Shown in pieces: positions 1-64,000 of a stretch of 64,000 bases of DNA. The position numbers and the translations under genes are program-made. Origin of the DNA: Natronorubrum daqingense (GTDB lineage: Archaea > Halobacteriota > Halobacteria > Halobacteriales > Natrialbaceae); assembly GCF_001971705.1 (NCBI RefSeq), contig NZ_CP019327.1, positions 3,286,001-3,350,000 on the forward strand, read 5' to 3'. The stretch's first letter is position 1. Every line of letters starts with the position of its first letter. The notes under the pieces were generated by a model, which was given only the letters and a program-made list of their open reading frames with translations, had not been told where the DNA came from and made no database searches.

Positions 1-183
1 GTCACCCGCGGCGCCGAGAGCCCGCTGCTCGAGGACGTCGTCGCCCTCGCGTTCGTCGAGTACGGCCTCGAGAGCACGGAACTCACGGTTCGTGTCGACG
101 GCGAGGAGGTGCCGGCGACGGTAACCGAACTGCCGTTCGTCGACGGATCGGATCGCTCCGGTCGGTTGCCCGAGTATCAGTAG
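1..183 (+). CDS. GcvT-family aminomethyltransferase, C-terminal end (partial)
   Basis: The first 60 codons of the window are open in frame 1 and end at TAG. The fragment reads as the terminal beta-barrel of GcvT/YgfZ-type folate-binding proteins. It carries a stretch like 'ALAFVEYGLES' followed by 'VRVDGEEVPATVTELPFVDGSDRS', split here as VRVDGEEVPATV and TELPFVDGSDRS, and haloarchaeal members of this family end in a similar way. The N-terminal catalytic and folate-binding part lies outside the window. It is either the glycine-cleavage T protein or one of the GcvT-like paralogues common in haloarchaea; the fragment cannot separate these. Confidence 0.6.
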   Translation, partial: VTRGAESPLLEDVVALAFVEYGLESTELTVRVDGEEVPATVTELPFVDGSDRSGRLPEYQ

Positions 184-291
184 CCGACCCCGTTCTCAGG
201 GTGCGTCCGCGACTCTCGCTGGCGGCGCGCCCGTGGACGCGTCGTCAGTCACTGAACAAGATATTTATCCGTCAACTCCGTCCTTGCCCGT

Positions 292-504
292 ATGTCCGAT
301 CTGGTTATGGTTCTCCTCGCCGGTGCACTCTTCCTCCAGTTTCCGGCCGCCATCGTGGTTCACTTCGACGCGAAACGGCTCGGCCTCGAGAACCCGGAGA
401 TGTACGAACTGGGCATCATCGTCCCGATGGCCGGCTTTCTCGTCATCTTCTACTACGCTTCCCAACGTGGTTCACTGCCGAGAGCCGACTCGCCGACGGA
501 GTGA
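292..504 (+). CDS. Small two-helix membrane protein, function unknown
   Basis: This 70-aa protein has two hydrophobic segments, at about residues 3-23 and 40-57, joined by a polar loop (FDAKRLGLENPEMYE). It ends in a short hydrophilic tail, so it is probably a membrane hairpin. A TATA-like AT-rich box (atatttatc, 261-269) lies about 30 nt upstream of the ATG, the spacing expected for a leaderless haloarchaeal transcript, which supports both gene and start. I recognise it only as the kind of small conserved haloarchaeal membrane protein that has no assigned role. It stands alone between a GcvT-like gene and a 139-aa hypothetical protein. Confidence 0.7.
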   Translation: MSDLVMVLLAGALFLQFPAAIVVHFDAKRLGLENPEMYELGIIVPMAGFLVIFYYASQRGSLPRADSPTE

Positions 505-588
505 TTGCGGATCGACGCCGCCTCGAGCACGCGCCGTGCCAGAACTGGCCGGCCCGACGCTCATGCACGCCGACCCCAAAGGCCCGCT

Positions 589-1008
589 ATGAACGCCAGT
601 TCCGACGCACCGATCGACCCATCGACGGACTTCACGGAGCTATGTGCGACTCTTCGGACGCAGTCCGACGAGGCACCCGGCTCCGATACCGAACGCGTCA
701 CGATCCGCTCGCTCGAGGACGTCTCCCCCGACTCGCTCGCCGAATTGCGCGAGACGGCCGAAAACGACGCGACGAGGGCGACGGACCTCGTCTACGTGCT
801 CTCGCGGGCCAACGCCGAGTTATTGCTCGAGCGCGAGTTCGAGATCGGTGACGTCGACGAGTTAGAAGGGGTATTGGGTCGAACCGTGCAGGTCGAAGCC
901 GCGATGCCAGACGATACCGTGCTCTTATTGGATCCGGCCGCGATCGAGGGCACGGAACCGACCGAACCCGATGCGATCGCGTGTGGCATCGTCGGACCGG
1001 ACGAGTAA
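589..1008 (+). CDS. Acidic hypothetical protein, 139 aa
   Basis: I chose the ATG at 589 because the upstream in-frame stretch has shadow-type composition (Arg-rich), while from 589 the protein is acidic and typically haloarchaeal. It has no membrane segment and no catalytic motif I can name. The middle part (about residues 40-80) looks helical and the C-terminal third contains beta-like stretches (TVLLLDPAAIEG). It is likely a conserved haloarchaeal cytoplasmic protein of unknown role. Confidence 0.6.
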   Translation: MNASSDAPIDPSTDFTELCATLRTQSDEAPGSDTERVTIRSLEDVSPDSLAELRETAENDATRATDLVYVLSRANAELLLEREFEIGDVDELEGVLGRTVQVEAAMPDDTVLLLDPAAIEGTEPTEPDAIACGIVGPDE

Positions 1009-1139
1009 TTCGGTCCGTTCGCTGGCCCACTCTCGAGTCGCCCGCGTTCGAATTCGTCGGTAAGCGGTCGTATCTCCCCGACTGAGACTCCTGTTGGCCT
1101 GGAAACTCGTTTATCGTCGCTGGATGCGTACCCTCTACT

Positions 1140-2597
1140 ATGGCCTCGACAGAAAAATCACCCGGCGAGAACGCGCTCGCTGCGCTCCCCAGTGGAGCCG
1201 TTCGGTCGTTCGAAACCGAACTCAGCGGCGCGGCGATCCTTCCGGCGGACCCCGAGTACGAACGCGCCAGAGGGGTGTGGAACGGCATGATCGATCGATA
1301 CCCGGCGATTATCGCCCGCTGTCGCGGGGTCGCAGACGTCGTCGCGTCGGTGGCCTTCGCTCGAGCGCACGACCTGCCCCTCGCGGTCCGCGGTGGTGGA
1401 CACAACGTCGCCGGGACGGCCGTCTGTGACGCCGGACTCGTCGTCGACCTCTCGGCGATGCGAAGCGTCCACGTCGACCCCGACGCGAAGACGGCACGCG
1501 TCGAGGGTGGTGCGACGCTCGGCGACGTCGATCGCGAAACGCAACTGTTCGGCCTCGCGACGGCGCTCGGTGCCGTCTCTGAGACGGGCGTCGCCGGATT
1601 GACGCTCAACGGCGGCTACGGCCATCTGAGTCGCGAGTACGGGCTCGCGGTCGACAATCTCCGCAGCGTCGATGTCGTTACCGCCGATGGCGAAGTCGTA
1701 ACCGCGAGCGCCGAGCAAAACGAGGACCTATTCTGGGGACTCCGCGGCGGCGGCGGACGGTTCGGGATCGCCACGTCGTTCGAGTTCGACCTCCACGAGG
1801 TCGGTCCCGAGGTGTACTCGTTGTTCTGCTGGTTCCACGGCGACGACACGGCTGCGGTACTCGAGGAGTTCCGCGAGTGGACCGCCGATGCACCGCGCAA
1901 TGCTAGCGTGCTCGCGTTCGCCGCACGCGTCCCCGAACTCGAGGCGTTTCCCGAAGAGACGTGGGGCGAACTCGCCGTCGCCTTATTCGGCTCGTACCGA
2001 GGCGATCTCGAGGGTGCCGAGGAATGTTTCCGCTCGCTTCGAGAGCGGGCCACGCCGATCGCCGACTTGAGCGGGTCGATGGCCTACACCGACCTGCAGT
2101 CGATGCTCGACGAAGACTATCCCGACGGCCTCCGCTACTACTGGAAGTCGATCTTCCTGACGGACCTCACCGACGAGGTAATCGACATCGTCGAGAGCTA
2201 CACCGACGCCGCGCCGTCGGCGCTCTCGACGATCGACCTCTGGCACCTCGGCGACGCGGTCGAGGAGGTTCCACGGGACGCGAGCGCGTTCTGGCACCGC
2301 GATAAACCCTACATGCTCACCGTGGAGGCGAACTGGGAGGACCCAGTTGACGACGACGACGCGAACGTGACCTGGGCTCGAGAAGTGTTCGCCGCGGTCC
2401 AGGCGCTTCCGGTCGCCTCCGGTCGGTACGGGAACTTCCCGGGATTGAACGAAGATCCCGAGAAGTTACGCTTCGGCGATAACTACGAGCGAGCCATCTC
2501 CCTCAAGGAACGGTACGATCCGGACGCATTGTTTGGGACGATCGGCGGCGAGGAATCGCGTACGGACGGCGAGGAGTCGCGTGTGGACGGCGAGTAA
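1140..2597 (+). CDS. FAD-linked oxidase with berberine-bridge-like C-terminus
   Basis: This 485-aa protein is a soluble flavoprotein of the PCMH/FAD_binding_4 type. Residues about 55-220 form the FAD domain: the RGGGHN motif (about residue 84-89) carries the His that typically forms the covalent flavin link, followed by 'TLNGGYGHLSREYGL' and 'LFWGLRGGGGRFGI'. The second Cys used for bicovalent attachment in plant berberine-bridge enzymes is not seen in that motif. The C-terminus carries the BBE signature (RYGNFPGLN ... NYERAISLKERYDPDALFGT). The substrate is unknown; the family oxidises sugars, alcohols or alkaloid-like compounds. A TATA-like tttatcg lies about 30 nt upstream. The last 14 codons contain a 21-bp near-direct repeat (EESR[T/V]DG twice), a recent 3' extension. 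Function class is certain, substrate is not. Confidence 0.9.
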   Translation: MASTEKSPGENALAALPSGAVRSFETELSGAAILPADPEYERARGVWNGMIDRYPAIIARCRGVADVVASVAFARAHDLPLAVRGGGHNVAGTAVCDAGLVVDLSAMRSVHVDPDAKTARVEGGATLGDVDRETQLFGLATALGAVSETGVAGLTLNGGYGHLSREYGLAVDNLRSVDVVTADGEVVTASAEQNEDLFWGLRGGGGRFGIATSFEFDLHEVGPEVYSLFCWFHGDDTAAVLEEFREWTADAPRNASVLAFAARVPELEAFPEETWGELAVALFGSYRGDLEGAEECFRSLRERATPIADLSGSMAYTDLQSMLDEDYPDGLRYYWKSIFLTDLTDEVIDIVESYTDAAPSALSTIDLWHLGDAVEEVPRDASAFWHRDKPYMLTVEANWEDPVDDDDANVTWAREVFAAVQALPVASGRYGNFPGLNEDPEKLRFGDNYERAISLKERYDPDALFGTIGGEESRTDGEESRVDGE

Positions 2598-2658
2598 CGC
2601 GTCCCGCTTTGGCTCGCGTCGGCTCGCATCGCAGTCGGTATCGGCGTTCGCTTTCCTT

Positions 2659-4089
2659 TCAACCGGTTTCGGCCGACGGCCGGTACTGACGACTGACGGC
2701 TTTCCAGCGACCGCTGCGGAACAGCCAGTAGTTGATGCCGCCGGGAACGGCCGTCTCGAGTAACAACGCGAGGTAGAGTCCGCCGATACCGAGTGGGGTG
2801 ACGAGGCCAATCGCGGCGGCGGGAAGCGCGAAGACGTAGCGACCGATCAGCGAGGCGACGAACGGCCAGCGAGTGTCCCCAGCGCCGAGGAGAGCCCCAG
2901 CAGCGGCACCGTCGATCCCTTCACCGATCGCGCTGAGGCCGCCGACGGCGACGAATGTCGCTGCCAGCGCGACCTCCTCGGCGCTGCCGACGAACACGCT
3001 CGCGATGGGCTCCGCGAAGAGGATCATCAGGACGGCCAATCCGGTGTAACACACCGCAGAGAGGCGGATGATCCCCGCGCCGTACGCTCCCGCTTCCTCC
3101 TCGTCGTTCGCGCCGAGTTGTTGGCCGACCAGCGAACTCGAGGCCAGCGAGAGCCCCCAGTTGACGCTGTTGATGAGGCTCCGAACGCGACGGCCGACCT
3201 CGAGTGCGGTGACGACGACGGGGCCGAACGTGGCGGCGATCCACAACAGCGGGAAGACGACGAGTCCCTGCGCGAGTCGCCGACCGATCTCGGGCGTCGA
3301 AATTGTGACAATCTGGCGGAGCAATGTCGGCTCGAGCCACGGCCCCGAGCGGGTGACGGGGACGGGACTGGGCTCCATTCCGAGCGCGCCGTAGGAGTAG
3401 CCGAGCATGCCCCACGCGAGGACAACGGTGACGAAGCCGGTGGAGACGCTCGTCCCGATGGCCGCGCCGGCGACGCCGAGGTCGAAGCCGAAGATGAGGA
3501 CGGCGCTCAACACGATGTTGAGCACGGCGCCGCCCGCGCGGGCGACCATCTCGGTGAACGTGTCGCCGACGCCTGTATAGGTTCGACTGGCGATCAGGTT
3601 CAGCAGTTCGAACAGGACGGCCGGCGCGACGAGCGTCAGGTAGGTCGCGCCGTGTTGCGTTTCGGCCGCGTCGGCACCGAAGAACCCGATCAACGGCCCG
3701 GCGAAGAACAAGAAGACGAGCGCGACCGGTATCGCGATGGCGACCGCGAGTAGGATGCTCTGCGTGACGACGAGCGATGCGCGGTCGGTCTCCTCGCCGC
3801 CGTAGTTTTGGGAAACCAGACTGACCGTGCCACCAGCCAGTCCTAACCCGATCATCGTGATAACTTCCCAGAACGCGAGTGCAAACGCAAGTCCGGCGGT
3901 TCCGGCCGTCCCGACGGCGATGCCGACCATCGCGAGGTCGGCTGTCTGCTTGGACATGATCGCGAAGCCCGTGACGATCCGGGGCCACGCGAGCTCCGCG
4001 GTCGGGTGAAACCGCTTCGCCTTCATCACGCCGAAGCGCTCGAGCGTCCGCGCGAGGAACTCGACGACGGCGGTCTGGCGTCCACTCAT
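2659..4089 (-). CDS. MATE-family multidrug/Na+ efflux transporter
   Basis: The 476-aa protein has about 12 hydrophobic segments arranged as two MatE repeats (residues about 40-200 and 265-430). It has typical glycine-rich stretches such as GLGLAGGTVSLVSQNYGG and, in the second half, SSSLVGQQLGAND. The family exports cationic drugs or metabolites in exchange for Na+ or H+. A second MATE protein is encoded at 48326-49804 under TetR control; this copy has no adjacent regulator. The start at 4089 (MSGRQTAVVEF) gives a normal family length. It converges with the oxidase upstream and is followed, on the same strand, by a flavoprotein gene 81 nt further upstream; no operon is obvious. Confidence 0.93.
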   Translation of the reverse strand: MSGRQTAVVEFLARTLERFGVMKAKRFHPTAELAWPRIVTGFAIMSKQTADLAMVGIAVGTAGTAGLAFALAFWEVITMIGLGLAGGTVSLVSQNYGGEETDRASLVVTQSILLAVAIAIPVALVFLFFAGPLIGFFGADAAETQHGATYLTLVAPAVLFELLNLIASRTYTGVGDTFTEMVARAGGAVLNIVLSAVLIFGFDLGVAGAAIGTSVSTGFVTVVLAWGMLGYSYGALGMEPSPVPVTRSGPWLEPTLLRQIVTISTPEIGRRLAQGLVVFPLLWIAATFGPVVVTALEVGRRVRSLINSVNWGLSLASSSLVGQQLGANDEEEAGAYGAGIIRLSAVCYTGLAVLMILFAEPIASVFVGSAEEVALAATFVAVGGLSAIGEGIDGAAAGALLGAGDTRWPFVASLIGRYVFALPAAAIGLVTPLGIGGLYLALLLETAVPGGINYWLFRSGRWKAVSRQYRPSAETG

Positions 4090-4170
4090 CTACCGATCGT
4101 TTCGTGAGAGTGGCCTTCGGTCTGTCGACTGGTCGCAACGGAGCGTTCTCGAGAATAACTGACCGACTTC

Positions 4171-5262
4171 TCAGGAGAGCAGCCGAGAGAGCATCGTCCG
4201 CAGGTGAGCCGGCGAGACGAGCGAGGTCGGCCGATCCATGTGGACGCCGATCTCACCGGAGAGCGCGCCGAGGCCGACGTGTTGGACCGGTGCCGGCAGC
4301 GAGTACGCCCGGCGGAGGAGGTGGCCGAGGGTCTGCTCGCGTGTCAAGTCCTCGCGCCAGGCGTGCTCGTAGGCCGCGAGCGTGGTCGGCCGATCGGGAT
4401 CGATCTCGCGGGCGGCGTGGTCGGCGCTGGTCATGCCGTAGAGGATGCCGCCGCCGGTGAAGGGCTTGGTCTGGGCGGCCGCATCGCCGAGGAGGAACGC
4501 GCGACGGCTCGTGACGCGATCCGGCGGGCCGATGGGGATAGCCCCCGAGCAGCGATGCGAGACGTCGATCTCGTAGCCGTCGATTAGCTCCTCGAAGTGT
4601 TTGGTCACCTCGACGCCCGGCGGAGCCGCGAGGCCGTACTCGACGCCGGCGTCCCCGCGGGGAATGCGCCACGCGAAGAACGTCGGCGCGGTGAGGTGGA
4701 CGTCGACGAAGTCCTGGTGGTCTTTCTCCTCGGAGAAGGCGAGCACGCCGTGGAGGAGTTCCTCCGGTTCGGGGAGACCGAGCGTCTCGCGGACTCGAGA
4801 GCGCGGGCCGTCACAGCCGGCGAGCATCTTCGCCTCGAACTCGAGGGTGCCATCGGGGCCGTTGGCGACGACCGCGACGCGGTCGCGGTGTTCCGTGACG
4901 TCGGTGACCGTGTGGCCCTCGCGAACGTCTGCGCCCGCCTCGCGGGCGAGGTCGGCGAGGTGTCGGTCGAGTCCGACGCGGTCGACGACGTTCGACGCGA
5001 CCTCCTGTTTGTAGAACGGGTAGGCGTCACTTTCCGGTCCGTCGACGTGGAATCGCGCGCCGTAGATTTCGTTTTGAAACAGTGATTCGCGTGCGCCTTC
5101 GCCGGTAAAATCCCAGATATCCGTACTCACGTGCCCCGAGCAAGCCAGTGGCTCGCCAATCTGTCCTTTCTCGAGGGCGAGCACGTCGTAGCCGTCTTCG
5201 GCGGCCCGGCGAGCGAAGCGCGCCCCCGGCGGACCGACGCCGACGACGACGAAGTCGTACAT
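4171..5262 (-). CDS. Geranylgeranyl reductase-family FAD-dependent oxidoreductase
   Basis: This 363-aa flavoprotein starts with the dinucleotide-binding motif MYDFVVVGVGPPGARFA, which fixes the ATG at 5262; the longer upstream frame is Arg-rich leader. A second FAD motif is seen near the middle (LAGCDGPRSRVRE) and a third (FLLGDAAAQTKPFTGGGI), as in geranylgeranyl reductases and p-hydroxybenzoate hydroxylase-fold enzymes. In archaea such enzymes saturate the isoprenoid chains of membrane lipids or of menaquinone, acting at the membrane face. Note GVGPPG, where GxGPAG is usual. A TATA-like ctattta lies about 25 nt upstream of the ATG, supporting the start. Which lipid it reduces cannot be told from sequence. 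Confidence 0.85.
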   Translation of the reverse strand: MYDFVVVGVGPPGARFARRAAEDGYDVLALEKGQIGEPLACSGHVSTDIWDFTGEGARESLFQNEIYGARFHVDGPESDAYPFYKQEVASNVVDRVGLDRHLADLAREAGADVREGHTVTDVTEHRDRVAVVANGPDGTLEFEAKMLAGCDGPRSRVRETLGLPEPEELLHGVLAFSEEKDHQDFVDVHLTAPTFFAWRIPRGDAGVEYGLAAPPGVEVTKHFEELIDGYEIDVSHRCSGAIPIGPPDRVTSRRAFLLGDAAAQTKPFTGGGILYGMTSADHAAREIDPDRPTTLAAYEHAWREDLTREQTLGHLLRRAYSLPAPVQHVGLGALSGEIGVHMDRPTSLVSPAHLRTMLSRLLS

Positions 5263-5397
5263 ATGCTGGTGATTTTCGTCGGCGGGTAAATAGTTTCTCG
5301 AGATTCTCTCGCTGGCTCTCACACCCAGACCCCCCCTCGAAGTCGCGTCTCGACGCAGCGGACGGCCCATCAGAGACCCGCTGGGAAACCCCGCGAT

Positions 5398-5736
5398 TCA
5401 GCCGACTGGATGCTCGCTTACGTGAATCGTTTCGGAGTCGGTAACCGTCACCTCACAGCCGGCGTAGGAAAACGTGAGCCGCCACTCGGCCGTGTTATCG
5501 GCTGTATCGGGCGTTAGATTGCCCAGTGCCTCGGGGTCGATCGCGTTGTACAGTGGGGGCAGTGACTCGCGACGGTCGTTACTCGAGTCATCGGTCTCCG
5601 ATGGTAACAGTGGAACGTTCGTTACTGCGCTGACTGCAGTGAGAACCGCTTCGATCATCGTTTCGTTAGAATTCACGTCGTATTCGAACGCTGTCGTCGA
5701 ATCATCATCACCACCACTACTGGCTTCGCTGCTCAT
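5398..5736 (-). CDS. HalOD1 output-domain protein
   Basis: This 112-aa protein has the haloarchaeal output domain 1 layout: an N-terminal helical part (MIEAVLTAVSAVTNV), the conserved block 'LPPLYNAIDPEALGNL', and a C-terminal beta-hairpin (RLTFSYAGCEVTVTDSETIHV). HalOD1 is a small domain found alone or at the end of response-regulator-type proteins in haloarchaea; its molecular role is not established. A paralogue with the same block (PLYNVIDPDVLDSL) is encoded at 61310-61627. The gene follows the bat-type regulator at 5812-6477 on the same strand, 76 nt downstream, so the two may be co-transcribed. Confidence 0.85.
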   Translation of the reverse strand: MSSEASSGGDDDSTTAFEYDVNSNETMIEAVLTAVSAVTNVPLLPSETDDSSNDRRESLPPLYNAIDPEALGNLTPDTADNTAEWRLTFSYAGCEVTVTDSETIHVSEHPVG

Positions 5737-5811
5737 TAACGTAGAGGTCTAAGAAGCGGACGGGGATGGACCTTCCCTGCAATTATGCAGGGGGGTTTAC
5801 AACAGATCGAA

Positions 5812-6477
5812 TTATTCCGCGTTATTGGTCGTGTATGTATGTACGATCGTATTTTCGAGGAGATTGTAATACCCGCGACGCAGACGGTCGCTGAACGAAG
5901 ATCGTGAAATATCGAGTTGATCGGCGAGCGTCTCGAGGTTCGTCGTTCGCGGCTGATCGTAGTAGCCCTCGTTGAAGGCGAGAAGCAGCGCCTCGTGTTG
6001 ATTCGCAGTGAGTCCGTGCGAGTGGGTCGGTTGGTTCTCCGCGAGTGACTGTAGTCGCTCGAGTTGGACGGTGATATCGTAGTCAGCACACGTCCGATGA
6101 AATGCCGAAATTTGATCGGGATCGTCGGCTCGGAACTCGAACGTCCACCGCTCGTGCGTGCCGAGTGCCGACAACACCGTGAGTTCGCTCTCGAGGATCG
6201 CAGTGAGGACGCCCTCCACGTCGGTGTTCCACCGAGCTCGGAAGAGTTCGCGCCCGTCGAGTGTATCGACCCGCGTTACCGACTCGAACGCGGGTTCGGC
6301 CGTCAGGAACCCCTGAACGTCCGTTTGTTCTACGTCCGAGATCCAAAAATAGGGGAGCAGGTCCTGCTCGGTCGGGACGACGCGCTCGATTTCGACCGTC
6401 GTGTTCGGCAGATCATCGAAGATCCGACCCAACGGGAAGTCGTCCGCTGGAATCGTAAACCGGGCAATGGTCGCCAT
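5812..6477 (-). CDS. Bat-type HTH_10 transcriptional regulator
   Basis: This 221-aa protein has an N-terminal sensor-like region (about residues 1-145, 'bacterioopsin-activator GAF/HTH associated' style) and a C-terminal helix-turn-helix. The C-terminal part reads LTANQHEALLLAFNEGYYDQ ... LADQLDISRSSFSDRLRRGYYNL, the typical HTH_10 of haloarchaeal bacterio-opsin-activator-like regulators. I placed the start at the ATG at 6477 (MATIARFTIPADDF), the usual beginning for this family, rather than at an in-frame start 63 nt upstream. The ligand and targets are unknown; the neighbouring HalOD1 gene just downstream is the first candidate target or partner. Confidence 0.88.
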   Translation of the reverse strand: MATIARFTIPADDFPLGRIFDDLPNTTVEIERVVPTEQDLLPYFWISDVEQTDVQGFLTAEPAFESVTRVDTLDGRELFRARWNTDVEGVLTAILESELTVLSALGTHERWTFEFRADDPDQISAFHRTCADYDITVQLERLQSLAENQPTHSHGLTANQHEALLLAFNEGYYDQPRTTNLETLADQLDISRSSFSDRLRRGYYNLLENTIVHTYTTNNAE

Positions 6478-6660
6478 AACTGGCGTTTCAACCTCGCATC
6501 GGAAAACGCTCCGCCCGACGGTCACCGGGCAAGTCGCCACTGCGAGCGCTCGCCGCTTTTTGTGCCGGTCGGACGGACGGCGCGTTCTCGTGGACCGACG
6601 AGCGACGATCGGTCGATTCTGTCACGTACCTTCAAATATCCGCCCCGAATCGAGGGTACT

Positions 6661-7563
6661 ATGACCAATCCGTTGACAGCCGACGACGCGACGCTGATCG
6701 ACTTGAGTATCGGTCTCGAGGACGGCCCGCCGAGCGAACCGACGCCGCCGTCGATCGACGCCTTCGATCACGCGGCGGGTGCCGAACGCCTCGCGGCGAA
6801 CCTCCGCGAGCTCGGTCACGACATCGAGGCGAGTGACTTTCCCGAAGGGATGGGCCTCGCTTGGGAGGATGTCGAGGCGATCCCTCACGCGGGAACCCAC
6901 ATGGACGCCCCCTGGCACTACGGCCCCGAGGTCGACGGAGAACCGGCGAAGACCATCGACGAGGTGCCCCTCGAGTGGTGTCGCGGAAACGCGGTCGTGC
7001 TCGATTTCCGATCGAAATCCCCCGGCGAGGAGATTTCGGTGCCCGACCTCGAGGACGCCCTCACGGATCTGAACCACGACCTCTCGCCCGGCGAAATCGT
7101 CCTGATCCAGACGGGTGCCGACGAGTTGTGGGGCTCCCCCGAGTATCTCACGCGTTTTCCCGGCATGAGCGGCGAGGGGACGAAATTTCTCGTCGAGCAG
7201 GGCGTGAAGGTGATCGGCACCGACGCATACGGCTTCGACAAGCCGTTCACCTCGATGGGCGAGCGCTACGCCGAATCCGGAGACGAGAGCGAACTGTGGC
7301 CGGCGCACTTCGCCGGCCGCGACGTCGAATACTGCCAGATCGAGAAGATGGCGAATCTCGATCGATTGCCCCGAAAAACCGATATCCCACTCGTCGCGTT
7401 CCCGATTTCGATCGAAGACGGGAGCGGTGGCTGGGTCCGTCCCGTCGCCCTCCTCGAGGCGGAGGCTGATGACACCATCCACGCCGACGCTGGTGAGGAT
7501 GACTCGTGCGCCGACACCAGTGCCGATGAAACGACCGCCGACGCTCGAGGTGAGCAGCCGTGA
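6661..7563 (+). CDS. Cyclase-family hydrolase (kynurenine formamidase-like)
   Basis: This 300-aa metal-dependent hydrolase has the cyclase-family signature HAGTHMDAPWHY at about residue 79-90 (HxGTHxDxPxH, the metal ligands). Further on are 'VLIQTGADELWGSPEYL' and 'GVKVIGTDAYGFDKPF'. Family members hydrolyse N-formylkynurenine, other amides or lactones, or act in aromatic catabolism. The ATG at 6661 is preceded by a TATA-like caaatatcc about 25 nt upstream. The next gene, a fumarylacetoacetase-like hydrolase, overlaps its stop by 4 nt (GTGA), so the two are translated from one transcript and probably act in one aromatic-ring or organic-acid breakdown route. The last 30 residues form an acidic low-complexity tail. 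Confidence 0.9.
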   Translation: MTNPLTADDATLIDLSIGLEDGPPSEPTPPSIDAFDHAAGAERLAANLRELGHDIEASDFPEGMGLAWEDVEAIPHAGTHMDAPWHYGPEVDGEPAKTIDEVPLEWCRGNAVVLDFRSKSPGEEISVPDLEDALTDLNHDLSPGEIVLIQTGADELWGSPEYLTRFPGMSGEGTKFLVEQGVKVIGTDAYGFDKPFTSMGERYAESGDESELWPAHFAGRDVEYCQIEKMANLDRLPRKTDIPLVAFPISIEDGSGGWVRPVALLEAEADDTIHADAGEDDSCADTSADETTADARGEQP

Positions 7564-8555
7564 AACTCGCGACGTTCGAGGTCGAGACGCCCGTCGGCCC
7601 CGTCGAACGAATCGGTGCCGTCCTCGAGGCCAGCGAACACCCCGCAGCCGTCGCGGGGGAGGCAACCCTCGTCGACCTCACCGCCGCCACCGCCGCGCGC
7701 CTCGAGGCCGAGGGTGAACCCGCACCCGTCGATCTCGCACACGCTCGCGTCCCACCAGAGATGATCGCCTTCCTCGAACGCGGGGATCGCGCGCTCGCGG
7801 ACGCACGAGACGCCCTCGAGTACGCGTCCGAAACCGACGCCGAACGCGGACCCGGCGGGGCGAAGATCCGCTACGAACCGGACGAGTACGACCTCCTCGC
7901 ACCGCTGCCGCGTCCGAACTCGCTTCGGGACTGTATGGCCATCGAGGAACACGTCCAGAACAGCATGGACGGCGACATCGACGACGTCTGGTACGACATC
8001 CCGGTCTACTACAAGGGCAACGCCGACAGCGTCGTCCCCCCGAACACGACCGTTCAGTGGCCTGAGTACTCACACATCATGGACTACGAACTCGAGATCG
8101 CCGCCGTCATCGGCAAACGAGGACGGGATATCCCGGCCGACGAGGCCGAGGACTATATCACCGGCTACACCGTTTTCAACGACTTCAGCGCTCGAGACAT
8201 GCAGGGCAAAGAGATGGACGCTCGCCTCGGTCCGGCGAAGGGGAAGGACTTCGCGAACGGACTGGGCCCCTACGTCGTCCCCGCGGACGATATCGACGTA
8301 CTCGAGGCGCCGATGACCGCCCGCATCGACGGCGAGGTCTGGTCCGAAGGAACCGTCGACGAGATGTATCACTCCTTCGCGGATATCATCGCACACATTT
8401 CCCAATCGGAAACGCTTCACCCCGGTGACGTTATCGGGAGCGGAACGGTCGGCGAAGGTTGCGGATTAGAACTCGGCCAGTGGCTCGAGGACGGCTCGAC
8501 CGTCGAACTCGAAATCGAAGGGATCGGTGTCCTCGAACACACCGTCGTCGAGTAA
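7560..8555 (+). CDS. Fumarylacetoacetate hydrolase-family protein
   Basis: This 331-aa protein starts with GTG, overlapping the cyclase gene by 4 nt, so it is translationally coupled. The FAH catalytic domain covers about residues 100-330. Visible family landmarks are 'LPRPNSLRDCMAIEEH', 'YELEIAAVIGKRGRDI' (acidic metal ligands), 'ITGYTVFNDFSARDMQ' and 'LHPGDVIGSGTVGEGCG'. FAH-fold enzymes cleave C-C bonds in beta-diketo acids (fumarylacetoacetate, acylpyruvates) or decarboxylate and isomerise homoprotocatechuate products. With the coupled cyclase it suggests degradation of an aromatic compound such as homogentisate or kynurenine derivatives; which one is inference. Confidence 0.92.
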   Translation: MKLATFEVETPVGPVERIGAVLEASEHPAAVAGEATLVDLTAATAARLEAEGEPAPVDLAHARVPPEMIAFLERGDRALADARDALEYASETDAERGPGGAKIRYEPDEYDLLAPLPRPNSLRDCMAIEEHVQNSMDGDIDDVWYDIPVYYKGNADSVVPPNTTVQWPEYSHIMDYELEIAAVIGKRGRDIPADEAEDYITGYTVFNDFSARDMQGKEMDARLGPAKGKDFANGLGPYVVPADDIDVLEAPMTARIDGEVWSEGTVDEMYHSFADIIAHISQSETLHPGDVIGSGTVGEGCGLELGQWLEDGSTVELEIEGIGVLEHTVVE

Positions 8556-8575
8556 CGCCGCTGAGAAATCGTTCC

Positions 8576-9154
8576 TCACGCGTCGAGCGCAGCCCACAGC
8601 CACGTCGCGTCGCCCTCGAATTGCTCGAGCAGCGTCCGAACGTCCTCGCGAACGTCGTCGGTGACGGTGACGTGGACCATTCCTTCGTCGGGTTGCCCGT
8701 AGACGACGCTCGCACCTTCGGGTGCCGCGAGAATCGCGGGTAAGGCAACCAGATCTTCCTCGCCGTCGACCAGAATCGTCGTCGGCTCCTCGCGCTCGAG
8801 TCCCTCGAGTAGGGCGTCGACCACGTCCGCTGAAATCTCGGCTGGCGGATTTTCCGCCTCGAGGTGGGTCGCGTCGGTGACGACTTCGCGAATCTCCTCG
8901 TCGACGGTCTGGCGTTTCGTCCGCTCGTCGACGAGTGCGACGTCCGGGTGACGGCCGGCCTGTAGAATGTGGTAGGTGACGACGTCGCCGACGGCGATAA
9001 GCGGTCCCGAAACGTCCTCGAGGAGCACGTCGGCGTCGGTCTCGATGGGACCCATCGGGCCTTTGAGTTCGTGTCGGAGTTCGTCTGGAAGAACCAGTCG
9101 CTGGTCGTCGGCGTCAGCGGCGGCCGACTCCGACGCGTGTTCGTCGCGAGACAC
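8576..9154 (-). CDS. GTP-dependent dephospho-CoA kinase (DUF359 type)
   Basis: This 192-aa protein matches the archaeal DUF359 family, which phosphorylates dephospho-CoA with GTP in the last step of CoA synthesis. Recognisable blocks are LVLPDELRHELKGPMGP, 'GPLIAVGDVVTYHIL', 'PDVALVDERTKRQ' and 'TTILVDGEEDLVALPA' near residue 130-150, plus 'VVYGQPDEGMVHV' near the C-terminus; the last three are the conserved acidic-residue motifs of the family. It is the distal gene of the eIF2-gamma, PIN, rpo7, spt4 operon, starting 6 nt after the spt4 stop. This association of DUF359 with spt4/rpo7 is widespread in archaea and supports the call. Confidence 0.9.
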   Translation of the reverse strand: MSRDEHASESAAADADDQRLVLPDELRHELKGPMGPIETDADVLLEDVSGPLIAVGDVVTYHILQAGRHPDVALVDERTKRQTVDEEIREVVTDATHLEAENPPAEISADVVDALLEGLEREEPTTILVDGEEDLVALPAILAAPEGASVVYGQPDEGMVHVTVTDDVREDVRTLLEQFEGDATWLWAALDA

Positions 9155-9160
9155 GGTTCG

Positions 9161-9358
9161 TTACCGGACCTTGAGCGCGTACGCGCCCGGTTCGGTGACC
9201 TGCATCTCGCTTGCGATCTCGCTATCTTCGGGGTGGGAGATGACGACGTACCCCGCCCAGTCTTCGGTTAGCGACGAGGAGTTACAGGCGTCGCAAGTCT
9301 CGTTATCCGGATCGTTGACCCGGTGACACTCGCGACAGACGAGACGATCCGATGCCAT
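9161..9358 (-). CDS. spt4: Transcription elongation factor Spt4 (RpoE'')
   Basis: This 65-aa zinc protein has two CxxC pairs (LVCRECH and ETCDACN) in its first 30 residues, the zinc site of archaeal Spt4. The rest is a beta-sheet ending in 'MQVTEPGAYALKVR', the typical archaeal Spt4 end. With Spt5 it forms the clamp-bridging elongation factor on RNA polymerase. The ATG at 9358 begins MASDRLVC; a GTG two codons earlier (9364) would overlap the rpo7 stop and is also possible. Its position between rpo7 and the dephospho-CoA kinase gene is the standard archaeal order. Confidence 0.93.
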   Translation of the reverse strand: MASDRLVCRECHRVNDPDNETCDACNSSSLTEDWAGYVVISHPEDSEIASEMQVTEPGAYALKVR

Positions 9359-9360
9359 CG

Positions 9361-9933
9361 TCACTCACCCTCAGCCGTCGCTTCACGCTTTTCGTGTTCT
9401 TCCTCGAGCCAGCCGTGCTTGCCGAGGCCGGGCTGTTTAGCGGTGAGGCCGATCTTCGAGTCACGCGGGTTGCGCTCGTCGATGCTCTTGGTGACGATGC
9501 GTGCGCGAATGGCGTCCTCGACGCCGAGCGTCTGGTTCGACTCGTTCGAGGCGAGTTGTTGGTTCTCGCCGTCGTAGGCGAGGTACTCGTCGCTGATCTG
9601 TGAGACGTGGAGCAAGCCGTCGACGGGGCCGATCCCGACGAATGCACCGAACTCGACGACTTCGACGACGGTACCGTCGACGACCTCTTGCATCTGTGGG
9701 TCGAACGTGACGGCGTCGAAATCAGCTTCGTAGTAGACGCCCGGCTCGTTCGGGAGGACCGTTCCCTCGCCGATATCGTGGACGTTCGTCACCGAGACGA
9801 TGCTGCCCACCTCTTCGTCCATGCGCCCCTCGAGTTTGTCCTGGAGCAGTCGCTTCACGAGGTTCGGCGAGACGTCACCGAGTGCCTCCGGCGGTACTTC
9901 GACCGTGTCTTTCAGTCTGGCCCGTTTGTACAT
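9361..9933 (-). CDS. rpo7: DNA-directed RNA polymerase subunit Rpo7 (RpoE')
   Basis: This 190-aa stalk subunit of archaeal RNA polymerase has an N-terminal tip domain (MYKRARLKDTVEVPPEALG ... LLQDKLEG). A C-terminal S1 RNA-binding domain is seen from about residue 82 (VVDGTVVEVVEFGAFVGIGP, then GLLHVSQISDEYL). The tail after residue 175 is charged (EEEHEKREATAEGE). It pairs with Rpo4 and contacts TFE and nascent RNA. The gene starts right after the stop of the PIN gene and is followed directly by spt4, so the three are one transcription unit. Confidence 0.95.
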   Translation of the reverse strand: MYKRARLKDTVEVPPEALGDVSPNLVKRLLQDKLEGRMDEEVGSIVSVTNVHDIGEGTVLPNEPGVYYEADFDAVTFDPQMQEVVDGTVVEVVEFGAFVGIGPVDGLLHVSQISDEYLAYDGENQQLASNESNQTLGVEDAIRARIVTKSIDERNPRDSKIGLTAKQPGLGKHGWLEEEHEKREATAEGE

Positions 9934-10326
9934 CTATGGTTGAGTGATCGCTAGCTTGTTTCTCCCGCGTAATGCAATTACCGGTACACACTCCTCGAGC
10001 ACCCGGTCGCACAGCGGGCGATCGTTCGTGACGACGTACTCGACGCCACCCTCGCGGGCGAGTTCGACCAGCGCGTCGTCGGCGTACGATTCTTCCGTGT
10101 CGACGATGAGACAGCGTTCGGTCGCCAGGTCGTGGCCGACGTTCGCCGCTGTCCCTTCGGTTCCGCCCTTCTCGGCGAGTCGACGGAGTTCTTCGACGAC
10201 GGCCTGTGGTGTCGTCGGCTCGTATGCGTCGACCAGCCGATCGAGTTCGTCGAACAGCCGCACGTCCAATTCGACCGGCATCATGAGCGCACTCGTATCG
10301 AGTGCCACTCGCGTCGGCGTGCTCAT
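9934..10326 (-). CDS. PIN-domain protein, FCF1/UTP24-like
   Basis: This 130-aa PIN domain opens with MSTPTRVALDTSALMMPVE, whose Asp is the first metal ligand. A middle acidic position (VVEELRRLAEKG), a further one in 'ESYADDALVELAREGG' and the final 'YVVTNDRPLCDRVLE' (TND) follow, so the catalytic set looks complete. In archaea the single-domain PIN protein encoded between eIF2-gamma and rpo7 belongs to the group related to eukaryotic FCF1/UTP23, linked to rRNA processing, rather than to VapC toxins. No antitoxin gene is next to it. Its stop abuts the rpo7 start, and it lies 22 nt after the eIF2-gamma stop. The RNA target is inferred. Confidence 0.85.
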   Translation of the reverse strand: MSTPTRVALDTSALMMPVELDVRLFDELDRLVDAYEPTTPQAVVEELRRLAEKGGTEGTAANVGHDLATERCLIVDTEESYADDALVELAREGGVEYVVTNDRPLCDRVLEECVPVIALRGRNKLAITQP

Positions 10327-10348
10327 TCGTCGTGTTCCGTTGCGTTCG

Positions 10349-11581
10349 TTATTCGACGAGCGTTCCGAGTCCGATCAGTCGCCAGCGCGCACCGATCCGG
10401 CGGTTGATCGCGATCTTCGCTCCCGGTTCGGCGGCGACGGGTCGTTTGAGGTTAACCTCGCACTCGCCCTCGCGGGCGCTCGTGACCGCGCCGACGGTCG
10501 TTGCCGTGCCGACGGTCATCATCAGTGGCTCACCGGTCGAAATCTCGTCGACCGTTTCGCCGCTTTCGGCACCGACCACACGGTCTAGTAGGTCGACTTC
10601 CATCGTAAAGCCCTGCCAGGTCGGTGGCAGCGATCCGGGTGGACCGGCCAGTTGGCCGGCCAGCGCGTCGCCTTTCGTGAACGACGGATCGAGGCCGGTT
10701 CCGACACCGAGCAAGCCACCCGGCGTGGCCGAATCCACCGATTCGCCACCTGCTTGCAGCGAGCGAATCGTCGTCTCGATCGACACGTATTCGGATTGGC
10801 CGCCCTCCTCGACCTCGCGTCCGGGTTTGATCTCGAGGGCGTCGCCTTCCTCGAGTTCGCCGTGTATCAGGCTGCCACCGAGGACGCCGCCGCTGAGGTT
10901 CTCGTGGGTCGTCCCCGGCTTGTTGATGTCGAAACTCCGGGCGACGTGCATTCGCGGATCGTCGTCGGGGTCTCGATCCGGGGTGGGAATCTCCTCTTCG
11001 ATCGCCTGAATGAGCAGATCGAGGTTGACCTCCTGTCCCGCGGAGACGGGGACGACGGGGGCGTCTTCGGCGACGGTCCCCTCGACGAACTCCTGAATCT
11101 GTTCGTAGTTGTCTCGCGCCGTCTCGGGGTCGACGAGGTCGACCTTGTTCTGGGCGATGACGATGTTGTCGATCCCGATGATATCGAGTGCCATCAGGTG
11201 TTCTTCGGTCTGGGGCTGTGGGACGGATTCGCTCGCGCTGACGACCAACACGGCGCCGTCCATCAGTGAGGCACCAGAGAGCATCGTCGCCATCAGGGTC
11301 TCGTGACCCGGGGCGTCGACGAACGACACGGTCCGAAGCGGCTCGCTTTCGGAGCCGTCCGGACACTCCTCCTCGACGGTGTAACATTCGGGTTCCTCGA
11401 GTCCATCGCAGTGACGGAACGTCGCGTCGGCGTAGCCAAGACGAATGGAGATACCGCGTTTCATCTCCTCTGAGTGCTGATCTGTCCACGATCCGCTGAG
11501 CGCTTGCACCAGCGTCGTCTTGCCGTGGTCGACGTGACCGACGAGCCCGATGTTCACCTCCGGTTGTTGAGTTCCTGCCAT
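10349..11581 (-). CDS. eif2g: Translation initiation factor aIF2 subunit gamma
   Basis: This 410-aa GTPase carries G1 GHVDHGKT (about residue 14-21) and the switch I region with the methionine-rich '[15 protein letters not shown]'. A cysteine knuckle ([16 protein letters not shown]) follows, then G3 DAPGHE and G4 AQNKVDLV, and after them the two beta-barrel domains ending in '[17 protein letters not shown]'. It brings initiator tRNA to the small ribosomal subunit. The ATG at 11581 ([20 protein letters not shown]) is the family start; the open frame upstream is not conserved-looking. The gene heads the operon with the PIN, rpo7, spt4 and dephospho-CoA kinase genes. A TATA-like box (tttatcaat on the minus strand, about 11620-11628) lies about 40 nt upstream. 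Confidence 0.97.
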
Positions 11582-11840
11582 AAGACGGTGAGTAATCTTA
11601 GGTAAAGCTTCCGCCGTGCGATTGATAAACCTACTGTTCTGGGGGCGATTTGGCGACCGTCTCCGCGCTGTTTCTTTGTTTGTCAGGAGCGCCGATATCG
11701 TTCGGTGATAATTCGTACGGACTGCTGTCCCTGTATACCGGTGCAACCGCAACCCGTCTGCAGTTGGACCGGGACTGACTGACAGCAGACCGTGTCACTC
11801 GTGACGAGTGGGCACGAGTGCGTCGGTCGACGTCACCGGC

Positions 11841-12068
11841 TTACCGACGTTCCTCGAGATCGACGAACGCTGTTCGATCTGCCGACAACCAGTGAGTGAG
11901 TTTCGCCTCGGCGGAACACTCACTCGGTGTAATCGTGCATCGGTCGGCTAGATTCCGGTACTGAACGACGAGACACTCGAGGTCGACTTCCCGTTCAGGG
12001 GTGTCCGTCAGGTCCGAGACGTGCTGTTGGTCCGTCGTTTCGTCGTCTTCGTGTGGCGTCTGACTCAT
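11841..12068 (-). CDS. Small hypothetical protein, DUF7511-like
   Basis: This 75-aa acidic protein has the pattern 'LVVQYRNLADRCTITPSE' followed by 'LTHWLSADRTAFVDLEERR'. I recognise this as a small protein common downstream of various haloarchaeal genes, probably the DUF7511 group, with no assigned function. The gene lies 7 nt downstream of the phoU stop on the same strand, so it could be the last gene of the pst operon or have its own promoter. No motif suggests a catalytic role. Confidence 0.7.
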   Translation of the reverse strand: MSQTPHEDDETTDQQHVSDLTDTPEREVDLECLVVQYRNLADRCTITPSECSAEAKLTHWLSADRTAFVDLEERR

Positions 12069-12075
12069 GCGCTTC

Positions 12076-12759
12076 TCAGTAGATGAGGTCGTCGTCGTTT
12101 TCGACCATGTACAGCGTCCGCGCCGCGATGTTTACCGCGTGGTCACCGACGCGTTCTACGTCCCGTATCGTCAGGAGCATTCGCCAGACGTCCTCGAGGA
12201 GCGCGTCTTCGTCGACGCGCTCGGTTTCGGCGGCCGCAGTCTCGACGTCGATGAGGCTCCGGACGACGACCTCGCTCGCGTTCGCACAGAGGGTGTCGAT
12301 CTCGTCGTCGGTCGCGGCGATGTCGTGGGCCGTCGCCGCGTCGTCGGCCTCGTAGCCCGCCATTGCCATCTCGACCATCTCGACGGTCCGCTCGCCGATG
12401 TAACCGACGTCGACGTCGCCGTAGCGGTCCCGTTCGGCCCGCTGGGTGTACTCGGCGAGGTTCACCGCGAGGTCGGCGATTCGCTCGAGGTCGGTGATGA
12501 TCTTGAACGAGGCGGCGATGAACCGTAGATCGCCTGCAACGGGCTGTTGCAGGGCGAGCAGGTCGACACACTGCTGTTCTATCTCGAGATACCGTTCGTT
12601 TATCTCGTGATCGCCGGTGATGACTGCCTCGGCGAGACCGTCGTCTTTCGTCTCGAGAGCTTCGAGCGCCTGCTTGAGCCGATGACAGACGAGGTCGCTC
12701 ATCTCGAGGACGAGTTCGCGCAGTTCCGTCAGTTCCTGTTGGTATTCGGTGCGTGCCAT
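12076..12759 (-). CDS. phoU: Phosphate signalling regulator PhoU
   Basis: This 227-aa all-helical protein has two PhoU repeats. The first has the typical E-rich metal-binding helices ending in 'ALEALETKDDGLAEAVITGDHEINERYLEIE'-like spacing (read in two pieces: DDGLAEAVITGDHEINER and YLEIEQQC). The second contains 'DDEIDTLCANASEVVV' and ends with 'RDVERVGDHAVNIAARTLYM', the family signature. PhoU restrains phosphate uptake by the PstSCAB transporter. The gene starts 3 nt after pstB and is the fifth gene of the pst operon. A second PhoU-domain protein with an AbrB-like DNA-binding domain is encoded divergently at 17048-18046. Confidence 0.95.
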   Translation of the reverse strand: MARTEYQQELTELRELVLEMSDLVCHRLKQALEALETKDDGLAEAVITGDHEINERYLEIEQQCVDLLALQQPVAGDLRFIAASFKIITDLERIADLAVNLAEYTQRAERDRYGDVDVGYIGERTVEMVEMAMAGYEADDAATAHDIAATDDEIDTLCANASEVVVRSLIDVETAAAETERVDEDALLEDVWRMLLTIRDVERVGDHAVNIAARTLYMVENDDDLIY

Positions 12760-12762
12760 GAG

Positions 12763-13590
12763 TTACCCAAATTTTCCGGTGATGTAGTCTTCGACGCGGT
12801 CGTGTTCTGGGTCCGCAAAGATTTTCGCCGTCTCGTCGTACTCGACGAGTTCGCCGCCTGTGAGGAAGACGGCGGTTTTGTCGGAGATGCGGGCCGCCTG
12901 TTGCATGTTGTGCGTGACGATAATGACCGTGTACTCGCGGGCGAGATCGGCGATCAAGTCCTCGATTTTCGAGGCCGCGACGGGATCGAGCGCCGATGTC
13001 GGCTCGTCCATGAGGAGGACTTCGGGATCGGGGGCGATCGCGCGAGCGATACAGAGTCGCTGTTGTTGGCCACCCGAGAGGTCGAGCCCGCTCGAGTCGA
13101 GTTGGTCGCTCACCTCCTCCCAGAGGGCGGCGCTGCGCAGCGCCTCCTCGACGCGCTCGTCGACGTTCTCTGTTATTCCTTGAACCTTCAGCCCGTAGGC
13201 GACGTTCTCTCGAATCGACTTCGGGAACGGGTTCGGCTTCTGGAACACCTGGCCGATCTTCCGGCGCAGGGCGACGGGATCGACGTCATCGTCGTAGATG
13301 TTTTTCTCTTGGAACGTGAGTTCGCCGTCGACCCGGCAGACATCGATCTGGTCGTTCATCCGGTTGATCGAGCGGAGGAACGTGGACTTTCCACAGCCCG
13401 ATGGACCGATGATCGCGGTCACCTTTCGCTCGGGGATTTCGATCGTGACGTCCTCGAGTGCCTGGTCTTCGCCGTAGTAGACGTCGAGCCCGTTGGCTCG
13501 GAGAACCGTTTCGTCCGGCATGTCCGTGCGGGCCGTTTCCGTCGTCGATACCTCGGTCGTAATCAGTGAGCCTGTTTCGGTTCGTGTCAT
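12763..13590 (-). CDS. pstB: Phosphate ABC transporter ATP-binding protein PstB
   Basis: This 275-aa ABC ATPase has Walker [10 protein letters not shown] (about residue 62-70), the PstB-typical RSINRMNDQ that follows, the signature [15 protein letters not shown] and Walker [14 protein letters not shown]. It powers phosphate import through PstC and PstA. The start at 13590 yields about 24 extra residues before '[19 protein letters not shown]'; an internal ATG at 13521 would give a more standard length, so the start is uncertain. The gene starts 1 nt after the pstA stop and is followed closely by phoU. Confidence 0.96.
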
Positions 13591-13591
13591 G

Positions 13592-14509
13592 TCAGTAGTC
13601 CCGTTCGTACCTGTTGCGCACGTAGAAGGCGACGCCGTACATCCCGATGAGGGTCGTCAGGAGGACCGCAATCCCCATCGCAGCGAGGTACTGCAACCCC
13701 TGCTCGGGGAGAAACGCCCATTGGTAGATCTGTGTCGGCATCGCGCCGAACCGATCGAGCGGGCCGGGCACGTGTCTGATTCCCCAGATGGTGCCGACCA
13801 TGAGCAGCGGTGCGGTCTCACCGATGGCACGCGCCAGCGCGAGAATCGTTCCGGTAACGATACCGGGCATCGCTGAGGGAAGAACGACTCCCCAAACCGT
13901 CTGCCACTGCGTCGCGCCGGTCGCCAGCGAGCCGTTCCTGACGCCGTCGGGCACCGCCCGCAGCGCCTCCTGGCTCGAGACGATGATGATCGGCGTCACC
14001 AAAAGCGCGAGTGCGAGCGCGCCGGCGAGCAAGATGGGTCCCATCCGCAACGCGTTGACGAAGACGCCGAGTGCCAGCAGGCCGTAGACGACCGACGGCA
14101 CGCCGGCGAGGTTCGTCAGGTTCGCTTCGATGAGCCGGGTCGTTCGGGTGTCGGGCGCGTACTCCTCGAGGTAGACGGCCGTCCCGACGCCGAGGAAAAA
14201 GGAGAACACCAGTGTGAACACGAGCAGCCAGAGCGAGCCGACGATCGCTCCCAGGAAGCCAGCCTGGGTCCACTCGTTCGAGTACATTTGGGTGAGGAAC
14301 TGTGCTGGATTGATTTCGAAGACGACGATCCCGATCGAAACGTCGAGGATCACGTCGGCGATCAGGATCGCCAGGACGATCACACCGAACAGCGAGGCCC
14401 CGAAGAGGGTGGCGTGGAAGAGTCGGTCGCGTCGCTTCACCCAGGTGAGGTCGACGTCACTCGCCCAGTTCCGGGCGCCGGCTCCGTCCGAATCCGTTTC
14501 GGTACTCAT
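13592..14509 (-). CDS. pstA: Phosphate ABC transporter permease PstA
   Basis: This 305-aa inner-membrane permease has about six hydrophobic helices. Its EAA-like loop contains '[23 protein letters not shown]' (read as [13 protein letters not shown] and [13 protein letters not shown]), the cytoplasmic coupling site for PstB. Other hallmarks are '[16 protein letters not shown]' and '[16 protein letters not shown]', both typical of PstA. The N-terminal 35 residues are polar. The gene overlaps the pstC stop by 4 nt, indicating translational coupling. Confidence 0.95.
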
Positions 14510-15516
14510 CGGTACACCTCCCGGTAGCTGCGCTTGATATAGTCGTTCACCAAGTTCGCGGCCAGCGTCATGACGAACAGCGCGAGGCCGACCGCGTACA
14601 GGCTCTGGTACTCGATCGAGCCGACGAGCATCGTCGACCGCGTCGAGTCGACCATGTACGCCGTCATCGTCTGAATCTCCGCGAAGGGGTTCGCGGTCAG
14701 GTTTGGCGAGACGCCCGCGGCCAGAACGACGGCCATGGTCTCGCCGATTGCCCGCGAGACGGCGAGGATGTACGACGCCATCATTCCGGAGATCGAGGCC
14801 GGTAAGACGACGCTCGTCGACACCGAGTACTTCGACGCACCGAGCGCATATGCGCCGTTACGGAGATTGTCGGGAACCGACGACATCGCGTCCTCGGAGA
14901 TCGACGCCACCATCGGGATCGTCATCACGCCGACAACGATCGCCCCCGAGAGCGCGCTGAACCGCCCGACGTCGTGGCCCAACAGTGAACCGAGCGGTCC
15001 GACGACGTTCGGGGTGATGAACGTCAGCGCGAAGAACCCGTAGACGATCGTCGGTACACCCGCGAGCACCTCGAGCGTTGGCTTGAGGTATTTTCGGGTT
15101 CGGGGTCGAGCGTACTCGGCGAGATAGAGCGCGGTCGCGGTTCCGATCGGGATCGAGATGAACGCCGCGCCGACGGTAACGAGCAACGTGCCGGCGATCA
15201 GCGGCAGGATACCGAAGCGCGGATCGTCTGCGTGCGACGGTCGCCAGGCGGTGTCGGTCAGGAACTCGGTGATAGCGACGCGCTGTTCAGGCACGAGTCG
15301 GAACTCGGTGACGAGTCCCACGATCCACTCGTGAAAGCGCACGTCGTAGAAGAAATTGAACGTGTTATCGAACAGAACGGCGAAAATCGCCACCGTTGTC
15401 AGTACAGTGATGCTCGTACAGCCGAACAGAAGCCGGCGGATCCGACGGTCACGACGCTGGTCGGCGTCGGCCCCGTCGCCGGAGATTCCCGGACCTGGGT
15501 CTGTTTCTGTACTCAT
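14506..15516 (-). CDS. pstC: Phosphate ABC transporter permease PstC
   Basis: This 336-aa permease has an N-terminal polar stretch, a first transmembrane helix at about residues 30-48 and a large extracytoplasmic loop (FNFFYDVRFHEWIVG onward). Five further helices carry the PstC marks 'LEVLAGVPTIVYGFFAL', 'DAMSSVPDNLRNGAYALG' (coupling loop) and 'VSRAIGETMAVVLAAG'. With PstA it forms the channel for phosphate. The start at 15516 lies 14 nt after the pstS stop, and its end overlaps pstA. Confidence 0.95.
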   Translation of the reverse strand: MSTETDPGPGISGDGADADQRRDRRIRRLLFGCTSITVLTTVAIFAVLFDNTFNFFYDVRFHEWIVGLVTEFRLVPEQRVAITEFLTDTAWRPSHADDPRFGILPLIAGTLLVTVGAAFISIPIGTATALYLAEYARPRTRKYLKPTLEVLAGVPTIVYGFFALTFITPNVVGPLGSLLGHDVGRFSALSGAIVVGVMTIPMVASISEDAMSSVPDNLRNGAYALGASKYSVSTSVVLPASISGMMASYILAVSRAIGETMAVVLAAGVSPNLTANPFAEIQTMTAYMVDSTRSTMLVGSIEYQSLYAVGLALFVMTLAANLVNDYIKRSYREVYR

Positions 15517-15530
15517 TCTGTATCAGCGCT

Positions 15531-16607
15531 TTACTCGTCTTCGTTGTCTTCGTCCTCGTCAACCTCGAACTCGTCCTCACCGGGTTCGCCGCCGAGGTCC
15601 TCGAAGTAGCCGACGCCACCCCACCCCAGGGCGTACTGGTTGTCCGCGACGCCCTCCATGATCGAGTCAGTGTGCGTGTGCGGGCTGTAGTCTGTCCGAA
15701 TGGAACCGACCTCGCCGTTGATGTGCTCGGTGAAGTAATCGAACGTCCCCGAGTCGTCGTCGCGACCCCACAGTTCGATTTCGTCGTCGGGGTAGTCGTC
15801 GTCGATGTCGTTCCAGTGTGTGACATCGGAGTCGTACTCCCAGATCGCCATCAGGTCCTCGAGCGAAATTTCCTCGAGCCAGTCGTTTTCCGCGTGTTTG
15901 ACGACCGAGAGGCCGTCCCAGCCGATCTCGTAGTGGCTGTACTCGACGCCGTTTTCCTCGGCAATCTCCGCCTCTTCGTCGAAGATTTCGCGGCTCGCGC
16001 TTTGGACGTCCGAGTCGCCCTCGGCGAACGCCTCGAAGCCCGCACCGGTCCCCTCAGGATCGACGTAGACGGCCGCGCCGGGGTAGTCGTCCTCGAAGGA
16101 CTCGCCTGCCGCGTCCGTGACCGGAGCGACGGTGTTCGAGCCCGAACAGTCGATCTCGTCGTCGACCGCGTCCGGGTCGGGATCGATTCCAAGGTCGTCG
16201 AGCACGTCGTCGAAGTTCGCCACATTTTCCTCGCGAACCTCGTCCGTCGCCGCGTAGTAGCCGGTCTGGCGAGCGAAGTCGTGTTGTCCGTCGAAGTAGT
16301 GTTGGACGTACGACGCGAGCGTATCCGGCTTCTCCTCGAGGCTCGCGTGGTTGACGTAGATGAACAGCGGTCGCGTCAGCGGGGAGTAGACCCCGCTCTC
16401 GATGTTCTCCTGGGTTGGATGGTAGTACTCACCGTCTTCGTCGCTCTCGACGGCGACCGTCGAGATCGCCGCGTCGGTTTCGGCTTGCCCCTCGAGGAAA
16501 TCTGTACACCCGGCGAGCGCTGTGACCCCCACAGCGCCGGTGCCAGTCAGGAACTTCCGCCTCGATGCAACCCCCGTTCGACCGGTTTCGGACGTGTTGT
16601 CCGTCAT
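15531..16607 (-). CDS. pstS: Phosphate-binding lipoprotein PstS
   Basis: This 358-aa substrate-binding protein has a Tat-type lipoprotein leader. A twin arginine sits in VASRRKFLTG, the hydrophobic stretch is GAVGVTALAGC, and the lipobox Cys at about residue 34 would be the lipid anchor on the cell surface. The mature part has the PstS phosphate-site pattern 'CSGSNTVAPVTDAAGESF' and 'GDSDVQSASREIFDEE'. It is highly acidic, ending in a run of Asp and Glu. The start is the ATG at 16607; the codon just before is a GTG. A TATA-like box (16631-16636) sits about 25 nt upstream. It is the first gene of pstSCAB-phoU. Confidence 0.95.
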   Translation of the reverse strand: MTDNTSETGRTGVASRRKFLTGTGAVGVTALAGCTDFLEGQAETDAAISTVAVESDEDGEYYHPTQENIESGVYSPLTRPLFIYVNHASLEEKPDTLASYVQHYFDGQHDFARQTGYYAATDEVREENVANFDDVLDDLGIDPDPDAVDDEIDCSGSNTVAPVTDAAGESFEDDYPGAAVYVDPEGTGAGFEAFAEGDSDVQSASREIFDEEAEIAEENGVEYSHYEIGWDGLSVVKHAENDWLEEISLEDLMAIWEYDSDVTHWNDIDDDYPDDEIELWGRDDDSGTFDYFTEHINGEVGSIRTDYSPHTHTDSIMEGVADNQYALGWGGVGYFEDLGGEPGEDEFEVDEDEDNEDE

Positions 16608-16669
16608 CACCTGATCGGTTGGCGAGAGTGTATAAAGAGGATGCTAATATCTATATATCTTCTCACGTG

Positions 16670-16691
16670 GATACATATACCGATGTGTATC
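16670..16691. promoter_or_regulatory. 22-bp imperfect palindrome upstream of pstS
   Basis: The outer arms are GATACATA and TGTGTATC, differing at one position from perfect dyad symmetry. It starts about 60 nt upstream of the pstS ATG and about 35 nt upstream of its TATA-like box, a usual place for an archaeal activator site. The divergent AbrB-PhoU protein is the obvious candidate binder, but this is inferred from position only. Confidence 0.4.
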
Positions 16692-17009
16692 AGACAATAG
16701 GTCTCTGTACCAATTACTTCAATTTGGCACGGACGTTCCAGGCACCATTTATGGCCCACAACGCGTCTTGTGACGGCGTTTTGCTGGTTTCACCACGCCC
16801 GGATAAAACGGAATTGTGATTCGAAATTGCGGCGGATGCCGCTGTTTTCGTGGCGACAACCCGTTACTCTGGTTTCGAGGATAGGAATATATAGTTCTCT
16901 GTACGACTCCTGTTCGGTATGCATATTGAGTGGTATCTGTGTGTCGTATGTCCTCGTGAATAGGGGAATAAGTCGGTATATTGGTGCAATCCGAGAATCT
17001 CTATAGATC

Positions 17010-17031
17010 GGGAGTAATTTATAGTCCTCCC
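17010..17031 (+). promoter_or_regulatory. TATA-containing inverted repeat before the AbrB-PhoU gene
   Basis: A perfect 5-bp inverted repeat, GGGAG (17010-17014) and CTCCC (17027-17031), encloses the AT-rich taatttatag. It ends 17 nt before the ATG at 17048, so the TATA box is about 27 nt from the start. A protein bound to the repeat would cover the TATA box, so this may be an autoregulatory site. Confidence 0.4.
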
Positions 17032-17047
17032 GTAGAACGAACGTCGT

Positions 17048-18046
17048 ATGGAGACGCGTAAGATCCAGGTGACCGGCGGCTCGACGTACACGGTGTCGCT
17101 TCCGAAATCGTGGGCGACCGAACACGGAATCTCCAGCGGATCGACCGTCGAACTCTATCCGGAAGACGAGACGTTGCTTGTCACTCCACAGCGAGATGGC
17201 AACCATCAGGAAGGAACGCTCGAGATCGGCGCTCTCGAGGACGAACAGCTCGTCAGAGCCGTTTTTACGATGTACGTCAGCGGCTTCGACAGTATCCGCC
17301 TCGAGGCGGGTCGGATCACGACCGATCAGCGACGGGCGATTCGTAACGCCGTGCAGGGATTGATCGGTGTCGAAGTCGTCGAGGAGGACACACACTGCGT
17401 CGTCGTCCAGGACTTACTCGACTCGTCGGAGCTCTCGATCGTCAACGCCGTCTCCCGAATGCGCCTGATTGCAACCTCGATGCTCGAGGATGCGATCACC
17501 GCACTCGTCGAGAACGACGACGACATCGCTCGCGACGTGATCGACCGTGACGACGATGTCGACCGACTCTTCCTCGTCGTCTCGCGAATTTTCCGGGCCA
17601 CGCTTCGCTCGCCCCGCGCCGCCGAAGGGCTCGGCGTCTCTCGCGAGGAGTGTTTCGACTTCCACTCGAGCGCCCGCCAACTCGAACGCGTCGCCGATCA
17701 CGCCGTCAAGATCGCTCAACTTGCCCGCCGACTCGAGGCGATTCCAGCGCGCGTCGCCGACGGGTTGTTAGCGCTTCATACGGACACCGAAACGATTCTC
17801 GAGCAGTCGATGGACGCCCTCTTCGCCGAGGATGGTGACAAGGCGACTCGACTCGGCAACCGGGTGCTCGAATCCGTCCTCGAGGTCGACGAACATACGC
17901 GGGCGATCGACGATCTGCTTCGTGAACTCGACTCGGTAGAGGCACAGTCACTCGGGTTGATCCTCGATTCGCTCTCTCGGAGCGCCGACTACGGTGGAAA
18001 TATTGCGGAAACGGCGTTGCAGAAGGCTGCTCCTCGGCCTAACTGA
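17048..18046 (+). CDS. Phosphate regulator: AbrB-like DNA-binding plus PhoU domain
   Basis: This 332-aa protein begins with a SpoVT/AbrB-type swapped-hairpin domain (METRKIQVTGGSTYTVSLPK, then WATEHGISSGSTVELYPED). From about residue 110 it continues with two PhoU repeats (RLIATSMLEDAITALVENDD; ARQLERVADHAVKIAQLARR). Such AbrB-PhoU fusions are common in archaea beside pst operons and are thought to sense phosphate status and bind DNA directly. Here it is divergent from pstS, with a 440-bp shared control region, so it probably regulates pstSCAB-phoU and itself. The alkaline phosphatase gene lies 197 nt downstream and may be part of the same regulon. Confidence 0.9.
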   Translation: METRKIQVTGGSTYTVSLPKSWATEHGISSGSTVELYPEDETLLVTPQRDGNHQEGTLEIGALEDEQLVRAVFTMYVSGFDSIRLEAGRITTDQRRAIRNAVQGLIGVEVVEEDTHCVVVQDLLDSSELSIVNAVSRMRLIATSMLEDAITALVENDDDIARDVIDRDDDVDRLFLVVSRIFRATLRSPRAAEGLGVSREECFDFHSSARQLERVADHAVKIAQLARRLEAIPARVADGLLALHTDTETILEQSMDALFAEDGDKATRLGNRVLESVLEVDEHTRAIDDLLRELDSVEAQSLGLILDSLSRSADYGGNIAETALQKAAPRPN

Positions 18047-18243
18047 TGCACCCCGGTTTTTAATCCACGATCCGACTCGAGGCACGCCTCGTAGCGCGTT
18101 CCTTTCGCAGTCGTCCCTCTACACGTTGCTAACAGATGCCGTGATCGAGAAATGGGTCCGTCGATAGAGGTCACTATAGCGTAATTTACGTCGACATACA
18201 TCTATTATAAACATTCAGTTATCGAACGGTAAACACTCGCTTA

Positions 18244-19680
18244 ATGTCCCAAACACAGGACAGTTCAGCGGAGACGAGTACGACGAAACGACGAACGTTC
18301 ATGGCCGGACTGGGTGCCCTCGCCGGATCGGGAGCGCTGGGTCAGACGACGAGTGCACGTGAGTCAGGGTCGAACGGAACCACCGGTCGAAGGCGAAACG
18401 TTATTCTCACGATCCCGGATGGTGGGAGTCGAACGCACGACACCGCAGCGCGGTACTTGCGGGCATACGAGAACGACGCGAGTGCGTTCCCCGCGAATAT
18501 CGAGGACGTCGAACTCGGAATCGACCGTGCAGAGTACGTCGGGTCGATGTCGACGTACCCCGACGATCCCGAGCAGTTGATCACCGATTCGGGTGCGGCG
18601 GCCACCGCGATGGCGACGGGCCAGAAGAGCTACACCGGCGCGATCAGCGTCGATCACGACGGGCGGCCGATCGAAACGATCCTCGAGCGGGCGAGCGACG
18701 CCGGCTACGCGACGGGGCTCGTGACGACGACGCAGATGACCCACGCGACGCCTGCCGCGTTCGCAGCCCACGTCGAGGATCGCGGCCAGCAAGCGGATAT
18801 CGCGTGTCAGTACGTCCGTCAAAGTGACGTCGACGTGTTTATGGGCGGCGACCGGTCGCACTTTCGCGCCGAGGAACGCGACGACGGCGCGGATCTGATC
18901 GGCGAAGCACGAGACCGGGGCTATCAGTATCTCGAAACGGCGTCGGATCTCGAGTCGGTCGACGACGGGAAGGTGCTCGGCTTGTTCAGCGAAACAGGAC
19001 ACTTCGAGTACGCTGTCGACAGACAGGCCGACGACGAAAACACGCAACCGGGCCTCCCGACGATGACCGAAGCGGCGATCGACGTCCTCGAGGCCCGATC
19101 GGAGCAGGGATTCTTCCTGCTGGTCGAAGGTGGCCGAATCGACCACGCGGGACACGCAAACGACCCCGCGATGCTCCCCGAGCAACTCGAACACGACGAG
19201 GCTGTCGAGGTCGCGATGGACTACGCTGGTGACGGATCCGGACAGGGGAACGGTCGAGGCCCGACGGACACGCTCGTCGTCAACGTCGCAGACCACGAGA
19301 CCGGCGGGCTCGTACTCGGACGAGACTCCTACGACATGAACTGGGAGTACATCGCCGAGCAATCGCTCACGCAGGAACGGCTCGCATCGGAACTCGAGGA
19401 CGCGAGTTCGCAGTCGGCGCTCGCGTCGACGCTCGAGGATCACACTGGCATCGACGACCTCTCCGAAGACGATCTGGCTGAACTCGAGGCCGATCCGTCT
19501 GCGATCGAGGGTCGTGATAGCGTCGTCAACCGCCGTGCCGGCCTGGCGTGGGGATCCGACGCGCACACCGCGACGGACGTTCCGATCTACGCGAAGGGCG
19601 ACAACGCGGCGTACTTCGGCGGCCACCACGAGAACGACGACCTCTTCGCAGGGCTCGAGGCGGCCCTCGGGCTTCGGTGA
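18244..19680 (+). CDS. Secreted alkaline phosphatase (PhoA superfamily)
   Basis: This 478-aa protein has a Tat leader (TTKRRTFMAGLGALAGSGALG, read as KRRTFMAGLGALAG) and an alkaline-phosphatase core. The nucleophile motif DSGAAATAMATG is at about residue 115-126 (Ser116). Metal ligands sit in FLLVEGGRIDHAGHAND and VNVADHETGG, and a last His near WGSDAHTATDVPIYAKG. The first metal motif reads NVILTIPDGGS where most relatives have IGDGMG. It releases phosphate from organic esters outside the cell, feeding the Pst importer encoded just upstream. A TATA-like attataaac (18204-18212) lies about 35 nt before the ATG. Confidence 0.93.
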   Translation: MSQTQDSSAETSTTKRRTFMAGLGALAGSGALGQTTSARESGSNGTTGRRRNVILTIPDGGSRTHDTAARYLRAYENDASAFPANIEDVELGIDRAEYVGSMSTYPDDPEQLITDSGAAATAMATGQKSYTGAISVDHDGRPIETILERASDAGYATGLVTTTQMTHATPAAFAAHVEDRGQQADIACQYVRQSDVDVFMGGDRSHFRAEERDDGADLIGEARDRGYQYLETASDLESVDDGKVLGLFSETGHFEYAVDRQADDENTQPGLPTMTEAAIDVLEARSEQGFFLLVEGGRIDHAGHANDPAMLPEQLEHDEAVEVAMDYAGDGSGQGNGRGPTDTLVVNVADHETGGLVLGRDSYDMNWEYIAEQSLTQERLASELEDASSQSALASTLEDHTGIDDLSEDDLAELEADPSAIEGRDSVVNRRAGLAWGSDAHTATDVPIYAKGDNAAYFGGHHENDDLFAGLEAALGLR

Positions 19681-19684
19681 GTGG

Positions 19685-19716
19685 CGAGCGTCGAAAGCGC
19701 CGAGCGTCGAAAGCGC
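19685..19716. repeat. Two 16-bp tandem repeats after the phosphatase gene
   Basis: The unit CGAGCGTCGAAAGCGC occurs twice in tandem (19685-19700, 19701-19716), followed by a partial third copy. It lies 4 nt beyond the alkaline phosphatase stop, in the 213-bp space before the convergent arsC gene. No secondary-structure role is obvious. Confidence 0.7.
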
Positions 19717-19893
19717 CGAGCGTTGATCTGCCATCATCCCTCATCTTTCGTCACCTCCTCAAACGACGAGTGTCTGCACTTTTCGACGGCCTCGAGTCAC
19801 GCGTCAGGCGGCAGAATACGTGTCGACGTCAGCCCGGACAGCCGATTATCCGTCCTCGCGCACCGTCCCGTCGTCGCCCTCGTGTGACGACAA

Positions 19894-20334
19894 TCACTCG
19901 TTCTCGAGGCGAGACTCGAGGTCCTCGAACAGCGCCGTCACTTGGTCCTCAACCGTCTCGCGAATCTCGCGCACCGTCCCGAACTCCTCGCCGTGGGGGT
20001 CGTCTAGCGCCCAATCGCGGACCTCGACTGACCGCTCGGCGTCCAGTTCGAGCGTCGAACAGCCCATCGTCGCGACGACATCGCACGCGGCCAACTCCTC
20101 GCTTGAAATCGCTCGAGGCATTCTGCCGGACAGATCGACCCCGATCTCGTTCATCGCCTCGACGACGACCGGGTGGACCTCGTTCGCGGGGTGGGTGCCG
20201 CCGGTGACGATTTCGACGCGCTCCGCCCAGTCGCGTCGGTCTCGTTCCCGCTCGGCGAACGCGGCGGCCATCTGGCTTCGACCGGCGTTCTGGACGCAGA
20301 CGAACCCGAGTCGAACGGGTGCGTCGGTGGTCAT
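19894..20334 (-). CDS. arsC: Low-molecular-weight phosphatase / arsenate reductase (ArsC, Wzb type)
   Basis: This 146-aa protein has the P-loop CVQNAGRSQMAAAF near its N-terminus (CxxNxxRS, catalytic Cys) and a C-terminal 'VRDWALDDPHGEEFGTVREI' (split: VRDWALDDPHGEE, FGTVREI), where the acid-catalyst Asp of the family lies. Such proteins are thioredoxin-type arsenate reductases or tyrosine phosphatases. Because the gene overlaps by 4 nt the upstream ArsR-type regulator gene, arsenate reduction is the likelier role. No arsenite exporter (acr3/arsB) is seen nearby. Confidence 0.85.
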   Translation of the reverse strand: MTTDAPVRLGFVCVQNAGRSQMAAAFAERERDRRDWAERVEIVTGGTHPANEVHPVVVEAMNEIGVDLSGRMPRAISSEELAACDVVATMGCSTLELDAERSVEVRDWALDDPHGEEFGTVREIRETVEDQVTALFEDLESRLENE

Positions 20335-20726
20335 CGGCGATCACCTCGAGTCGCGTCGAGCGCTTCGAGTAGCCGTTCGGCTCGATCGGTGGCGCGGTAA
20401 TAGCGCCAGGTCCCCTCCTTGCGTCGCGAGACGAGTCCCGCGTCGGTGAGATCCGACAGCGCGTGACTGACGGCGCTGTCGCCCACGTCGACCAGCGGTG
20501 TAATCTCACAGACGCAGAGATCACTCTCGGCGGCCACGAGCAACCGAACGAGTCGGTGTCTGGTCTCGTCGCCGAGCGTCGAGAGCGCGGCGAGGTCGGA
20601 CGTCGACGCAGTGGGAACGGCGTCGACGAGGGACTCGAGTTCGGCCAACCGGTCGGTGACGTCCGCGTCACAACAATCGTCGAGTTCGTCCTCGAGGAGC
20701 CGGCGGAGACGATCGGTCTGTGACAT
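20331..20726 (-). CDS. ArsR-family winged-helix repressor
   Basis: This 131-aa regulator has a winged helix at about residues 42-115 (LAALSTLGDETRHRLVRLLV ... DSAVSHALSDLTDAGLVSRR). In the middle 'SDLCVCEITPLV' is the ArsR ELCVCDL-type motif, with a CxC metalloid-binding pair. The N-terminus also contains a CC pair (ELDDCCDAD). It probably represses its own operon with arsC until arsenite or antimonite binds the cysteines. A perfect 15-bp palindrome lies directly upstream (20730-20744). Confidence 0.92.
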   Translation of the reverse strand: MSQTDRLRRLLEDELDDCCDADVTDRLAELESLVDAVPTASTSDLAALSTLGDETRHRLVRLLVAAESDLCVCEITPLVDVGDSAVSHALSDLTDAGLVSRRKEGTWRYYRATDRAERLLEALDATRGDRR

Positions 20727-20729
20727 TTG

Positions 20730-20744
20730 TCATTCAATGAATGA
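20730..20744. promoter_or_regulatory. Likely ArsR operator: perfect 15-bp palindrome
   Basis: TCATTCA-A-TGAATGA is a perfect dyad whose near edge is 4 nt upstream of the arsR ATG. A further half site ATTCAT follows at 20751-20756. The sequence resembles known ArsR/SmtB operators, which carry ATTCA-type half sites, and its position would block transcription of the leaderless arsR-arsC message. Confidence 0.65.
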
Positions 20745-20908
20745 ACAACCATTCATATATGTGCTTCGTTGCTCAGAACACACGATTAGCTGATTTCACG
20801 AAATCAGCCGGACGACACTATCCCTACCGCTTCTCGAGGGTGGCCCGATCGGACAGCCCGTGCTCGAGTTCCGCGCGCTTTTTCCCGTTGGCACCCCTCA
20901 GAACGGGC

Positions 20909-21937
20909 GTGAGCGAGTTCGCGTTCGAACTCGAGTTGTGCGCCCACCTCGAGACTCGCCGCGAGGGAGTCCTCGCCCGGCAACTCGGCACGAGCGTCGC
21001 GAATCCCGGCGGCCGAATCCTCGACGTCGTCTGCGTCGAGCCGGGTCCCGAATTCGAGGATCGAATTGCCCTCTCGAGTGCGACGATTCCGGATGCAGCG
21101 ATCGAGGCCGACGTCGGGACGGGCCGCGCTCGGTACTGGAAAGACGCCTTCGACTGCCACCCCGAGCGGGCCGAACGCGCCCTCGAGCGGGCGTGCGACG
21201 TCGGTTTCTTCGAACGCGAACGCCGAAACGGCCGCGAGTACGTCAGGCAGGTCGCCCGCTATCCCGACTGGTACAACCGTCTCGTCGGCATCGAGAATAA
21301 ACCGGATCTTGGGCGACCGGGCGACCTCGAGGCCCAGTTGCGAACCGACGTGAGTCTCGCACTGGTCGACGAGATCATCCTCGCGACGGAGAGTTACGTG
21401 ACGCGCGCCCACCTGAATCGAATTCCAGAGGAGGTCGGCGTCTGGCGGGTCCACCGCGAGGAGTCGGTGCACGCCGACGAGGTGGCCGCTGATGAGACGA
21501 CCGTCGACGGGTCGACTCTCGAGGTCGAAGTGCTCCGAGAACCCGACCAGCTTCCCGTCTCAGAGCCTGGGATCGAACCGCTCGAGTTCTTTCCCGGTCG
21601 CACCGATATCGCCGTCGTCGATCCAGAAGCGAAGGCTCGCCAGCGCCGTCGCGTCGCCGAACGCGCCTATGGCAAGGGCTGGCGAACCTTCGATATTCCC
21701 GAGTGCGGGTCCTGCGAGCTGGATGCTGCGGGCGACCTCACGCTGCCTCGATGTGCGTGGAACGGCCGCCTCGTCGATGCGAACACGGAGTGTGGCCCGT
21801 CGTGTCCGGGGTACGATCCGGAAACGGACTCGCTTCCGACAGTCGACCTCGAGGCCGAGCGTGATCGTCGAACGCCGTGGGAGGCGAATCCGGACGGCAA
21901 ACGCCGCCAGCAGTCGGGATTGGACCAATTCGGCTGA
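20909..21937 (+). CDS. Haloarchaeal conserved protein, DUF5787-like
   Basis: This 342-aa soluble protein starts with GTG (VSEFAFELELCAHLE); the frame upstream is uncharacteristic. A distinctive feature is the C-terminal cysteine set: CGSCELD, LPRCAWNGRL and CGPSCPGYD, which could bind zinc or an iron-sulfur cluster. The first half has 'PGGRILDVVCVEPGPEFEDR' (split PGGRILDVVCVEP, GPEFEDR) and 'WYNRLVGIENKPDLG', where the D...ENK arrangement resembles a PD-(D/E)xK nuclease core. I believe it is the DUF5787 group of haloarchaea, function unassigned. A nuclease role is my inference and not established. Confidence 0.75.
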   Translation: MSEFAFELELCAHLETRREGVLARQLGTSVANPGGRILDVVCVEPGPEFEDRIALSSATIPDAAIEADVGTGRARYWKDAFDCHPERAERALERACDVGFFERERRNGREYVRQVARYPDWYNRLVGIENKPDLGRPGDLEAQLRTDVSLALVDEIILATESYVTRAHLNRIPEEVGVWRVHREESVHADEVAADETTVDGSTLEVEVLREPDQLPVSEPGIEPLEFFPGRTDIAVVDPEAKARQRRRVAERAYGKGWRTFDIPECGSCELDAAGDLTLPRCAWNGRLVDANTECGPSCPGYDPETDSLPTVDLEAERDRRTPWEANPDGKRRQQSGLDQFG

Positions 21938-22139
21938 GAATGCAGCGGCTGTGGCTCACTCTCAGGTCGGACGAACGCGTGGGGTGAGTGGACTCGTGTA
22001 ACAGTAGTTGGTAATGCGGTTTCGTTATTCAGTGTGGAGCGTGAAACTCGCGCTCAGTATAGTTGCTGTACTTACTGTTTGTCAGGTAGTCATAGAGGGC
22101 TACGAACCGTTCCATGACGCTCTCTCGTATCCCTCAGTG

Positions 22140-22418
22140 TTAGCTCTTCAGCCATTTGTAAAGTCGTATAATTCCGAACAGACCGAAGATGACCCACATC
22201 ACCGAAATAAGCACTGCGATTATAACAGCAAAATAAACCCGCCTTTCTGCACCAGACACAGTATTCCAATCAAAAATGCCAAACATATCCCATAAACCAA
22301 TCCAATTGCTACCGAGAATGATTGCGGTAAAAACAAATACCAGCAATATCCGGTTTCGGATACGTCGTTTAATGTTCTCCGTAAGTGATTCCTCTTCCAT
22401 TAGCGATACATGACTCAT
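22140..22418 (-). CDS. Small two-helix membrane protein in an AT-rich patch
   Basis: This 92-aa protein has two clear transmembrane helices (ILLVFVFTAIILGSNWIG, about residues 24-41; VYFAVIIAVLISVMWVIFG, about residues 61-79). Between and around them are charged ends (KRRIRNR and RLYKWLKS). Base use is far more AT-rich than the neighbours and Ile and Lys are common, so the gene may be recently acquired. The start may instead be the ATG at 22400 (MEEESLTEN). A TATA-like tattttag sits upstream. No family recognised. Confidence 0.55.
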   Translation of the reverse strand: MSHVSLMEEESLTENIKRRIRNRILLVFVFTAIILGSNWIGLWDMFGIFDWNTVSGAERRVYFAVIIAVLISVMWVIFGLFGIIRLYKWLKS

Positions 22419-22560
22419 ATATTTTAGTTATCTTTGTAGGTTTCGCTCATAGAATACGCTCAGTTCGCACGTGTAGTTACCGATTCACCTGTTTCAGTTT
22501 CAGGTGCGAGACTGAATAACGAAATCGCGCTACTATCTACTGGTAACATTGTCGTTCGCG

Positions 22561-23661
22561 TCAGCCTCGCGGTGCGTCGATTGCCGGCAGCGTGAACGTA
22601 AACGTCGAACCATCGCCGGGTTCGGACTCGACCCAGATCCGGCCGCCGTGGCGTTCGACGATGCGTTTACAGAGTGCCAGTCCGATCCCGGTCCCCTCGT
22701 ATTCGTCGTGACTGTGGAGGCGCTGGAAGACCTCGAAAATCCGTTCTTGGTCGTCGGGGTCGATGCCGATTCCGTCGTCGATCACCGATATTTGCCACTC
22801 GGCCCCCGATCGTTCGGCTTCGACGGCGACCGTCGGTTGATCGTCGCCGCTGTACTCGATCGCATTCGACAGCAGGTTCTGAAACAACTGCCGCAACTGG
22901 TCGGGATCTCCCTCGACGCGAGGGAGCGAATCGCTCGTGATCGTCGCCTCGTGTTCGTTGATCTTCATCTGCAAGTCGGCGCGAACGTCCTCGAGTACGT
23001 CGTTCAGGTCCGTCTCCGTCAACTGTCCTCCTTCGGTGTCGATCCGTGAGTACTCGAGTAATCCGTCGATCATGCCTCGCATTCGGTCTGCGCCGTCGAT
23101 AGCGAATTCGATGAACTCGTCGACCTCTTCGTCGAGTTCGTTTCCGTATCGCTGCTCGATAAGCTGGAGGTAACTCGAGATCATCCGAAGCGGCTCTTGG
23201 AGGTCGTGTGAGGCCGCGTAGGCGAATTGCTCGAGGGACTTGTTCGACTCTTTGAGTTGGGTGATGTAGTGGCGAAGCTCGAGCGACTGTTGTCGTCGCG
23301 TGAGTAGGGTATCCAGTCGCCGAAAGAGGACGGGTGGGTCGATCGGTGCGTCGACGATTTCGTTGACGAGCAGCGGTGGCTCGCGCTCTCCCGGGTTCGC
23401 CAATGTGAGCTGACGCGAACTGTCTTCCCGGCGAATCACGACCACGGGACAGAACACGGGGTAGTTCTGTTCGACTCGCTCGAGGAGGTCTGAGTGGTGG
23501 TCGGGGAACGTGTGATCGTCGACGAGATAGCAATCGGCGTCCGTGACCGATTGGTCGGTGATGACGTCGTAGTGCCCGGAGAGGAGTTCGCGGACTGCAG
23601 CGCGGTTTCCGTCCTCACCGACGAGCAACTGAATCGTTTGTTGGCGGTCACTCGAGTTCAT
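22561..23661 (-). CDS. Sensor histidine kinase with divergent receiver-like N-terminus
   Basis: This 366-aa cytosolic kinase has a receiver-like first 120 residues (CYLVDDHTFPDH, where the phospho-acceptor motif would be) and then a short coiled linker. HisKA with the H-box FAYAASHDLQEPLRM (His at about residue 152) follows. HATPase_c then has N-box NLLSNAIEY, G1 DDGIGI, F-box 'RIFEVFQRLH' and G2 GTGIGLAL. There are no membrane helices. It probably relays signals from a membrane or soluble sensor. The KaiC-like gene ends 40 nt upstream on the same strand, so the two may form a signalling pair. Confidence 0.92.
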   Translation of the reverse strand: MNSSDRQQTIQLLVGEDGNRAAVRELLSGHYDVITDQSVTDADCYLVDDHTFPDHHSDLLERVEQNYPVFCPVVVIRREDSSRQLTLANPGEREPPLLVNEIVDAPIDPPVLFRRLDTLLTRRQQSLELRHYITQLKESNKSLEQFAYAASHDLQEPLRMISSYLQLIEQRYGNELDEEVDEFIEFAIDGADRMRGMIDGLLEYSRIDTEGGQLTETDLNDVLEDVRADLQMKINEHEATITSDSLPRVEGDPDQLRQLFQNLLSNAIEYSGDDQPTVAVEAERSGAEWQISVIDDGIGIDPDDQERIFEVFQRLHSHDEYEGTGIGLALCKRIVERHGGRIWVESEPGDGSTFTFTLPAIDAPRG

Positions 23662-23700
23662 ACGTGTTGGGCGGCATACTGGGGGAATGTCGGAGTCGAT

Positions 23701-25173
23701 TCATTCGCGTTGGAACTGATCTGGCGATTCGCTGGCTCGTGGTGACCCTTGGAGGATTCCGTAGAGGCCGGTCAGCGGTTCGCCGACGTGGATTCCGTTG
23801 GGGGTGATCGAGAACTCGCGCAGACTCTGTTCGAAGCCGCCGGTTCGCTTTTTCAGTACGCCGACGACTTTCTGGAGGCTCCCGTCCATCTCGACGTAAC
23901 TGAGGAACACGAGGTTGTCTGCGACGTAGCTGATGTTCCCACTCGTCGCCCGGGAAATACCCGTGATTTCGGAAATTTCGTTCGTAATGACGACGGTTAC
24001 GCCGCGACTTTTGAGATAACGCGTCAGTGCGAGGAGTTTCCGCAAGAGCTCGTTCTTGTCGCCTTGGAGCGTGATGGTGTAGCCGTCGATCCCGTCGATC
24101 AGGACGATGTCCGTCTCCTGCTGGCTGACTTGCTGTTTGACTATGTGTGCGAACTCTTCGGCCGAGATGGCGAGTGGCTCGACTTCGGTGACCTCGACCA
24201 TCCCATCATCTCGAAGCGACGTGACGGGCATATCGATCGATTCCGAGCGGTATTCGTACGTTTGGTGGTTCTCCTCGAAGAGATACACCGCCGATCGGAG
24301 GTCGTTCTCGGCTGCCTGACACAGCAACTGCGTTGCCATCGACGTCTTCCCCGTACCGGAGGGCCCGCTGATGAACGTCACGGTTTGCTCGTCGAATCCG
24401 CCGCCGATGAGTTCGTCGAGCTCGTCGATGCCAAACCGAAGTTGGTCCGGATCGAAGGGATGATCGTATTGTTCTGGAACCAGCGTCGGGAAGACTTGGA
24501 TACCCTCGCCTCGAATTTCCATCCCGTGGTCGCCTTCCATCTGGCCGAGTGCCCGGTGTTTCGCGACCTGAATGCGCCGGCCACCGTCCCCTCGAGTAAC
24601 CCTGACGATCCCGTCACTCAACGAGCGGACCTCTGTATCGTACTCCTGTTTTTGTGACGACGTCGCGGTGGCGATGACGGTGACCTCCCGTTGTTTGAGA
24701 AACCGCATGAATGCGAGGATGCGCTTTCGAAACTGGTGGTCGTTCGCCTCGACGTAGCGCAGTTGCGTAATCGGATCGACGACCACTCGATCGGGATCAA
24801 TTTCTCGGATCGCCTCGTGAATATCTTGGGTGTACCGGTCGCGTTCGATGTCACTCGGATTGACCAGGTCGTACGAGTAGTCCTCGACGAAGAAGTCCGA
24901 GTCCGGGCCTAAATCGAGAAACTCAGCGTCGGTGATATCGATACCGAGCGCTTCGCCGTTCGCCAGGATTTCCTCGTGGGACTCCTCACCGTGGATGAAC
25001 AACACCGTCTCGTCGTTCTCGAGGCCCTTCTCGAGAAAGTGCATACCGAGGAGCGTCTTTCCGGTCCCCGGTTGTCCCTGAATGAGATACAGTCGACCGG
25101 TGACGAGCCCGCCGCGGAGTATCGTGTCTAATCCGTCGACTCCGCTGCTTATCGAGGAAACGCGTGCTCCCAT
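23701..25173 (-). CDS. KaiC-like double-domain ATPase
   Basis: This 490-aa protein has two RecA/KaiC domains, each with a Walker A: GQPGTGKT (about residues 33-40) and GPSGTGKT (about 270-277). Matching catalytic glutamates and Walker B strands follow (DRVVVDPITQL; DIVLIDGIDGY). The N-terminus (SISSGVDGLDTILRGGLV) is typical of haloarchaeal KaiC-like regulators, which lack the KaiA/KaiB clock partners. Here it precedes a histidine kinase gene, an arrangement that suggests an ATP- or redox-sensing signalling role. I took the ATG at 25173 rather than the GTG 12 nt upstream. Confidence 0.92.
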   Translation of the reverse strand: MGARVSSISSGVDGLDTILRGGLVTGRLYLIQGQPGTGKTLLGMHFLEKGLENDETVLFIHGEESHEEILANGEALGIDITDAEFLDLGPDSDFFVEDYSYDLVNPSDIERDRYTQDIHEAIREIDPDRVVVDPITQLRYVEANDHQFRKRILAFMRFLKQREVTVIATATSSQKQEYDTEVRSLSDGIVRVTRGDGGRRIQVAKHRALGQMEGDHGMEIRGEGIQVFPTLVPEQYDHPFDPDQLRFGIDELDELIGGGFDEQTVTFISGPSGTGKTSMATQLLCQAAENDLRSAVYLFEENHQTYEYRSESIDMPVTSLRDDGMVEVTEVEPLAISAEEFAHIVKQQVSQQETDIVLIDGIDGYTITLQGDKNELLRKLLALTRYLKSRGVTVVITNEISEITGISRATSGNISYVADNLVFLSYVEMDGSLQKVVGVLKKRTGGFEQSLREFSITPNGIHVGEPLTGLYGILQGSPRASESPDQFQRE

Positions 25174-25299
25174 GTCCGTCCACACGTAATTGACGGGTAT
25201 GAATCAACCTATCGCTAGCGAGACTGATAGCTGTCTCGGCGTTCACTGCGACGAGGTTAGTCCGTGTCTATGGGCCGTCGACGGTATCTCGATTAGCTG

Positions 25300-26172
25300 T
25301 CATATTTTTCCCGGTCGATCTGTCTCCGACTGCGATACTCCCGCTGGCGTGAGTCGATACTGCTCGCCGTCGACTGCGAGTGGCGCTTCGAACGCTTCCG
25401 CGGCCGGATAGTAGTGTGCTAGGTGTACGAGTCGCGTTCGATCGGCGTTCAATTCGGCTGCCAACTCGAGGGCCCCTTCGCGCGTCATGTGTTTCGTCCC
25501 GAACGTTCGCGGGACGCCGTCTTCGTTCTCGTGACGACCGCCGGCGGGGTGGTGCTCACAGAGTGAGGCGGGAACGATCGCGTCGGCGAGCAACAGGTCG
25601 GGGTCGGCGAGCACGTCTCGAGAGTCCTGTGGGACGTTGTAGCTCGTATCCCCGGTGAGCGAGAGCTTCGCGCCGGTTTCGGGGTCTTCGATCGCGACGC
25701 CATAGCAGACGAGTGGCGGGTGCTCGACCGGGACGAGCGTCACGTCGAACCCACAGAGCCGGACCGTCTCGAGTGGCGTCGTCGGGTGGACGTCGATTCG
25801 GTCGAGATAGTGGTAATCCGTCCGGACAGTTTCGGCGACGCTTTCGCCCGTTCGCGGATCGGGTTGGTCCGCGGCGTAGACGTCCAGCGAGTCGACGACG
25901 CGGAAGACGTTCCCCAGCCCGTCGAGGTGGTCGAAGTGAACGTGCGTGATGATCGCCGCGTCGGGGAGAGAGACGCCGTCGCGAAGAAACTGGTAGCGAA
26001 AGTCGGGGCTGAAGTCGATCAGCAGCGACTCGTCGGTGCGTTCGTTCTCGACGTGTACCGAAAATCGGGTGCGCTCGAGGCCCTCCTCGCGCGCTCGCTC
26101 GCAGGTGTCACAGTCACAGCCGACCGTCGGCGTGCCGGTCGTGTCCCCGGTCCCGAGGAGGCTCACGCGCAT
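25300..26172 (-). CDS. MBL-fold metallo-hydrolase, PhnP/PqqB-like
   Basis: This 290-aa metallo-beta-lactamase-fold hydrolase has the metal motif THVHFDHLDGLG (HxHxDH). Later ligands sit in PVEHPP, 'SLTGDTSYNVP' and 'RLVHLAHYYPA'. Before them 'GTPTVGCDCDTCERA' carries a CxCxxC-type structural zinc site like that in PhnP (phosphoribosyl cyclic phosphodiesterase). The substrate is not determined; PhnP-like enzymes cleave cyclic phosphodiesters. No phn genes lie nearby. The ATG at 26172 begins MRVSLLGTGDTTGTP. Confidence 0.85.
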   Translation of the reverse strand: MRVSLLGTGDTTGTPTVGCDCDTCERAREEGLERTRFSVHVENERTDESLLIDFSPDFRYQFLRDGVSLPDAAIITHVHFDHLDGLGNVFRVVDSLDVYAADQPDPRTGESVAETVRTDYHYLDRIDVHPTTPLETVRLCGFDVTLVPVEHPPLVCYGVAIEDPETGAKLSLTGDTSYNVPQDSRDVLADPDLLLADAIVPASLCEHHPAGGRHENEDGVPRTFGTKHMTREGALELAAELNADRTRLVHLAHYYPAAEAFEAPLAVDGEQYRLTPAGVSQSETDRPGKI

Positions 26173-26259
26173 CGTCACGCCTTCCCTCCGGGGATTTTGG
26201 CGTCGGCAGCCGTTCTCTCCGAGTTCGCAGGTGGTCTCGTCCCAGCAGGTTGTCCCTCC

Positions 26260-26589
26260 CTACACATACGATCGCCCTTCCTCGAACGCCGTCCGGACGA
26301 GCGGGTGATCCTCCTGTTCTGCTAGTCGCTGCGCCGGGAGCACGTAGACGCTCGTGACGACGCCGTGTTCGAGACCGACCGTCTCGGCGAGGGCCTCGAG
26401 CGCTCGTTCGGTCGCCTCGTCGTGGTCTTCGAGGACGACCAAGGCCTCGAGTTCGGTGTGCACGCCGTGGGTCTCGGGGCCCACCGCGTCTCCGAAGACG
26501 ATCAGGTCGCGGATCGCGTCGCCGTGTTCCGCCTGTGCGCCGGTGGCGAACGCGTCCGCGGCGGTTCCCTGTGGCGATCCATCGCTCAT
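26260..26589 (-). CDS. Minimal nucleotidyltransferase-like protein
   Basis: This 109-aa protein, starting at the ATG at 26589, has the block 'DLIVFGDAVGPETHGVHTELEALVVLEDH'-like (read: DLIVFGDAVGPETHG; HTELEALVVLED). That resembles the GSxxxGxxxxxSDxD core of minimal nucleotidyltransferases, with GD in place of GS and only some of the acidic ligands. It is a plausible degenerate or specialised member, without an adjacent HEPN partner gene. Function unknown. Confidence 0.6.
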   Translation of the reverse strand: MSDGSPQGTAADAFATGAQAEHGDAIRDLIVFGDAVGPETHGVHTELEALVVLEDHDEATERALEALAETVGLEHGVVTSVYVLPAQRLAEQEDHPLVRTAFEEGRSYV

Positions 26590-26791
26590 AAGAGAGTGCT
26601 TCGCACCCGTCGCATAAAGGGTATTCCCCACAGCGAGGAGGAGTGTTCAGCTACGGACGTGTTAGAATCGATACGACTCCGAAAGGCCGCCAGGCGGCCG
26701 GTTGATCGGTCGGCGGACACGCGCCGCCGATCGGGCTTCGCTGAACGCCGCCCGCTGCGGAGTGACAGCGTTCGATCGCCACCGAGACGGG

Positions 26792-27577
26792 TCACTCCCG
26801 AAGCCCCGGCGGGGAGACGACCTCGAGGTCGTGACGCTCGAGGAACGCCTCGAGAAAGTCGGCACGGTCGCCGACCTCGTGGGGACGGTGGGAGTCGGAG
26901 CCGACGGTGACTGCCACGTCGTACTCCTGAAGGATCTCGAGAAACGCCGCGCCCGGGTGGACGACTTCCATCTCGGCGAGCGCGCGTCCGGCGTTGATCT
27001 CGGGCACCGTCCGGGAGTCGGCCAGCGCCCGTGCAACCCGATCGTAGTGATCCGTCGTCGCCCGTCCGCGCAGCGGTGGCGTTCGCTCGAGCAGGTCGAC
27101 GTGGGCCGCGACGTCGAACAGTTCCGATTCGATCAGCGAGACGAGGGCGTCGAAGTAGCCGTCGACGATCGAATTCAGGTGTGCGTCGGATTCGCCCCGA
27201 AAGTGAGACGGAACCTGCACGTTCTTGCCGTCGACGGCGTGGACACTGCCGAGGGCGTACTCGAAGTCCGCCGTCTCGAGAAAGTCTCGAATTGCCGCCT
27301 CGTCGCGGGGATCGTAATCCATCTCGACGCCGTCGTAGATATCGATCGACGTCCGCTCTCGCTCGCGAAGCGTTTCGATCGCTCGCCGTCGCCGCTCGTA
27401 GGTCAGATCGAGGTTGAAGCCGTAGACGCTGCGCTCGGCCGCCGGTCGCGCCCGCTCCGAGACGGTACAGTGGTCCGTGAACCCGATTCCCTCGAGGCCG
27501 GCGGACTCGGCGGCCCGAACCATCCGCTCGAGAAACTCCCCGTCGGAATAGTTCGTGTGGGCGTGAAAATCCCTCAT
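26792..27577 (-). CDS. PHP-domain hydrolase (histidinol-phosphatase-like)
   Basis: This 261-aa protein has the PHP metal motifs: DFHAHTNYSDG (HxH) at the N-terminus, 'GFTDHCTV', 'DGVEMDYDP', 'ALGSVHAV', 'VAAHVDLL' and 'TVGSDSHRPHEVG' (DSH). Together these form the trinuclear site. Family members are histidinol phosphatases, phosphoesterases or DNA-repair PHP domains; the substrate is not fixed here. Its ATG overlaps the stop of a 45-codon open frame upstream (27574-27711), suggesting translational coupling. Confidence 0.88.
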   Translation of the reverse strand: MRDFHAHTNYSDGEFLERMVRAAESAGLEGIGFTDHCTVSERARPAAERSVYGFNLDLTYERRRRAIETLRERERTSIDIYDGVEMDYDPRDEAAIRDFLETADFEYALGSVHAVDGKNVQVPSHFRGESDAHLNSIVDGYFDALVSLIESELFDVAAHVDLLERTPPLRGRATTDHYDRVARALADSRTVPEINAGRALAEMEVVHPGAAFLEILQEYDVAVTVGSDSHRPHEVGDRADFLEAFLERHDLEVVSPPGLRE

Positions 27578-27711
27578 GGGTTGACGTCACCGGGAGACAA
27601 GTTGGTCGTTTCGCTCGAGGTAGATTCGTGGGACACAGAAAAATCGTGCCCAGGTGATTTGAACGCCGCCTCGCGCGCGCCGAGATCGTCGACACGATCG
27701 TAGAAGGTCAT
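27574..27711 (-). CDS. Possible 45-aa small protein coupled to the PHP gene
   Basis: An open frame of 45 codons starts at an ATG whose three bases lie within the left arm of a palindromic element, and ends with ATGA overlapping the PHP start. Its translation begins MTFYDRVDDLGAREAAFK and ends in a Ser/Thr-rich tail (SHESTSSETTNLSPGDVNP). Composition is haloarchaeal, not shadow-like. No domain is recognised. It may be a leader peptide, a small regulator, or the remnant of a longer gene broken at the nearby island edge. Confidence 0.35.
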   Translation of the reverse strand: MTFYDRVDDLGAREAAFKSPGHDFSVSHESTSSETTNLSPGDVNP

Positions 27712-27740
27712 TATCTGGGTAATGATTATCGAGATAATGA
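27708..27740. promoter_or_regulatory. Overlapping palindromes with TNATTATC half sites
   Basis: The perfect inverted repeat TCATTATCT (27708-27716) and AGATAATGA (27732-27740) brackets a second dyad, ATTATC-GA-GATAAT (27725-27738). This gives three related half sites (TCATTATC, TGATTATC, GATAATGA). Such multi-site AT-rich dyads resemble operators of metal-responsive or multimeric repressors. It sits at the start of the small ORF and the PHP gene and near the left edge of the accessory island. No binder is known. Confidence 0.5.
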
Positions 27741-27962
27741 CTTATCCTTCCGCCGGATTCTCGAGTGCGATCTCGTTCTATCGCGGTGCAGGACGAGAAT
27801 TCCGGCCCTTGAGGTCGTGGTTGGTGACAGTGACTCTGTTGAAATCCTCGATAGACGACAAGAATTGGCTGCTGAATATAGAGGGTGGATTTGTCACCAA
27901 ACGAGAGCTCGTCGAGTAGCTGACCGGCCTACTGGGTCAGCGTGGCGATCACGATGACGGGT
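27712..27962. other. Left boundary region of the accessory island, no gene
   Basis: Beyond the palindromes the 220 bp up to the methyltransferase stop hold no convincing gene. A 65-codon plus-strand frame from 27722 has no recognisable feature. The base composition shifts here from CTCGAG-rich backbone to the different usage of the methyltransferase gene. The 11-mer AATGATTATCG at 27721-27731 recurs at 36244-36254, beyond the other edge of the island. Confidence 0.45.
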
Positions 27963-29207
27963 TTAGTCGCTCCACTCCGGCGTTACCTCCATCTGTGGTC
28001 CGGGATCTCCCTTCCGTAACACGAGAATTCGATCGATTAACTCTTGCTCGTTATCTTCTTCCTCCTCATCCCACCGGAGATTGTTCAATTGCGTGTAGTA
28101 GCGCTTGTCCACGTTGTAATCGTCCTCAATTACCCGCTCAACCTCGAAACCAAACTCACTCGCCTCCGCAGCAATCATCCGAGCTGGATAGACTACCTTC
28201 GCGCCACCCTGCCGATGTTTACGGACGTCACCAATAACGATGATAGCTCGCGAATCGGATTTTAACACACGATCCAGTTCCGCGATTACATCGGTCATGA
28301 ACGACCGAAACAACTCTACCTTGGATGTCTGATTGAGCGAGTCTTGCTCCGCCGACCGATCCTCGTCAAGCCACCACAGCCGAAGCCAATTATTCCATGA
28401 ATAGTCTAACATATGCATGTACGGCGGTGAGGTCAATACAAAATCAGCTGTATCATCCTCAAATGGCAGCGACGTCGCATCAGCTTGCTCAACTCGGGTG
28501 TTTCCGGAAGGGTATTGCGCACCAACGAGTCGATTAAACTTGTCACTGGCCTTCTCATCAACTGACTTATATATCTCTTCAAGACCGTGTTCTTCCTTGT
28601 AATCCTTAACATAACTCGCACTCCCAGAGAACGTATCGCGAGTCTGAATTGAAAGAAATAGCTCCGATGGGCCGTGAAGAATGCCACATATCAGCGCTTT
28701 CAGAAACCTGCCATCACGACTGCTGTCCTCTTTGAGAACGGCTCGGTATTGCCGCAGTTCTTGAAGTGTGTCGTCGTGAAAAAAGATTGCTGCATCCTCA
28801 TCGACGGGTGGTAATGTCTTTGGGTTGATATCATCTGCGTCTCGCTTGACCCGTTTCAGTGCCGCATCGAATTCGTCTTCAGTCAAAGGATGCGTCTTTG
28901 CCCCAGTGAGCGTACACGCATAGCTGAACACATCACTGGCCAGAACATCGCGATCAAGAAGCGCAGCCTCAAGAGCAGTCGTGCCGCCGCCTGAAAACGG
29001 ATCAAGGACCGTCATCTCGGGGTCAGTATATTGTTGAAGCAGATAGTTCGCAAGCGCGGGTGGAAACCCACCAACGTAGGGAGCAAGCTTGTGTAATTCG
29101 TTCCCCCACGCACGAGGTGCCTCCCGCCAAGAATGTGGGAGCGTCTCTGTGCCGATGATCTCCGCCGATGATAGCGCGTCTTCATACGCGCTATAATCCT
29201 GTGACAT
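27963..29207 (-). CDS. DNA adenine/cytosine-amino methyltransferase of the accessory island
   Basis: This 414-aa protein has the SAM-binding motif DPFSGGGTT (about residues 69-77) and the amino-methyltransferase catalytic motif TSPPY (about residue 258). Between these lies a long insert. Motif I before SPPY is the gamma/alpha-like order, and the SPPY form suits N4-cytosine or N6-adenine methylation of DNA. The end has 'SRAIIVIGDVRKHRQGGAKVV' (split SRAIIVIGDVRKH, RQGGAKVV). I chose the ATG at 29207 because it follows a TATA-like TTTATTAA (minus strand, 29229-29236) by about 25 nt; a TTG start upstream is less likely. It is divergent from the HerA-type gene and probably marks self DNA for that cassette. 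Confidence 0.85.
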   Translation of the reverse strand: MSQDYSAYEDALSSAEIIGTETLPHSWREAPRAWGNELHKLAPYVGGFPPALANYLLQQYTDPEMTVLDPFSGGGTTALEAALLDRDVLASDVFSYACTLTGAKTHPLTEDEFDAALKRVKRDADDINPKTLPPVDEDAAIFFHDDTLQELRQYRAVLKEDSSRDGRFLKALICGILHGPSELFLSIQTRDTFSGSASYVKDYKEEHGLEEIYKSVDEKASDKFNRLVGAQYPSGNTRVEQADATSLPFEDDTADFVLTSPPYMHMLDYSWNNWLRLWWLDEDRSAEQDSLNQTSKVELFRSFMTDVIAELDRVLKSDSRAIIVIGDVRKHRQGGAKVVYPARMIAAEASEFGFEVERVIEDDYNVDKRYYTQLNNLRWDEEEEDNEQELIDRILVLRKGDPGPQMEVTPEWSD

Positions 29208-29228
29208 AGTAAACCGCAGTCGCGATGG

Positions 29229-29275
29229 CTTAATAAATCCGTTCCTCTCAGTAATCGACAAAGTATTATATGTCG
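29229..29275. promoter_or_regulatory. Divergent promoters of methyltransferase and HerA genes
   Basis: On the minus strand a TTTATTAA box (29229-29236) lies about 25 nt from the methyltransferase ATG. On the plus strand aagtattata (29261-29270) lies about 27-36 nt from the HerA ATG at 29297. The latter is exactly enclosed by a perfect 5-bp inverted repeat, CGACA (29256-29260) and TGTCG (29271-29275), so a dimer could cover the TATA box. Both arms therefore share an 89-bp control region. Confidence 0.5.
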
Positions 29276-29296
29276 GTGAATGTGTAAGTCATATTG

Positions 29297-31459
29297 ATGT
29301 GCTCGTCACTCGAAGATGATCTTTCTCCACGGACAGATATGCGGATCGGTGATCTTCTCGTGGAATCTCACCATGTTGGTGGTGTGTTCTCGCCCGGTCA
29401 TGAACACTGTAAGGTTCTCACCAACGACAAGTGGACGCAGGATGCAGGCGGGCTCCCACGCCACTCGCTATTAATCGCGCGCCCGCTTCTGGAAGGGGAT
29501 GAAATTGTCTCCGAGGAGGATGTCCACACCGGCCACAGGCTTCCCGAGAACGATCCTGGTTACGCACCGCCGGATCCCACCGACACAGACGCGACTCACG
29601 CCTTGCTTCTGCGCGTGAGCGACACGACCGATATCCCACAGGAGGGGCGCCTACAAACAAATCGCTATGATGCTATCCAGGAAGCAATCACGGGTGAGGA
29701 AGGTGGGACAGCCTCACCCGAGGACTTCGTCGATGTCCTCACACGCCGACAAATTCAATACTCTGGTGTCGAGGCAAAGATTCTGGGCACCTTCTACTAC
29801 GACACGAACGAAGACGACGAACAGCGGCTAAGCTTCAGTAGTGATGTCCAGACGTTCTTTTCTGCCGGACATTATGTCGTTCACAAGCCTGATCACGCGG
29901 CGCTGCAGTGGATCGCGAGCTATCCTACGACGACAGACACAACACCGGTCAAACTCGGCGATGTGCAGTATACGACGACCGATATCTGGGGCGACGGTGC
30001 TTCCGCCGGAATGTACTTCGACGTCAAAGAATTCATCGGCGCGAAAACAGCCGTCTTTGGGATGACACGAAAGGGCAAGTCGAACACGATGAAGATCATC
30101 GCTGGCGCGATCGAGGCTCACGATGAGTCGATCGGCCAGCTAATCTTTGATCCTAGTGGTGAATACGCATACGTCAATGATCAAGACGAGGAATGTGCGC
30201 TCGGCGAACTGCACACGCAAGATGATAACGGTGCTCCCGAGGCGATCTCAACCGTTTACAAGTTTGCTGCTCAAGAGGATGAGACAGATCGGTATAAGCC
30301 ACTGCGAACGAACCTTCTTGCGCGCTCCAATCTTGACGTAGTGAAAAATTACGTTCACATGGAACTTGGCAGTGACGAGGCCACCTATGCGGAAAACTTC
30401 GTGACGGTTTCCAACAATGTCCCATCTGAGGAAGAACTTGAAGATATGGAGTGGGGACAGAAGACCCGTGCTGAGTGGCTTCGAAGTGCATACTATGCTG
30501 TTATTTCTCGTTCGATTGGTACAGAAAAGCTGCCTGACGACTTCGATCCCTTCTGGATTGGGGTCAACGATAGCGTACTGAGGGGGGTAAACGAACATTC
30601 ACATTTGGACTTCAACAAGGCTGAGAGCGGTAAGGTCCGACTTGGGAAAGCCGGCGGGGAAAATACGCTTGTTGAGTTTTGGAGCACAGTTGCGACGAAC
30701 ACGAAGGACATCAACGATGCGCACGAGGAGGATCGTGATTGGGTTAACGACGATTTGGACAGTGTTCTTGAGATGTTCCGAACAGCCGGCTCCCAAAGCG
30801 GTTTCGGCAAACTCCGAAACCTACAAGACTACCACAACCCCGCTCGCGATGTGGATGTCGCCAGGGAGATATACAGCCGACTGACAGACGGCGAGCTGGT
30901 CATTGTGGACATCTCAAACGGAATGGAGGAGGTAATTACGGCCGAAAAAGAGCGCCTCGTCAGCTACATCCTCAACCAGTCGATGGAGCGTTTTCGCTCG
31001 ACAGATGAGGACGAACTTCCGAAGATTCAGGTCTACCTCGAGGAAGCACACCAGCATTTCGATGAGTACGGCCGCGGCGACGGTGAGATGAACCCCTTCG
31101 TGACGCTTGCGAAGGAGGGCGCGAAATTCCAGATTGGTATGGTCTACGCCACCCAAGAGGTCACGAGCGTAGACCCCCGTGTCCGGGCAAATACAGCTAA
31201 TTGGATTATCACACACATCAACAGTGAGAAAGAGATCAATGAGCTTGGCAAGTACTATAATTTCGCTGACTTCGCGAATTCGATCCGGAATGTCGAAACT
31301 GTGGGGTACTCTCGCGTGAAGACGTACCTAGGCGAATACATTGTTCCGGTACAGATCTCGCTGTTCGATACTGACTGGGTCAAAGACAACACGCCGTTTG
31401 GTGTCAAGAAAGATGATGGGTTCATTGTAGAGCCAAGTCCGTCGAGGCAAGCTGACTGA
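29297..31459 (+). CDS. HerA-type hexameric DNA translocase ATPase
   Basis: This 720-aa protein (ATG at 29297; a TTG precedes it) has a HerA/FtsK-type ATPase. Walker A GMTRKGKS starts at residue 255, and Walker B VYLEEAH with the catalytic Glu at residue 583 is followed by H. 'MVYATQEVTSVDPRVRANT' carries the sensor and arginine-type residues, and 'NWIITHINSEKEINELGKY' comes late. The first 200 residues form a HAS-barrel-like region. HerA proteins pump DNA and work with NurA nucleases in end resection; related ATPases act in defence. The next gene starts within the stop (TGATG), so it is coupled to a NurA-like protein. Low CTCGAG content marks it as foreign to the backbone. Confidence 0.9.
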   Translation: MCSSLEDDLSPRTDMRIGDLLVESHHVGGVFSPGHEHCKVLTNDKWTQDAGGLPRHSLLIARPLLEGDEIVSEEDVHTGHRLPENDPGYAPPDPTDTDATHALLLRVSDTTDIPQEGRLQTNRYDAIQEAITGEEGGTASPEDFVDVLTRRQIQYSGVEAKILGTFYYDTNEDDEQRLSFSSDVQTFFSAGHYVVHKPDHAALQWIASYPTTTDTTPVKLGDVQYTTTDIWGDGASAGMYFDVKEFIGAKTAVFGMTRKGKSNTMKIIAGAIEAHDESIGQLIFDPSGEYAYVNDQDEECALGELHTQDDNGAPEAISTVYKFAAQEDETDRYKPLRTNLLARSNLDVVKNYVHMELGSDEATYAENFVTVSNNVPSEEELEDMEWGQKTRAEWLRSAYYAVISRSIGTEKLPDDFDPFWIGVNDSVLRGVNEHSHLDFNKAESGKVRLGKAGGENTLVEFWSTVATNTKDINDAHEEDRDWVNDDLDSVLEMFRTAGSQSGFGKLRNLQDYHNPARDVDVAREIYSRLTDGELVIVDISNGMEEVITAEKERLVSYILNQSMERFRSTDEDELPKIQVYLEEAHQHFDEYGRGDGEMNPFVTLAKEGAKFQIGMVYATQEVTSVDPRVRANTANWIITHINSEKEINELGKYYNFADFANSIRNVETVGYSRVKTYLGEYIVPVQISLFDTDWVKDNTPFGVKKDDGFIVEPSPSRQAD

Positions 31460-32844
31460 TGCCTCTCCCGAGCGAACCTTCCAACAGTATCGGTCATGTG
31501 GGACTCAGCCGCGACAGCGAACTCGCCCCCGAGCTGGGAGAGTTCGACTATAATCCGCCGTCGCCAGCAGAAGCCAACGACTTCGACGACATTCCGGCCG
31601 AGGAACTGCCGGGTGCCGACGATCTCGGTACACCGATCGAAACGGTCTACAGCGTCGATGGCTCCCGGGTCGAGGTCACGATCGGGGACGAACGGCGCAA
31701 CAAGCGAGTGGGGTTCATCGACATTGCACTTGTTGAGCTTGATCTCGCGATCCTTGACGCACAGGCCAAGCATGCGTTTGTCTCGCCATCGAAAGTAGCG
31801 AACCTCGGCGAGACACATCACGTTCGGATGGTGCTTCCGAGTACGAACACACTCCTCAACAGTGAGTCAACCCACGAGAGCTGGCGGCAGATGACCTACC
31901 GGAACTTTCGGTCCAAGGAAGTGTTCGATACAACGCTGTTCACACTGTATCACGATCTCCTGAAGCGGAAGGGGCGACTTGATTCGCATGGGCGGCTCCG
32001 GTTGGAGTACTGTCCAGCCCCCGACTGCGAACACCAACAACTGTTCGTGAACTCTTCAACACCCGACAAATGCCCGGAATGTGGGGTTACGACGTATCCG
32101 ACAGATGCGCTTCGGGTTCACGAGCGCGTGAGCGGGTCACAGTCGAACGAGGCAGCCCTCAACGTGTTGATGGGTATTATTGAGCATGTCGTCTTGCTCG
32201 GTGCCGCACACGATATTTGGATGACCGAGCCCGCCAGGCTTGAGCGGACGGCGTTCATCAAAGACGGACCCCTTGCACAGTTTGACACCGGGGCATGGAT
32301 TCACGAGCCGATTCACAACCGAATCGGCGAGTTCAAACAGTATCTTCGCGCCGACGAACGTAGTCCGCTAGTCTACACCGGTATCCACAAGACCGGTGAC
32401 TTCGCAGCGTATGCTGAGTCTGTCCGCGACTATCTTGATGGGCCCACAGTATTGCCATTTTCAAACGATGATATCTACGAGTACGTGATTGCCGGTGACC
32501 GTAACAAAGACTACGCATACAAGACGTACTACGGTAAGAATTTTCTCTACAAATCCGGCAAAGGAACCGGGACCGGGCACGTGCTTGCATTCTTAACCCC
32601 TCGACAGTACGAGGAAGGCGATTTAGCCACTAAAGAGGGAGATATTGTCCAAGATGTAGACGCCTACGATGAACTCGCCCGGACGATTAGCGTGCTTGAA
32701 CGCATCCTGACGATTCAGTACAGGGATGGGCTGATTCCACTCGTCCTCGCTCACGAAGCGGCCTCTATCCCTGAGGCACTAGGGCGAATCGTCCTCGGGA
32801 CACTTGCTGAAGCAATGTCCGAAGCTTCAGAGGAGGATACATGA
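31459..32844 (+). CDS. NurA-like nuclease with internal zinc knuckle
   Basis: This 461-aa protein shows the NurA start signature VYSVDGSR (D67-G68-S69) ahead of beta-rich residues, with 'SPLVYTGIHKTGDF' in the middle and 'GLIPLVLAHEAASIP' at the C-terminus. These correspond to the manganese-binding and HxA-like motifs of NurA 5'-3' exonucleases. A cysteine quartet, C185-x4-C190 and C205-x2-C208, forms a probable zinc knuckle inserted in the middle, unlike classic NurA. The start overlaps the HerA stop (TGATG), so the pair is likely to form a translocase-nuclease machine. The assignment is by motif and context, without alignment. Confidence 0.65.
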   Translation: MPLPSEPSNSIGHVGLSRDSELAPELGEFDYNPPSPAEANDFDDIPAEELPGADDLGTPIETVYSVDGSRVEVTIGDERRNKRVGFIDIALVELDLAILDAQAKHAFVSPSKVANLGETHHVRMVLPSTNTLLNSESTHESWRQMTYRNFRSKEVFDTTLFTLYHDLLKRKGRLDSHGRLRLEYCPAPDCEHQQLFVNSSTPDKCPECGVTTYPTDALRVHERVSGSQSNEAALNVLMGIIEHVVLLGAAHDIWMTEPARLERTAFIKDGPLAQFDTGAWIHEPIHNRIGEFKQYLRADERSPLVYTGIHKTGDFAAYAESVRDYLDGPTVLPFSNDDIYEYVIAGDRNKDYAYKTYYGKNFLYKSGKGTGTGHVLAFLTPRQYEEGDLATKEGDIVQDVDAYDELARTISVLERILTIQYRDGLIPLVLAHEAASIPEALGRIVLGTLAEAMSEASEEDT

Positions 32845-32922
32845 GAAGAAATATGTCCATCGCGACCGAACTGCGTGTAAGAACGGTGACACCGCTGATA
32901 TCGGTGTCCCACTTCTGTTTCC

Positions 32923-34137
32923 ATGAATAACGATCCAAATGACCCCCAGTCGCAGGGTGGCTCCTTAACAGAGCAGGAAGTCCTTCAACGGATTGACCAG
33001 GGGCTTAGGGATGCTGTTGAGGGAAACGGGCTGAATTGGCAGATGGGAACCCGTGTCAAACGGCAAAAGTACACGGAGGTCGCCCTTCGACACTACCTCG
33101 GTCCGATTCCGGCTGATGGCAGCCAGACGACGTCGCCGATCACACGCAGCTGGTTCAAGTACGGCCCAACGGCCGTGATGGCGCCGTCAGGATCGTATGC
33201 TGGGACCGGCACTCAGTCTCCAGCCGAGCCACAAACTCCGACCAACGATGGGCAACAGTCGACAAGCGATTCACAGACAGATGCCGATGTCGACTCACCG
33301 ACCGAGGAGCCCCCCAATCAGTGTATAGATAATCATCCTGCTATCGAGGAGACGGTGCTTGGAGAGCTAACGGAAAATGACTATCTACAATTTTTCCTCG
33401 ATCAAGATTTTACGCCGCCATTGACCGAGCAGTATTGGAACACCGACGACTACGCATTTCTGCTGGAATTCTATGACGAATATGCGCCCCCACCTCTCAA
33501 AGACATCTATCTGGCGAACGTGAGGCTACGGATTACGCTTCGGGATGCAGGAGCGACTACGTTCGACATGATCGACAATCGACCGCAGATTCTCACTGGT
33601 GAGCCCGAGGTAGCGGAACGATGGAAAAGTACATCATTTGAAGCACAGGCCGGGCGAGCTGCAGTTAGTCTCCGGCTGGCGCTTATGCGCGCTGAGTTCA
33701 TTCCTTCGGCCGTCACCGGGATCGTTCACGGTTTCACTGATTTGATTGAAGATGTTCTCCTAGCAGTGGAGGCGAATGATGCGGCGGACATCCCTTTGAC
33801 TGCCCCAGAGGCGCTCAACACACTCGACGAAGTGTACGACGCGGTAATCTGGCAGTACGTTTCTCACTATATCTCGCAGCTGACGGCGATTGGGCCCGAC
33901 GCCGAGAAGCTGACTCGGATTTCACAAGAACGGCTCACAGCTCTCGAAGAAGAAGCACCTGCCAAGACACGCGAACTTCAGGAACAATTCGCACAAGATG
34001 GGCTTTTGCCGGATGTCCCTACATACCAATCGGCCGATCAGGACAAAGAGATTCGACTTTCTAACTCGCTCACTGATGCCGCGCTCCGTCAGCAGCGGAT
34101 AGAGACGGCTGAGGAGGAATCGGATAATGAGCAGTGA
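32923..34137 (+). CDS. Unrecognised 404-aa island protein
   Basis: I do not recognise this family. The N-terminal 65 residues form a helical unit with 'VALRHYLGPIPADGS' and 'SPITRSWFKYGP', followed by a Gln/Ser/Thr/Pro-rich linker (about residues 90-130). An acidic helical C-terminal domain ends in a coiled-coil-like region (RISQERLTALEEEAPAKTRE). There are no membrane segments or nuclease motifs. The stop overlaps the PIN gene by 11 nt, so the two are coupled. It lies 78 nt after the NurA-like stop. The modular linker suggests an adaptor or sensor for the cassette; this is inference. Confidence 0.8.
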   Translation: MNNDPNDPQSQGGSLTEQEVLQRIDQGLRDAVEGNGLNWQMGTRVKRQKYTEVALRHYLGPIPADGSQTTSPITRSWFKYGPTAVMAPSGSYAGTGTQSPAEPQTPTNDGQQSTSDSQTDADVDSPTEEPPNQCIDNHPAIEETVLGELTENDYLQFFLDQDFTPPLTEQYWNTDDYAFLLEFYDEYAPPPLKDIYLANVRLRITLRDAGATTFDMIDNRPQILTGEPEVAERWKSTSFEAQAGRAAVSLRLALMRAEFIPSAVTGIVHGFTDLIEDVLLAVEANDAADIPLTAPEALNTLDEVYDAVIWQYVSHYISQLTAIGPDAEKLTRISQERLTALEEEAPAKTRELQEQFAQDGLLPDVPTYQSADQDKEIRLSNSLTDAALRQQRIETAEEESDNEQ

Positions 34138-34882
34138 AGCGTACCCTGGGGCAGGAGATGATGTCTTCGTCGATACCTCTGTCCTTATCGATTACACGAA
34201 AGAGACCCTCAACCCCAGCGAGAAACTGCGCCGGCGCGAGGCAGCCGCTGAAGTTCTCGTCTCTTGCCTCCCGCAGCTCACACTCTCAGTAAGTCAGAAG
34301 GTTGCCGGTGAGTATACCGGCGTCGCCGAACGTCGTCAAAGTGGTATCGACGATGCTACTGCCCATGCTTCTACCGACCCACTCAGTACCTTTGACTTCA
34401 CAACGTGTAAGGATCTCAATAATAGGGATGCAGACGTGTTGAATTCCTTTCTGGGTGAACTCCTTGACCAGTATAGTGACGAGGAAGCGCTCCGCCGTCT
34501 GAACAAGCGCCAGCGTGCGTTTCGTCGAGCTAAACGAAAGCTCTTTGAGGACCCCTCACCGCGTGTGTCTGTCCACATTGACAGCTACACTCTTCGCGTG
34601 TTCACAGATCTGGCGGGCTACATGGATAACGATCACGACCGCAAAATACTCGCACACGCTGTCGACTGGTTTGCCGACGAGTTCGGAAATTGCTTCATCA
34701 CCTCTGATGAGGAAGACTTCAAATTTAATGACTCAGAGGGTCGAATTTTTTCCTTCGAAGAGCGAGTAAACAAGATTGCACAAGCCCACTGTGACTGCAA
34801 CGGGTCTCTTTATATCAGTAGCACTGAGAACTTCCTCTCGGAGTACATCCAGCAGATGCAACTAGCGGAAACGGAGTCATAG
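34127..34882 (+). CDS. PIN-domain nuclease of the accessory island
   Basis: This 251-aa protein begins with DDVFVDTSVLIDYTK (Asp16 as the first metal ligand), the PIN signature. Further acidic residues lie in 'LNNRDADVLNSFLGELLD' and 'MDNDHDRKILAHAVDWF', and the last ligand site is 'CFITSDEEDFKF'. It is longer than VapC toxins (about 130 aa) because of a helical insertion. PIN proteins cut RNA or flap DNA. It overlaps the preceding gene by 11 nt and closes the island operon, so it is a likely effector. Confidence 0.8.
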   Translation: MSSEAYPGAGDDVFVDTSVLIDYTKETLNPSEKLRRREAAAEVLVSCLPQLTLSVSQKVAGEYTGVAERRQSGIDDATAHASTDPLSTFDFTTCKDLNNRDADVLNSFLGELLDQYSDEEALRRLNKRQRAFRRAKRKLFEDPSPRVSVHIDSYTLRVFTDLAGYMDNDHDRKILAHAVDWFADEFGNCFITSDEEDFKFNDSEGRIFSFEERVNKIAQAHCDCNGSLYISSTENFLSEYIQQMQLAETES

Positions 34883-34976
34883 GCTTCCCTGGTCCGTGTT
34901 CACTCGCAACAACCGGGTGAATTAAGGGAACCTGCACAGTGACTATTCTCGAATCAGCGATAGGAAGGCTGTATAA

Positions 34977-35105
34977 ACTGGTGGAAATCACGGCGGTAAA
35001 TCTTGTGAGCAAGCCGCCCTGAAACAGTGGTTTGGAGAGACAATTGTGAAGGATCAACTGGCGTCTGGTCAATCATTCAACATCCACTTTGACCGATTCG
35101 CGCCC
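34977..35105 (+). pseudogene. Gene remnant interrupted by the IS element (5' part)
   Basis: An open stretch without a start codon reads EQAALKQWFGETIVKDQLAS and onward to FNIHFDRFAP at 35105, where the target-site repeat CGCGCCC is reached. If the IS and one repeat copy are removed, the frame continues at 36049 as RIQHTG and stops at 36069. The stop TGA is also the first base triplet of a strong hairpin. This suggests the 3' end of a lost gene split by the insertion. I do not recognise the protein. Confidence 0.35.
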
Positions 35106-36041
35106 TGGGCCTTGTTTAGACGCGCGAAATCATCCGAGTTAGGCCGTGAGCGATTGTTCGATGTTTCTGACAGCGGCTTTAAGGACGAGTTCTCGGAACT
35201 GTCCAAACCACGTTCTTGCCTTAAGCGTTGAACCGAATCGCTTGCGTAACGCGAAAAATATCGATTCTGCGATAGACCGTCGATGATAGGTTTTATCATC
35301 AATCCGAGCATTGTGTGCGGCGTCGAGCGAGTAGAACTCACGATGCTTGATCACCGGTCTAATACCCTCGCTTCGCAGCATCTGCCGGAGTTTATCCCAA
35401 TCAAACCCTTTGTCAGCGACGATAGTTTCCACGGTTCTGAGGTTTCTTTTCAGGACTTGCCACGCAATCTGCGTGGCATGTGGTAGGTTCATTGAGCAGT
35501 GTACATCGAGAATAGCTCGCGTAGAACAGTCTACGAGAATAGTGGTTTTGACCGACTCAAACGTCCCTTTGACGCGCTTTGCGTAGTTATGGCTAGACGA
35601 GCGATGAGCGATGCTAGTTGAGTCGATTGCTTGTACCTCTCCGGTATCGAATAGTTCCGCCGACAGCTGCAACAGCATCCGCCAGACGGGCATCTTGAGA
35701 TCTTGTTTTCGAGCACAAACGGTGGTGAAGTCCGGCAACTCATCCGGTGAAAGGCCGAGTTTGGCGACAATAGCAGGCATTTCTCGAAGAACGTCTAGCA
35801 ACCGTCGGTAAGAGTGATCGAGGTATTCTCGAAGACCATGGATCGCTACGATCACCCAATCAGCGTAGCCATCTTTTCCTTTACTGAGAGGTTCTTTCGA
35901 ACCGCTTCCGACAGCTTTTTGAGACAATTCGACGCATCGTTCGGTGAAGCGGGCCAGTTTGGAGTACACATCTAACTGTGCTCGCTTCATTTCCTAGAAT
36001 TCCCGACATAGAGGCAATATTACTAGCGTCTAAACACAGCC
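35106..36041 (-). mobile_element. IS5-family insertion sequence, about 0.94 kb
   Basis: A single transposase gene (35139-35990) is bracketed by imperfect terminal inverted repeats, GGGCCTTGTTTAGACGC (35107-35123) and, on the other end, the complement of GGGCTGTGTTTAGACGC (36026-36042), 15 of 17 identical. The 7-mer CGCGCCC flanks both ends (35099-35105 and 36042-36048) as a probable target duplication. Ends are uncertain by 1-2 bp because one repeat base is shared with the terminal repeat. The element appears complete. Confidence 0.8.
35139..35990 (-). CDS. IS5-family transposase
   Basis: This 283-aa DDE transposase has the catalytic residues in VQAIDSTSI (first Asp), VADKGFDWDKL (second Asp) and the Y-x2-R-x3-E-like 'YHRRSIAESIFFALRKRFGS' (split YHRRSIAE, SIFFALRKRFG), with Glu as the third. 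Length and layout match haloarchaeal IS5/ISH-type enzymes. The N-terminus has a helical DNA-binding region. All three catalytic positions are present, and the reading frame is intact, so it may be active. It sits at the right border of the HerA/methyltransferase island. Confidence 0.93.
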   Translation of the reverse strand: MKRAQLDVYSKLARFTERCVELSQKAVGSGSKEPLSKGKDGYADWVIVAIHGLREYLDHSYRRLLDVLREMPAIVAKLGLSPDELPDFTTVCARKQDLKMPVWRMLLQLSAELFDTGEVQAIDSTSIAHRSSSHNYAKRVKGTFESVKTTILVDCSTRAILDVHCSMNLPHATQIAWQVLKRNLRTVETIVADKGFDWDKLRQMLRSEGIRPVIKHREFYSLDAAHNARIDDKTYHRRSIAESIFFALRKRFGSTLKARTWFGQFRELVLKAAVRNIEQSLTA

Positions 36042-36048
36042 CGCGCCC

Positions 36049-36069
36049 CGTATTCAGCACACCGGCTGA
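36049..36069 (+). pseudogene. Gene remnant interrupted by the IS element (3' part)
   Basis: This is the continuation of the frame that reaches 35105 on the other side of the IS: codons for RIQHTG, then TGA at 36067-36069. The junction requires precise loss of the IS and one copy of CGCGCCC. Confidence 0.3.
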
Positions 36070-36094
36070 AACCTATCACCGAGTGAGGGTTTCA
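36067..36094. terminator. Near-perfect 28-bp hairpin next to the IS
   Basis: Arms TGAAACC (36067-36073) and GGTTTCA (36088-36094) enclose a nested TCAC (36076-36079) and GTGA (36083-36086) pair. The result is an almost continuous stem with a 3-nt loop. It begins at the stop codon of the split gene remnant, so a transcription terminator is the simplest reading. There is no T tract. Its ends (GTTGAAACC, complement strand) also resemble half of a CRISPR-type repeat, but only one copy exists. Confidence 0.4.
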
Positions 36095-36410
36095 ACATGG
36101 CCTTGACAATGTACCAGCACAATTCAAACGTCTCTGGCTAGGTGAATCATATTGGTGTCCCTCGAATGTGACTCGCGACCCCGTGCGCCGGGTCGTCGGT
36201 GACGTTCACGTCGTCGATACGCTCCATTCTCGTTCGAGCAAGAATGATTATCGTCGACTGTAAGTGTCAACGATCGACTCGAGCGAGCGTCACACATCAT
36301 TGCCGTCTCCGTCTGTGATTATTCCACACCAGTTCCGCTGGACATCTTATCAATGGCTTGCACATGAGCGCGCCGCGTTAAACAAAGGTACGCTGGTACG
36401 ACAGTCGTGC
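36095..36410. other. Space before the superoxide dismutase gene
   Basis: No gene is visible. The stretch contains the 11-mer AATGATTATCG (36244-36254) that is also at 27721-27731, and a TATA-like gcgttaaacaaa (36376-36387) about 25-35 nt upstream of the sodA-type ATG, the probable promoter. Confidence 0.4.
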
Positions 36411-37235
36411 ATGCCGAACGATGACGACGCAGCGTATCCGACCGACCGCCGGGCGTTTCTCGAGTCAGTCGGCCTGTCGGCGGGCGTCGCCGCGCTCGCG
36501 AGTACCGCCCTCCCGACGGCCGGAGCCGACGAAACCGACGCGAACGACGATCCACTCCCTATGAGCTACGACCTCCCAGACCTCCCCTACGAGTACGACG
36601 CGCTCGAACCGCACATCGACCGAGAGATCATGGAACTCCACCACTCGGGGCACCACCAGGCCTACGTCGACGGCGCGAACGACGCGCTCGAGGAACTCGA
36701 GGAGATGCGCGACGCCGACGACTTCGAGGGGATCAAAGCCGTTAAACGCGATCTGGCCTTCAACCTCTCGGGACACGTCAACCACGCGATCTTCTGGGAG
36801 AACATGGCACCCGACGGCGGCGGGGAACCGACGGGCACCCTCGCGGAGGCGATCGAGCGATCGTTCGGGTCGTTCGAGGCGTTTCGAGCGGAGTTCACTC
36901 AAACCGCGGCGGACGTCGAATCCGTCGGCTGGGCGATGTTGTTCTACGAACCCCTCGCTGACGAGTTGATAATCGGGCAACTCGAGAGCCAACACCTCCT
37001 CGCCCATCAGGATTCGACGCCGTTGTTGACCCTCGACGTCTGGGAGCACGCCTACTACCTCCAGTATCAGAACGAACGCGATACGTACATCGACGAGTGG
37101 TGGAACGTCGTCGACTGGGACGACGTCGCCGAGCGCTACGAGGCGGCCTGTGCTCAACGCGGCCCATCCGACGAGGACGATCGAGGCCAACAGGCCGAGC
37201 AGAGTCCGTACTCGAGTCTGCCCAACTCGGTATAA
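36411..37235 (+). CDS. sod: Fe/Mn superoxide dismutase with Tat-type leader
   Basis: This 274-aa protein begins with a leader containing a twin arginine (PTDRRAFLESVG) and a hydrophobic stretch with AAL and TAGA cleavage-like residues, followed by mature SOD from about residue 45 (MSYDLPDLPYEYDALEPHI). Metal ligands are His in ELHHSGHHQAYVDG and VNHAIFWENM, and Asp/His in LDVWEHAYYLQYQ. Canonical haloarchaeal SODs are cytosolic and about 200 aa, so this one appears to be exported, with an extra 25-residue polar tail. It converts superoxide to peroxide. An internal ATG (36561) would give a cytosolic form. It is a monocistronic gene. Confidence 0.9.
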   Translation: MPNDDDAAYPTDRRAFLESVGLSAGVAALASTALPTAGADETDANDDPLPMSYDLPDLPYEYDALEPHIDREIMELHHSGHHQAYVDGANDALEELEEMRDADDFEGIKAVKRDLAFNLSGHVNHAIFWENMAPDGGGEPTGTLAEAIERSFGSFEAFRAEFTQTAADVESVGWAMLFYEPLADELIIGQLESQHLLAHQDSTPLLTLDVWEHAYYLQYQNERDTYIDEWWNVVDWDDVAERYEAACAQRGPSDEDDRGQQAEQSPYSSLPNSV

Positions 37236-37426
37236 CGTCCCAGATACGTCAGATCGACTGCTTCCTTTCGCCTCCGCTATCAGTTCGCAGCGTGTTTGCG
37301 TTTTCTCTCGAGCCAGGATCTGATGAACTCGGTATTACACTGTCCTTCACTCGAGAAGACGCTCGGTAACGGTGAATCCCAACGGTATAAGAAAATCTAT
37401 TCACTCGGGACCGTCTCTACTACACC

Positions 37427-38737
37427 ATGACGACGCGCGAATCCGCCGGCGTTCTCGATCCGTTTCGACAGTTCTTCTCGATGAAACGGGACGTCCTCGT
37501 GCTTTCGCTCGCGATGTTCGCGTTCAGCCTCGGTTTTCAGATGACGAACCGGTTTCTCCCGGATTATCTCGTCTACCTCGGCGCTGGCGGATTCGTCGTC
37601 GGTCTGTTCGCGACGCTCGGGAACGTCATCGGCGCGGTCTACCCCTACTACGGCGGCGTCGTCTCCGATCGCGTCGGCTCGAGGTACGCCCTGACCGTCT
37701 TCGGCTTTCTCTCGACGTTCGGGTTCGTCATCTGGCTGGCAGCCGATTACATCCCGGCGATCGATCTCGGTGTGATCGTCCTCGAGCCGTGGGCCTGGGT
37801 GTTCGTTGGCCTGTTGCTCGCACAGTGTTGGAAGTCCTTCGGGATCGGTGGCCACTACGCGATCGTCAAGCAGGCGACCGAACCCAATCGGTTGGCTCTC
37901 GGATTCGCGAGCACGGAGACGTTTCGGCGGACAGCGTTCCTGATCGCCCCGCTGATCGTCGCCGTGCTGGTGGTCGACGAACTCATGCCGGGATTCCTCT
38001 GGGTACTCGTCATCGCCATCGTGTTCGCTATCCTCGGAACGATCGCCCAACACTTCCTCTACGAAGCCGAGGCGGACACCGTCGGGTCGGAGTTCGAGGG
38101 ATTCGGTCAGATCGTCGACGATCTGCGGGCGCTCCCCGACGCCCTCCGTCCGCTGCTGGTCGCTGACGCGCTCGTTCGCTTCGCGAACGGAATGGTGTAC
38201 GCCTTCTTCATCCTGGTGATCACGCAGGTGATGGAGATCGGATTGACGCTCTCGCTTCCCGTGTTCGGAACCGTCGACCTCTCGCCCGCCGCGTTCTTCG
38301 GCATCCTCCTAAGCGTCGAGATGTTCGTCGCACTGCTCACGATGGCTCCGGCCGCCAAAATCGCCGAGTACACCGGTCTCAAGCCCGTCGTCGGCCTCGG
38401 CTTCTTCGTCTACGCCGTCTTCCCGATCGTGCTCATCTTCGCGCCGGAGAACGCCTGGGTCCTGATCGCCCTCTTCGCCTTCTCCGGACTCCGATTCGCC
38501 GGGCTGCCCGCCCACAAGGCGCTCATCGTCGGGCCGGCCGAACGGGGCGCGGGCGGCCGCGTCACCGGGTCGTACTACTTCGTCCGCGGCGCGATCGTCA
38601 TCCCGAGTGGCGCACTCGGTGGCTTCCTCTGGGAGTTCGTCACCCCGGAAACGTCGTTCGTGCTCGCGTCGATCATCGGCATGATCGGCGTCGCCTACTT
38701 CGTGATCTTCGGTCAGGAGTTCGAAGCTTACCAGTAA
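37427..38737 (+). CDS. MFS transporter
   Basis: This 436-aa protein has 12 hydrophobic segments in two six-helix halves. The first loop is 'GNVIGAVYPYYGGVVSDRVGSR' (the MFS GxxxDRxG signature, read YGGVVSDRVGSR), and the central loop (about residues 205-225) is acidic. The C-terminal half has 'GLRFAGLPAHKALIVGPAERGAGG'-like residues (read GLPAHKALIV and GPAERGAGG). It is a single-gene unit with a TATA-like stretch upstream. The substrate cannot be inferred. Confidence 0.92.
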   Translation: MTTRESAGVLDPFRQFFSMKRDVLVLSLAMFAFSLGFQMTNRFLPDYLVYLGAGGFVVGLFATLGNVIGAVYPYYGGVVSDRVGSRYALTVFGFLSTFGFVIWLAADYIPAIDLGVIVLEPWAWVFVGLLLAQCWKSFGIGGHYAIVKQATEPNRLALGFASTETFRRTAFLIAPLIVAVLVVDELMPGFLWVLVIAIVFAILGTIAQHFLYEAEADTVGSEFEGFGQIVDDLRALPDALRPLLVADALVRFANGMVYAFFILVITQVMEIGLTLSLPVFGTVDLSPAAFFGILLSVEMFVALLTMAPAAKIAEYTGLKPVVGLGFFVYAVFPIVLIFAPENAWVLIALFAFSGLRFAGLPAHKALIVGPAERGAGGRVTGSYYFVRGAIVIPSGALGGFLWEFVTPETSFVLASIIGMIGVAYFVIFGQEFEAYQ

Positions 38738-38868
38738 CCCGTCGCTCTCCGTTTTCGACTCGCTGTTCGCTCCGCAGTCAATGTACCTCGAGCCTCTCCA
38801 ATCCGCCCACGAATATGCGGTCAGAAACTCCCTCGACAGGTCGGAAAATCTAGTTGCGCTTCGTCGGT

Positions 38869-40311
38869 TCAGTGGCTGTGGTCGTGATCGTGATCGTGAT
38901 CATGATCGTGTCCAGAACTACTCGAGCCACTCGGCTCACCGCCGTCACTCGCCTTTCCGAGGTCGCCGCCGGCGACGAGCGCGTCGTGGTCGCCGTCCAT
39001 CATATCCATGTTCTTCAAGGTGTCTCGCTCTTCGAACTCCTCGACGGCGTCGAGGAGGTCCTCCTGCGTGAGGGTGGTTCGATCCTCGGTCAGGGCCTCG
39101 AGGACGGCCTCTCGAAGCACCATTCGGAGGTCGCTGCCGGTGAGGCCTTCGGTGGCTTCAGCGATGAGGTAGGGATCGAACTCGCTGATGTCCATCGTCC
39201 GGGTGATGAGCGAGAGGATGTCCGCTCGCATCCCGTGGTCGGGTTTCGGGAAGTTGATGATCTCGTCGAAGCGCCGCCAGGCGGCGTCGTCGAGTTGGTC
39301 GGGGTGGTTGGTCGCGCCGATCAAGAGCACGTCGTCTTCGATCAGGGAAATGTTGTCGATGCTCTTGAGCAGTGTGTTGACCGCGCGTTTGAGCGCGGCG
39401 TGTTCGTCGCTGCTTCGAGTCTTGGCGACGAAGTCGAACTCGTCGATGAAGAGAATACACGGCGAAAGGCGTTTGGCGACCTCGAAGGTCTTGTCGACGT
39501 TCTTGGCCGTCTCACCCAAATACTGGCTCGTGATCATCGAGAGTTTGACCTCGACGAACGGCAAATCCATGTCCTGGGCCAGCGCCTGTGCTGTCGACGT
39601 CTTCCCCGTCCCCGGCGGGCCGACGAACAGTAGCTTCCCAATCTCTCGAAGACCGATCCGTGAGAGGTAATCGCGGTGCTCGATGGCCTTCGCGATCTTG
39701 TTGAGTTCGTTCTTCTGATCTTCGGTGAGCACGAGGTCGTCGAGGGACATATCGACTTCTTCGGGCGCGCGAACGTCGACGAGGTCGAGCATCTCCTCGT
39801 CTTCGTCCTCGTCGAAGTACTCCTCGAGTAGTCCGTCGATCCAGACGCGATCGGCCTGAATCGGTCGGTTTTCCTCACGCGCTTCCTCGTGGGTCACGTC
39901 GAATTCGTCGCCGTATTCCTCGTGAGTCGTGAAGTGCTTCGTGAGCGTGGGGTTCTCGCGCAGTCGCTCGTCGTCGACGCGCTCGGCGAACCACTGTTCG
40001 GCCATGTCTTCTTGGGCGAGGGTGATCGTCCCCGAGAACTCGTCGCGCTCGGTAAACATCAACTCCGAGACGGCATCCCAGGGCTGGTCGACCCCCGTCG
40101 CCTCTCGAGCGGTCGCGTTGGTCGCCGAGAGCGGACGACTGATGCCGGCGTGTTTTCGGCCGGCCTCGCCGTCATCGTCGCTGTCGACGCTCCCCGCCCA
40201 GAAGACGCGCCGAACCGACGGCGGGAGATCGTTCTCGTCCAGGGTCCTGTCGTCCGAATACACGCTCGTCGTGAGCAGGAACTCCACGACATCGAGCGCC
40301 GCATCACTCAT
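38869..40311 (-). CDS. AAA ATPase with His/Asp-repeat C-terminal tail
   Basis: This 480-aa protein has an N-terminal domain (MSDAALDVVEFLLTTSVYSD and on). A AAA module follows with Walker A GPPGTGKT (about residue 240), Walker B CILFIDEFDF and the sensor and arginine residues of 'DDAAWRRFDEIINFP'. It resembles archaeal/CDC48-like single-ring AAA proteins (FtsH/proteasome-activator family, without a protease domain). The C-terminus is a repeating His-Asp tail (HDHDHDHDHDHSH) preceded by a Gly/Ser linker, a probable metal-binding or low-complexity extension. The start is the ATG at 40311. Function unknown. Confidence 0.88.
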   Translation of the reverse strand: MSDAALDVVEFLLTTSVYSDDRTLDENDLPPSVRRVFWAGSVDSDDDGEAGRKHAGISRPLSATNATAREATGVDQPWDAVSELMFTERDEFSGTITLAQEDMAEQWFAERVDDERLRENPTLTKHFTTHEEYGDEFDVTHEEAREENRPIQADRVWIDGLLEEYFDEDEDEEMLDLVDVRAPEEVDMSLDDLVLTEDQKNELNKIAKAIEHRDYLSRIGLREIGKLLFVGPPGTGKTSTAQALAQDMDLPFVEVKLSMITSQYLGETAKNVDKTFEVAKRLSPCILFIDEFDFVAKTRSSDEHAALKRAVNTLLKSIDNISLIEDDVLLIGATNHPDQLDDAAWRRFDEIINFPKPDHGMRADILSLITRTMDISEFDPYLIAEATEGLTGSDLRMVLREAVLEALTEDRTTLTQEDLLDAVEEFEERDTLKNMDMMDGDHDALVAGGDLGKASDGGEPSGSSSSGHDHDHDHDHDHSH

Positions 40312-40455
40312 TCCGTCACCGTATTCACCACACGGTCTTAACGTCGTCGTCCTCCGCAACGTGTGCGGACTCGTGACGCGTTCGACCGGGATGTGGGTCT
40401 CCCCAGCGCGGTCTGCGGCACAACGGTTTTCGTCCACCGGTGCACAGGCATGCAT

Positions 40456-40824
40456 ATGAACGTCTTAGTGGGACTCGTCGGAAGCGACGAATCGATCAAA
40501 ACGCTCCGGCGGACGATCGACCGAACCAGCGAGGTCGGCGACGATCTCACCGTCGCCATCGCCGAAAAACCCGAGGCGAAACGCTCGCAAGAAGACATGG
40601 CCGAACAGGCCGAGAAACTCCTCACGGAGGCGAACGTCGACGCCGATATCGTCCAACTCGAGGGCGATCCCGGCAGTTCGATGGTCGACTACGCCGAGCA
40701 AGGCGAGTTCGACCAGCTCGTCATCGGCGGCGGGACCTTGAGCCCGATGGGGAAAATCCAACTCGGTCCGATCACGGAGTTCGTCCTGTTGAACGCCCCG
40801 ACGACCGTCAAACTGGTGCGATAA
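40456..40824 (+). CDS. Universal stress protein-like, UspA fold
   Basis: This 122-aa protein has the UspA opening MNVLVGLVGSDESIKTLRRT, a helix-rich middle and the late GGG-type ATP-loop 'LVIGGGTLSPMGKIQLGPITEFVLLNAPTTVKLV' (read VIGGGTLSPMGKIQLG and ITEFVLLNAPTTVKLV). Here the usual GxxGxxxxxxxGS(T/V) pattern is modified. The ATG at 40450 (two codons earlier) is equally possible. The GNAT gene begins 2 nt after its stop, so the two are co-transcribed; the divergent AAA ATPase gene shares its upstream region. Confidence 0.85.
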   Translation: MNVLVGLVGSDESIKTLRRTIDRTSEVGDDLTVAIAEKPEAKRSQEDMAEQAEKLLTEANVDADIVQLEGDPGSSMVDYAEQGEFDQLVIGGGTLSPMGKIQLGPITEFVLLNAPTTVKLVR

Positions 40825-40826
40825 CG

Positions 40827-41384
40827 ATGGCTGCCCGACAGTATCCCGACGAACCGGCCGGGCCGTTCCCCGCGCCGCCGACAACCAACGAGGACGGGGC
40901 AGATCGACAAATCGCGTTTCGCGCCCCCGACGACGTCACCGAGTGGCTCGAGGACGCCGTCGACATGTACGTCCAGTTCGACCCGACCGACCGGGCACAG
41001 GGGATCCCCCCGACCGGCGAGGATCGGATTCGAAACTGGCTCGAGACTATCGCCGAGGAGAGCGTCAACGTGATCGCTCGCCACGACGGCGACGTGATCG
41101 GCCACGCGACGCTCGTTCCCGACACGAACGATCCGTCCTCCATCGAGGACAACGCCGACATCGAGTGGGAACTCGCGATCTTCGTCCTCCAGGACTACCA
41201 GCGAGCCGGAATCGGGACGATGTTGCTCGAGCACCTGCTCGGGCACGCGAGCGAAATCGGCATCGAACGCGTCTGGCTGACCGTCGAGCGCTGGAATAAT
41301 CCGGCGATCGCCCTCTACGAACGTGTCGGCTTCGAGTCGACCGGCACGGAGAGTTTCGAACAGGAGATGGCGATTCGGCTGTAG
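40827..41384 (+). CDS. GNAT-family N-acetyltransferase
   Basis: This 185-aa protein has the GNAT fold. The first part has a substrate side (DVTEWLEDAVDMYVQFDP) and the acetyl-CoA site 'LAIFVLQDYQRAGIGTMLLEHLL', where Q/RxxGxG/A is RAGIGT, followed by 'ERVWLTVERWNNPAIALYERVGF' (N-x-AIxLYxxxGF). The substrate is unknown. It follows the universal stress protein gene after 2 nt in the same transcription unit. Confidence 0.9.
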   Translation: MAARQYPDEPAGPFPAPPTTNEDGADRQIAFRAPDDVTEWLEDAVDMYVQFDPTDRAQGIPPTGEDRIRNWLETIAEESVNVIARHDGDVIGHATLVPDTNDPSSIEDNADIEWELAIFVLQDYQRAGIGTMLLEHLLGHASEIGIERVWLTVERWNNPAIALYERVGFESTGTESFEQEMAIRL

Positions 41385-41458
41385 GGAGTTCGGCGCACTC
41401 AGTTGCCTCGAAGAGGCAGTGAGAACGCGGGGAGACCGAGAGAACGTGCTTTTTTCGT

Positions 41459-41920
41459 TCAGACCGAGAGCACGGGCTGGCTCGCGTACGCGAGAACGTA
41501 CTCCGCTACTTTCTCGAGCACTTCCGCCGATTCGGTATTCGAGACCGGCTCTCTGGGAAGCACAATGAAGTCCGCGTCGATCTCGTCGGCGGTGTCGAGG
41601 ACGACGTTTCCGGGGTGTTTCGTTTTGCGCGTCTGTGAGAAGCCATCGTCGACGGAGGTTACGAGGGGAACGTCCGCCTCGTCGGCGACGGTGGCGACAT
41701 CGTCGAAAAAGTCCTGCGTGCCCGTTGCAACGGACGATTCGTCGACGCCTCCGCTCGCCATTCCGTGTACCACGCCGCGCCCAAGTACGAACAGCGCGTG
41801 AACCGACGCGTCGTACCTGTCGGCGACGGCGACGGCGTACTCGATCGCGGTTTCGGATTCGTCGCTGCCGTCGACCGGTGCGAGGACGGTGTCGACGGTA
41901 AACGGCTCGCTGTCGTCCAT
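41459..41920 (-). CDS. Universal stress protein (UspA family)
   Basis: This 153-aa protein has the UspA signature: 'TVLAPVDGSDESETAIEYAVAVAD' (VDGSxxS near the N-terminus, read VLAPVDGSDESETAIEYAV) and 'YDASVHALFVL'. The C-terminal GxxGxG-like segment is weaker (DFIVLPREPVSNTESAEV), so nucleotide binding is doubtful. The ATG at 41920 is the family start. It faces the USP gene at 42146, with a 26-bp repeat array between. Confidence 0.88.
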   Translation of the reverse strand: MDDSEPFTVDTVLAPVDGSDESETAIEYAVAVADRYDASVHALFVLGRGVVHGMASGGVDESSVATGTQDFFDDVATVADEADVPLVTSVDDGFSQTRKTKHPGNVVLDTADEIDADFIVLPREPVSNTESAEVLEKVAEYVLAYASQPVLSV

Positions 41921-41984
41921 ACGCGTCGATGTGTGGCCCGTCGGCAAAAACCCTCCCCCGAATACTCGAGGGAGACACCCCAAA

Positions 41985-42076
41985 CCACGCCGGTGGTGGC
42001 TCTGCTCGAACCACGTCGGTTGTGACCCTGCTCGAACCACACCGATGGTAGCCCCGCTCACCACGCCGGGGTAGTC
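41985..42076. repeat. Degenerate 26-bp tandem repeats between two USP genes
   Basis: Units begin with CCAC(G/A)(C/T)CGG and continue to GCTCGAA: 41985-42010, 42011-42036, a 24-bp copy 42037-42060, and a partial copy from 42061. Identity between copies is about three quarters by eye. The array lies in the region between the divergent USP genes at 41459-41920 and 42146-42610, so it may affect their promoters. Confidence 0.6.
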
Positions 42077-42145
42077 CCACCCGACGGACCTAGAGGCTGA
42101 CCTCGCCCGCCGGTATTTATGCCTGCCCGTCTCCAAGTGTCGGCT

Positions 42146-42610
42146 ATGTTCGAGACGGTCGTCATCGCCACTGATGGGTCCGAGAGCGTCAAACGAGCCG
42201 TCGACGTGAGTCTCGACCTCGCCGATCGCTTCGACGCCGAGGTCCACGCGCTGTCCGTCGTCGACGCCGACGAAGTCGACGCCTCGCCAGAACAGCTTCG
42301 AGACGAACTGCAAAGCGCCCTCGAGACGACGGCTGATTCCGCGCTCGCGACCGTCGAGGACCGAACCGACGGGGAGACGGCGATCACGACGGCCGTCAGA
42401 GACGGACGGCCCGCGGCCGAAATCTGCGCGTACGCTCGCGAGATCGACGCCGACCTGATCGCGACCGGAACCCGCGGACGTCACGGCGAGAACCGACTCT
42501 TGCTCGGCAGCGTTGCCGAACGCGTCGTCCGAACCGCACCCGTCCCGGTGCTCTCCGTGCGCCAACTCGAGACGATTCAGAACGACGGCGAGTCCACGAT
42601 CGAGGCCTGA
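42146..42610 (+). CDS. Universal stress protein (UspA family)
   Basis: This 154-aa protein is a typical UspA: 'MFETVVIATDGSESVKRAV' at the start and 'DLIATGTRGRHGENRLLLGSVAERVV' (read IATGTRGRHGENRLLLGSV), the complete GxRGxxxxxxxLGSV ATP-binding signature, followed by 'VRTAPVPVLSVR'. It probably binds ATP and acts in stress tolerance. The ATG at 42146 fits; a repeat array lies before it. Confidence 0.95.
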   Translation: MFETVVIATDGSESVKRAVDVSLDLADRFDAEVHALSVVDADEVDASPEQLRDELQSALETTADSALATVEDRTDGETAITTAVRDGRPAAEICAYAREIDADLIATGTRGRHGENRLLLGSVAERVVRTAPVPVLSVRQLETIQNDGESTIEA

Positions 42611-42656
42611 ACGCGTCCTAGGGCGGCGACTCCTTTCTGGATCCCTCGAGAGACGG

Positions 42657-42740
42657 CCCGTTGTTTGCCCTCGCGTGGCGACGACCCGTTGTCTGCTCTC
42701 GCGTGGCGACGACCCGTTGTCTGCTCTCGCGTGGCGACGG
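42657..42740. repeat. Three exact-length 28-bp tandem repeats
   Basis: Three 28-bp units follow each other without gaps (42657-42684, 42685-42712, 42713-42740). Each starts with CCCGTTGT and ends in GCGTGGCGACG plus one base. Copies 2 and 3 differ at one base, copy 1 at two more. They lie between the USP gene and the DHH phosphoesterase gene, whose start is 84 nt further on. Confidence 0.85.
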
Positions 42741-42823
42741 CCCGGCACCGTTTTACTCTCCCTCGAGTCTCCGGGCCACCACAGAGGGGAAGTCACTTCC
42801 CCGGGCGGCGCGCACACGCTGAT

Positions 42824-44137
42824 ATGTACGAAGAACTTATCGAGAGCGGTGATCTCTCACTCGCTCGGAAATCGGTTCTCCCGGGCACCGGCTTCTTCCT
42901 CCCCGACGAACTCGAGGAGGATCTCGAAGACGAACAGACGGCGGCCGCACTCGAGGGTGCCGACGTAGCCGTCGTCGCCGACCCCGACGCCGACGGCCTG
43001 GCCTGCGTCGCACTGATTCGCGAGGCCTACGACGACGTGCAGGTCGTTCCGGAACCGGACGACGATACCGACGATGACGAGGCGGAGGCCGCCGTTTCCA
43101 CCGAATCCGCAGCGGACGCGGTCGACGACGTCGACGAACCCGCGCTCGCTGCCGGCGGGGACGAGCCCGCACTCGAGGAGCCCGAACCGACGCCCCACAG
43201 CGTCGCGTTGATCCCGGCCAGCCCACACAACGTGGAGGACGCCCTCGCTCGCGTCGCCGAGTTCGGCGACGACGGCATCGATCTCTTCGTCTGCGACCTC
43301 GCCCCCGACCGCTACGAGTACGTCGAGGACGAACTCGACGCGGCGCTCGAGACTGCATCCAGCGTCCGCTGGTACGACCACCACCAGTGGGGTGACGACG
43401 TCGCCGAATCGGTCCGCGAGGCCGGCGTCGAACTCGAGGTCGGCGACTCCGACGAGGAGTGTAGCGCCGACGTCGTCTATCGCTCGCTCGAGTACGAGTT
43501 CTCCCCGATGTACGAGGAACTCGCGGCCGTGACGCGAGATCACGACCTCTGGTTGCGCGAGGATCCTCGAAGCGACGATCTCGCGGACTACGCCTACTGG
43601 AGCGACCCCGCGGAGTACGTCGAGGTCGTCCGCGAATACGGCGTCGACCTCCCCGAGTGGGCACAAGCGTTCCTCGAGGAGCGTCGCATCGAGAAGAATC
43701 AGCTCATCGAGCAGGCGACCGGTCGCGCCGAGTTCCGCGAAATCGGCGGCTACACGGTCGGCATCACCTACGGCCGCTGTTCGCAAAACGAGGTCGCCGA
43801 AGCGATGCGCGAGCAGGGCGCCGACGCCTCGGTCATCGTCAAACCCGCCGGATCGGCCTCGATTCGGGGCACCGACGAGTTCCAGTTGTGTCACGAGGTC
43901 GCTGGCAAGGTAAACGGCGGCGGCCACCCCAAAGCCGCGGGCTGTAAGCCCGATATCTACGACGACATGCTCGACTACGCGAACCACTGGGTCACCCGCG
44001 GGGCCGTGACGAAGCGCGTCATCCTCGAGGCCTTCGAGGCCGTCGTCGACGAGCACGAGGGCGACGACGCGGCAGCCGCTGGCGGTGCAGACGATAACAC
44101 AGACGCTACCGACGACGACGCCGAAAGCGACGAATAA
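42824..44137 (+). CDS. DHH-family phosphoesterase (RecJ-like)
   Basis: This 437-aa protein has the DHH motifs DPDADGLACVALIRE (DxDxDG, near residue 50), 'LFVCDLAPDRYE', 'VRWYDHHQWGDD' (DHH) and, from about residue 345, the DHHA1 RNA/DNA-binding part with 'CHEVAGKVNGGGHPKAAGCK' (split GKVNGGGHPKAAGC). An acidic insert (about residues 80-115) separates the first two motifs. Archaeal RecJ-like (GAN/Nrn) enzymes degrade single-stranded nucleic acid or oligonucleotides. The start is the ATG at 42824. Functional subtype is undecided. Confidence 0.9.
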   Translation: MYEELIESGDLSLARKSVLPGTGFFLPDELEEDLEDEQTAAALEGADVAVVADPDADGLACVALIREAYDDVQVVPEPDDDTDDDEAEAAVSTESAADAVDDVDEPALAAGGDEPALEEPEPTPHSVALIPASPHNVEDALARVAEFGDDGIDLFVCDLAPDRYEYVEDELDAALETASSVRWYDHHQWGDDVAESVREAGVELEVGDSDEECSADVVYRSLEYEFSPMYEELAAVTRDHDLWLREDPRSDDLADYAYWSDPAEYVEVVREYGVDLPEWAQAFLEERRIEKNQLIEQATGRAEFREIGGYTVGITYGRCSQNEVAEAMREQGADASVIVKPAGSASIRGTDEFQLCHEVAGKVNGGGHPKAAGCKPDIYDDMLDYANHWVTRGAVTKRVILEAFEAVVDEHEGDDAAAAGGADDNTDATDDDAESDE

Positions 44138-44176
44138 CGCCCGAATCACGACGCCGAAACGCGTTCGACCGCTCTC

Positions 44177-44641
44177 CTATTCTTCGTCCGCGGCGTCCTC
44201 CCGTCGAACGATGTTCACGGACGTGATCGACATGACTTCCGTCTCGTCGACGGTGACGCTTCGGCGGAACTCGACGTAGCCGCGATCCTCGCGGCTCTCG
44301 GATGGCGTTTTCTCGAGCACTTCGACGCGGAGGGTGAGCGTGTCGTCCGGACGAACCGGTTCGTGCCACTCGAGGTTGTCCATGCCGAGGCCGCCCATGT
44401 TCGCGACGTCCGCTTCACCTTGCACGATTTCCGTGACGAACAGCCGAACCGACAGGCAGAGCGTGTGGAGGCCACTCGCCACCAACTCGCCGAACATCGA
44501 ATCCTTCGCCGCTTCCTCGTCGACGTGGAACGGTTGTGGATCGAACTGTTCGGCGAAGTCGACGATTTCGTCTTTTTGAATCGTGTAGCCGCTGGTTTCG
44601 AAGACGTCCCCGACCGCCAGGTCCTCGTAGTAGTGAGTCAC
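44177..44641 (-). CDS. MaoC-like dehydratase
   Basis: This 154-aa hot-dog protein has 'YEDLAVGDVFETSGYTIQKDEIVDFA' (read DLAVGDVFETSGYTI, KDEIVDFA), 'FDPQPFHVDEEAA' (the catalytic D-x4-H, here DPQPFH) and 'GELVASGLHTLCLSVR'. MaoC dehydratases hydrate enoyl-CoA or act in fatty-acid/polyhydroxyalkanoate metabolism; substrate not determined. It is monocistronic. Confidence 0.93.
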   Translation of the reverse strand: MTHYYEDLAVGDVFETSGYTIQKDEIVDFAEQFDPQPFHVDEEAAKDSMFGELVASGLHTLCLSVRLFVTEIVQGEADVANMGGLGMDNLEWHEPVRPDDTLTLRVEVLEKTPSESREDRGYVEFRRSVTVDETEVMSITSVNIVRREDAADEE

Positions 44642-44710
44642 GAGGAACGGGTTTTCGGAAGAACGGATTAAATCGACCGGTTCGAAACCGGTGGCGTCGA
44701 CGCCGCGCGA

Positions 44711-45406
44711 TTACTCCTGTGAGAGAACGTAGCGCATCACGAGTTGTAGGACGTGGACGAACACACCGGCGACGGCGATGTAGACGCCGATTGTCTGCAA
44801 CGCAACTGACGCGTTGCGGTGGTCGCGCACCTGCCAGATTTCGTAGCCGAGCCTGAATAGGAAGCCGAGGAAGATCAACACGAAGCCGATTGGCAAGACG
44901 GCGGGGACGAACGTTCCGATCAAAATCGCGACCACGCCGCCGATGAATCCGACCATCGAGTACGTCCCCCAGTTTTCGAACGTCTTGGAACGAGCGTAGA
45001 CGTACCCCGAGATAACGGCCGTCATCAGCGCCGTGACGACCGCCGTGATCCCGAGAATCGTCAAGTGGGTCTCCGGCGGCGCGAACCGAAGCACGCCCGC
45101 GCCGAAGATGCCGAAGACGAGTTGCAAGACCACCATGCCGACGAACGCGATTCCCATATCGCCGCCTTTTACCCCGCGCTCGGCGATCAGTTCGCCGCCC
45201 ATGATCGCCACCCCGTAGACGATCACGCCCAGAATCGGGGCCGCGAACAGGTAGTCGTTGACCTGCGCCAGCGGCGTCTCGGTGATGACGTACATCAATA
45301 CGATGTTGATCGCCATCAGAATGCTCGCACCACCGATCACCTGCACCTCGCGACTCGAGAGGCCGAATCCTCGCCCGGTATCGTGTGGCGTTTCGAACGA
45401 ACTCAT
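44711..45406 (-). CDS. Seven-helix membrane protein, Bax inhibitor-1-like
   Basis: This 231-aa protein has seven transmembrane helices (from GGASILMAINIVLMYVI to YIAVAGVFVHVLQLVMRYV). A short N-terminal cytosolic stretch ends in 'SSREVQVIGG'. The layout, length and final helices (GFLFRLGYEIWQVR) resemble the Bax inhibitor-1/UPF0005 (YccA/YbhL) family, calcium-leak channels of uncertain role. The similarity is by pattern, so the family name is tentative. Confidence 0.7.
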   Translation of the reverse strand: MSSFETPHDTGRGFGLSSREVQVIGGASILMAINIVLMYVITETPLAQVNDYLFAAPILGVIVYGVAIMGGELIAERGVKGGDMGIAFVGMVVLQLVFGIFGAGVLRFAPPETHLTILGITAVVTALMTAVISGYVYARSKTFENWGTYSMVGFIGGVVAILIGTFVPAVLPIGFVLIFLGFLFRLGYEIWQVRDHRNASVALQTIGVYIAVAGVFVHVLQLVMRYVLSQE

Positions 45407-45496
45407 GACTCGAGGGTACGAGAGACGCTCGCAAAAGGGTGGTCCTTACGGTCGGATCGAAATGTCAGTCGCTGTCACGCTTACGCGGACTGTCCG

Positions 45497-45925
45497 TCAC
45501 GCGGACTGGACGGTCCACCGATCGGAGTACGCCGTCCCGCAAGTACACTTCGCGTAGGCGTGGACGACGTCGCCGTCGGCGTAGATCCCGCCCACATCCT
45601 CGTTTTGGGCCTCCGCGAAGGCGAAGACGAACTGCACCGCGTGGTCCTCGTCGGCGGGTGCTTCCGGACAGTTCCCGCTGGCGAGGTCGTCGTCGATGAT
45701 CCCCTCGAGATCCATCGCCGACTGGGCGAACTCCATCGCACCCGTGCCGGTGGCCGCCTGAAACGCGTTCCGTCCGCGTTCGCCGTCGACGATAATCAGG
45801 ACGCCGTCGTCGACCGATTCGCCGAAGTCCTCGAGTCGCTCGTCAGAGACGTAGGAGTCGGCCAGAAACAGGACGACATCCTCGAGTCGCTCGCCGGCCA
45901 GAAACTCCTCGCGTGCGCTGGTCAT
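45497..45925 (-). CDS. Haloarchaeal protein, DUF5807-like
   Basis: This 142-aa acidic protein starts at the ATG at 45925 (MTSAREEFLAGERLED). It contains 'DDGVLIIVDGERGRNAFQAATGTG' (split DDGVLIIVDGERGRNAF, QAATGTG), and the last part has a cysteine pair (AKCTCGTAYSD). I recognise it as the haloarchaeal DUF5807 group, function unknown. The C-x-C-G could bind metal. Neighbouring genes on the strand are unrelated. Confidence 0.75.
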   Translation of the reverse strand: MTSAREEFLAGERLEDVVLFLADSYVSDERLEDFGESVDDGVLIIVDGERGRNAFQAATGTGAMEFAQSAMDLEGIIDDDLASGNCPEAPADEDHAVQFVFAFAEAQNEDVGGIYADGDVVHAYAKCTCGTAYSDRWTVQSA

Positions 45926-46064
45926 AGGGCACAATCGTCGCTCGAGGTGGAAAAAGGGCCCGTCATCGTCCGCACCGTGCCCGTCGCTGACGAGCAGGGC
46001 TGTCGCTATCGAGTAGAGCCGTGACTCTCCATTCGGGACGCGACGCCACCGCCTCGAGTCAGCA

Positions 46065-46502
46065 TTACTGCTCCTCGAGATTCGACGCGATGTCGCTGAG
46101 GCTGTCACTCGGGGGCTCGTAGGCGTCGTAGTAGGTCGTCTCGCCCGGCGAGCGAAGTCCGTAGAGGAACTCGGGTTCGATCACGTCGACGAGGACGGAG
46201 CCGCCCATCGAGACGTTCGCGTCCTCAATCCACTCGAGCAACCGATCCGCCTCACCGCTCGGGTCTCGAGCGGCGTCCGGTGTCTCGTAGACGCCCGGAA
46301 TCGAGAGGTCGTCGCCGGTCAACGCTCGCTCGACCCGTCCGAAGCGCTCGTCGCCGTCGAGGACGATACGGACGACCTCGTCGGTGGGAAACGCGTCGCG
46401 TTCGTCGGCCGGTACCTCGAGACGAACTCCGGTAGCCGTCTCCGTACACGTCGACCGGACCGTCTGCACTGACGGATGGTCGCTCGAAATTCGATCAGCC
46501 AT
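46065..46502 (-). CDS. Haloarchaeal protein, DUF7112-like
   Basis: This 145-aa protein lies directly downstream of the S6e gene (27 nt gap). It has the pattern 'GVRLEVPADERDAFPTDEVVRIVLDGDERFGRVERA' (read RLEVPADERDAFPTDEVVRI and DGDERFGRVE) and 'GEADRLLEWIEDANVSMGGSVLVDV'. I believe this to be the haloarchaeal DUF7112 family. Co-location with a ribosomal gene suggests a link to translation; this is inference. Confidence 0.75.
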   Translation of the reverse strand: MADRISSDHPSVQTVRSTCTETATGVRLEVPADERDAFPTDEVVRIVLDGDERFGRVERALTGDDLSIPGVYETPDAARDPSGEADRLLEWIEDANVSMGGSVLVDVIEPEFLYGLRSPGETTYYDAYEPPSDSLSDIASNLEEQ

Positions 46503-46529
46503 AGCGAAATAGAATCGGGTTCGGTGGCG

Positions 46530-46934
46530 TTATTCGTCGCCGTCTTCGCCGCCCTCGCCGAGCAGGTCGTCGATTCCGGAACTGCCGGCCTCGACGACCG
46601 AGGCGTTGATCTGTGCGACGGCGTCGGAGACTTCGCTGCCCCGGACGGTGATTCGGCGGCGCTCGCCGTCACGCGACGGTTTGTAGCCCGTCTGGCGCTC
46701 TTCCATCAGGACTTCCTGCAGGCTCGAGCCGGAGACGTCCGGGCTGAGCGGGCGACCCGCGTCGTCGGAGCCACCGGTGATCTCGAGCGTGTAGCCCTCG
46801 AGTCCGACGGCGTCGCCGTCGACTTCCTCGCCGATCGACTTGCCGATGAACCGGTTTGCGTCCTGTTCTTCCGCCTCGAGCTGGTAGGACGACCCGGACT
46901 CTGGGTCGCCAACGACGACAGTGAAACTTGCCAT
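46530..46934 (-). CDS. rps6e: 30S ribosomal protein S6e
   Basis: This 134-aa protein is the archaeal form of eukaryotic S6: '[20 protein letters not shown]', '[34 protein letters not shown]' (read [20 protein letters not shown] and [13 protein letters not shown]), and '[18 protein letters not shown]'. The GGSDDxGRP motif is the family signature. The acidic Gly-rich tail is haloarchaeal. It is the first gene of a unit with the DUF7112-like gene; 365 bp of gene-free DNA lies upstream. Confidence 0.96.
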
Positions 46935-47299
46935 ACACGACGGATGACGGCCGTCGCTCAAAAGATCATCGATCGACCTTTTACGCTACGGTCTGCCGCG
47001 CTGGCGGCAGCGGGGCTGCCCCACAGCGCGGCGTCCCTCGGTAAAACGTCGATGAAAAGCACTCCTCCCTCCGTTCTCTCACTCCCTCTGGTCGCTCGTT
47101 TACATCGGTCGTCGGCCCGCTCGTTCGCCCTGCGGGCTCACTCGCGGCGAGTGTTCGTGTAGCAGCCTGCCCTTCCCCGGGTCAGACGACTCTCGCGTTG
47201 CTCGAGCCGTCCTCTCGGCCACTTGAGTGTGAAACACGCTCCGCGTTCCGTTCACCCGTCGCTCGAACAGTCAAGTACGTCGCCCACCTACAGTCGGCC
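46935..47299. other. 365-bp gene-free space upstream of rps6e
   Basis: I see no gene on either strand. A GC-rich inverted repeat lies at about 46991-47011 (GCCGCGCTGGCGGC). Promoters for rps6e and the divergent 94-aa protein gene must lie here, but no clear TATA box could be assigned. Confidence 0.4.
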
Positions 47300-47584
47300 G
47301 TGTTCATCGATCCAGCGCGACTCGAGCGTCGCTTGCGAGAGGAGTTCGGCGACGGTGAGGGAGCGTCTCGCGTCGTCGTCCGGCAGGCCGTCGATCTCGC
47401 CGATTCCGGTCAGTATCAGGCCGACGCGGGGACGACGCTGACGAACGACGTGGTGCTCGAGGAGCTCGCGGACGCGCCCGACGGCGGCCCGACGGAACGC
47501 TGGAACTGGTGGATCGGATCGCTCGAGGCCGCCTACGGCGGCTACGGTCGATTCGGGATTCAGCAGTATCGCTCGACCGAGTGA
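47300..47584 (+). CDS. Small hypothetical protein, 94 aa
   Basis: I start it at the GTG at 47300 (VFIDPARLERRLREEFGDGE). The sequence includes 'VVVRQAVDLADSGQYQADAG' and 'WNWWIGSLEAAYGGYGRFGIQQYR', a recognisable pattern of conserved haloarchaeal proteins without assigned function. Acidic, soluble. Confidence 0.65.
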   Translation: MFIDPARLERRLREEFGDGEGASRVVVRQAVDLADSGQYQADAGTTLTNDVVLEELADAPDGGPTERWNWWIGSLEAAYGGYGRFGIQQYRSTE

Positions 47585-47647
47585 GGTCGCCCGCGTGCGA
47601 GCGCTCGTCAGTGGCCGTCAGAACCGAAACGCCTTTTTCCGACCCTG

Positions 47648-47665
47648 ACTGACTGGTTAGTCAGT
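47648..47665. promoter_or_regulatory. Likely TetR operator overlapping the start codon
   Basis: A perfect 7-bp inverted repeat, ACTGACT (47648-47654) and AGTCAGT (47659-47665), with a 4-nt spacer, overlaps the first two bases of the GTG start of the TetR gene at 47664. A repressor bound here would block its own transcript and that of the MATE exporter. Confidence 0.6.
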
Positions 47666-48329
47666 GACGGACGCCGATACGCGACACACGATCATGGCCG
47701 CGACGTACGAAGCCCTCTGTGAGGTGGGCTACAGTGACCTCACCGCGCAAGCGATCGCCGATCGAACCGATCGCAGTAAGTCGGCGCTGTTCTACCACTA
47801 CGATTCGCGCGAGGAACTCGTCGCGGCGTTCATCGAGTACCTGATCGACGGCTTCGATGGACGACTCGAGCAGATCGACGATCGACCGCCGCTCGAGCAA
47901 CTCACGGCGTTCGTCGACTGGTTTCTGTCCGGTCCGGACGACGATCAAGTCGCGTTCCACACGGCGTTTCTCGAACTCAGAGCACAGGCACCGTACAACG
48001 AACTCTACCGCGAGAAACTCCGAGAGAGCGACGACCGACTCCGCGAGGCGATCGAAACGATCCTGCGAAATGGTATCGAATCGGGGGACTTCCAGGAACA
48101 CGATCCCGAAACCGTCGCTGCGCTCTTACTCGCGACGTTCGACGGCGCGCGGATCCGCCAGTTCACCCTCGGTCGCGACGAGTACCTCGAGACGGTTCGC
48201 GAGGAGACGGCCGCGCGCATCCTCGCCGACGTCCTCGCACCCGGCGTCGAACTGCCAGCCGAATCGCAAGTCGAATTTCCACGGGACGAACGGTTTCATG
48301 ATGGTGATGCCGGTGATCGTCCCGAATGA
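47664..48329 (+). CDS. TetR/AcrR-family repressor
   Basis: This 221-aa regulator has the N-terminal TetR HTH (IMAATYEALCEVGYSDLTAQ, then AIADRTDRSKSALFYHYDSR) and a helical ligand-binding C-terminal domain. It starts with GTG at 47664. The MATE exporter gene overlaps its stop by 4 nt, so the two form one unit, the typical repressor-exporter pair in which an exported compound relieves repression. A palindrome overlaps the start. Confidence 0.94.
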   Translation: MTDADTRHTIMAATYEALCEVGYSDLTAQAIADRTDRSKSALFYHYDSREELVAAFIEYLIDGFDGRLEQIDDRPPLEQLTAFVDWFLSGPDDDQVAFHTAFLELRAQAPYNELYREKLRESDDRLREAIETILRNGIESGDFQEHDPETVAALLLATFDGARIRQFTLGRDEYLETVREETAARILADVLAPGVELPAESQVEFPRDERFHDGDAGDRPE

Positions 48330-49804
48330 GCACGCCGTCGGACCGATCGGTCAACGTGACCGACGGGGAGCTGTTCAAGCCGCTTATGGTGCTCTCCGCA
48401 CCGATCGTCGCCTCGCAGGTCCTCAACGTCGGCTACAACCTCGCGGACACGTACTGGGTCGGTCGGTTAGGAAGCGACGCCATCGCGGCGCTCTCGTACT
48501 CGTGGGCGGTCGTCTTCTTGATGATCAGCGTCGGCGGCGGACTCACCGTCGCCGGGACGGTCCTCATCGCCCAGAACAAGGGGGCCGGAAATATCGCCAC
48601 GGCGAGTCACCTCGCCGGCCAGACGCTCTCGTTCGTGACGGTCGTCGCGCTCGCCTTCGCCGCCGTCGGCTACCTCCTCACGCCGTGGCTCATGCGAATG
48701 GTCGGCGCCGAACCCGGCGCTGCCGACTACTCCTACGCGGTCAGTTACACCCGGATCATGTTCGTCGGCATCGTGTTCATGTTCTGGTTCTTCATCTTCG
48801 ACGCCCTCTCTCGAGGCTGGGGCGACACCCGAACGCCGCTGTACCTGATGGCGATCAGCGTCGCGCTCAACGTGATCATCGACCCCTTCCTGATCCTCGG
48901 CTTCGACGGGAACCCGCTGTTCGGCTGGGTCGGTGCCGGCGGCCTCGAGTCGACGCTGTACGCCGCGACCGGCTTCGACGGCTGGGGCGTCGACGGCGCT
49001 GCCATCGCGACGATCTTCTCTCGAGGAATCGCCGCGGCTATCGGCCTCGCGCTGTTGTTCTCAGGGCGCGTCGGCCTCGAGCCCTCGCTGTCCGATCTGT
49101 GGCTCGATCGCGAGACGGTTCGAGAGATCGTCGACATCGGCGCGCCCATCGCGACCGAACAGGGCTTTCGTGCCTTCGGCATCACGGTCCTGACGGCGAT
49201 CATCGCGCTCGCGGGGACGGAAGCTGTCGCGGCCTACGGGATCGTCACGCGGCTCTCCTCGCTGCTCTACATGCCCGCGCTGGGGCTCGCCCGCGGGACG
49301 GAGACGGTCGTCGGCCAGAATCTGGGGGCCAATCAGGTCCAGCGGGCCAAACGGGCCGTCAAGCTCAGCTCCATCGTGGTCGTCTCGGTCTTTACAGTCG
49401 TCGTCGCCGTCGCATACACCTTCGCCGAGCCGATCGCCGCGGTCTTCATCGAGGCGGGAACGGCGGACGCCGATCAGGTAATCGAGTACGCCGCGGCGTA
49501 CATCCTCATCGCCGGGCCGTCGTACCTCTTTCTCGGCGTCTTCCAGATCCTGTTAGGCGGGATTCGCGGCAGCGGTTCCACGCGAGCGGCGATGGTGTTA
49601 TCGGTCCAGGAGCTGTGGCTCTGGCGCATCCCGATCGCTACCGTCGCCGTCGTCACCCTCGGCATGGGCGTCGTCGGCGTCTGGTACGCCGTCGCCATCT
49701 CCTACGTGGTGTCGACGATCACCACCGTCGCGTGGTTCCGCAGAGGCACGTGGACCGACGACGTCGTGACCGACGAGTCGCCCACCCCAACACCAGGTGA
49801 TTGA
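48326..49804 (+). CDS. MATE-family efflux transporter, TetR-controlled
   Basis: This 492-aa protein has 12 helices with MatE repeats (LMVLSAPIVASQVLNVGYNL; 'GIVTRLSSLLYMPALGLARG'), and the typical 'GTETVVGQNLGANQVQRAKRAVK'-like loop (read VVGQNLGANQVQRAKR). It starts at the ATG at 48326 within the TetR stop, so it is translationally coupled. It probably exports a toxic or antibiotic compound. A related MATE gene is at 2659-4089. Confidence 0.95.
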   Translation: MSTPSDRSVNVTDGELFKPLMVLSAPIVASQVLNVGYNLADTYWVGRLGSDAIAALSYSWAVVFLMISVGGGLTVAGTVLIAQNKGAGNIATASHLAGQTLSFVTVVALAFAAVGYLLTPWLMRMVGAEPGAADYSYAVSYTRIMFVGIVFMFWFFIFDALSRGWGDTRTPLYLMAISVALNVIIDPFLILGFDGNPLFGWVGAGGLESTLYAATGFDGWGVDGAAIATIFSRGIAAAIGLALLFSGRVGLEPSLSDLWLDRETVREIVDIGAPIATEQGFRAFGITVLTAIIALAGTEAVAAYGIVTRLSSLLYMPALGLARGTETVVGQNLGANQVQRAKRAVKLSSIVVVSVFTVVVAVAYTFAEPIAAVFIEAGTADADQVIEYAAAYILIAGPSYLFLGVFQILLGGIRGSGSTRAAMVLSVQELWLWRIPIATVAVVTLGMGVVGVWYAVAISYVVSTITTVAWFRRGTWTDDVVTDESPTPTPGD

Positions 49805-49805
49805 C

Positions 49806-50705
49806 GTGAGTGAACATTCAACCGATCAGCACCGACGAATTGCCCACCTGAACACCCACAGCCGCTGGTCCGAACTCGCACCGTCGGTCCAGCCACTCGT
49901 CACCGAATCGATTCCTGCGCGTGTGGAATCGTTCCCGGCAGCACTCTGTACGATCGCCGGCGAGATCGGTTCCGACGCCGCCGACGAGTACGTCCGCCCC
50001 ACCAACGACGACCTCGAGGACGTCCTCGAACCGGTCGTCACCGCTGTCACCTTACTCGAGGGCTACGTAACGCTCCGTCTCGCGGTCCTACACGGCGACG
50101 GTAAGACGACCGCCGACACACCGAACGCGAGCGACCGAGACGCGATGCTCCTCGCCAGCGACTATCTGCACGCCGGCTCCTACGCCGCAGTCGCCGAGAC
50201 GCCGGTCTCCGATCAGCGTCGACTCGAACTCTATCGAGTCTCGATCGGTGGCTCGAGTGAGCTCTCACATCGGTTTTTGGGTGCCAGCGACGCAACGAGC
50301 GCCCCGGACGAAGACGGTGACACTGTCGACGCTCTCGAGGCGAGAGCGTCGCTCGCTGAGACCGCGGGGGTCATCGGCGCGACGGCCGTCGGTACGCCGA
50401 CCGAAACACGGACGGCACTGCGTCGCTATAGTCACGCGATGATGAGCGCACTCGTCCGGCACTCCGAGGCGACGGCGGTCGACGCCGATCCCAAAACTCG
50501 CGCCGCTCGTGTCCTCTTTGGAACGACCCAGCGAGGAAACGTCTACGACGGGGCGGAGACGACCGTCTCCCCGGCCGTCGAAGACGCACTCGAGGCTGCG
50601 CGTGAGTCCCTCGGATCGCTCGTCGACAGCGGCGGAATCGACGCTACATCTCCGGCGTTCACCCGCCTCGAGCGCGCGACGCACCTTCCGTTTCACCGCG
50701 ACTGA
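49806..50705 (+). CDS. Haloarchaeal protein, polyprenyl-synthetase-like helical fold (DUF7114-like)
   Basis: This 299-aa all-helical protein starts at the GTG at 49806, 1 nt after the MATE stop; a GTG at 49797 is possible. It has 'DRDAMLLASDYLHAGSYAAV', which recalls the first aspartate-rich region of polyprenyl synthetases with only one Asp left, so catalysis is unlikely. I believe it is the DUF7114 family. It follows the TetR-MATE pair in the same direction and may be co-transcribed. Confidence 0.7.
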   Translation: MSEHSTDQHRRIAHLNTHSRWSELAPSVQPLVTESIPARVESFPAALCTIAGEIGSDAADEYVRPTNDDLEDVLEPVVTAVTLLEGYVTLRLAVLHGDGKTTADTPNASDRDAMLLASDYLHAGSYAAVAETPVSDQRRLELYRVSIGGSSELSHRFLGASDATSAPDEDGDTVDALEARASLAETAGVIGATAVGTPTETRTALRRYSHAMMSALVRHSEATAVDADPKTRAARVLFGTTQRGNVYDGAETTVSPAVEDALEAARESLGSLVDSGGIDATSPAFTRLERATHLPFHRD

Positions 50706-50721
50706 GCGGAGGCCCCTTCCC

Positions 50722-51057
50722 ATGAGTGAACTCTCGAGACCGTTCTGGCCGGCGTATCCGCTCTCGGCGTTCGTCGCAGGCCTCGGCCACTGGTATCTCG
50801 GCCAGTGGAAACGAGGGGTGATCTGGTTCGGTATCTACGTTCTCGCACTCGCGTTTCTCTCCGCGCGAACGCTCTCGGGTGCGTTCGACCTGAGCGAACC
50901 GTTCGTCGTCAGTGCCCTTCAGTTCGAAGCCGTCTCCTTCGCTGATGTCGCCGTTCCGCTCGCCGTGTTGGTCTGTTGCCTGCTCGATATCTACCTCATC
51001 GGACTCGCGAAACGGACGGCCGTCGAGCCGGATGGATCGGCCTCGAACGGATCCTGA
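50722..51057 (+). CDS. Small membrane protein, three helices
   Basis: This 111-aa protein has helices at about residues 10-28 (WPAYPLSAFVAGLGHWYLG), 32-50 (GVIWFGIYVLALAFLSAR) and 70-90 (DVAVPLAVLVCCLLDIYLIG). GHWYLGQWKRGVIWF matches the TM2-like pattern of haloarchaeal small membrane proteins. It starts 16 nt after the previous gene. Function unknown. Confidence 0.75.
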   Translation: MSELSRPFWPAYPLSAFVAGLGHWYLGQWKRGVIWFGIYVLALAFLSARTLSGAFDLSEPFVVSALQFEAVSFADVAVPLAVLVCCLLDIYLIGLAKRTAVEPDGSASNGS

Positions 51058-51151
51058 GCGGACGTGTTGGGTCGTGCGAACACCGTGTGACTCCCCTCGA
51101 CCCGCGTCACTCGCGGTGTACGTTTTTGTAGTTGTACAACGTACGACACGT

Positions 51152-51508
51152 ATGACCCGTCTCGGAGTGCTGGCGCTCAAGGGGGCCGGGGTCCTCTTGC
51201 TCGCGTTCATCGTCCTCAGTGTCATCGCGACGGTCGTGGGCCTCGTCCTCTCGCTCGTCGCGACGGTCGTCTCGGTGCTCGTCACGCTCGCAATCCTCGC
51301 CGGCCTCGTCGTCGGAGCCGCCGCGCTCTACTCGCACCTCTGGGGTGACGACGAATCGGAGTTCGACTCCTCGCCCGTCTCTCACTCGAGGCCAGCCACC
51401 GAAACGACCGATCCCTCGGATCGCGTTCGTTCGCAGTACGTCGACGGCGATCTCGACGAGGCAGAACTCGAGCGAGAGCTCGATCGCTTGCTCGAGGAGG
51501 AGACGTAG
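51152..51508 (+). CDS. Membrane protein with SHOCT-like C-terminus
   Basis: This 118-aa protein has two hydrophobic segments (residues about 8-35 and 37-62), a Ser/Thr-rich acidic linker and a final 'VRSQYVDGDLDEAELERELDRLLEE', the pattern of the SHOCT (short C-terminal) domain. That domain often serves as an interaction or regulatory tag of membrane proteins. A TATA-like tttttgtagttg lies upstream. Function unknown. Confidence 0.75.
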   Translation: MTRLGVLALKGAGVLLLAFIVLSVIATVVGLVLSLVATVVSVLVTLAILAGLVVGAAALYSHLWGDDESEFDSSPVSHSRPATETTDPSDRVRSQYVDGDLDEAELERELDRLLEEET

Positions 51509-51629
51509 AGTAACAACTGAAACGGATTACACACTGATCGCCAGACGGTTCGGCGATCAGGTGCACACTGACTTGCAGTGGCTCCGATAATCGACGGTCT
51601 CAAACGCCCCGGAGCGCTAGCTGTCGGCG

Positions 51630-52859
51630 ATGGATATCCGGTTTCTGGGCGGCGTCGGAGAGGTCGGGCGCAGCGCGATTCTCGTCAACGATCGACTGTT
51701 GCTCGACTACGGGATGAAGACGGAGAACCCGCCGCAGTTTCCACTCGACGTCGATCCCGAGGGCGTCGTCGTGAGCCACGGCCACCTCGACCACGTCGGC
51801 GCGATTCCCTCGATTCTCAGCGGCGACGCTCGGCCGCCGATCCACTGGACTCCGCCGACCCGCGAGTTCGCCCTGACGCTCGCTCGAGACACGCTCAAAC
51901 TCCACGGCGGCACCCTCCAGTGTCCGTTCACCGAGACGGACGTCCAGCGGGTCACGCAGGTATCGCGAACGCACGGCTACCGCGAACCGTTCGCAGTCGC
52001 CGGCCACGAGGTCACGTTCTACAACGCGGGGCACATTCCCGGCAGCGCGCACGTGCTCGTCGACGACGGCGACACCCGCCTCCTCTACACGGGCGACTTC
52101 CACACCGACGCCCAGCAACTGGTCTCGCCCACGACCGAACGGCCGCCTGCCGACGTCGTCATCTGCGAAAGTACTTATTCAGACGTCGACCACGACCCTC
52201 GAGACGCCGTCGAAGACCGGTTCGTCGAGAGCGTCGAGACCACGCTCTGGGAGGGTGGCACGGTCGTCGTCCCCGCCTTCGCGATCGGTCGCACGCAAGA
52301 ACTGATGCTCGTCTGTGCAGCCCACGACATCCCCTGTTACGTCGACGGCATGGGCACGGACGTAACCGAGATGCTCAGACGCTACCCCGACTACGTCCGG
52401 GATTCGGACGATTTCCGACGGGCCGTCTCCCACGCCCGATTCGTGACCGGCCGAGACGGACAGCGAAAACGAATCGTCGACCAGCGGGCCGCAATCATCA
52501 CCACCAGCGGGATGCTTTCGGGAGGCCCCGCGATGACCTACATCCCCGAAATCCGGGCGAATCCGACGAACAAAATCACCATGACGGGCTACCAGGTCGA
52601 AGGGAGCCCCGGTCGCGACCTCCTCGAGACCGGCAGCGCCGAACTCGACGGCCGAATCATGCCCGTCAGCGCGCAGGTCGAACAGTACGACTTCTCGGCC
52701 CACGCGGATCGAGCGGGCCTGCTCGAGTTCCTCACGTCCTACCCCGACAGCGAGGTCCTCGTCAACCACGGCGACCGATGCGACGCGTTCGCGGCGGAAT
52801 TACGCGAGGACGGCTTCGACTCGAGTGCGCCCGAACTGGGCGAAACCGTGACGGTGTGA
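51630..52859 (+). CDS. Beta-CASP metallo-beta-lactamase ribonuclease
   Basis: This 409-aa enzyme has the MBL motif SHGHLDHVG (about residues 48-56), then 'ICESTYSDVDHD'. Beta-CASP motifs follow: 'GGTVVVPAFAIGRTQELMLV' (A), 'ITTSGMLSGGPAMTYI' (B), and 'YDFSAHADRAGLLEFL' (C). Such archaeal aRNases act in RNA 5'-3' exonuclease or endonuclease processing, like CPSF73 and RNase J. No KH domain is present at the N-terminus. The start at 51630 (MDIRFLGGVGEVGRS) is clean. Confidence 0.94.
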   Translation: MDIRFLGGVGEVGRSAILVNDRLLLDYGMKTENPPQFPLDVDPEGVVVSHGHLDHVGAIPSILSGDARPPIHWTPPTREFALTLARDTLKLHGGTLQCPFTETDVQRVTQVSRTHGYREPFAVAGHEVTFYNAGHIPGSAHVLVDDGDTRLLYTGDFHTDAQQLVSPTTERPPADVVICESTYSDVDHDPRDAVEDRFVESVETTLWEGGTVVVPAFAIGRTQELMLVCAAHDIPCYVDGMGTDVTEMLRRYPDYVRDSDDFRRAVSHARFVTGRDGQRKRIVDQRAAIITTSGMLSGGPAMTYIPEIRANPTNKITMTGYQVEGSPGRDLLETGSAELDGRIMPVSAQVEQYDFSAHADRAGLLEFLTSYPDSEVLVNHGDRCDAFAAELREDGFDSSAPELGETVTV

Positions 52860-52881
52860 CCTCTCGCCAGCAAACCGAGCA

Positions 52882-53472
52882 TTATTGGATCGGCCAGAGA
52901 TAGCCGTCGACGTTGCCGAACCGAGCGAGCACGAGCAGCGCTCCAATAGCGAGCAGGATACCGATCGTGAAGCCCGCGATCTTGAGGCCCACGAAGACCA
53001 GCGCGTACTTGCGATCCAGCGCGTCGCTCACAGGCCGCTGAACGCCCACGCCGAGTCCGGCGACGATTACACTCACAAATAGACTCCCGAATAGTAGGGG
53101 CAGGTGGATGAAGACCGGGTTGCCGCCGAAGCTGTAGCTGAACCGGTACTCATCGCCCTCGTAGGAGACGTACGCACCGAGGGCGTAGTCGTCGAGCCAC
53201 TGATCGGAAAACGGTAACTCGCTGTCAGCCGACTGGTGGGCGTGCAACGAGTCGTACATCGTAATACCGTCCTGTCGATCGATGGCGGTTTCGACAGCCG
53301 TCTGTTCGCGAGGCGTCAGCTCGTCGTATTCGAACACTGTTTCGTCCTCGGGCGGTGAATCGACCGACTGCGCGTCGGCGTAGTACCCCTCTAACGCCCA
53401 TATCGGAAACGAAAGTGCCGAAATGATCACGACGCCGGCGAGCACGTACAAGACGAGCGCTCGGCGATCCAT
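52882..53472 (-). CDS. Membrane protein with extracytoplasmic loop, haloarchaeal
   Basis: This 196-aa protein starts at the ATG at 53472 (MDRRALVLYVLAGVVIIS). An N-terminal signal-anchor-like helix is followed by an acidic outside region (residues about 30-110) and two to three further helices (IHLPLLFGSLFVSVIVAG; FVGLKIAGFTIGILLAIGAL). It ends in LWPIQ. No named family. It converges with the beta-CASP gene. Confidence 0.75.
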   Translation of the reverse strand: MDRRALVLYVLAGVVIISALSFPIWALEGYYADAQSVDSPPEDETVFEYDELTPREQTAVETAIDRQDGITMYDSLHAHQSADSELPFSDQWLDDYALGAYVSYEGDEYRFSYSFGGNPVFIHLPLLFGSLFVSVIVAGLGVGVQRPVSDALDRKYALVFVGLKIAGFTIGILLAIGALLVLARFGNVDGYLWPIQ

Positions 53473-53622
53473 CCGTATCGAACTCAACTCATAAGACGAG
53501 TGATATATGTCTTGGGGCCACTTCGGTGAGCGATCGGTTCCGTTCGGCCACACCTCGAGTCTCGACAGCGAGACCGACATATCGAAATAGCTCGCGTCGA
53601 CACCTCTCGAGCAGAGACGTTC

Positions 53623-54837
53623 ATGACCGACGGGATGGAGAACCGACGACGCGCCTACGGCCTCGTCGCCTTCGGGGCGGTGAGCTACACCTGCTTGATG
53701 TTCATCTGGTTCTCGCTGCCGGCGTACTTGCCCGTCATCATCGACGAGGTCGGGCTCTCGAGCACGCAGGCCGGCGTCCTGACGGGGGCGATCCCGCTCA
53801 TGTACATCCCGATCGCGCTGTTCTCGGGGATCGCCGTCGACCGAATCGGCCCCGGTCGGAGCCTCGCAGCCGGGATTTTGATCTACGGGATCGGCCAGAT
53901 CACCCGTAGCGTCGCGCCAGACTTTCCGTCGCTGCTCGCGACGACGCTCCTGATCGGCGTCGGCGCGACCGCGATCACCTTCGGCCTGCCGAAACTGGTG
54001 GGCGTCCTGTTCCCGCCCGACGAGACCGGTCGCCCGTCCGCGATCTACCTCGTCGGTGCCTCCGCGGGCTCGGCGCTCGTCTTCGCCGTCGGCCGGCCGA
54101 TTCTGGGGCCGTGGCTCGGCGGCTGGCGACCACTGTTCTTCTGGAGCGGCGTCGTCGCCGTCGGCTACGGCCTCGCGTGGCTGTTCGTCAGCCACAGGGC
54201 TCGAGTCGACGCGCAGATGGAGACCAACGATTCGTTCTCCCTCGAGTCGGTCGTCGCGGACCTGCGGCTGGTGCTCTCCCACCGGGAACTCCAGCTCGTG
54301 GTCGTCATCGGCACGATGTACCTCCTGCTCAATCACGGCCTGCAGGGGTGGCTCCCGACGCTGCTCGAGTCCCGCGGGCTCTCGCCGGGACTGGCCGGAC
54401 AGGCGACGAGTTTGCTGATCGCCGCGTACGTCGTCGGCGTCCTCGCGGTGCCCGAACTCGCCGACCGATTCGAGCTTCGCCGGCCGGCGCTGATGGCCTG
54501 TGGTTCCGTCGCGTTCGTCGGCATGCTGGGCGTGATCGCCGGCGACACCGGCGCGCTGGTCGTCCTCGGGATCGTCGTCACCGGCCTCGGCGTCGGCGGC
54601 GTCTCCCCGCTCGTCCGGGCGATCCCGCCGGATCTCGAGGGGATCGGCGCGCGACTTACGGGGACCGCGGTGGGATTCATCTTCGCCGTCGGCGAGATCG
54701 GCGGCTTCTTCGGCCCGATGCTCATCGGCGTGCTCCACGACGCGACCGGCTCGTTCGTCCCCGGATTGATGCTGCTCGCGGCGGGGACGCTGGTGGTGGT
54801 GCTCGCCGGCGCTGGATTGCAGTATCTAGACGACTGA
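53623..54837 (+). CDS. MFS transporter, CynX/NimT-like
   Basis: This 404-aa protein has 12 helices with an MFS signature in the first loop (GAIPLMYIPIALFSGIAVDR, then IGPGRS). Its helices resemble CynX/NimT-type transporters of nitrate, cyanate or nitroimidazole. The final 147 bp (54691-54837) recur at 55624-55770 with about 88% identity, indicating a past duplication. The start is the ATG at 53623 (MTDGMENRRRAYGLV). Substrate unknown. Confidence 0.9.
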   Translation: MTDGMENRRRAYGLVAFGAVSYTCLMFIWFSLPAYLPVIIDEVGLSSTQAGVLTGAIPLMYIPIALFSGIAVDRIGPGRSLAAGILIYGIGQITRSVAPDFPSLLATTLLIGVGATAITFGLPKLVGVLFPPDETGRPSAIYLVGASAGSALVFAVGRPILGPWLGGWRPLFFWSGVVAVGYGLAWLFVSHRARVDAQMETNDSFSLESVVADLRLVLSHRELQLVVVIGTMYLLLNHGLQGWLPTLLESRGLSPGLAGQATSLLIAAYVVGVLAVPELADRFELRRPALMACGSVAFVGMLGVIAGDTGALVVLGIVVTGLGVGGVSPLVRAIPPDLEGIGARLTGTAVGFIFAVGEIGGFFGPMLIGVLHDATGSFVPGLMLLAAGTLVVVLAGAGLQYLDD

Positions 54838-54989
54838 TACGTTTATTGTCGTGATTTACCGTACGACGCAGAGCGGTCACGTTGCACGAAAAATGACGTA
54901 GCGCAGACCGTCTGTGGAAAACTGCCGAGTACTCACGCTCACTCGAGCGTCGCTATCCACGCTCGCCGAACTGAACTTCACCTCCACCG

Positions 54990-55532
54990 TCAAAACTGAA
55001 CGCCACCTAAACGCACCTCTCCGAACTCGTTTATCCCACCCTCGAACCAAGCGATTCCACCGGGCGTCATACTCCCCGATTCGATTCCGACGGTGCTCTC
55101 GTCGTAGCCGTCGGGGAGGTCGACCTCGCCCATCGACGGCCCCGCGATGGAGTCGAACGTCTCGGCGTTCTCCGTATCGAGTCGAATCATCGCCCACATC
55201 TCTTGGCCGTCTTCTTCGACGGGAAATTCGATTTCGTGACGCTCGCCGGCTTCGACGGTCGCAACCGTTTCGACGAGTCGCTCGTCTTCCGTGTCGTCGT
55301 GGACGATGAACGCCACCTCCTCATCGTCGTCCGAATCGTTCCTGACCCGAATCGCGGATTCCCCTCCCTCGTCGTTCCACCGACTCACGTCGTCTATACA
55401 TCCGCCGAGGCCTACCGCTGTTGGTACTGCTACTGCTGATGCTGCAATACTCGTGAGATACTCCCGTCTCCGTTGCAACAGCGATGTTGGCAAGATGTGT
55501 TCTCTCTGTCGAGAGACTCCCTCAAAAAACAT
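54990..55532 (-). CDS. Secreted lipoprotein, haloarchaeal
   Basis: This 180-aa protein has a leader with RRR (LLQRRREYLTSIAASAVAVP) and a lipobox GLGGC at about residue 48, so it is anchored outside the cell. The mature part is beta-rich and acidic (VRNDSDDDEEVAFIVHDD; TVATVEAGERHEIEFPVEE), like single immunoglobulin-type domains of exported haloarchaeal proteins. The start at 55532 is one of several. It lies between the MFS gene and the repeated MFS tail, on the opposite strand. Confidence 0.65.
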   Translation of the reverse strand: MFFEGVSRQREHILPTSLLQRRREYLTSIAASAVAVPTAVGLGGCIDDVSRWNDEGGESAIRVRNDSDDDEEVAFIVHDDTEDERLVETVATVEAGERHEIEFPVEEDGQEMWAMIRLDTENAETFDSIAGPSMGEVDLPDGYDESTVGIESGSMTPGGIAWFEGGINEFGEVRLGGVQF

Positions 55533-55623
55533 CAACGTTCTGATCTGACGATAACTACATGTGAACGTCCGGCCTACTCGAGAATCCCATTCGGTGAGCG
55601 GTACTCCGAGTCGTCTCTGTCCC

Positions 55624-55770
55624 GGCGAGATCGGCGGCTTCTTCGGCCCGATGCGCATCGGCGTGTTGCACGACGCGAGGGGTTCGTTCGTCCCCGGGTT
55701 GGCGTTGCTCGCGGCCGGAACGCTGGTGGTCGTGTTCGCCCGTGCTGGATTGCAGTATCTGGACGACTGA
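55624..55770 (+). pseudogene. Orphan copy of the MFS gene 3' end
   Basis: These 147 bp align without gaps to 54691-54837, with about 17 mismatches by eye (about 88% identity), and end in the same stop. The translation reads GEIGGFFGPMRIGVLHDARG and ends in GLQYLDD. Upstream of it the similarity stops, so it is a remnant with no transport function. Confidence 0.85.
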
Positions 55771-55785
55771 AGCGGACTGCCGATA

Positions 55786-56301
55786 TTATTCTAGCTCGAG
55801 CGTCGCCGCACACGACGGACACTCGAAGTCGGCGCTATCGTTCCTCGAGATCCGCATGTGGTTCGTCTCGCATTCGGGACACGAAACGTCTCTATCCCCA
55901 AACGCGGAAATACGCGAGATTCGGATATCCTCGGTGCCTCGAGGTGCGCCGAGCGCCAACGCGACGACGCGCTCGTCGCCGTCGTTGTGCCCGGACTGAA
56001 ATTCGCCGGGTGCGAACCTGATCGTCTCGTTTTCGTGGACGGTGACCTCGGTCGGTGAGACGGTCTCGTCCGCGTCGGCTGGCAGCGTTTCGAACGTCGC
56101 GACGCCCTCGAGGACGACGAACACTTCCTCCTGATCGAAGTGGGCGTGGATCGAACCGCTGAATCGGTCGCCGGGCTCGAGAACGTAGCGCGTGATCGCG
56201 AGGTGGTCGGCTCCCAGCGCCTCGCCGAGAGCCCGCCGGTCGGTGTGAATCTTCTCATCGAGGGGATCAGATTCGACCTCGTCGATAGTGACGTGTTCCA
56301 T
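55786..56301 (-). CDS. Cupin-domain protein with zinc-ribbon tail
   Basis: This 171-aa protein (ATG at 56301) has a cupin barrel at about residues 30-120. It shows 'RFSGSIHAHFDQEEVFVVLEG' (HxH...E) and 'FAPGEFQSGHNDGDE' (last His), so the metal site is mostly present. After residue 140 the zinc ribbon CPECETNHMRIS ... CPSCAATLE gives two CxxC. The ligand is unknown; the fusion is typical of haloarchaeal cupins. Confidence 0.85.
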   Translation of the reverse strand: MEHVTIDEVESDPLDEKIHTDRRALGEALGADHLAITRYVLEPGDRFSGSIHAHFDQEEVFVVLEGVATFETLPADADETVSPTEVTVHENETIRFAPGEFQSGHNDGDERVVALALGAPRGTEDIRISRISAFGDRDVSCPECETNHMRISRNDSADFECPSCAATLELE

Positions 56302-56399
56302 ACCTGTCGATTTAGCTGATCGATACAAAACCGTTTACCGACGGAATCGGGCGTCTACCTCGCCGTCGGTAGCGCGCACTTCGCTACCGCACAACCGTT

Positions 56400-56792
56400 T
56401 TACGACTCCTCTGTATCCCGGCGCGCCGGCGGCGTCTTCGACATCACCTTCCCCCACTTGTCGCGGTTGTTCGCCACCTGCCGGTAGCCCCACTCTCGGA
56501 CGTGCTCGTAGTCCTCGAAATTCCGCAGAAACTCGAGTCCGTTGCCGACGGGTCCGCCCTCGTCGTAGCGCCGGAGGGCTTCCTCGAGCGACTGCCCGCA
56601 GGAGTAGACGGTGTCCTCGGTCACGAGGTGGGAACACTCCTCGTAGAACTCGGGCAGTCGCTCCTGCAGGTCGGGGTGGTCGGGCAGGTCGCTGAAGCCG
56701 ACGAGTCGGATTTCCGTTCGGTCGCCGAAGAACTCAGCCCACCACGTACAGAAGCCGCAGTCGTCGTCGTAGACGAGGGTTGGCTCGGTCAT
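56400..56792 (-). CDS. DCC-family thiol-disulfide oxidoreductase-like protein (DUF393)
   Basis: This 130-aa protein opens with TLVYDDDCGFCTWWAEFF, the DCC (DxxCxxC) signature of DUF393. A later 'VYSCGQSLEEALRRYDEGG' follows. Such proteins have a thioredoxin-like fold of uncertain substrate. It lies 99 nt from the cupin gene on the same strand. Confidence 0.9.
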   Translation of the reverse strand: MTEPTLVYDDDCGFCTWWAEFFGDRTEIRLVGFSDLPDHPDLQERLPEFYEECSHLVTEDTVYSCGQSLEEALRRYDEGGPVGNGLEFLRNFEDYEHVREWGYRQVANNRDKWGKVMSKTPPARRDTEES

Positions 56793-57213
56793 GCTCGGGT
56801 GTACGTCCTCGAGACAGTAACATCTATCTGGGAGTTGCGCGACTCGAGAGACCGCCGTCGAGTCCCGATATCACGCCTCGTGGCGCCGAATACACCGCGA
56901 AAGCCCCGAGGCCGCTCGAGTCTGCGACTCGAGACTCGCGCTCGCGGTGCTCGCGCGAATCGGCCTCGCCCCTTTCAGTCCCACCCTCGGTGGAGTGGGC
57001 CGCAGGCTGGTTTGGCGGTGGAGTGGGTAGCAGGCTGGTTTGGCGGTGGAGTGGGTAGCAGGCTGGTTTGGCGGTGGAGTGGGTAGCAGGCTGATTTGAC
57101 GGTGGAGTGGACGGACTGTGAGTCCAGTAGTGGAGAGACGGAGGGCTCTCGAGCGACCGGGGTTCGACGATCACTGCCAGAACATTATTGGCGCAGCTGA
57201 TCAATCACCAGCC
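56793..57213. other. 421-bp gene-free region with the third tandem array
   Basis: No gene is supported here. It contains the 28-bp tandem array at 56989-57110, and downstream a TATA-like acattattgg about 25-30 nt before the ATG of the nuclease-like gene at 57214. Confidence 0.45.
56989..57110. repeat. Four and a third 28-bp tandem repeats
   Basis: Units are 56989-57016, 57017-57044, 57045-57072 and 57073-57100, then ten bases of a fifth. Each begins GGTGGAGTGGG and contains AGGCTG(G/A)TTTG. Units 2 and 3 are identical; units 1 and 4 differ by two bases each. The array is not related in sequence to the 28-bp array at 42657-42740. Confidence 0.9.
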
Positions 57214-58461
57214 ATGAGTCACGCGGCGCGTCCGCTGTCAGAACCGCAGGTGCTGGCCCACACCAAGCGGCGGCTCTTTTCGCCCGCCGAGGACGACGGA
57301 GACACCTACGTCGTCGCCGACACGCAGTTTTCACGGGAGGAGTGGCTCCCCGGCCAGCCGATCGCGGACGCGATTCGCGAGGAACTCGCGCCGTTCAACC
57401 ACGTCCAGATCGGTGGGGGCTACCCCGATCTGGTGGGGGTCGGCCCCCTCGAGTCGGATCTGCTCGCCGTCGAACGACTGGGCGAGGAGCCGCCATTGAT
57501 CGCCATCGAAGCGAAAGGCGAGACGAGCGGCGGCGTGGACACCCACCTCGGAATCGTCCAGGCCTACGACCGACTCCACGAGGCCAACGCGGCGTACTTC
57601 GCGGCCCCGAGCGCGGCGATCACGGAAACCGACCGAACGCTCGCGAGCGAGTTGAACGTCGGCGTCCTCGGCGTCGATCCGACGGGCGAGGTGTCCGTCC
57701 TCGAGGTGCCGCGGGTGGTCGGCAATCGGTCCTCGAGCGAGGCGACGGCGCTTCGGTTTCAGGCCGGTGCGCAAGGTGTGGCCGACGCTTCCTTCGGGTT
57801 GAATCATCCGAAGAACTACCTCGGCTATCCGCTGGCCCACTACGCCGAGGGCGACACCGCGACGTTGCTCTCGGAGCACAAGGTCGTCAGCGCCGTCTCG
57901 GACGCCGAACGCGGCGCGGCGTTTCTGGGGTTGATCGAGACCGGCCCCCGAGGCGTCGAACTGACGTCGCTCGGCCACGAAGTCGTCCGCTTCGCCATCG
58001 GCCGCTGTGGCTCCGTCGAGGCCGCCCTCGCGGAGTTCGAGGAGTGGTACCGTTCGCGCAAACGCTTCGTCGACCTCGCGCCCGCGTGGGGTCAACTCGC
58101 TCGCCGGGTCGTCTTCGAGTACCCCGCGACGGAACTGCTCGTCACGGAACTCCAGACCATGCACGACGACTGGCAGCCCGACCCCTCGCTCGTCGACCTC
58201 CTCGAGCACCTGCACGCGGTTCACCCGACGTTCGCGGTCGAACTCTTCGTCCGCGGCGACGACGCGGTTCGACGACGGGTGTTGACCGAAAACGGCGACC
58301 TCCGACGCGAGGCGCTCGAGGACGGGGGAGTCTACCACTCGCCGACCGTCTTCCAGCTAAAAGCAATGCTCTATCACGCCGGAATCCTGACCGAACGCGG
58401 AGCGGAGCCCCATCGTCTGGAGCCGCTCGAGGACGTGTGGGCGCTTCGGGAACCGGTGTGA
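57214..58461 (+). CDS. PD-(D/E)xK-motif protein, possible nuclease
   Basis: This 415-aa protein starts at the ATG at 57214 (MSHAARPLSEPQ). It has 'GGYPDLVGV' (Asp72) and 'PPLIAIEAKGETSGG' (Glu99-x-Lys101), the D...ExK arrangement of PD-(D/E)xK nucleases, followed by 'VQAYDRLHEANAAYFAAPSA' (alpha-helix and strand of the fold). The C-terminal two-thirds (from about residue 190) are helical and winged-helix-like (KAMLYHAGILTER). I know of no named haloarchaeal role. It stands near TA and HNH genes, so a defence role is plausible but unproven. Confidence 0.7.
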   Translation: MSHAARPLSEPQVLAHTKRRLFSPAEDDGDTYVVADTQFSREEWLPGQPIADAIREELAPFNHVQIGGGYPDLVGVGPLESDLLAVERLGEEPPLIAIEAKGETSGGVDTHLGIVQAYDRLHEANAAYFAAPSAAITETDRTLASELNVGVLGVDPTGEVSVLEVPRVVGNRSSSEATALRFQAGAQGVADASFGLNHPKNYLGYPLAHYAEGDTATLLSEHKVVSAVSDAERGAAFLGLIETGPRGVELTSLGHEVVRFAIGRCGSVEAALAEFEEWYRSRKRFVDLAPAWGQLARRVVFEYPATELLVTELQTMHDDWQPDPSLVDLLEHLHAVHPTFAVELFVRGDDAVRRRVLTENGDLRREALEDGGVYHSPTVFQLKAMLYHAGILTERGAEPHRLEPLEDVWALREPV

Positions 58462-58560
58462 GCTACATCGGGTCTCGTGGGGAAACGGCTTTCCACACAC
58501 AACTATTTTCTTGGGAAACACATATCGTTCTCGATGGCGAACGTTGGGTAGAGGGAAGCT

Positions 58561-59181
58561 ATGCCAGACGAGTCAGAGCTGACAGAGCCGTGGACAGGTG
58601 ACGTCACTGAGGCAGCCGCCGAGGAGTGGAAAGCAGAGACGACGGCGTTCGACCGGATCACGACCGTTGTCGATACGACGACCGAACCAGCGTTTGCGAA
58701 AGTGATCGCTGAGCGAGCAGCCGTTGCCGAACCGACCGCTCGCCGCCATCTGAAGTCGCTGGCTGCGGTTGGCCGTGTCACAGCAGTCTCGGCTGACGGC
58801 GGCACGAAGTACAAGCGATCACCGAGCACCCTCGCGATGCGTCGAATTTCGGGGCTACACTCGCACTACTCGAAAGACGGTCTCCAGGAGGCTATTTCGG
58901 ATATCCGCGAGGAACTCACGACGCTTCGCAGCGAACACGGTGTCAGCGATGCAGACGACCTCGCAACCGAACTGGAACTGGGCGACGATGCGTGGAGCGC
59001 CGTTTCCCAAATGCGTGACCTCGAGGAGAATCTCGACATCGCCAAAGCCGCGTTGAATCTCTACGATTTCGACCCCGATAGCAGTGGGCGGGGACAGACA
59101 GCTGCACTCGAGGACGGGGACGACACGGACCGTCCACCTGCTGGTGCGCTCGCCGGATTCGACGACCACGGTGTTGCGTGA
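58561..59181 (+). CDS. HTH protein, antitoxin-like partner of the next gene
   Basis: This 206-aa protein has a winged-helix HTH at about residues 40-95 (FAKVIAERAAVAEPTARRHL, then KSLAAVGRVTAVSADGGTKY). A helical region (residues 100-160) with a leucine-rich segment (LQEAISDIREELTTLRSEHG) and an acidic tail follow. The downstream toxin-like gene starts 9 nt after its stop, so the two form an operon. HTH plus a TumE-like protein is a known toxin-antitoxin type; it probably neutralises the toxin and represses the operon. A DUF7342-like haloarchaeal regulator is the alternative. Confidence 0.8.
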   Translation: MPDESELTEPWTGDVTEAAAEEWKAETTAFDRITTVVDTTTEPAFAKVIAERAAVAEPTARRHLKSLAAVGRVTAVSADGGTKYKRSPSTLAMRRISGLHSHYSKDGLQEAISDIREELTTLRSEHGVSDADDLATELELGDDAWSAVSQMRDLEENLDIAKAALNLYDFDPDSSGRGQTAALEDGDDTDRPPAGALAGFDDHGVA

Positions 59182-59190
59182 GTCCGTTCG

Positions 59191-59646
59191 ATGATCGCTG
59201 ACGACGATATCGACGGCGAACTCGGAACGCTCGATGTAACTGCGATGGACGCGATTCGATCCGCGATGGTGAACCTCGATGGGCTCATCGACGCCGCTGG
59301 ATTCGAAAACCCAGCTAATCCGAAGGTGGTCCGCGTGTACATTTCAGACGGGATTGGTGATGCAGACTCCTGTCGATTCGACATCCGCTGGTATCGAAAA
59401 GGCTACTACAGCTTTCATCACAGTGATTCGGTCGAGCGTCACTTCCGCTGGGATTTTCACCCGAAACTTGGCGCACCAGATGCGCATTTCCATCCACCGC
59501 CTGATGCACCATCGCCCAATCCCGAACCGTCGTGTCTCGGTGCTGGGGAACCGCCGGTTATCGCTCGAGCCGTTCACAAACTCTGGCGGCGAGCCTACGA
59601 TACCGGTGAAACAGCCGTATTGAACACTGCTGAGGGGAAATTGTAG
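59191..59646 (+). CDS. TumE-like (DUF6516) toxin candidate
   Basis: This 151-aa protein has an N-terminal strand region and the core 'KVVRVYISDGIGDADSCRFD', 'IRWYRKGYYSFHHSDSVERHFRWDFHP' (read YYSFHHSDSVERHFRWDFHP) and 'APDAHFHPPPDAP'. Histidines and tryptophans of this pattern occur in the DUF6516/TumE toxin family. It is encoded immediately after an HTH antitoxin-like gene. The assignment is by motif and gene order, without alignment. Confidence 0.6.
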   Translation: MIADDDIDGELGTLDVTAMDAIRSAMVNLDGLIDAAGFENPANPKVVRVYISDGIGDADSCRFDIRWYRKGYYSFHHSDSVERHFRWDFHPKLGAPDAHFHPPPDAPSPNPEPSCLGAGEPPVIARAVHKLWRRAYDTGETAVLNTAEGKL

Positions 59647-59648
59647 CC

Positions 59649-61136
59649 TCAGACCGACTCGAAGCCGTGTAATTCTCGGTGTGCAGCGAGAAACGTTGCG
59701 TGGGGCTGTTCGTCCTCGGCTGGTGGGACCGTAATCTGCGCTCCCTCGAGTCGCGAAAATTCCTCGTATCCTTCGAGTTCGGGCCGGTCGGCAACCAGAA
59801 TTCGGTACGCATCGGAGACGGCGAGCCAGCCGGTATCGAACGCCCAGTGGTGCAATCGACAGAGGGCGAGTCCGTTTCGGATGAAATCGCGCCCGTTCTC
59901 CTGTTTCGGATAGATGTGTGCGGCTTCGATATCGACCGTGCCTGCCGGCGATTCCCGGCTCCGATCACAGATCGCACAGCGAAAGTCGTAGGCCGATTTC
60001 ACCCGTTTTGCGAACGCACTCGAGCGAACTCGTCGCTGGACCTCGGTGTACTCGTCCTCTGCAGCGGTCAGTGCCGGTTCCGGCTCGCTGCCAGCGTTTG
60101 TCCCATCATTAGCGTCTGAATCGGTCTCCTCGCGCTCACCTGCGGTAACTGACGCCGCGAGCGTTTCGAACTCCGTCGGATGCTCGAGGTCCAGTCGCTC
60201 CATCGTGAACTCGTAGACTCTCCGGTCGCGTTCGTCTGCACTGACGTAGCGCACGTCGGCGACCGAAACCAGTCCCTCGTATCGAAGGTCACTGCGATCA
60301 GCCGGTTGGTAGAAGAAATAGACGGGAACAGATGCACCCTCGGCTTGCTCGAGGAGTGCCTTGTTTGCACCAGTCAGCGTTTGGTCGCCCTTCGAGGGTA
60401 CACCCTCGCCGATGTACGTAAACCGCTCTCCGTCGAGTTCGTCGCTGTACGGCCCATCTTCCCGTGCTTTCACGATGATGTACGACAGCTCGCCGTGATC
60501 GTCGGTTCGCGGATTGATTCCCTTGATGTAGGACCCAAAGCTGGTGTCGAAGGCTTTCTCGAGGTCAGCCTGCGTATAATACGTTTGGCGCTGGAAATTC
60601 GGACTATCGGACGTGCGTCGGCGAGCCAGCGCTCGCCCGCTGTCTGTCAGCGAATTCAGCCCGTCCGATCGTTCCACGTAGCCGAGACTCTGGAGCCACC
60701 CACGGTGTTGGGCAGGGCCGGACGGGTCGTTCCAGTTCACTTCCGCGTGCGTGTTTGCGATGCTGTCGCCCAATTCGGCGTCCGTTTTTGGTCCATTCTG
60801 CAACGCCTCGAGGGCCGTCTCGAACCCGTAGACCGTTGCATCGAGCTGTTCGAACAACACGTTTGGATCCGTTTGCGAAACCCACGTAATTCCCGTCTCG
60901 GTCAGCCGTACGCGTTCCGGTTCGATCTCGAGTAGTTCGAGGGCCTCGAGAAACCGAAGTCGGTCACGGATACCGTCGGTACTCGTCGCTTTCGTGTTCG
61001 ATTTCACCCACTCGACAAGTGCTGCTTCAGTCGGATCCGACGTCAGAATGTGCGTGCAACACTCCTCGAGGACGGTAGTGTAATTGCCGGCCCCTCCGAA
61101 AAACCGCACAGCGATCGATCGTTTTTCCGACGTCAT
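59649..61136 (-). CDS. HNH endonuclease with SRA-like domain, type IV restriction candidate
   Basis: This 495-aa protein (ATG at 61136) has a winged-helix-like N-terminal region (residues about 25-185) and a middle domain (about 205-345) with 'DTSFGSYIKGINPRTDD', 'RFTYIGEGVPSKGDQTLTGA' and 'VPVYFFYQPADRSDLRYEGL', as in SRA/ScoMcrA-type modified-DNA readers. The C-terminal HNH nuclease has CAICDRS, 'VDIEAAHIYP', 'NGLALCRLHHWAFDTGWL' (two Cys pairs with H-N-H). Such enzymes cut DNA with modified cytosines or phosphorothioates. It is convergent with the HTH/TumE pair. Confidence 0.8.
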   Translation of the reverse strand: MTSEKRSIAVRFFGGAGNYTTVLEECCTHILTSDPTEAALVEWVKSNTKATSTDGIRDRLRFLEALELLEIEPERVRLTETGITWVSQTDPNVLFEQLDATVYGFETALEALQNGPKTDAELGDSIANTHAEVNWNDPSGPAQHRGWLQSLGYVERSDGLNSLTDSGRALARRRTSDSPNFQRQTYYTQADLEKAFDTSFGSYIKGINPRTDDHGELSYIIVKAREDGPYSDELDGERFTYIGEGVPSKGDQTLTGANKALLEQAEGASVPVYFFYQPADRSDLRYEGLVSVADVRYVSADERDRRVYEFTMERLDLEHPTEFETLAASVTAGEREETDSDANDGTNAGSEPEPALTAAEDEYTEVQRRVRSSAFAKRVKSAYDFRCAICDRSRESPAGTVDIEAAHIYPKQENGRDFIRNGLALCRLHHWAFDTGWLAVSDAYRILVADRPELEGYEEFSRLEGAQITVPPAEDEQPHATFLAAHRELHGFESV

Positions 61137-61309
61137 TTCATACGACTGGAAGTTACCCCCACGCTGTATAAATTGACTGGCCTTCACTGGAGACGTGCGC
61201 TTCGTCGGCAAACAGTTACAGGTGACGATAACGGAACGAAACCACCGTTTACATGCCTGTAGTAGCACATGGGTGCTCAGTCACAACTCCGTCGACTCCG
61301 CGTGAAGAA

Positions 61310-61627
61310 TTACTCCGAAACCGTCGGTTCGCTTTCCGCATCCGCTGACGCTCCTGTCGCGCCGATCGTCACCGTCTCGAGTGAGATTTCGACGCCGTCG
61401 GCCGTCTGCTCGACGGCGACTGTTCGGCCGGCGTACTCGAACTCGAGCGTCGAGAAACCGCTACTTGACGTACAGAGCGAGTCGAGGACGTCGGGATCGA
61501 TGACGTTGTAGAGTGGCTCGAGTTCGATCGGGTTCGTGCCCGTTGCCTGGCTAATGAGGTCGACGACGGCCATGCTCGGTCGTTGGTCGTCGCTCGCCGC
61601 TACCGTCGTCGACTGGTGTGCGTTCAT
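61310..61627 (-). CDS. HalOD1 output-domain protein, second copy
   Basis: This 105-aa protein carries the HalOD1 block: 'AVVDLISQATGTNPIELEPLYNVIDPDVLDSL' (read ISQATGTNPIELEPLYNVID) and 'STLEFEYAGRTVAVEQTADGVEI'. It is similar in length and layout to the protein at 5398-5736. The start is the ATG at 61627. Function unknown; the stand-alone domain suggests a phosphate-relay or ligand output module. Confidence 0.85.
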   Translation of the reverse strand: MNAHQSTTVAASDDQRPSMAVVDLISQATGTNPIELEPLYNVIDPDVLDSLCTSSSGFSTLEFEYAGRTVAVEQTADGVEISLETVTIGATGASADAESEPTVSE

Positions 61628-61786
61628 AACTGATGCTGTAGAGACCGGGCGTAAAGAAAATGACCCAATTTTTCGCCATCGGTCGGACACGCAAAATCAC
61701 AGGTTAGTTTCGTGGAATATTCTCCGATGGATGACGCGGGCGTTTGAGGGTGTAAGCCCCGTCAATTCATTCTATCGTGTCAGGCC

Positions 61787-62686
61787 TCACTCACGACGCG
61801 GCACGTCGTGGCGACCGAAGCCGTAGCGAAGGCGACTCGCCAACCGGCGGGAGAACCGCCCGTCGTCGGCTCTCGAGCCGAATCGCTCTGAGAGCGCGGT
61901 GTAGATGAGCGGCAGCGGGACCTCCTGTTCGAGGGCCTCCTGGACGGTCCACGTGCCGGTCGATCCCCCTTCGATACGGTCGGCGACGTCGCCCAGATCG
62001 GATCCTTCCTCGCGGAAGGCTTCCTCGCAGAGTTCGAGCAGCCACGAGCGGATCACCGCGCCGTTGTTCCAGACCGACGCGACGGACTCGAGGTCGAGGT
62101 CGTATCGACCCTCGTGGAGGAGTTCGAACCCTTCGCCGTAGGTTTGCATGAGGGCGTACTCGACGCCGTTGTGGATCATCTTCACGTAGTGGCCCGAGCC
62201 AGCGGGACCCATACGCTCGTGACCGTCGGGACCGGTCGCGACGGCGTCGAAGACGGGGACGAGTTCGTCGTACGCCCACTCGGGCCCGCCGACCATCAGT
62301 GAAAAACCGAGTTCCGCGCCTGCGGGGCCGCCGGAGGTGCCACAGTCGAGATACGCTGCGGAACAGGCCTCCGCGCGACGCACGGAGTCTTCGAAGTAGG
62401 AGTTGCCGCCGTCGACCACGACATCGTCCGCCTCGAGGTGCCCGTCGAGTTCCTCGAGCGTGGCGTCGACGGCGTCGCCCGCGGGGACCATGAGCCAGAT
62501 GCGTTTCTCCGCGCCGAGTCGGTCGACGAGATCCGAGATCGACTCTGCCGGTTCGGCACCGGCGTCCGCCGCCGTCGCGACGGCGTCCGGTTCGAGGTCG
62601 AAGGCGACGACGTCGTGGCCCGCCTCGAGCGTTCGGTCGACGACGATCTGGCCCATCCGTCCGAGTCCGATTACGCCCAGTTGCAT
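61787..62686 (-). CDS. gnd: 6-phosphogluconate dehydrogenase, decarboxylating
   Basis: This 299-aa protein has the N-terminal nucleotide fold MQLGVIGLGRMGQIVVDR and the substrate sites 'VVVDGGNSYFEDS' and 'YLDCGTSGGPAGAE'. 'GPAGSGHYVKMIHNGVEYALMQTYGE' (read GHYVKMIHNGVEYA) carries the catalytic Lys. The C-terminal helical part is short, as in bacterial/archaeal short-type Gnd. It produces ribulose-5-phosphate and CO2 in the oxidative pentose phosphate route known in haloarchaea. The ATG at 62686 is preferred to the GTG at 62695. Confidence 0.95.
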   Translation of the reverse strand: MQLGVIGLGRMGQIVVDRTLEAGHDVVAFDLEPDAVATAADAGAEPAESISDLVDRLGAEKRIWLMVPAGDAVDATLEELDGHLEADDVVVDGGNSYFEDSVRRAEACSAAYLDCGTSGGPAGAELGFSLMVGGPEWAYDELVPVFDAVATGPDGHERMGPAGSGHYVKMIHNGVEYALMQTYGEGFELLHEGRYDLDLESVASVWNNGAVIRSWLLELCEEAFREEGSDLGDVADRIEGGSTGTWTVQEALEQEVPLPLIYTALSERFGSRADDGRFSRRLASRLRYGFGRHDVPRRE

Positions 62687-62838
62687 GCCCGTCACTCGAC
62701 GTGGCCAGATGGTAGTGGTTGTGGTTTCGCTCGTCGGGGTGAATCAACGGCGCCCAGACGGAGAACAGCGCGTCGCTCGAGCGAAAATGAATATAAGAGA
62801 CAGACCGCTCACACGGCTCGAGTACACGCCAGCGTTCC

Positions 62839-63282
62839 TTACTGCAGCGGTTCCTCGAGACGGGCCCAACCGAAGGCATCGAGGACGACGAATCGCCCGT
62901 CGTACTGGATGTAGACGCCGTTGTACTCCCCGTGTTTCCCGTCGTAGTACGGCAGCGATCCCCGAACCGCGTCGACGACCGACCACGCACCCTCGTGTTC
63001 GATCGTCACGTGTGCCCACTCTTCGTCTGCGTCGGCTCGAATCGCCCGTTCGACCACCCGTCGCGCACCGGGAATCTCCTCGAGTCGCTGTGAGGTACTC
63101 TCGACGACGGTGGCGCCACGGGGCACGTCCTCGCGGGCGACGATGCGCGCCCCGAGGTTGGCTTTCGACCGGGACGGGCAATCGGTCTGTTGGCCCGAAT
63201 GCAACACGTAGCCGGCGACTGCAGCGGTTCCAACCGCGAGCACCGACAGCGCCAGTTCTTTGCCCCTAATCATCATGGACAT
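62839..63282 (-). CDS. Hypothetical protein with N-terminal signal-anchor
   Basis: This 147-aa protein starts MSMMIRGKELALSVLAVGTA; one of three clustered ATGs is the start. A helix at about residues 10-27 may be a signal peptide or anchor. The rest is soluble (EWAHVTIEHEGAWSVVDAVR; EYNGVYIQYDGRFVVLDAFG). No family known. It stands alone. Confidence 0.65.
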   Translation of the reverse strand: MSMMIRGKELALSVLAVGTAAVAGYVLHSGQQTDCPSRSKANLGARIVAREDVPRGATVVESTSQRLEEIPGARRVVERAIRADADEEWAHVTIEHEGAWSVVDAVRGSLPYYDGKHGEYNGVYIQYDGRFVVLDAFGWARLEEPLQ

Positions 63283-63413
63283 ACGTTACAGCAATCCACC
63301 AAGTATCTTTCGCACGGACACGTTCGCTTAAAACCCGGCCGGCGACGGGGTGCGTGCGTCACCACGCCGTCGAATTCACCGACCCGAACTCCCCTTCGAA
63401 GCAGTCAGTTCGG

Positions 63414-63878
63414 TTAGAAGTATCGCGTCACGCCCGTCGTGATCATGCCGCCGATAACGAGCAGTGCGATGGCGACGACCGCGGCCGCGCGATAGATCGA
63501 GAGCGCGTCGCCCGCAGGCTCTCGGAGTTTCTTGCCGTTGAGCCCGGATTCGAGTCGCTTCGCGCCGATTTCGACGAGCGCGGCCAACACGGCCCAGAGC
63601 GCGACCATCGCGAGTACGAGTTGCCCGTTCGTCGTGTTGAAGAGGCTCTCCGAAGTGTATCCCGTTCCGGCGAGGTGGCCCCCCGAGAGCAACAAGAGAA
63701 GCGCGCTGATCCGAGAGATGGTCGTGAGTTTGCTCGAAATGACTTCGAGGGGTTTCGTCGAGTTGAACGCGCCGTCTCGAGCCAGGGGCAAAATGACGAA
63801 CGCGACGTAGAAGACGCTGCCGGCCCAGATCGCGGCGAAGACGAGATGTGTCGTCTGGGCGAGGAACGTATCAACCAT
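63414..63878 (-). CDS. CopD-like four-helix membrane protein
   Basis: This 154-aa protein has four transmembrane helices with 'TTHLVFAAIWAGSVFYVAFV' (His in helix 1 and Trp) and 'SRISALLLLLSGGHLAGTG'. The pattern is typical of CopD/YcnJ-like and DUF2269-like membrane proteins, in which paired His residues bind copper or heme. A copper-transport role is possible but not proven. The remaining 122 bp to the window end show no gene. Confidence 0.8.
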   Translation of the reverse strand: MVDTFLAQTTHLVFAAIWAGSVFYVAFVILPLARDGAFNSTKPLEVISSKLTTISRISALLLLLSGGHLAGTGYTSESLFNTTNGQLVLAMVALWAVLAALVEIGAKRLESGLNGKKLREPAGDALSIYRAAAVVAIALLVIGGMITTGVTRYF

Positions 63879-64000
63879 ACGGATGTGCTTGGTGAGCGGG
63901 AGTATCAGCGTTCCGACTCGCCGCCGTGTCTGTCAGACCGATGGAAGGCGCGGTGACTACACGAGTCTGGGCGTCTCTCACTCGAGCCAGTCCGGAACCC

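Follow-up and report, generated by a model that had tools for sequence, protein, structure and literature searches.

Gene content and organization of the cassette

The window, a stretch of 64,000 nucleotides of Natronorubrum daqingense DNA, contains five open reading frames that an earlier note had described as a candidate defence cassette. The genes, and the larger segments that hold them, are listed below with their positions in the window.

27963-29261, - strand: N6/N4-type DNA methyltransferase (MTase); PF01555, 1.2e-18; motif I (DPFSGGGT) ahead of motif IV (TSPPY)
29294-31459, + strand: HerA/TdpA-like DNA-translocase ATPase, presumably hexameric; PF01935, 3.2e-10; Walker A GMTRKGKSN; TdpA is the best solved relative
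31459-32844, + strand: NurA/TdpB-like RNase H-fold nuclease, from PF09376 matches of its relatives and the predicted structure
32923-34137, + strand: ORF4, 404 aa, predicted all-helical PIN partner, from its pairing with PIN; poor structure model
34127-34882, + strand: PIN-domain nuclease, predicted RNase effector; PF01850 in the family
27869-35107, no strand: cassette transferred as a unit; limits of the 92% DNA identity to a genome of another genus (G071/L012), flanks unrelated
27637-36265, no strand: insertion holding the cassette and an IS5 copy; replaced by 5 bp in a genome of the same genus (G296)

The ORF positions confirmed both the coordinates of the five genes and the arrangement previously noted. 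Base 31459 is common to the HerA and NurA-like reading frames (TGATG), the frames of ORF4 and the PIN gene overlap by 11 nt, and the MTase gene is divergent from the other four. The identities proposed for the MTase and HerA were likewise borne out by their Pfam matches. Translation is likely to start at an ATG at about position 29207 for the MTase and at ATG 29297 or 29339 for HerA, so that a divergent promoter region remains between the two genes. The GC content of the cassette is 51-54%, as compared to mostly 60-65% in the surroundings, and this low value, together with the gene-for-gene conservation in other genomes, argues that the five-gene block is not a product of chance. The cassette consists of two modules, an MTase-HerA-NurA core and an accessory ORF4-PIN pair.

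Transfer between genera and the insertion site

The DNA identity of 92% to G071, which belongs to another genus of the same family, extends over exactly positions 27869 to 35107, with none outside these limits in the 19-kb stretch compared. This alignment indicates that all five genes travelled together between genera. The genome G296, from the same genus as the window, has about five bases where the window has positions 27637 to 36265, showing that the cassette sits in an insertion. The place of insertion is variable, since a different 1.5-kb segment was found near the same junction in G296 and different gene joins were found there in G297 and G189.

An IS5-family transposase gene (35139-35990; NF033579, 1.9e-60) immediately follows the cassette; it lies within the insertion and outside the transferred block. 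The variable spot (27637-36265; homologous junction in L098-L100 and L123) has a PHP-domain gene on one side and a superoxide dismutase/AAA region on the other. Elsewhere in the window, at positions 22561-25185, a KaiC-like double-ATPase gene is followed by a histidine kinase gene, as read from the translations only.

Similarity of HerA and NurA to TdpA and TdpB

In a Pfam search, the NurA-like protein of the window displayed no significant match, and none to PF09376. The NurA assignment made earlier is nevertheless supported by its relatives, of which 5 of the 10 aligned match PF09376, and by an AlphaFold model (pLDDT 87.5) that resembles the NurA nucleases in the PDB. The family alignment showed two invariant acidic residues, D67 (VDGS) and D269 (KDGPL), and an additional four-cysteine zinc-ribbon insert (C185...C208). 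The housekeeping HerA-NurA of the genome is located outside the window (C1:2239706-2243402), with a canonical NurA gene at C1:2239706 (PF09376, 67.6 bits) and a DUF87 gene nearby, and the window pair is separate from it.

The Tdp system consists of TdpA, TdpB and TdpC, where TdpA is a HerA-like translocase, TdpB is a NurA-like nuclease and the mark is phosphorothioate. TdpAB reportedly degrades phosphorothioate-free DNA and is inhibited by phosphorothioate-marked DNA. The Tdp structures used for comparison were PDB 8wet, 8wfd and 8y1k. When the HerA profile was compared with the PDB, TdpA was the best of nine matches (E 1.3e-27), followed by the next at 3.3e-17, with archaeal HerA at 1.7e-12. 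Similarly, the NurA model aligned to TdpB (8wfd) with a Z score of 20.6 over 320 residues (Foldseek E 2.5e-8 for 8wfd_G), as compared to 15.7 and 13.3 for the housekeeping NurA of Sulfolobus and T. kodakarensis, respectively. The Pfam matches of the five proteins included no sulfur-transfer domain that would point to TdpC, the phosphorothioate-installing enzyme, and had a PF01555 methylase instead. Thus, with HerA and NurA nearest to TdpA and TdpB, the core appears to be a methylation-based equivalent of Tdp.

The MTase-HerA-NurA core in other genomes

An alignment-based profile query against one genome per species identified 101 NurA relatives, 80 of which were fetched; a single-sequence query with the window NurA over the same genome contigs recovered no relatives. 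The 80 fetched proteins span 22 named phyla, and the core is thus present in at least 22 phyla. HerA directly precedes NurA, with a median gap of 2 nt. According to profile counts, a methylase is encoded within 1.5 kb of HerA and NurA in 70 of 81 non-duplicate loci, and the methylase density near the pair is 0.19 per kb versus 0.013 per kb in the farther flanks of the same loci, a 14-fold difference. The 11 exceptions include one haloarchaeal locus, where the methylase lies just past ORF4-PIN, and three loci cut by contig ends. In six cyanobacterial loci and a Deinococcales MAG, the profiles detected no methylase next to HerA-NurA, and these loci weigh against the restriction-modification account proposed below.

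Five of these cyanobacterial loci (L008, L009, L010, L031 and L035) have a conserved 82-aa XRE gene before HerA and no methylase nearby, and L087 is the sixth cyanobacterial locus. The size and place of the XRE regulator are like those of the controller genes of restriction-modification systems.

HerA-NurA is partnered by at least three classes of methylases, on either side of the pair. Two are of the N6/N4 type, one of about 325 aa with an early TSPPF and a late motif I, and the other of about 375-430 aa with a late TSPPY; the third consists of D12 proteins. The class switches at least four times on the NurA tree, which is a quick tree with long branches flagged. A constant HerA-NurA pair with exchanged methylases is what a pairing of modification and restriction predicts. 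In one group of loci (L070, L079, L081 and L083), a conserved gene of 559-587 aa lies opposite NurA and precedes a gene for a D12-like methylase; its product is possibly a further component.

The linkage bears on a different explanation, according to which HerA-NurA is a duplicated end-resection repair pair that a methylase and a toxin-antitoxin pair adjoin through chance insertion into an island. HerA-NurA is a known end-processing complex of archaea, and the island does contain an IS5 copy. However, most relatives across the 22 phyla have a linked methylase, which is swapped in kind, and HerA and NurA are nearer to TdpA/TdpB than to the housekeeping pair that the genome has elsewhere. The window-type NurA is also patchy: a search of 293 genomes from the order gave 5 clear matches. 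We therefore consider a repair pair with chance neighbors highly improbable.

The core was also found in a temperate Vibrio phage (PQ189371.1, locus L148), where HerA-NurA and a D12-type methylase are located between the integrase and the excisionase, with genes annotated as RelE-like, Shedu and Gabija nearby. Viral contigs scanned with NurA and with ORF4 yielded no relatives. Comparison of 86 flanking proteins with PADLOC returned scattered defence hits (mad3, AriA, Septu PtuA, AbiLi and other methylases), which, lacking a control set, do not count as proof.

The ORF4-PIN accessory module

The PIN assignment was upheld at the level of the family, where 9 of 18 relatives match PF01850 (best 6.8e-5; weak in the window protein itself) and the acidic residues D16, E62, D171 and D194 are invariant. 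ORF4 is predicted to be all-helical from a poor structure model (pLDDT 52), which showed no match with E < 0.001 in the PDB, and the protein has no match in Pfam. A weak likeness to the K-x-Q-K-x-x-Y-x-A motif of Panacea antitoxins is suggestive only of kinship, as the hhalign alignments are limited to the motif region and have a probability of 2-14%.

Relatives of ORF4 were identified in 60 of 391 haloarchaeal genomes, and in each of the 20 loci read, ORF4 is followed by a member of the PIN family described above. The complete set of five genes was found in six haloarchaeal genomes from four families (G000, G071, G026, G041, G315 and G380), with the methylase gene divergent, co-directional upstream or convergent downstream. 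The earlier note had named a lack of co-occurrence in other genomes as the result that would speak against a system, and the opposite was observed. Loci of G054, Halorarius, Halorubrum and Deferribacter carry the trio but not ORF4-PIN; the contig from Haloquadratum stops within the methylase gene.

In six loci that lack the trio (L126-L131), ORF4-PIN has three neighboring genes whose sizes and order are constant. In L126, these encode helicase, MZB and PLD proteins with full-length matches to the PADLOC models of the DISARM proteins DrmA, DrmB and DrmC. The near-identical gene lengths suggest that the six loci may represent few acquisitions or a single one. We regard ORF4-PIN as a candidate effector that is accessory to archaeal DISARM. 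In L126 and L130, ORF4-PIN is located after a gene of 765 and 737 aa, respectively (GmrSD-Schlafen in L126), behind drmA-drmB-drmC. In L135, L136 and L137, it lies beside helicase genes of 1357-1424 aa, and those of L135 and L136 resemble the DpdJ/BrxH models of PADLOC, which gives the pair additional defence contexts.

Alternatively, all five genes could be obligate parts of a single restriction machine that does not work without ORF4-PIN, where PIN might, for example, cut flaps or DNA together with NurA. Such a system would fit the position of ORF4-PIN directly behind NurA in the six haloarchaeal genomes and the near-identical transfer of all five genes. It is at odds with the trio that stands without ORF4-PIN in the haloarchaeal loci L007, L015 and L020 and in every bacterial locus examined, and with the ORF4-PIN pairs that lack the trio, both next to DISARM and in other places, and we regard it as unlikely. 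The data suggest instead that the trio is the core and ORF4-PIN a portable accessory module. Hence, of the single five-gene system that was first proposed, the co-occurrence of the genes has held, but the MTase-HerA-NurA core is widespread and ORF4-PIN forms an accessory pair of its own, which docks to DISARM as well.

Proposed function of the cassette

The gene identities at family level, the linkage, the swapping of methylases, the horizontal transfer and the kinship to TdpA and TdpB in both fold and sequence were all observed. Based on these, we propose that the cassette is a mobile restriction-modification-like defence system in which the methylase marks self, HerA-NurA degrades unmarked DNA and ORF4-PIN serves as a back-up, and we find this account likely. 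The methylase would modify specific sites in the host DNA, which would thereby be marked as self. A TdpA-like HerA, presumably a hexamer, and a TdpB-like NurA, presumably a dimer, would load on DNA and translocate, and NurA would degrade the DNA. Self DNA could be spared if the motor is stalled or blocked at methylated sites, in the way that phosphorothioate acts in Tdp, or if loading requires an unmethylated site; no feature directing NurA to unmethylated DNA was visible in the sequences. In the haloarchaeal form, we infer a direction of control in which ORF4 would restrain or sense, and PIN, with RNA as its putative target, would cut as a second line once the core is overcome. The earlier idea of a methylase that marks self, a HerA/NurA pair that degrades unmarked DNA and PIN as an extra effector agrees well with the comparative evidence from these sequences.

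A further explanation is that the methylase-nuclease pair is a selfish addiction module kept by post-segregational killing rather than for host defence. Pairs resembling restriction-modification systems on plasmids and on a phage often act in this way, and the cassette is mobile. Addiction is, however, compatible with restriction and not opposed to it. The Shedu- and Gabija-like neighbors that the core has in the phage, and the association of ORF4-PIN with DISARM, point to defence, and we regard addiction as unlikely. The function of the cassette is very probably defensive.

In more general terms, HerA-NurA may be a restriction engine with an exchangeable self-mark, set by N4/N6 methylases of three or more classes or by the phosphorothioate of Tdp. 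It would then represent an unrecognized, phylum-crossing class of translocating restriction systems, with a portable haloarchaeal ORF4-PIN back-up that also serves DISARM. We would give this broader hypothesis roughly even chances. If true, it would offer a directly testable account of the many genes annotated as "DNA repair NurA" beside bacterial methylases, a single motor-nuclease engine would read several kinds of DNA marks, and a portable RNase add-on would be common to MTase-HerA-NurA and DISARM. Haloarchaea have both genetics and viruses, which makes the cassette open to plating tests.

Comparison with known systems

The housekeeping HerA-NurA, for example of T. kodakarensis, has the same two folds as the cassette pair, and we know of no methylase partner for it. 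The T. kodakarensis study itself proposes an antiviral role for the complex (PMC12977600). A HerA-class translocase with an effector is also found in HerA-SIR2, HerA-DUF4297, the HerA/FtsK capture systems (PMC10853773) and BRC (PMC12839542), from which the cassette differs by its NurA effector and its self-marking methylase; the texts of both papers do not mention NurA. HerA-SIR2 and HerA-DUF4297 were specifically rejected as identities, as the SIR2 or DUF4297 partner is absent and the partner is NurA-like. The PIN back-up effectors noted in BREX loci (PMC12839542) share the theme of a back-up RNase with ORF4-PIN.

The ORF4-PIN of DISARM-linked and other haloarchaeal loci is the same gene pair, which in the cassette is docked to MTase-HerA-NurA. 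The cassette itself is not DISARM, since drmA, drmB and drmC are absent. MADS (mad1-8) was also ruled out, as there is just a weak similarity of the MTase and HerA to mad2 and mad8. PADLOC 2.0 has no model that matches the window NurA family. As compared to type II restriction-modification, a methylase is present, whereas the nuclease is the predicted translocating HerA-NurA.

Like the core of the cassette, Tdp combines a modification enzyme with a HerA-NurA motor nuclease. The mark is phosphorothioate in Tdp and a predicted base methylation in the cassette, set by an N6/N4 methylase or, in some relatives, a D12 enzyme. Moreover, the cassette NurA exceeds the solved TdpB chain by about 100 residues and contains the zinc-ribbon insert, and the haloarchaeal cassette adds ORF4-PIN, unlike Tdp. 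The earlier note had also proposed the system as a candidate undescribed one. No paper on MTase-HerA-NurA was found among open PMC papers, and an earlier mention elsewhere is possible, but with Tdp as a close known relative the core is not wholly undescribed in kind. Rather, the core appears to be a methylation-based variant of a Tdp-like restriction engine, apparently undescribed and spread across phyla.
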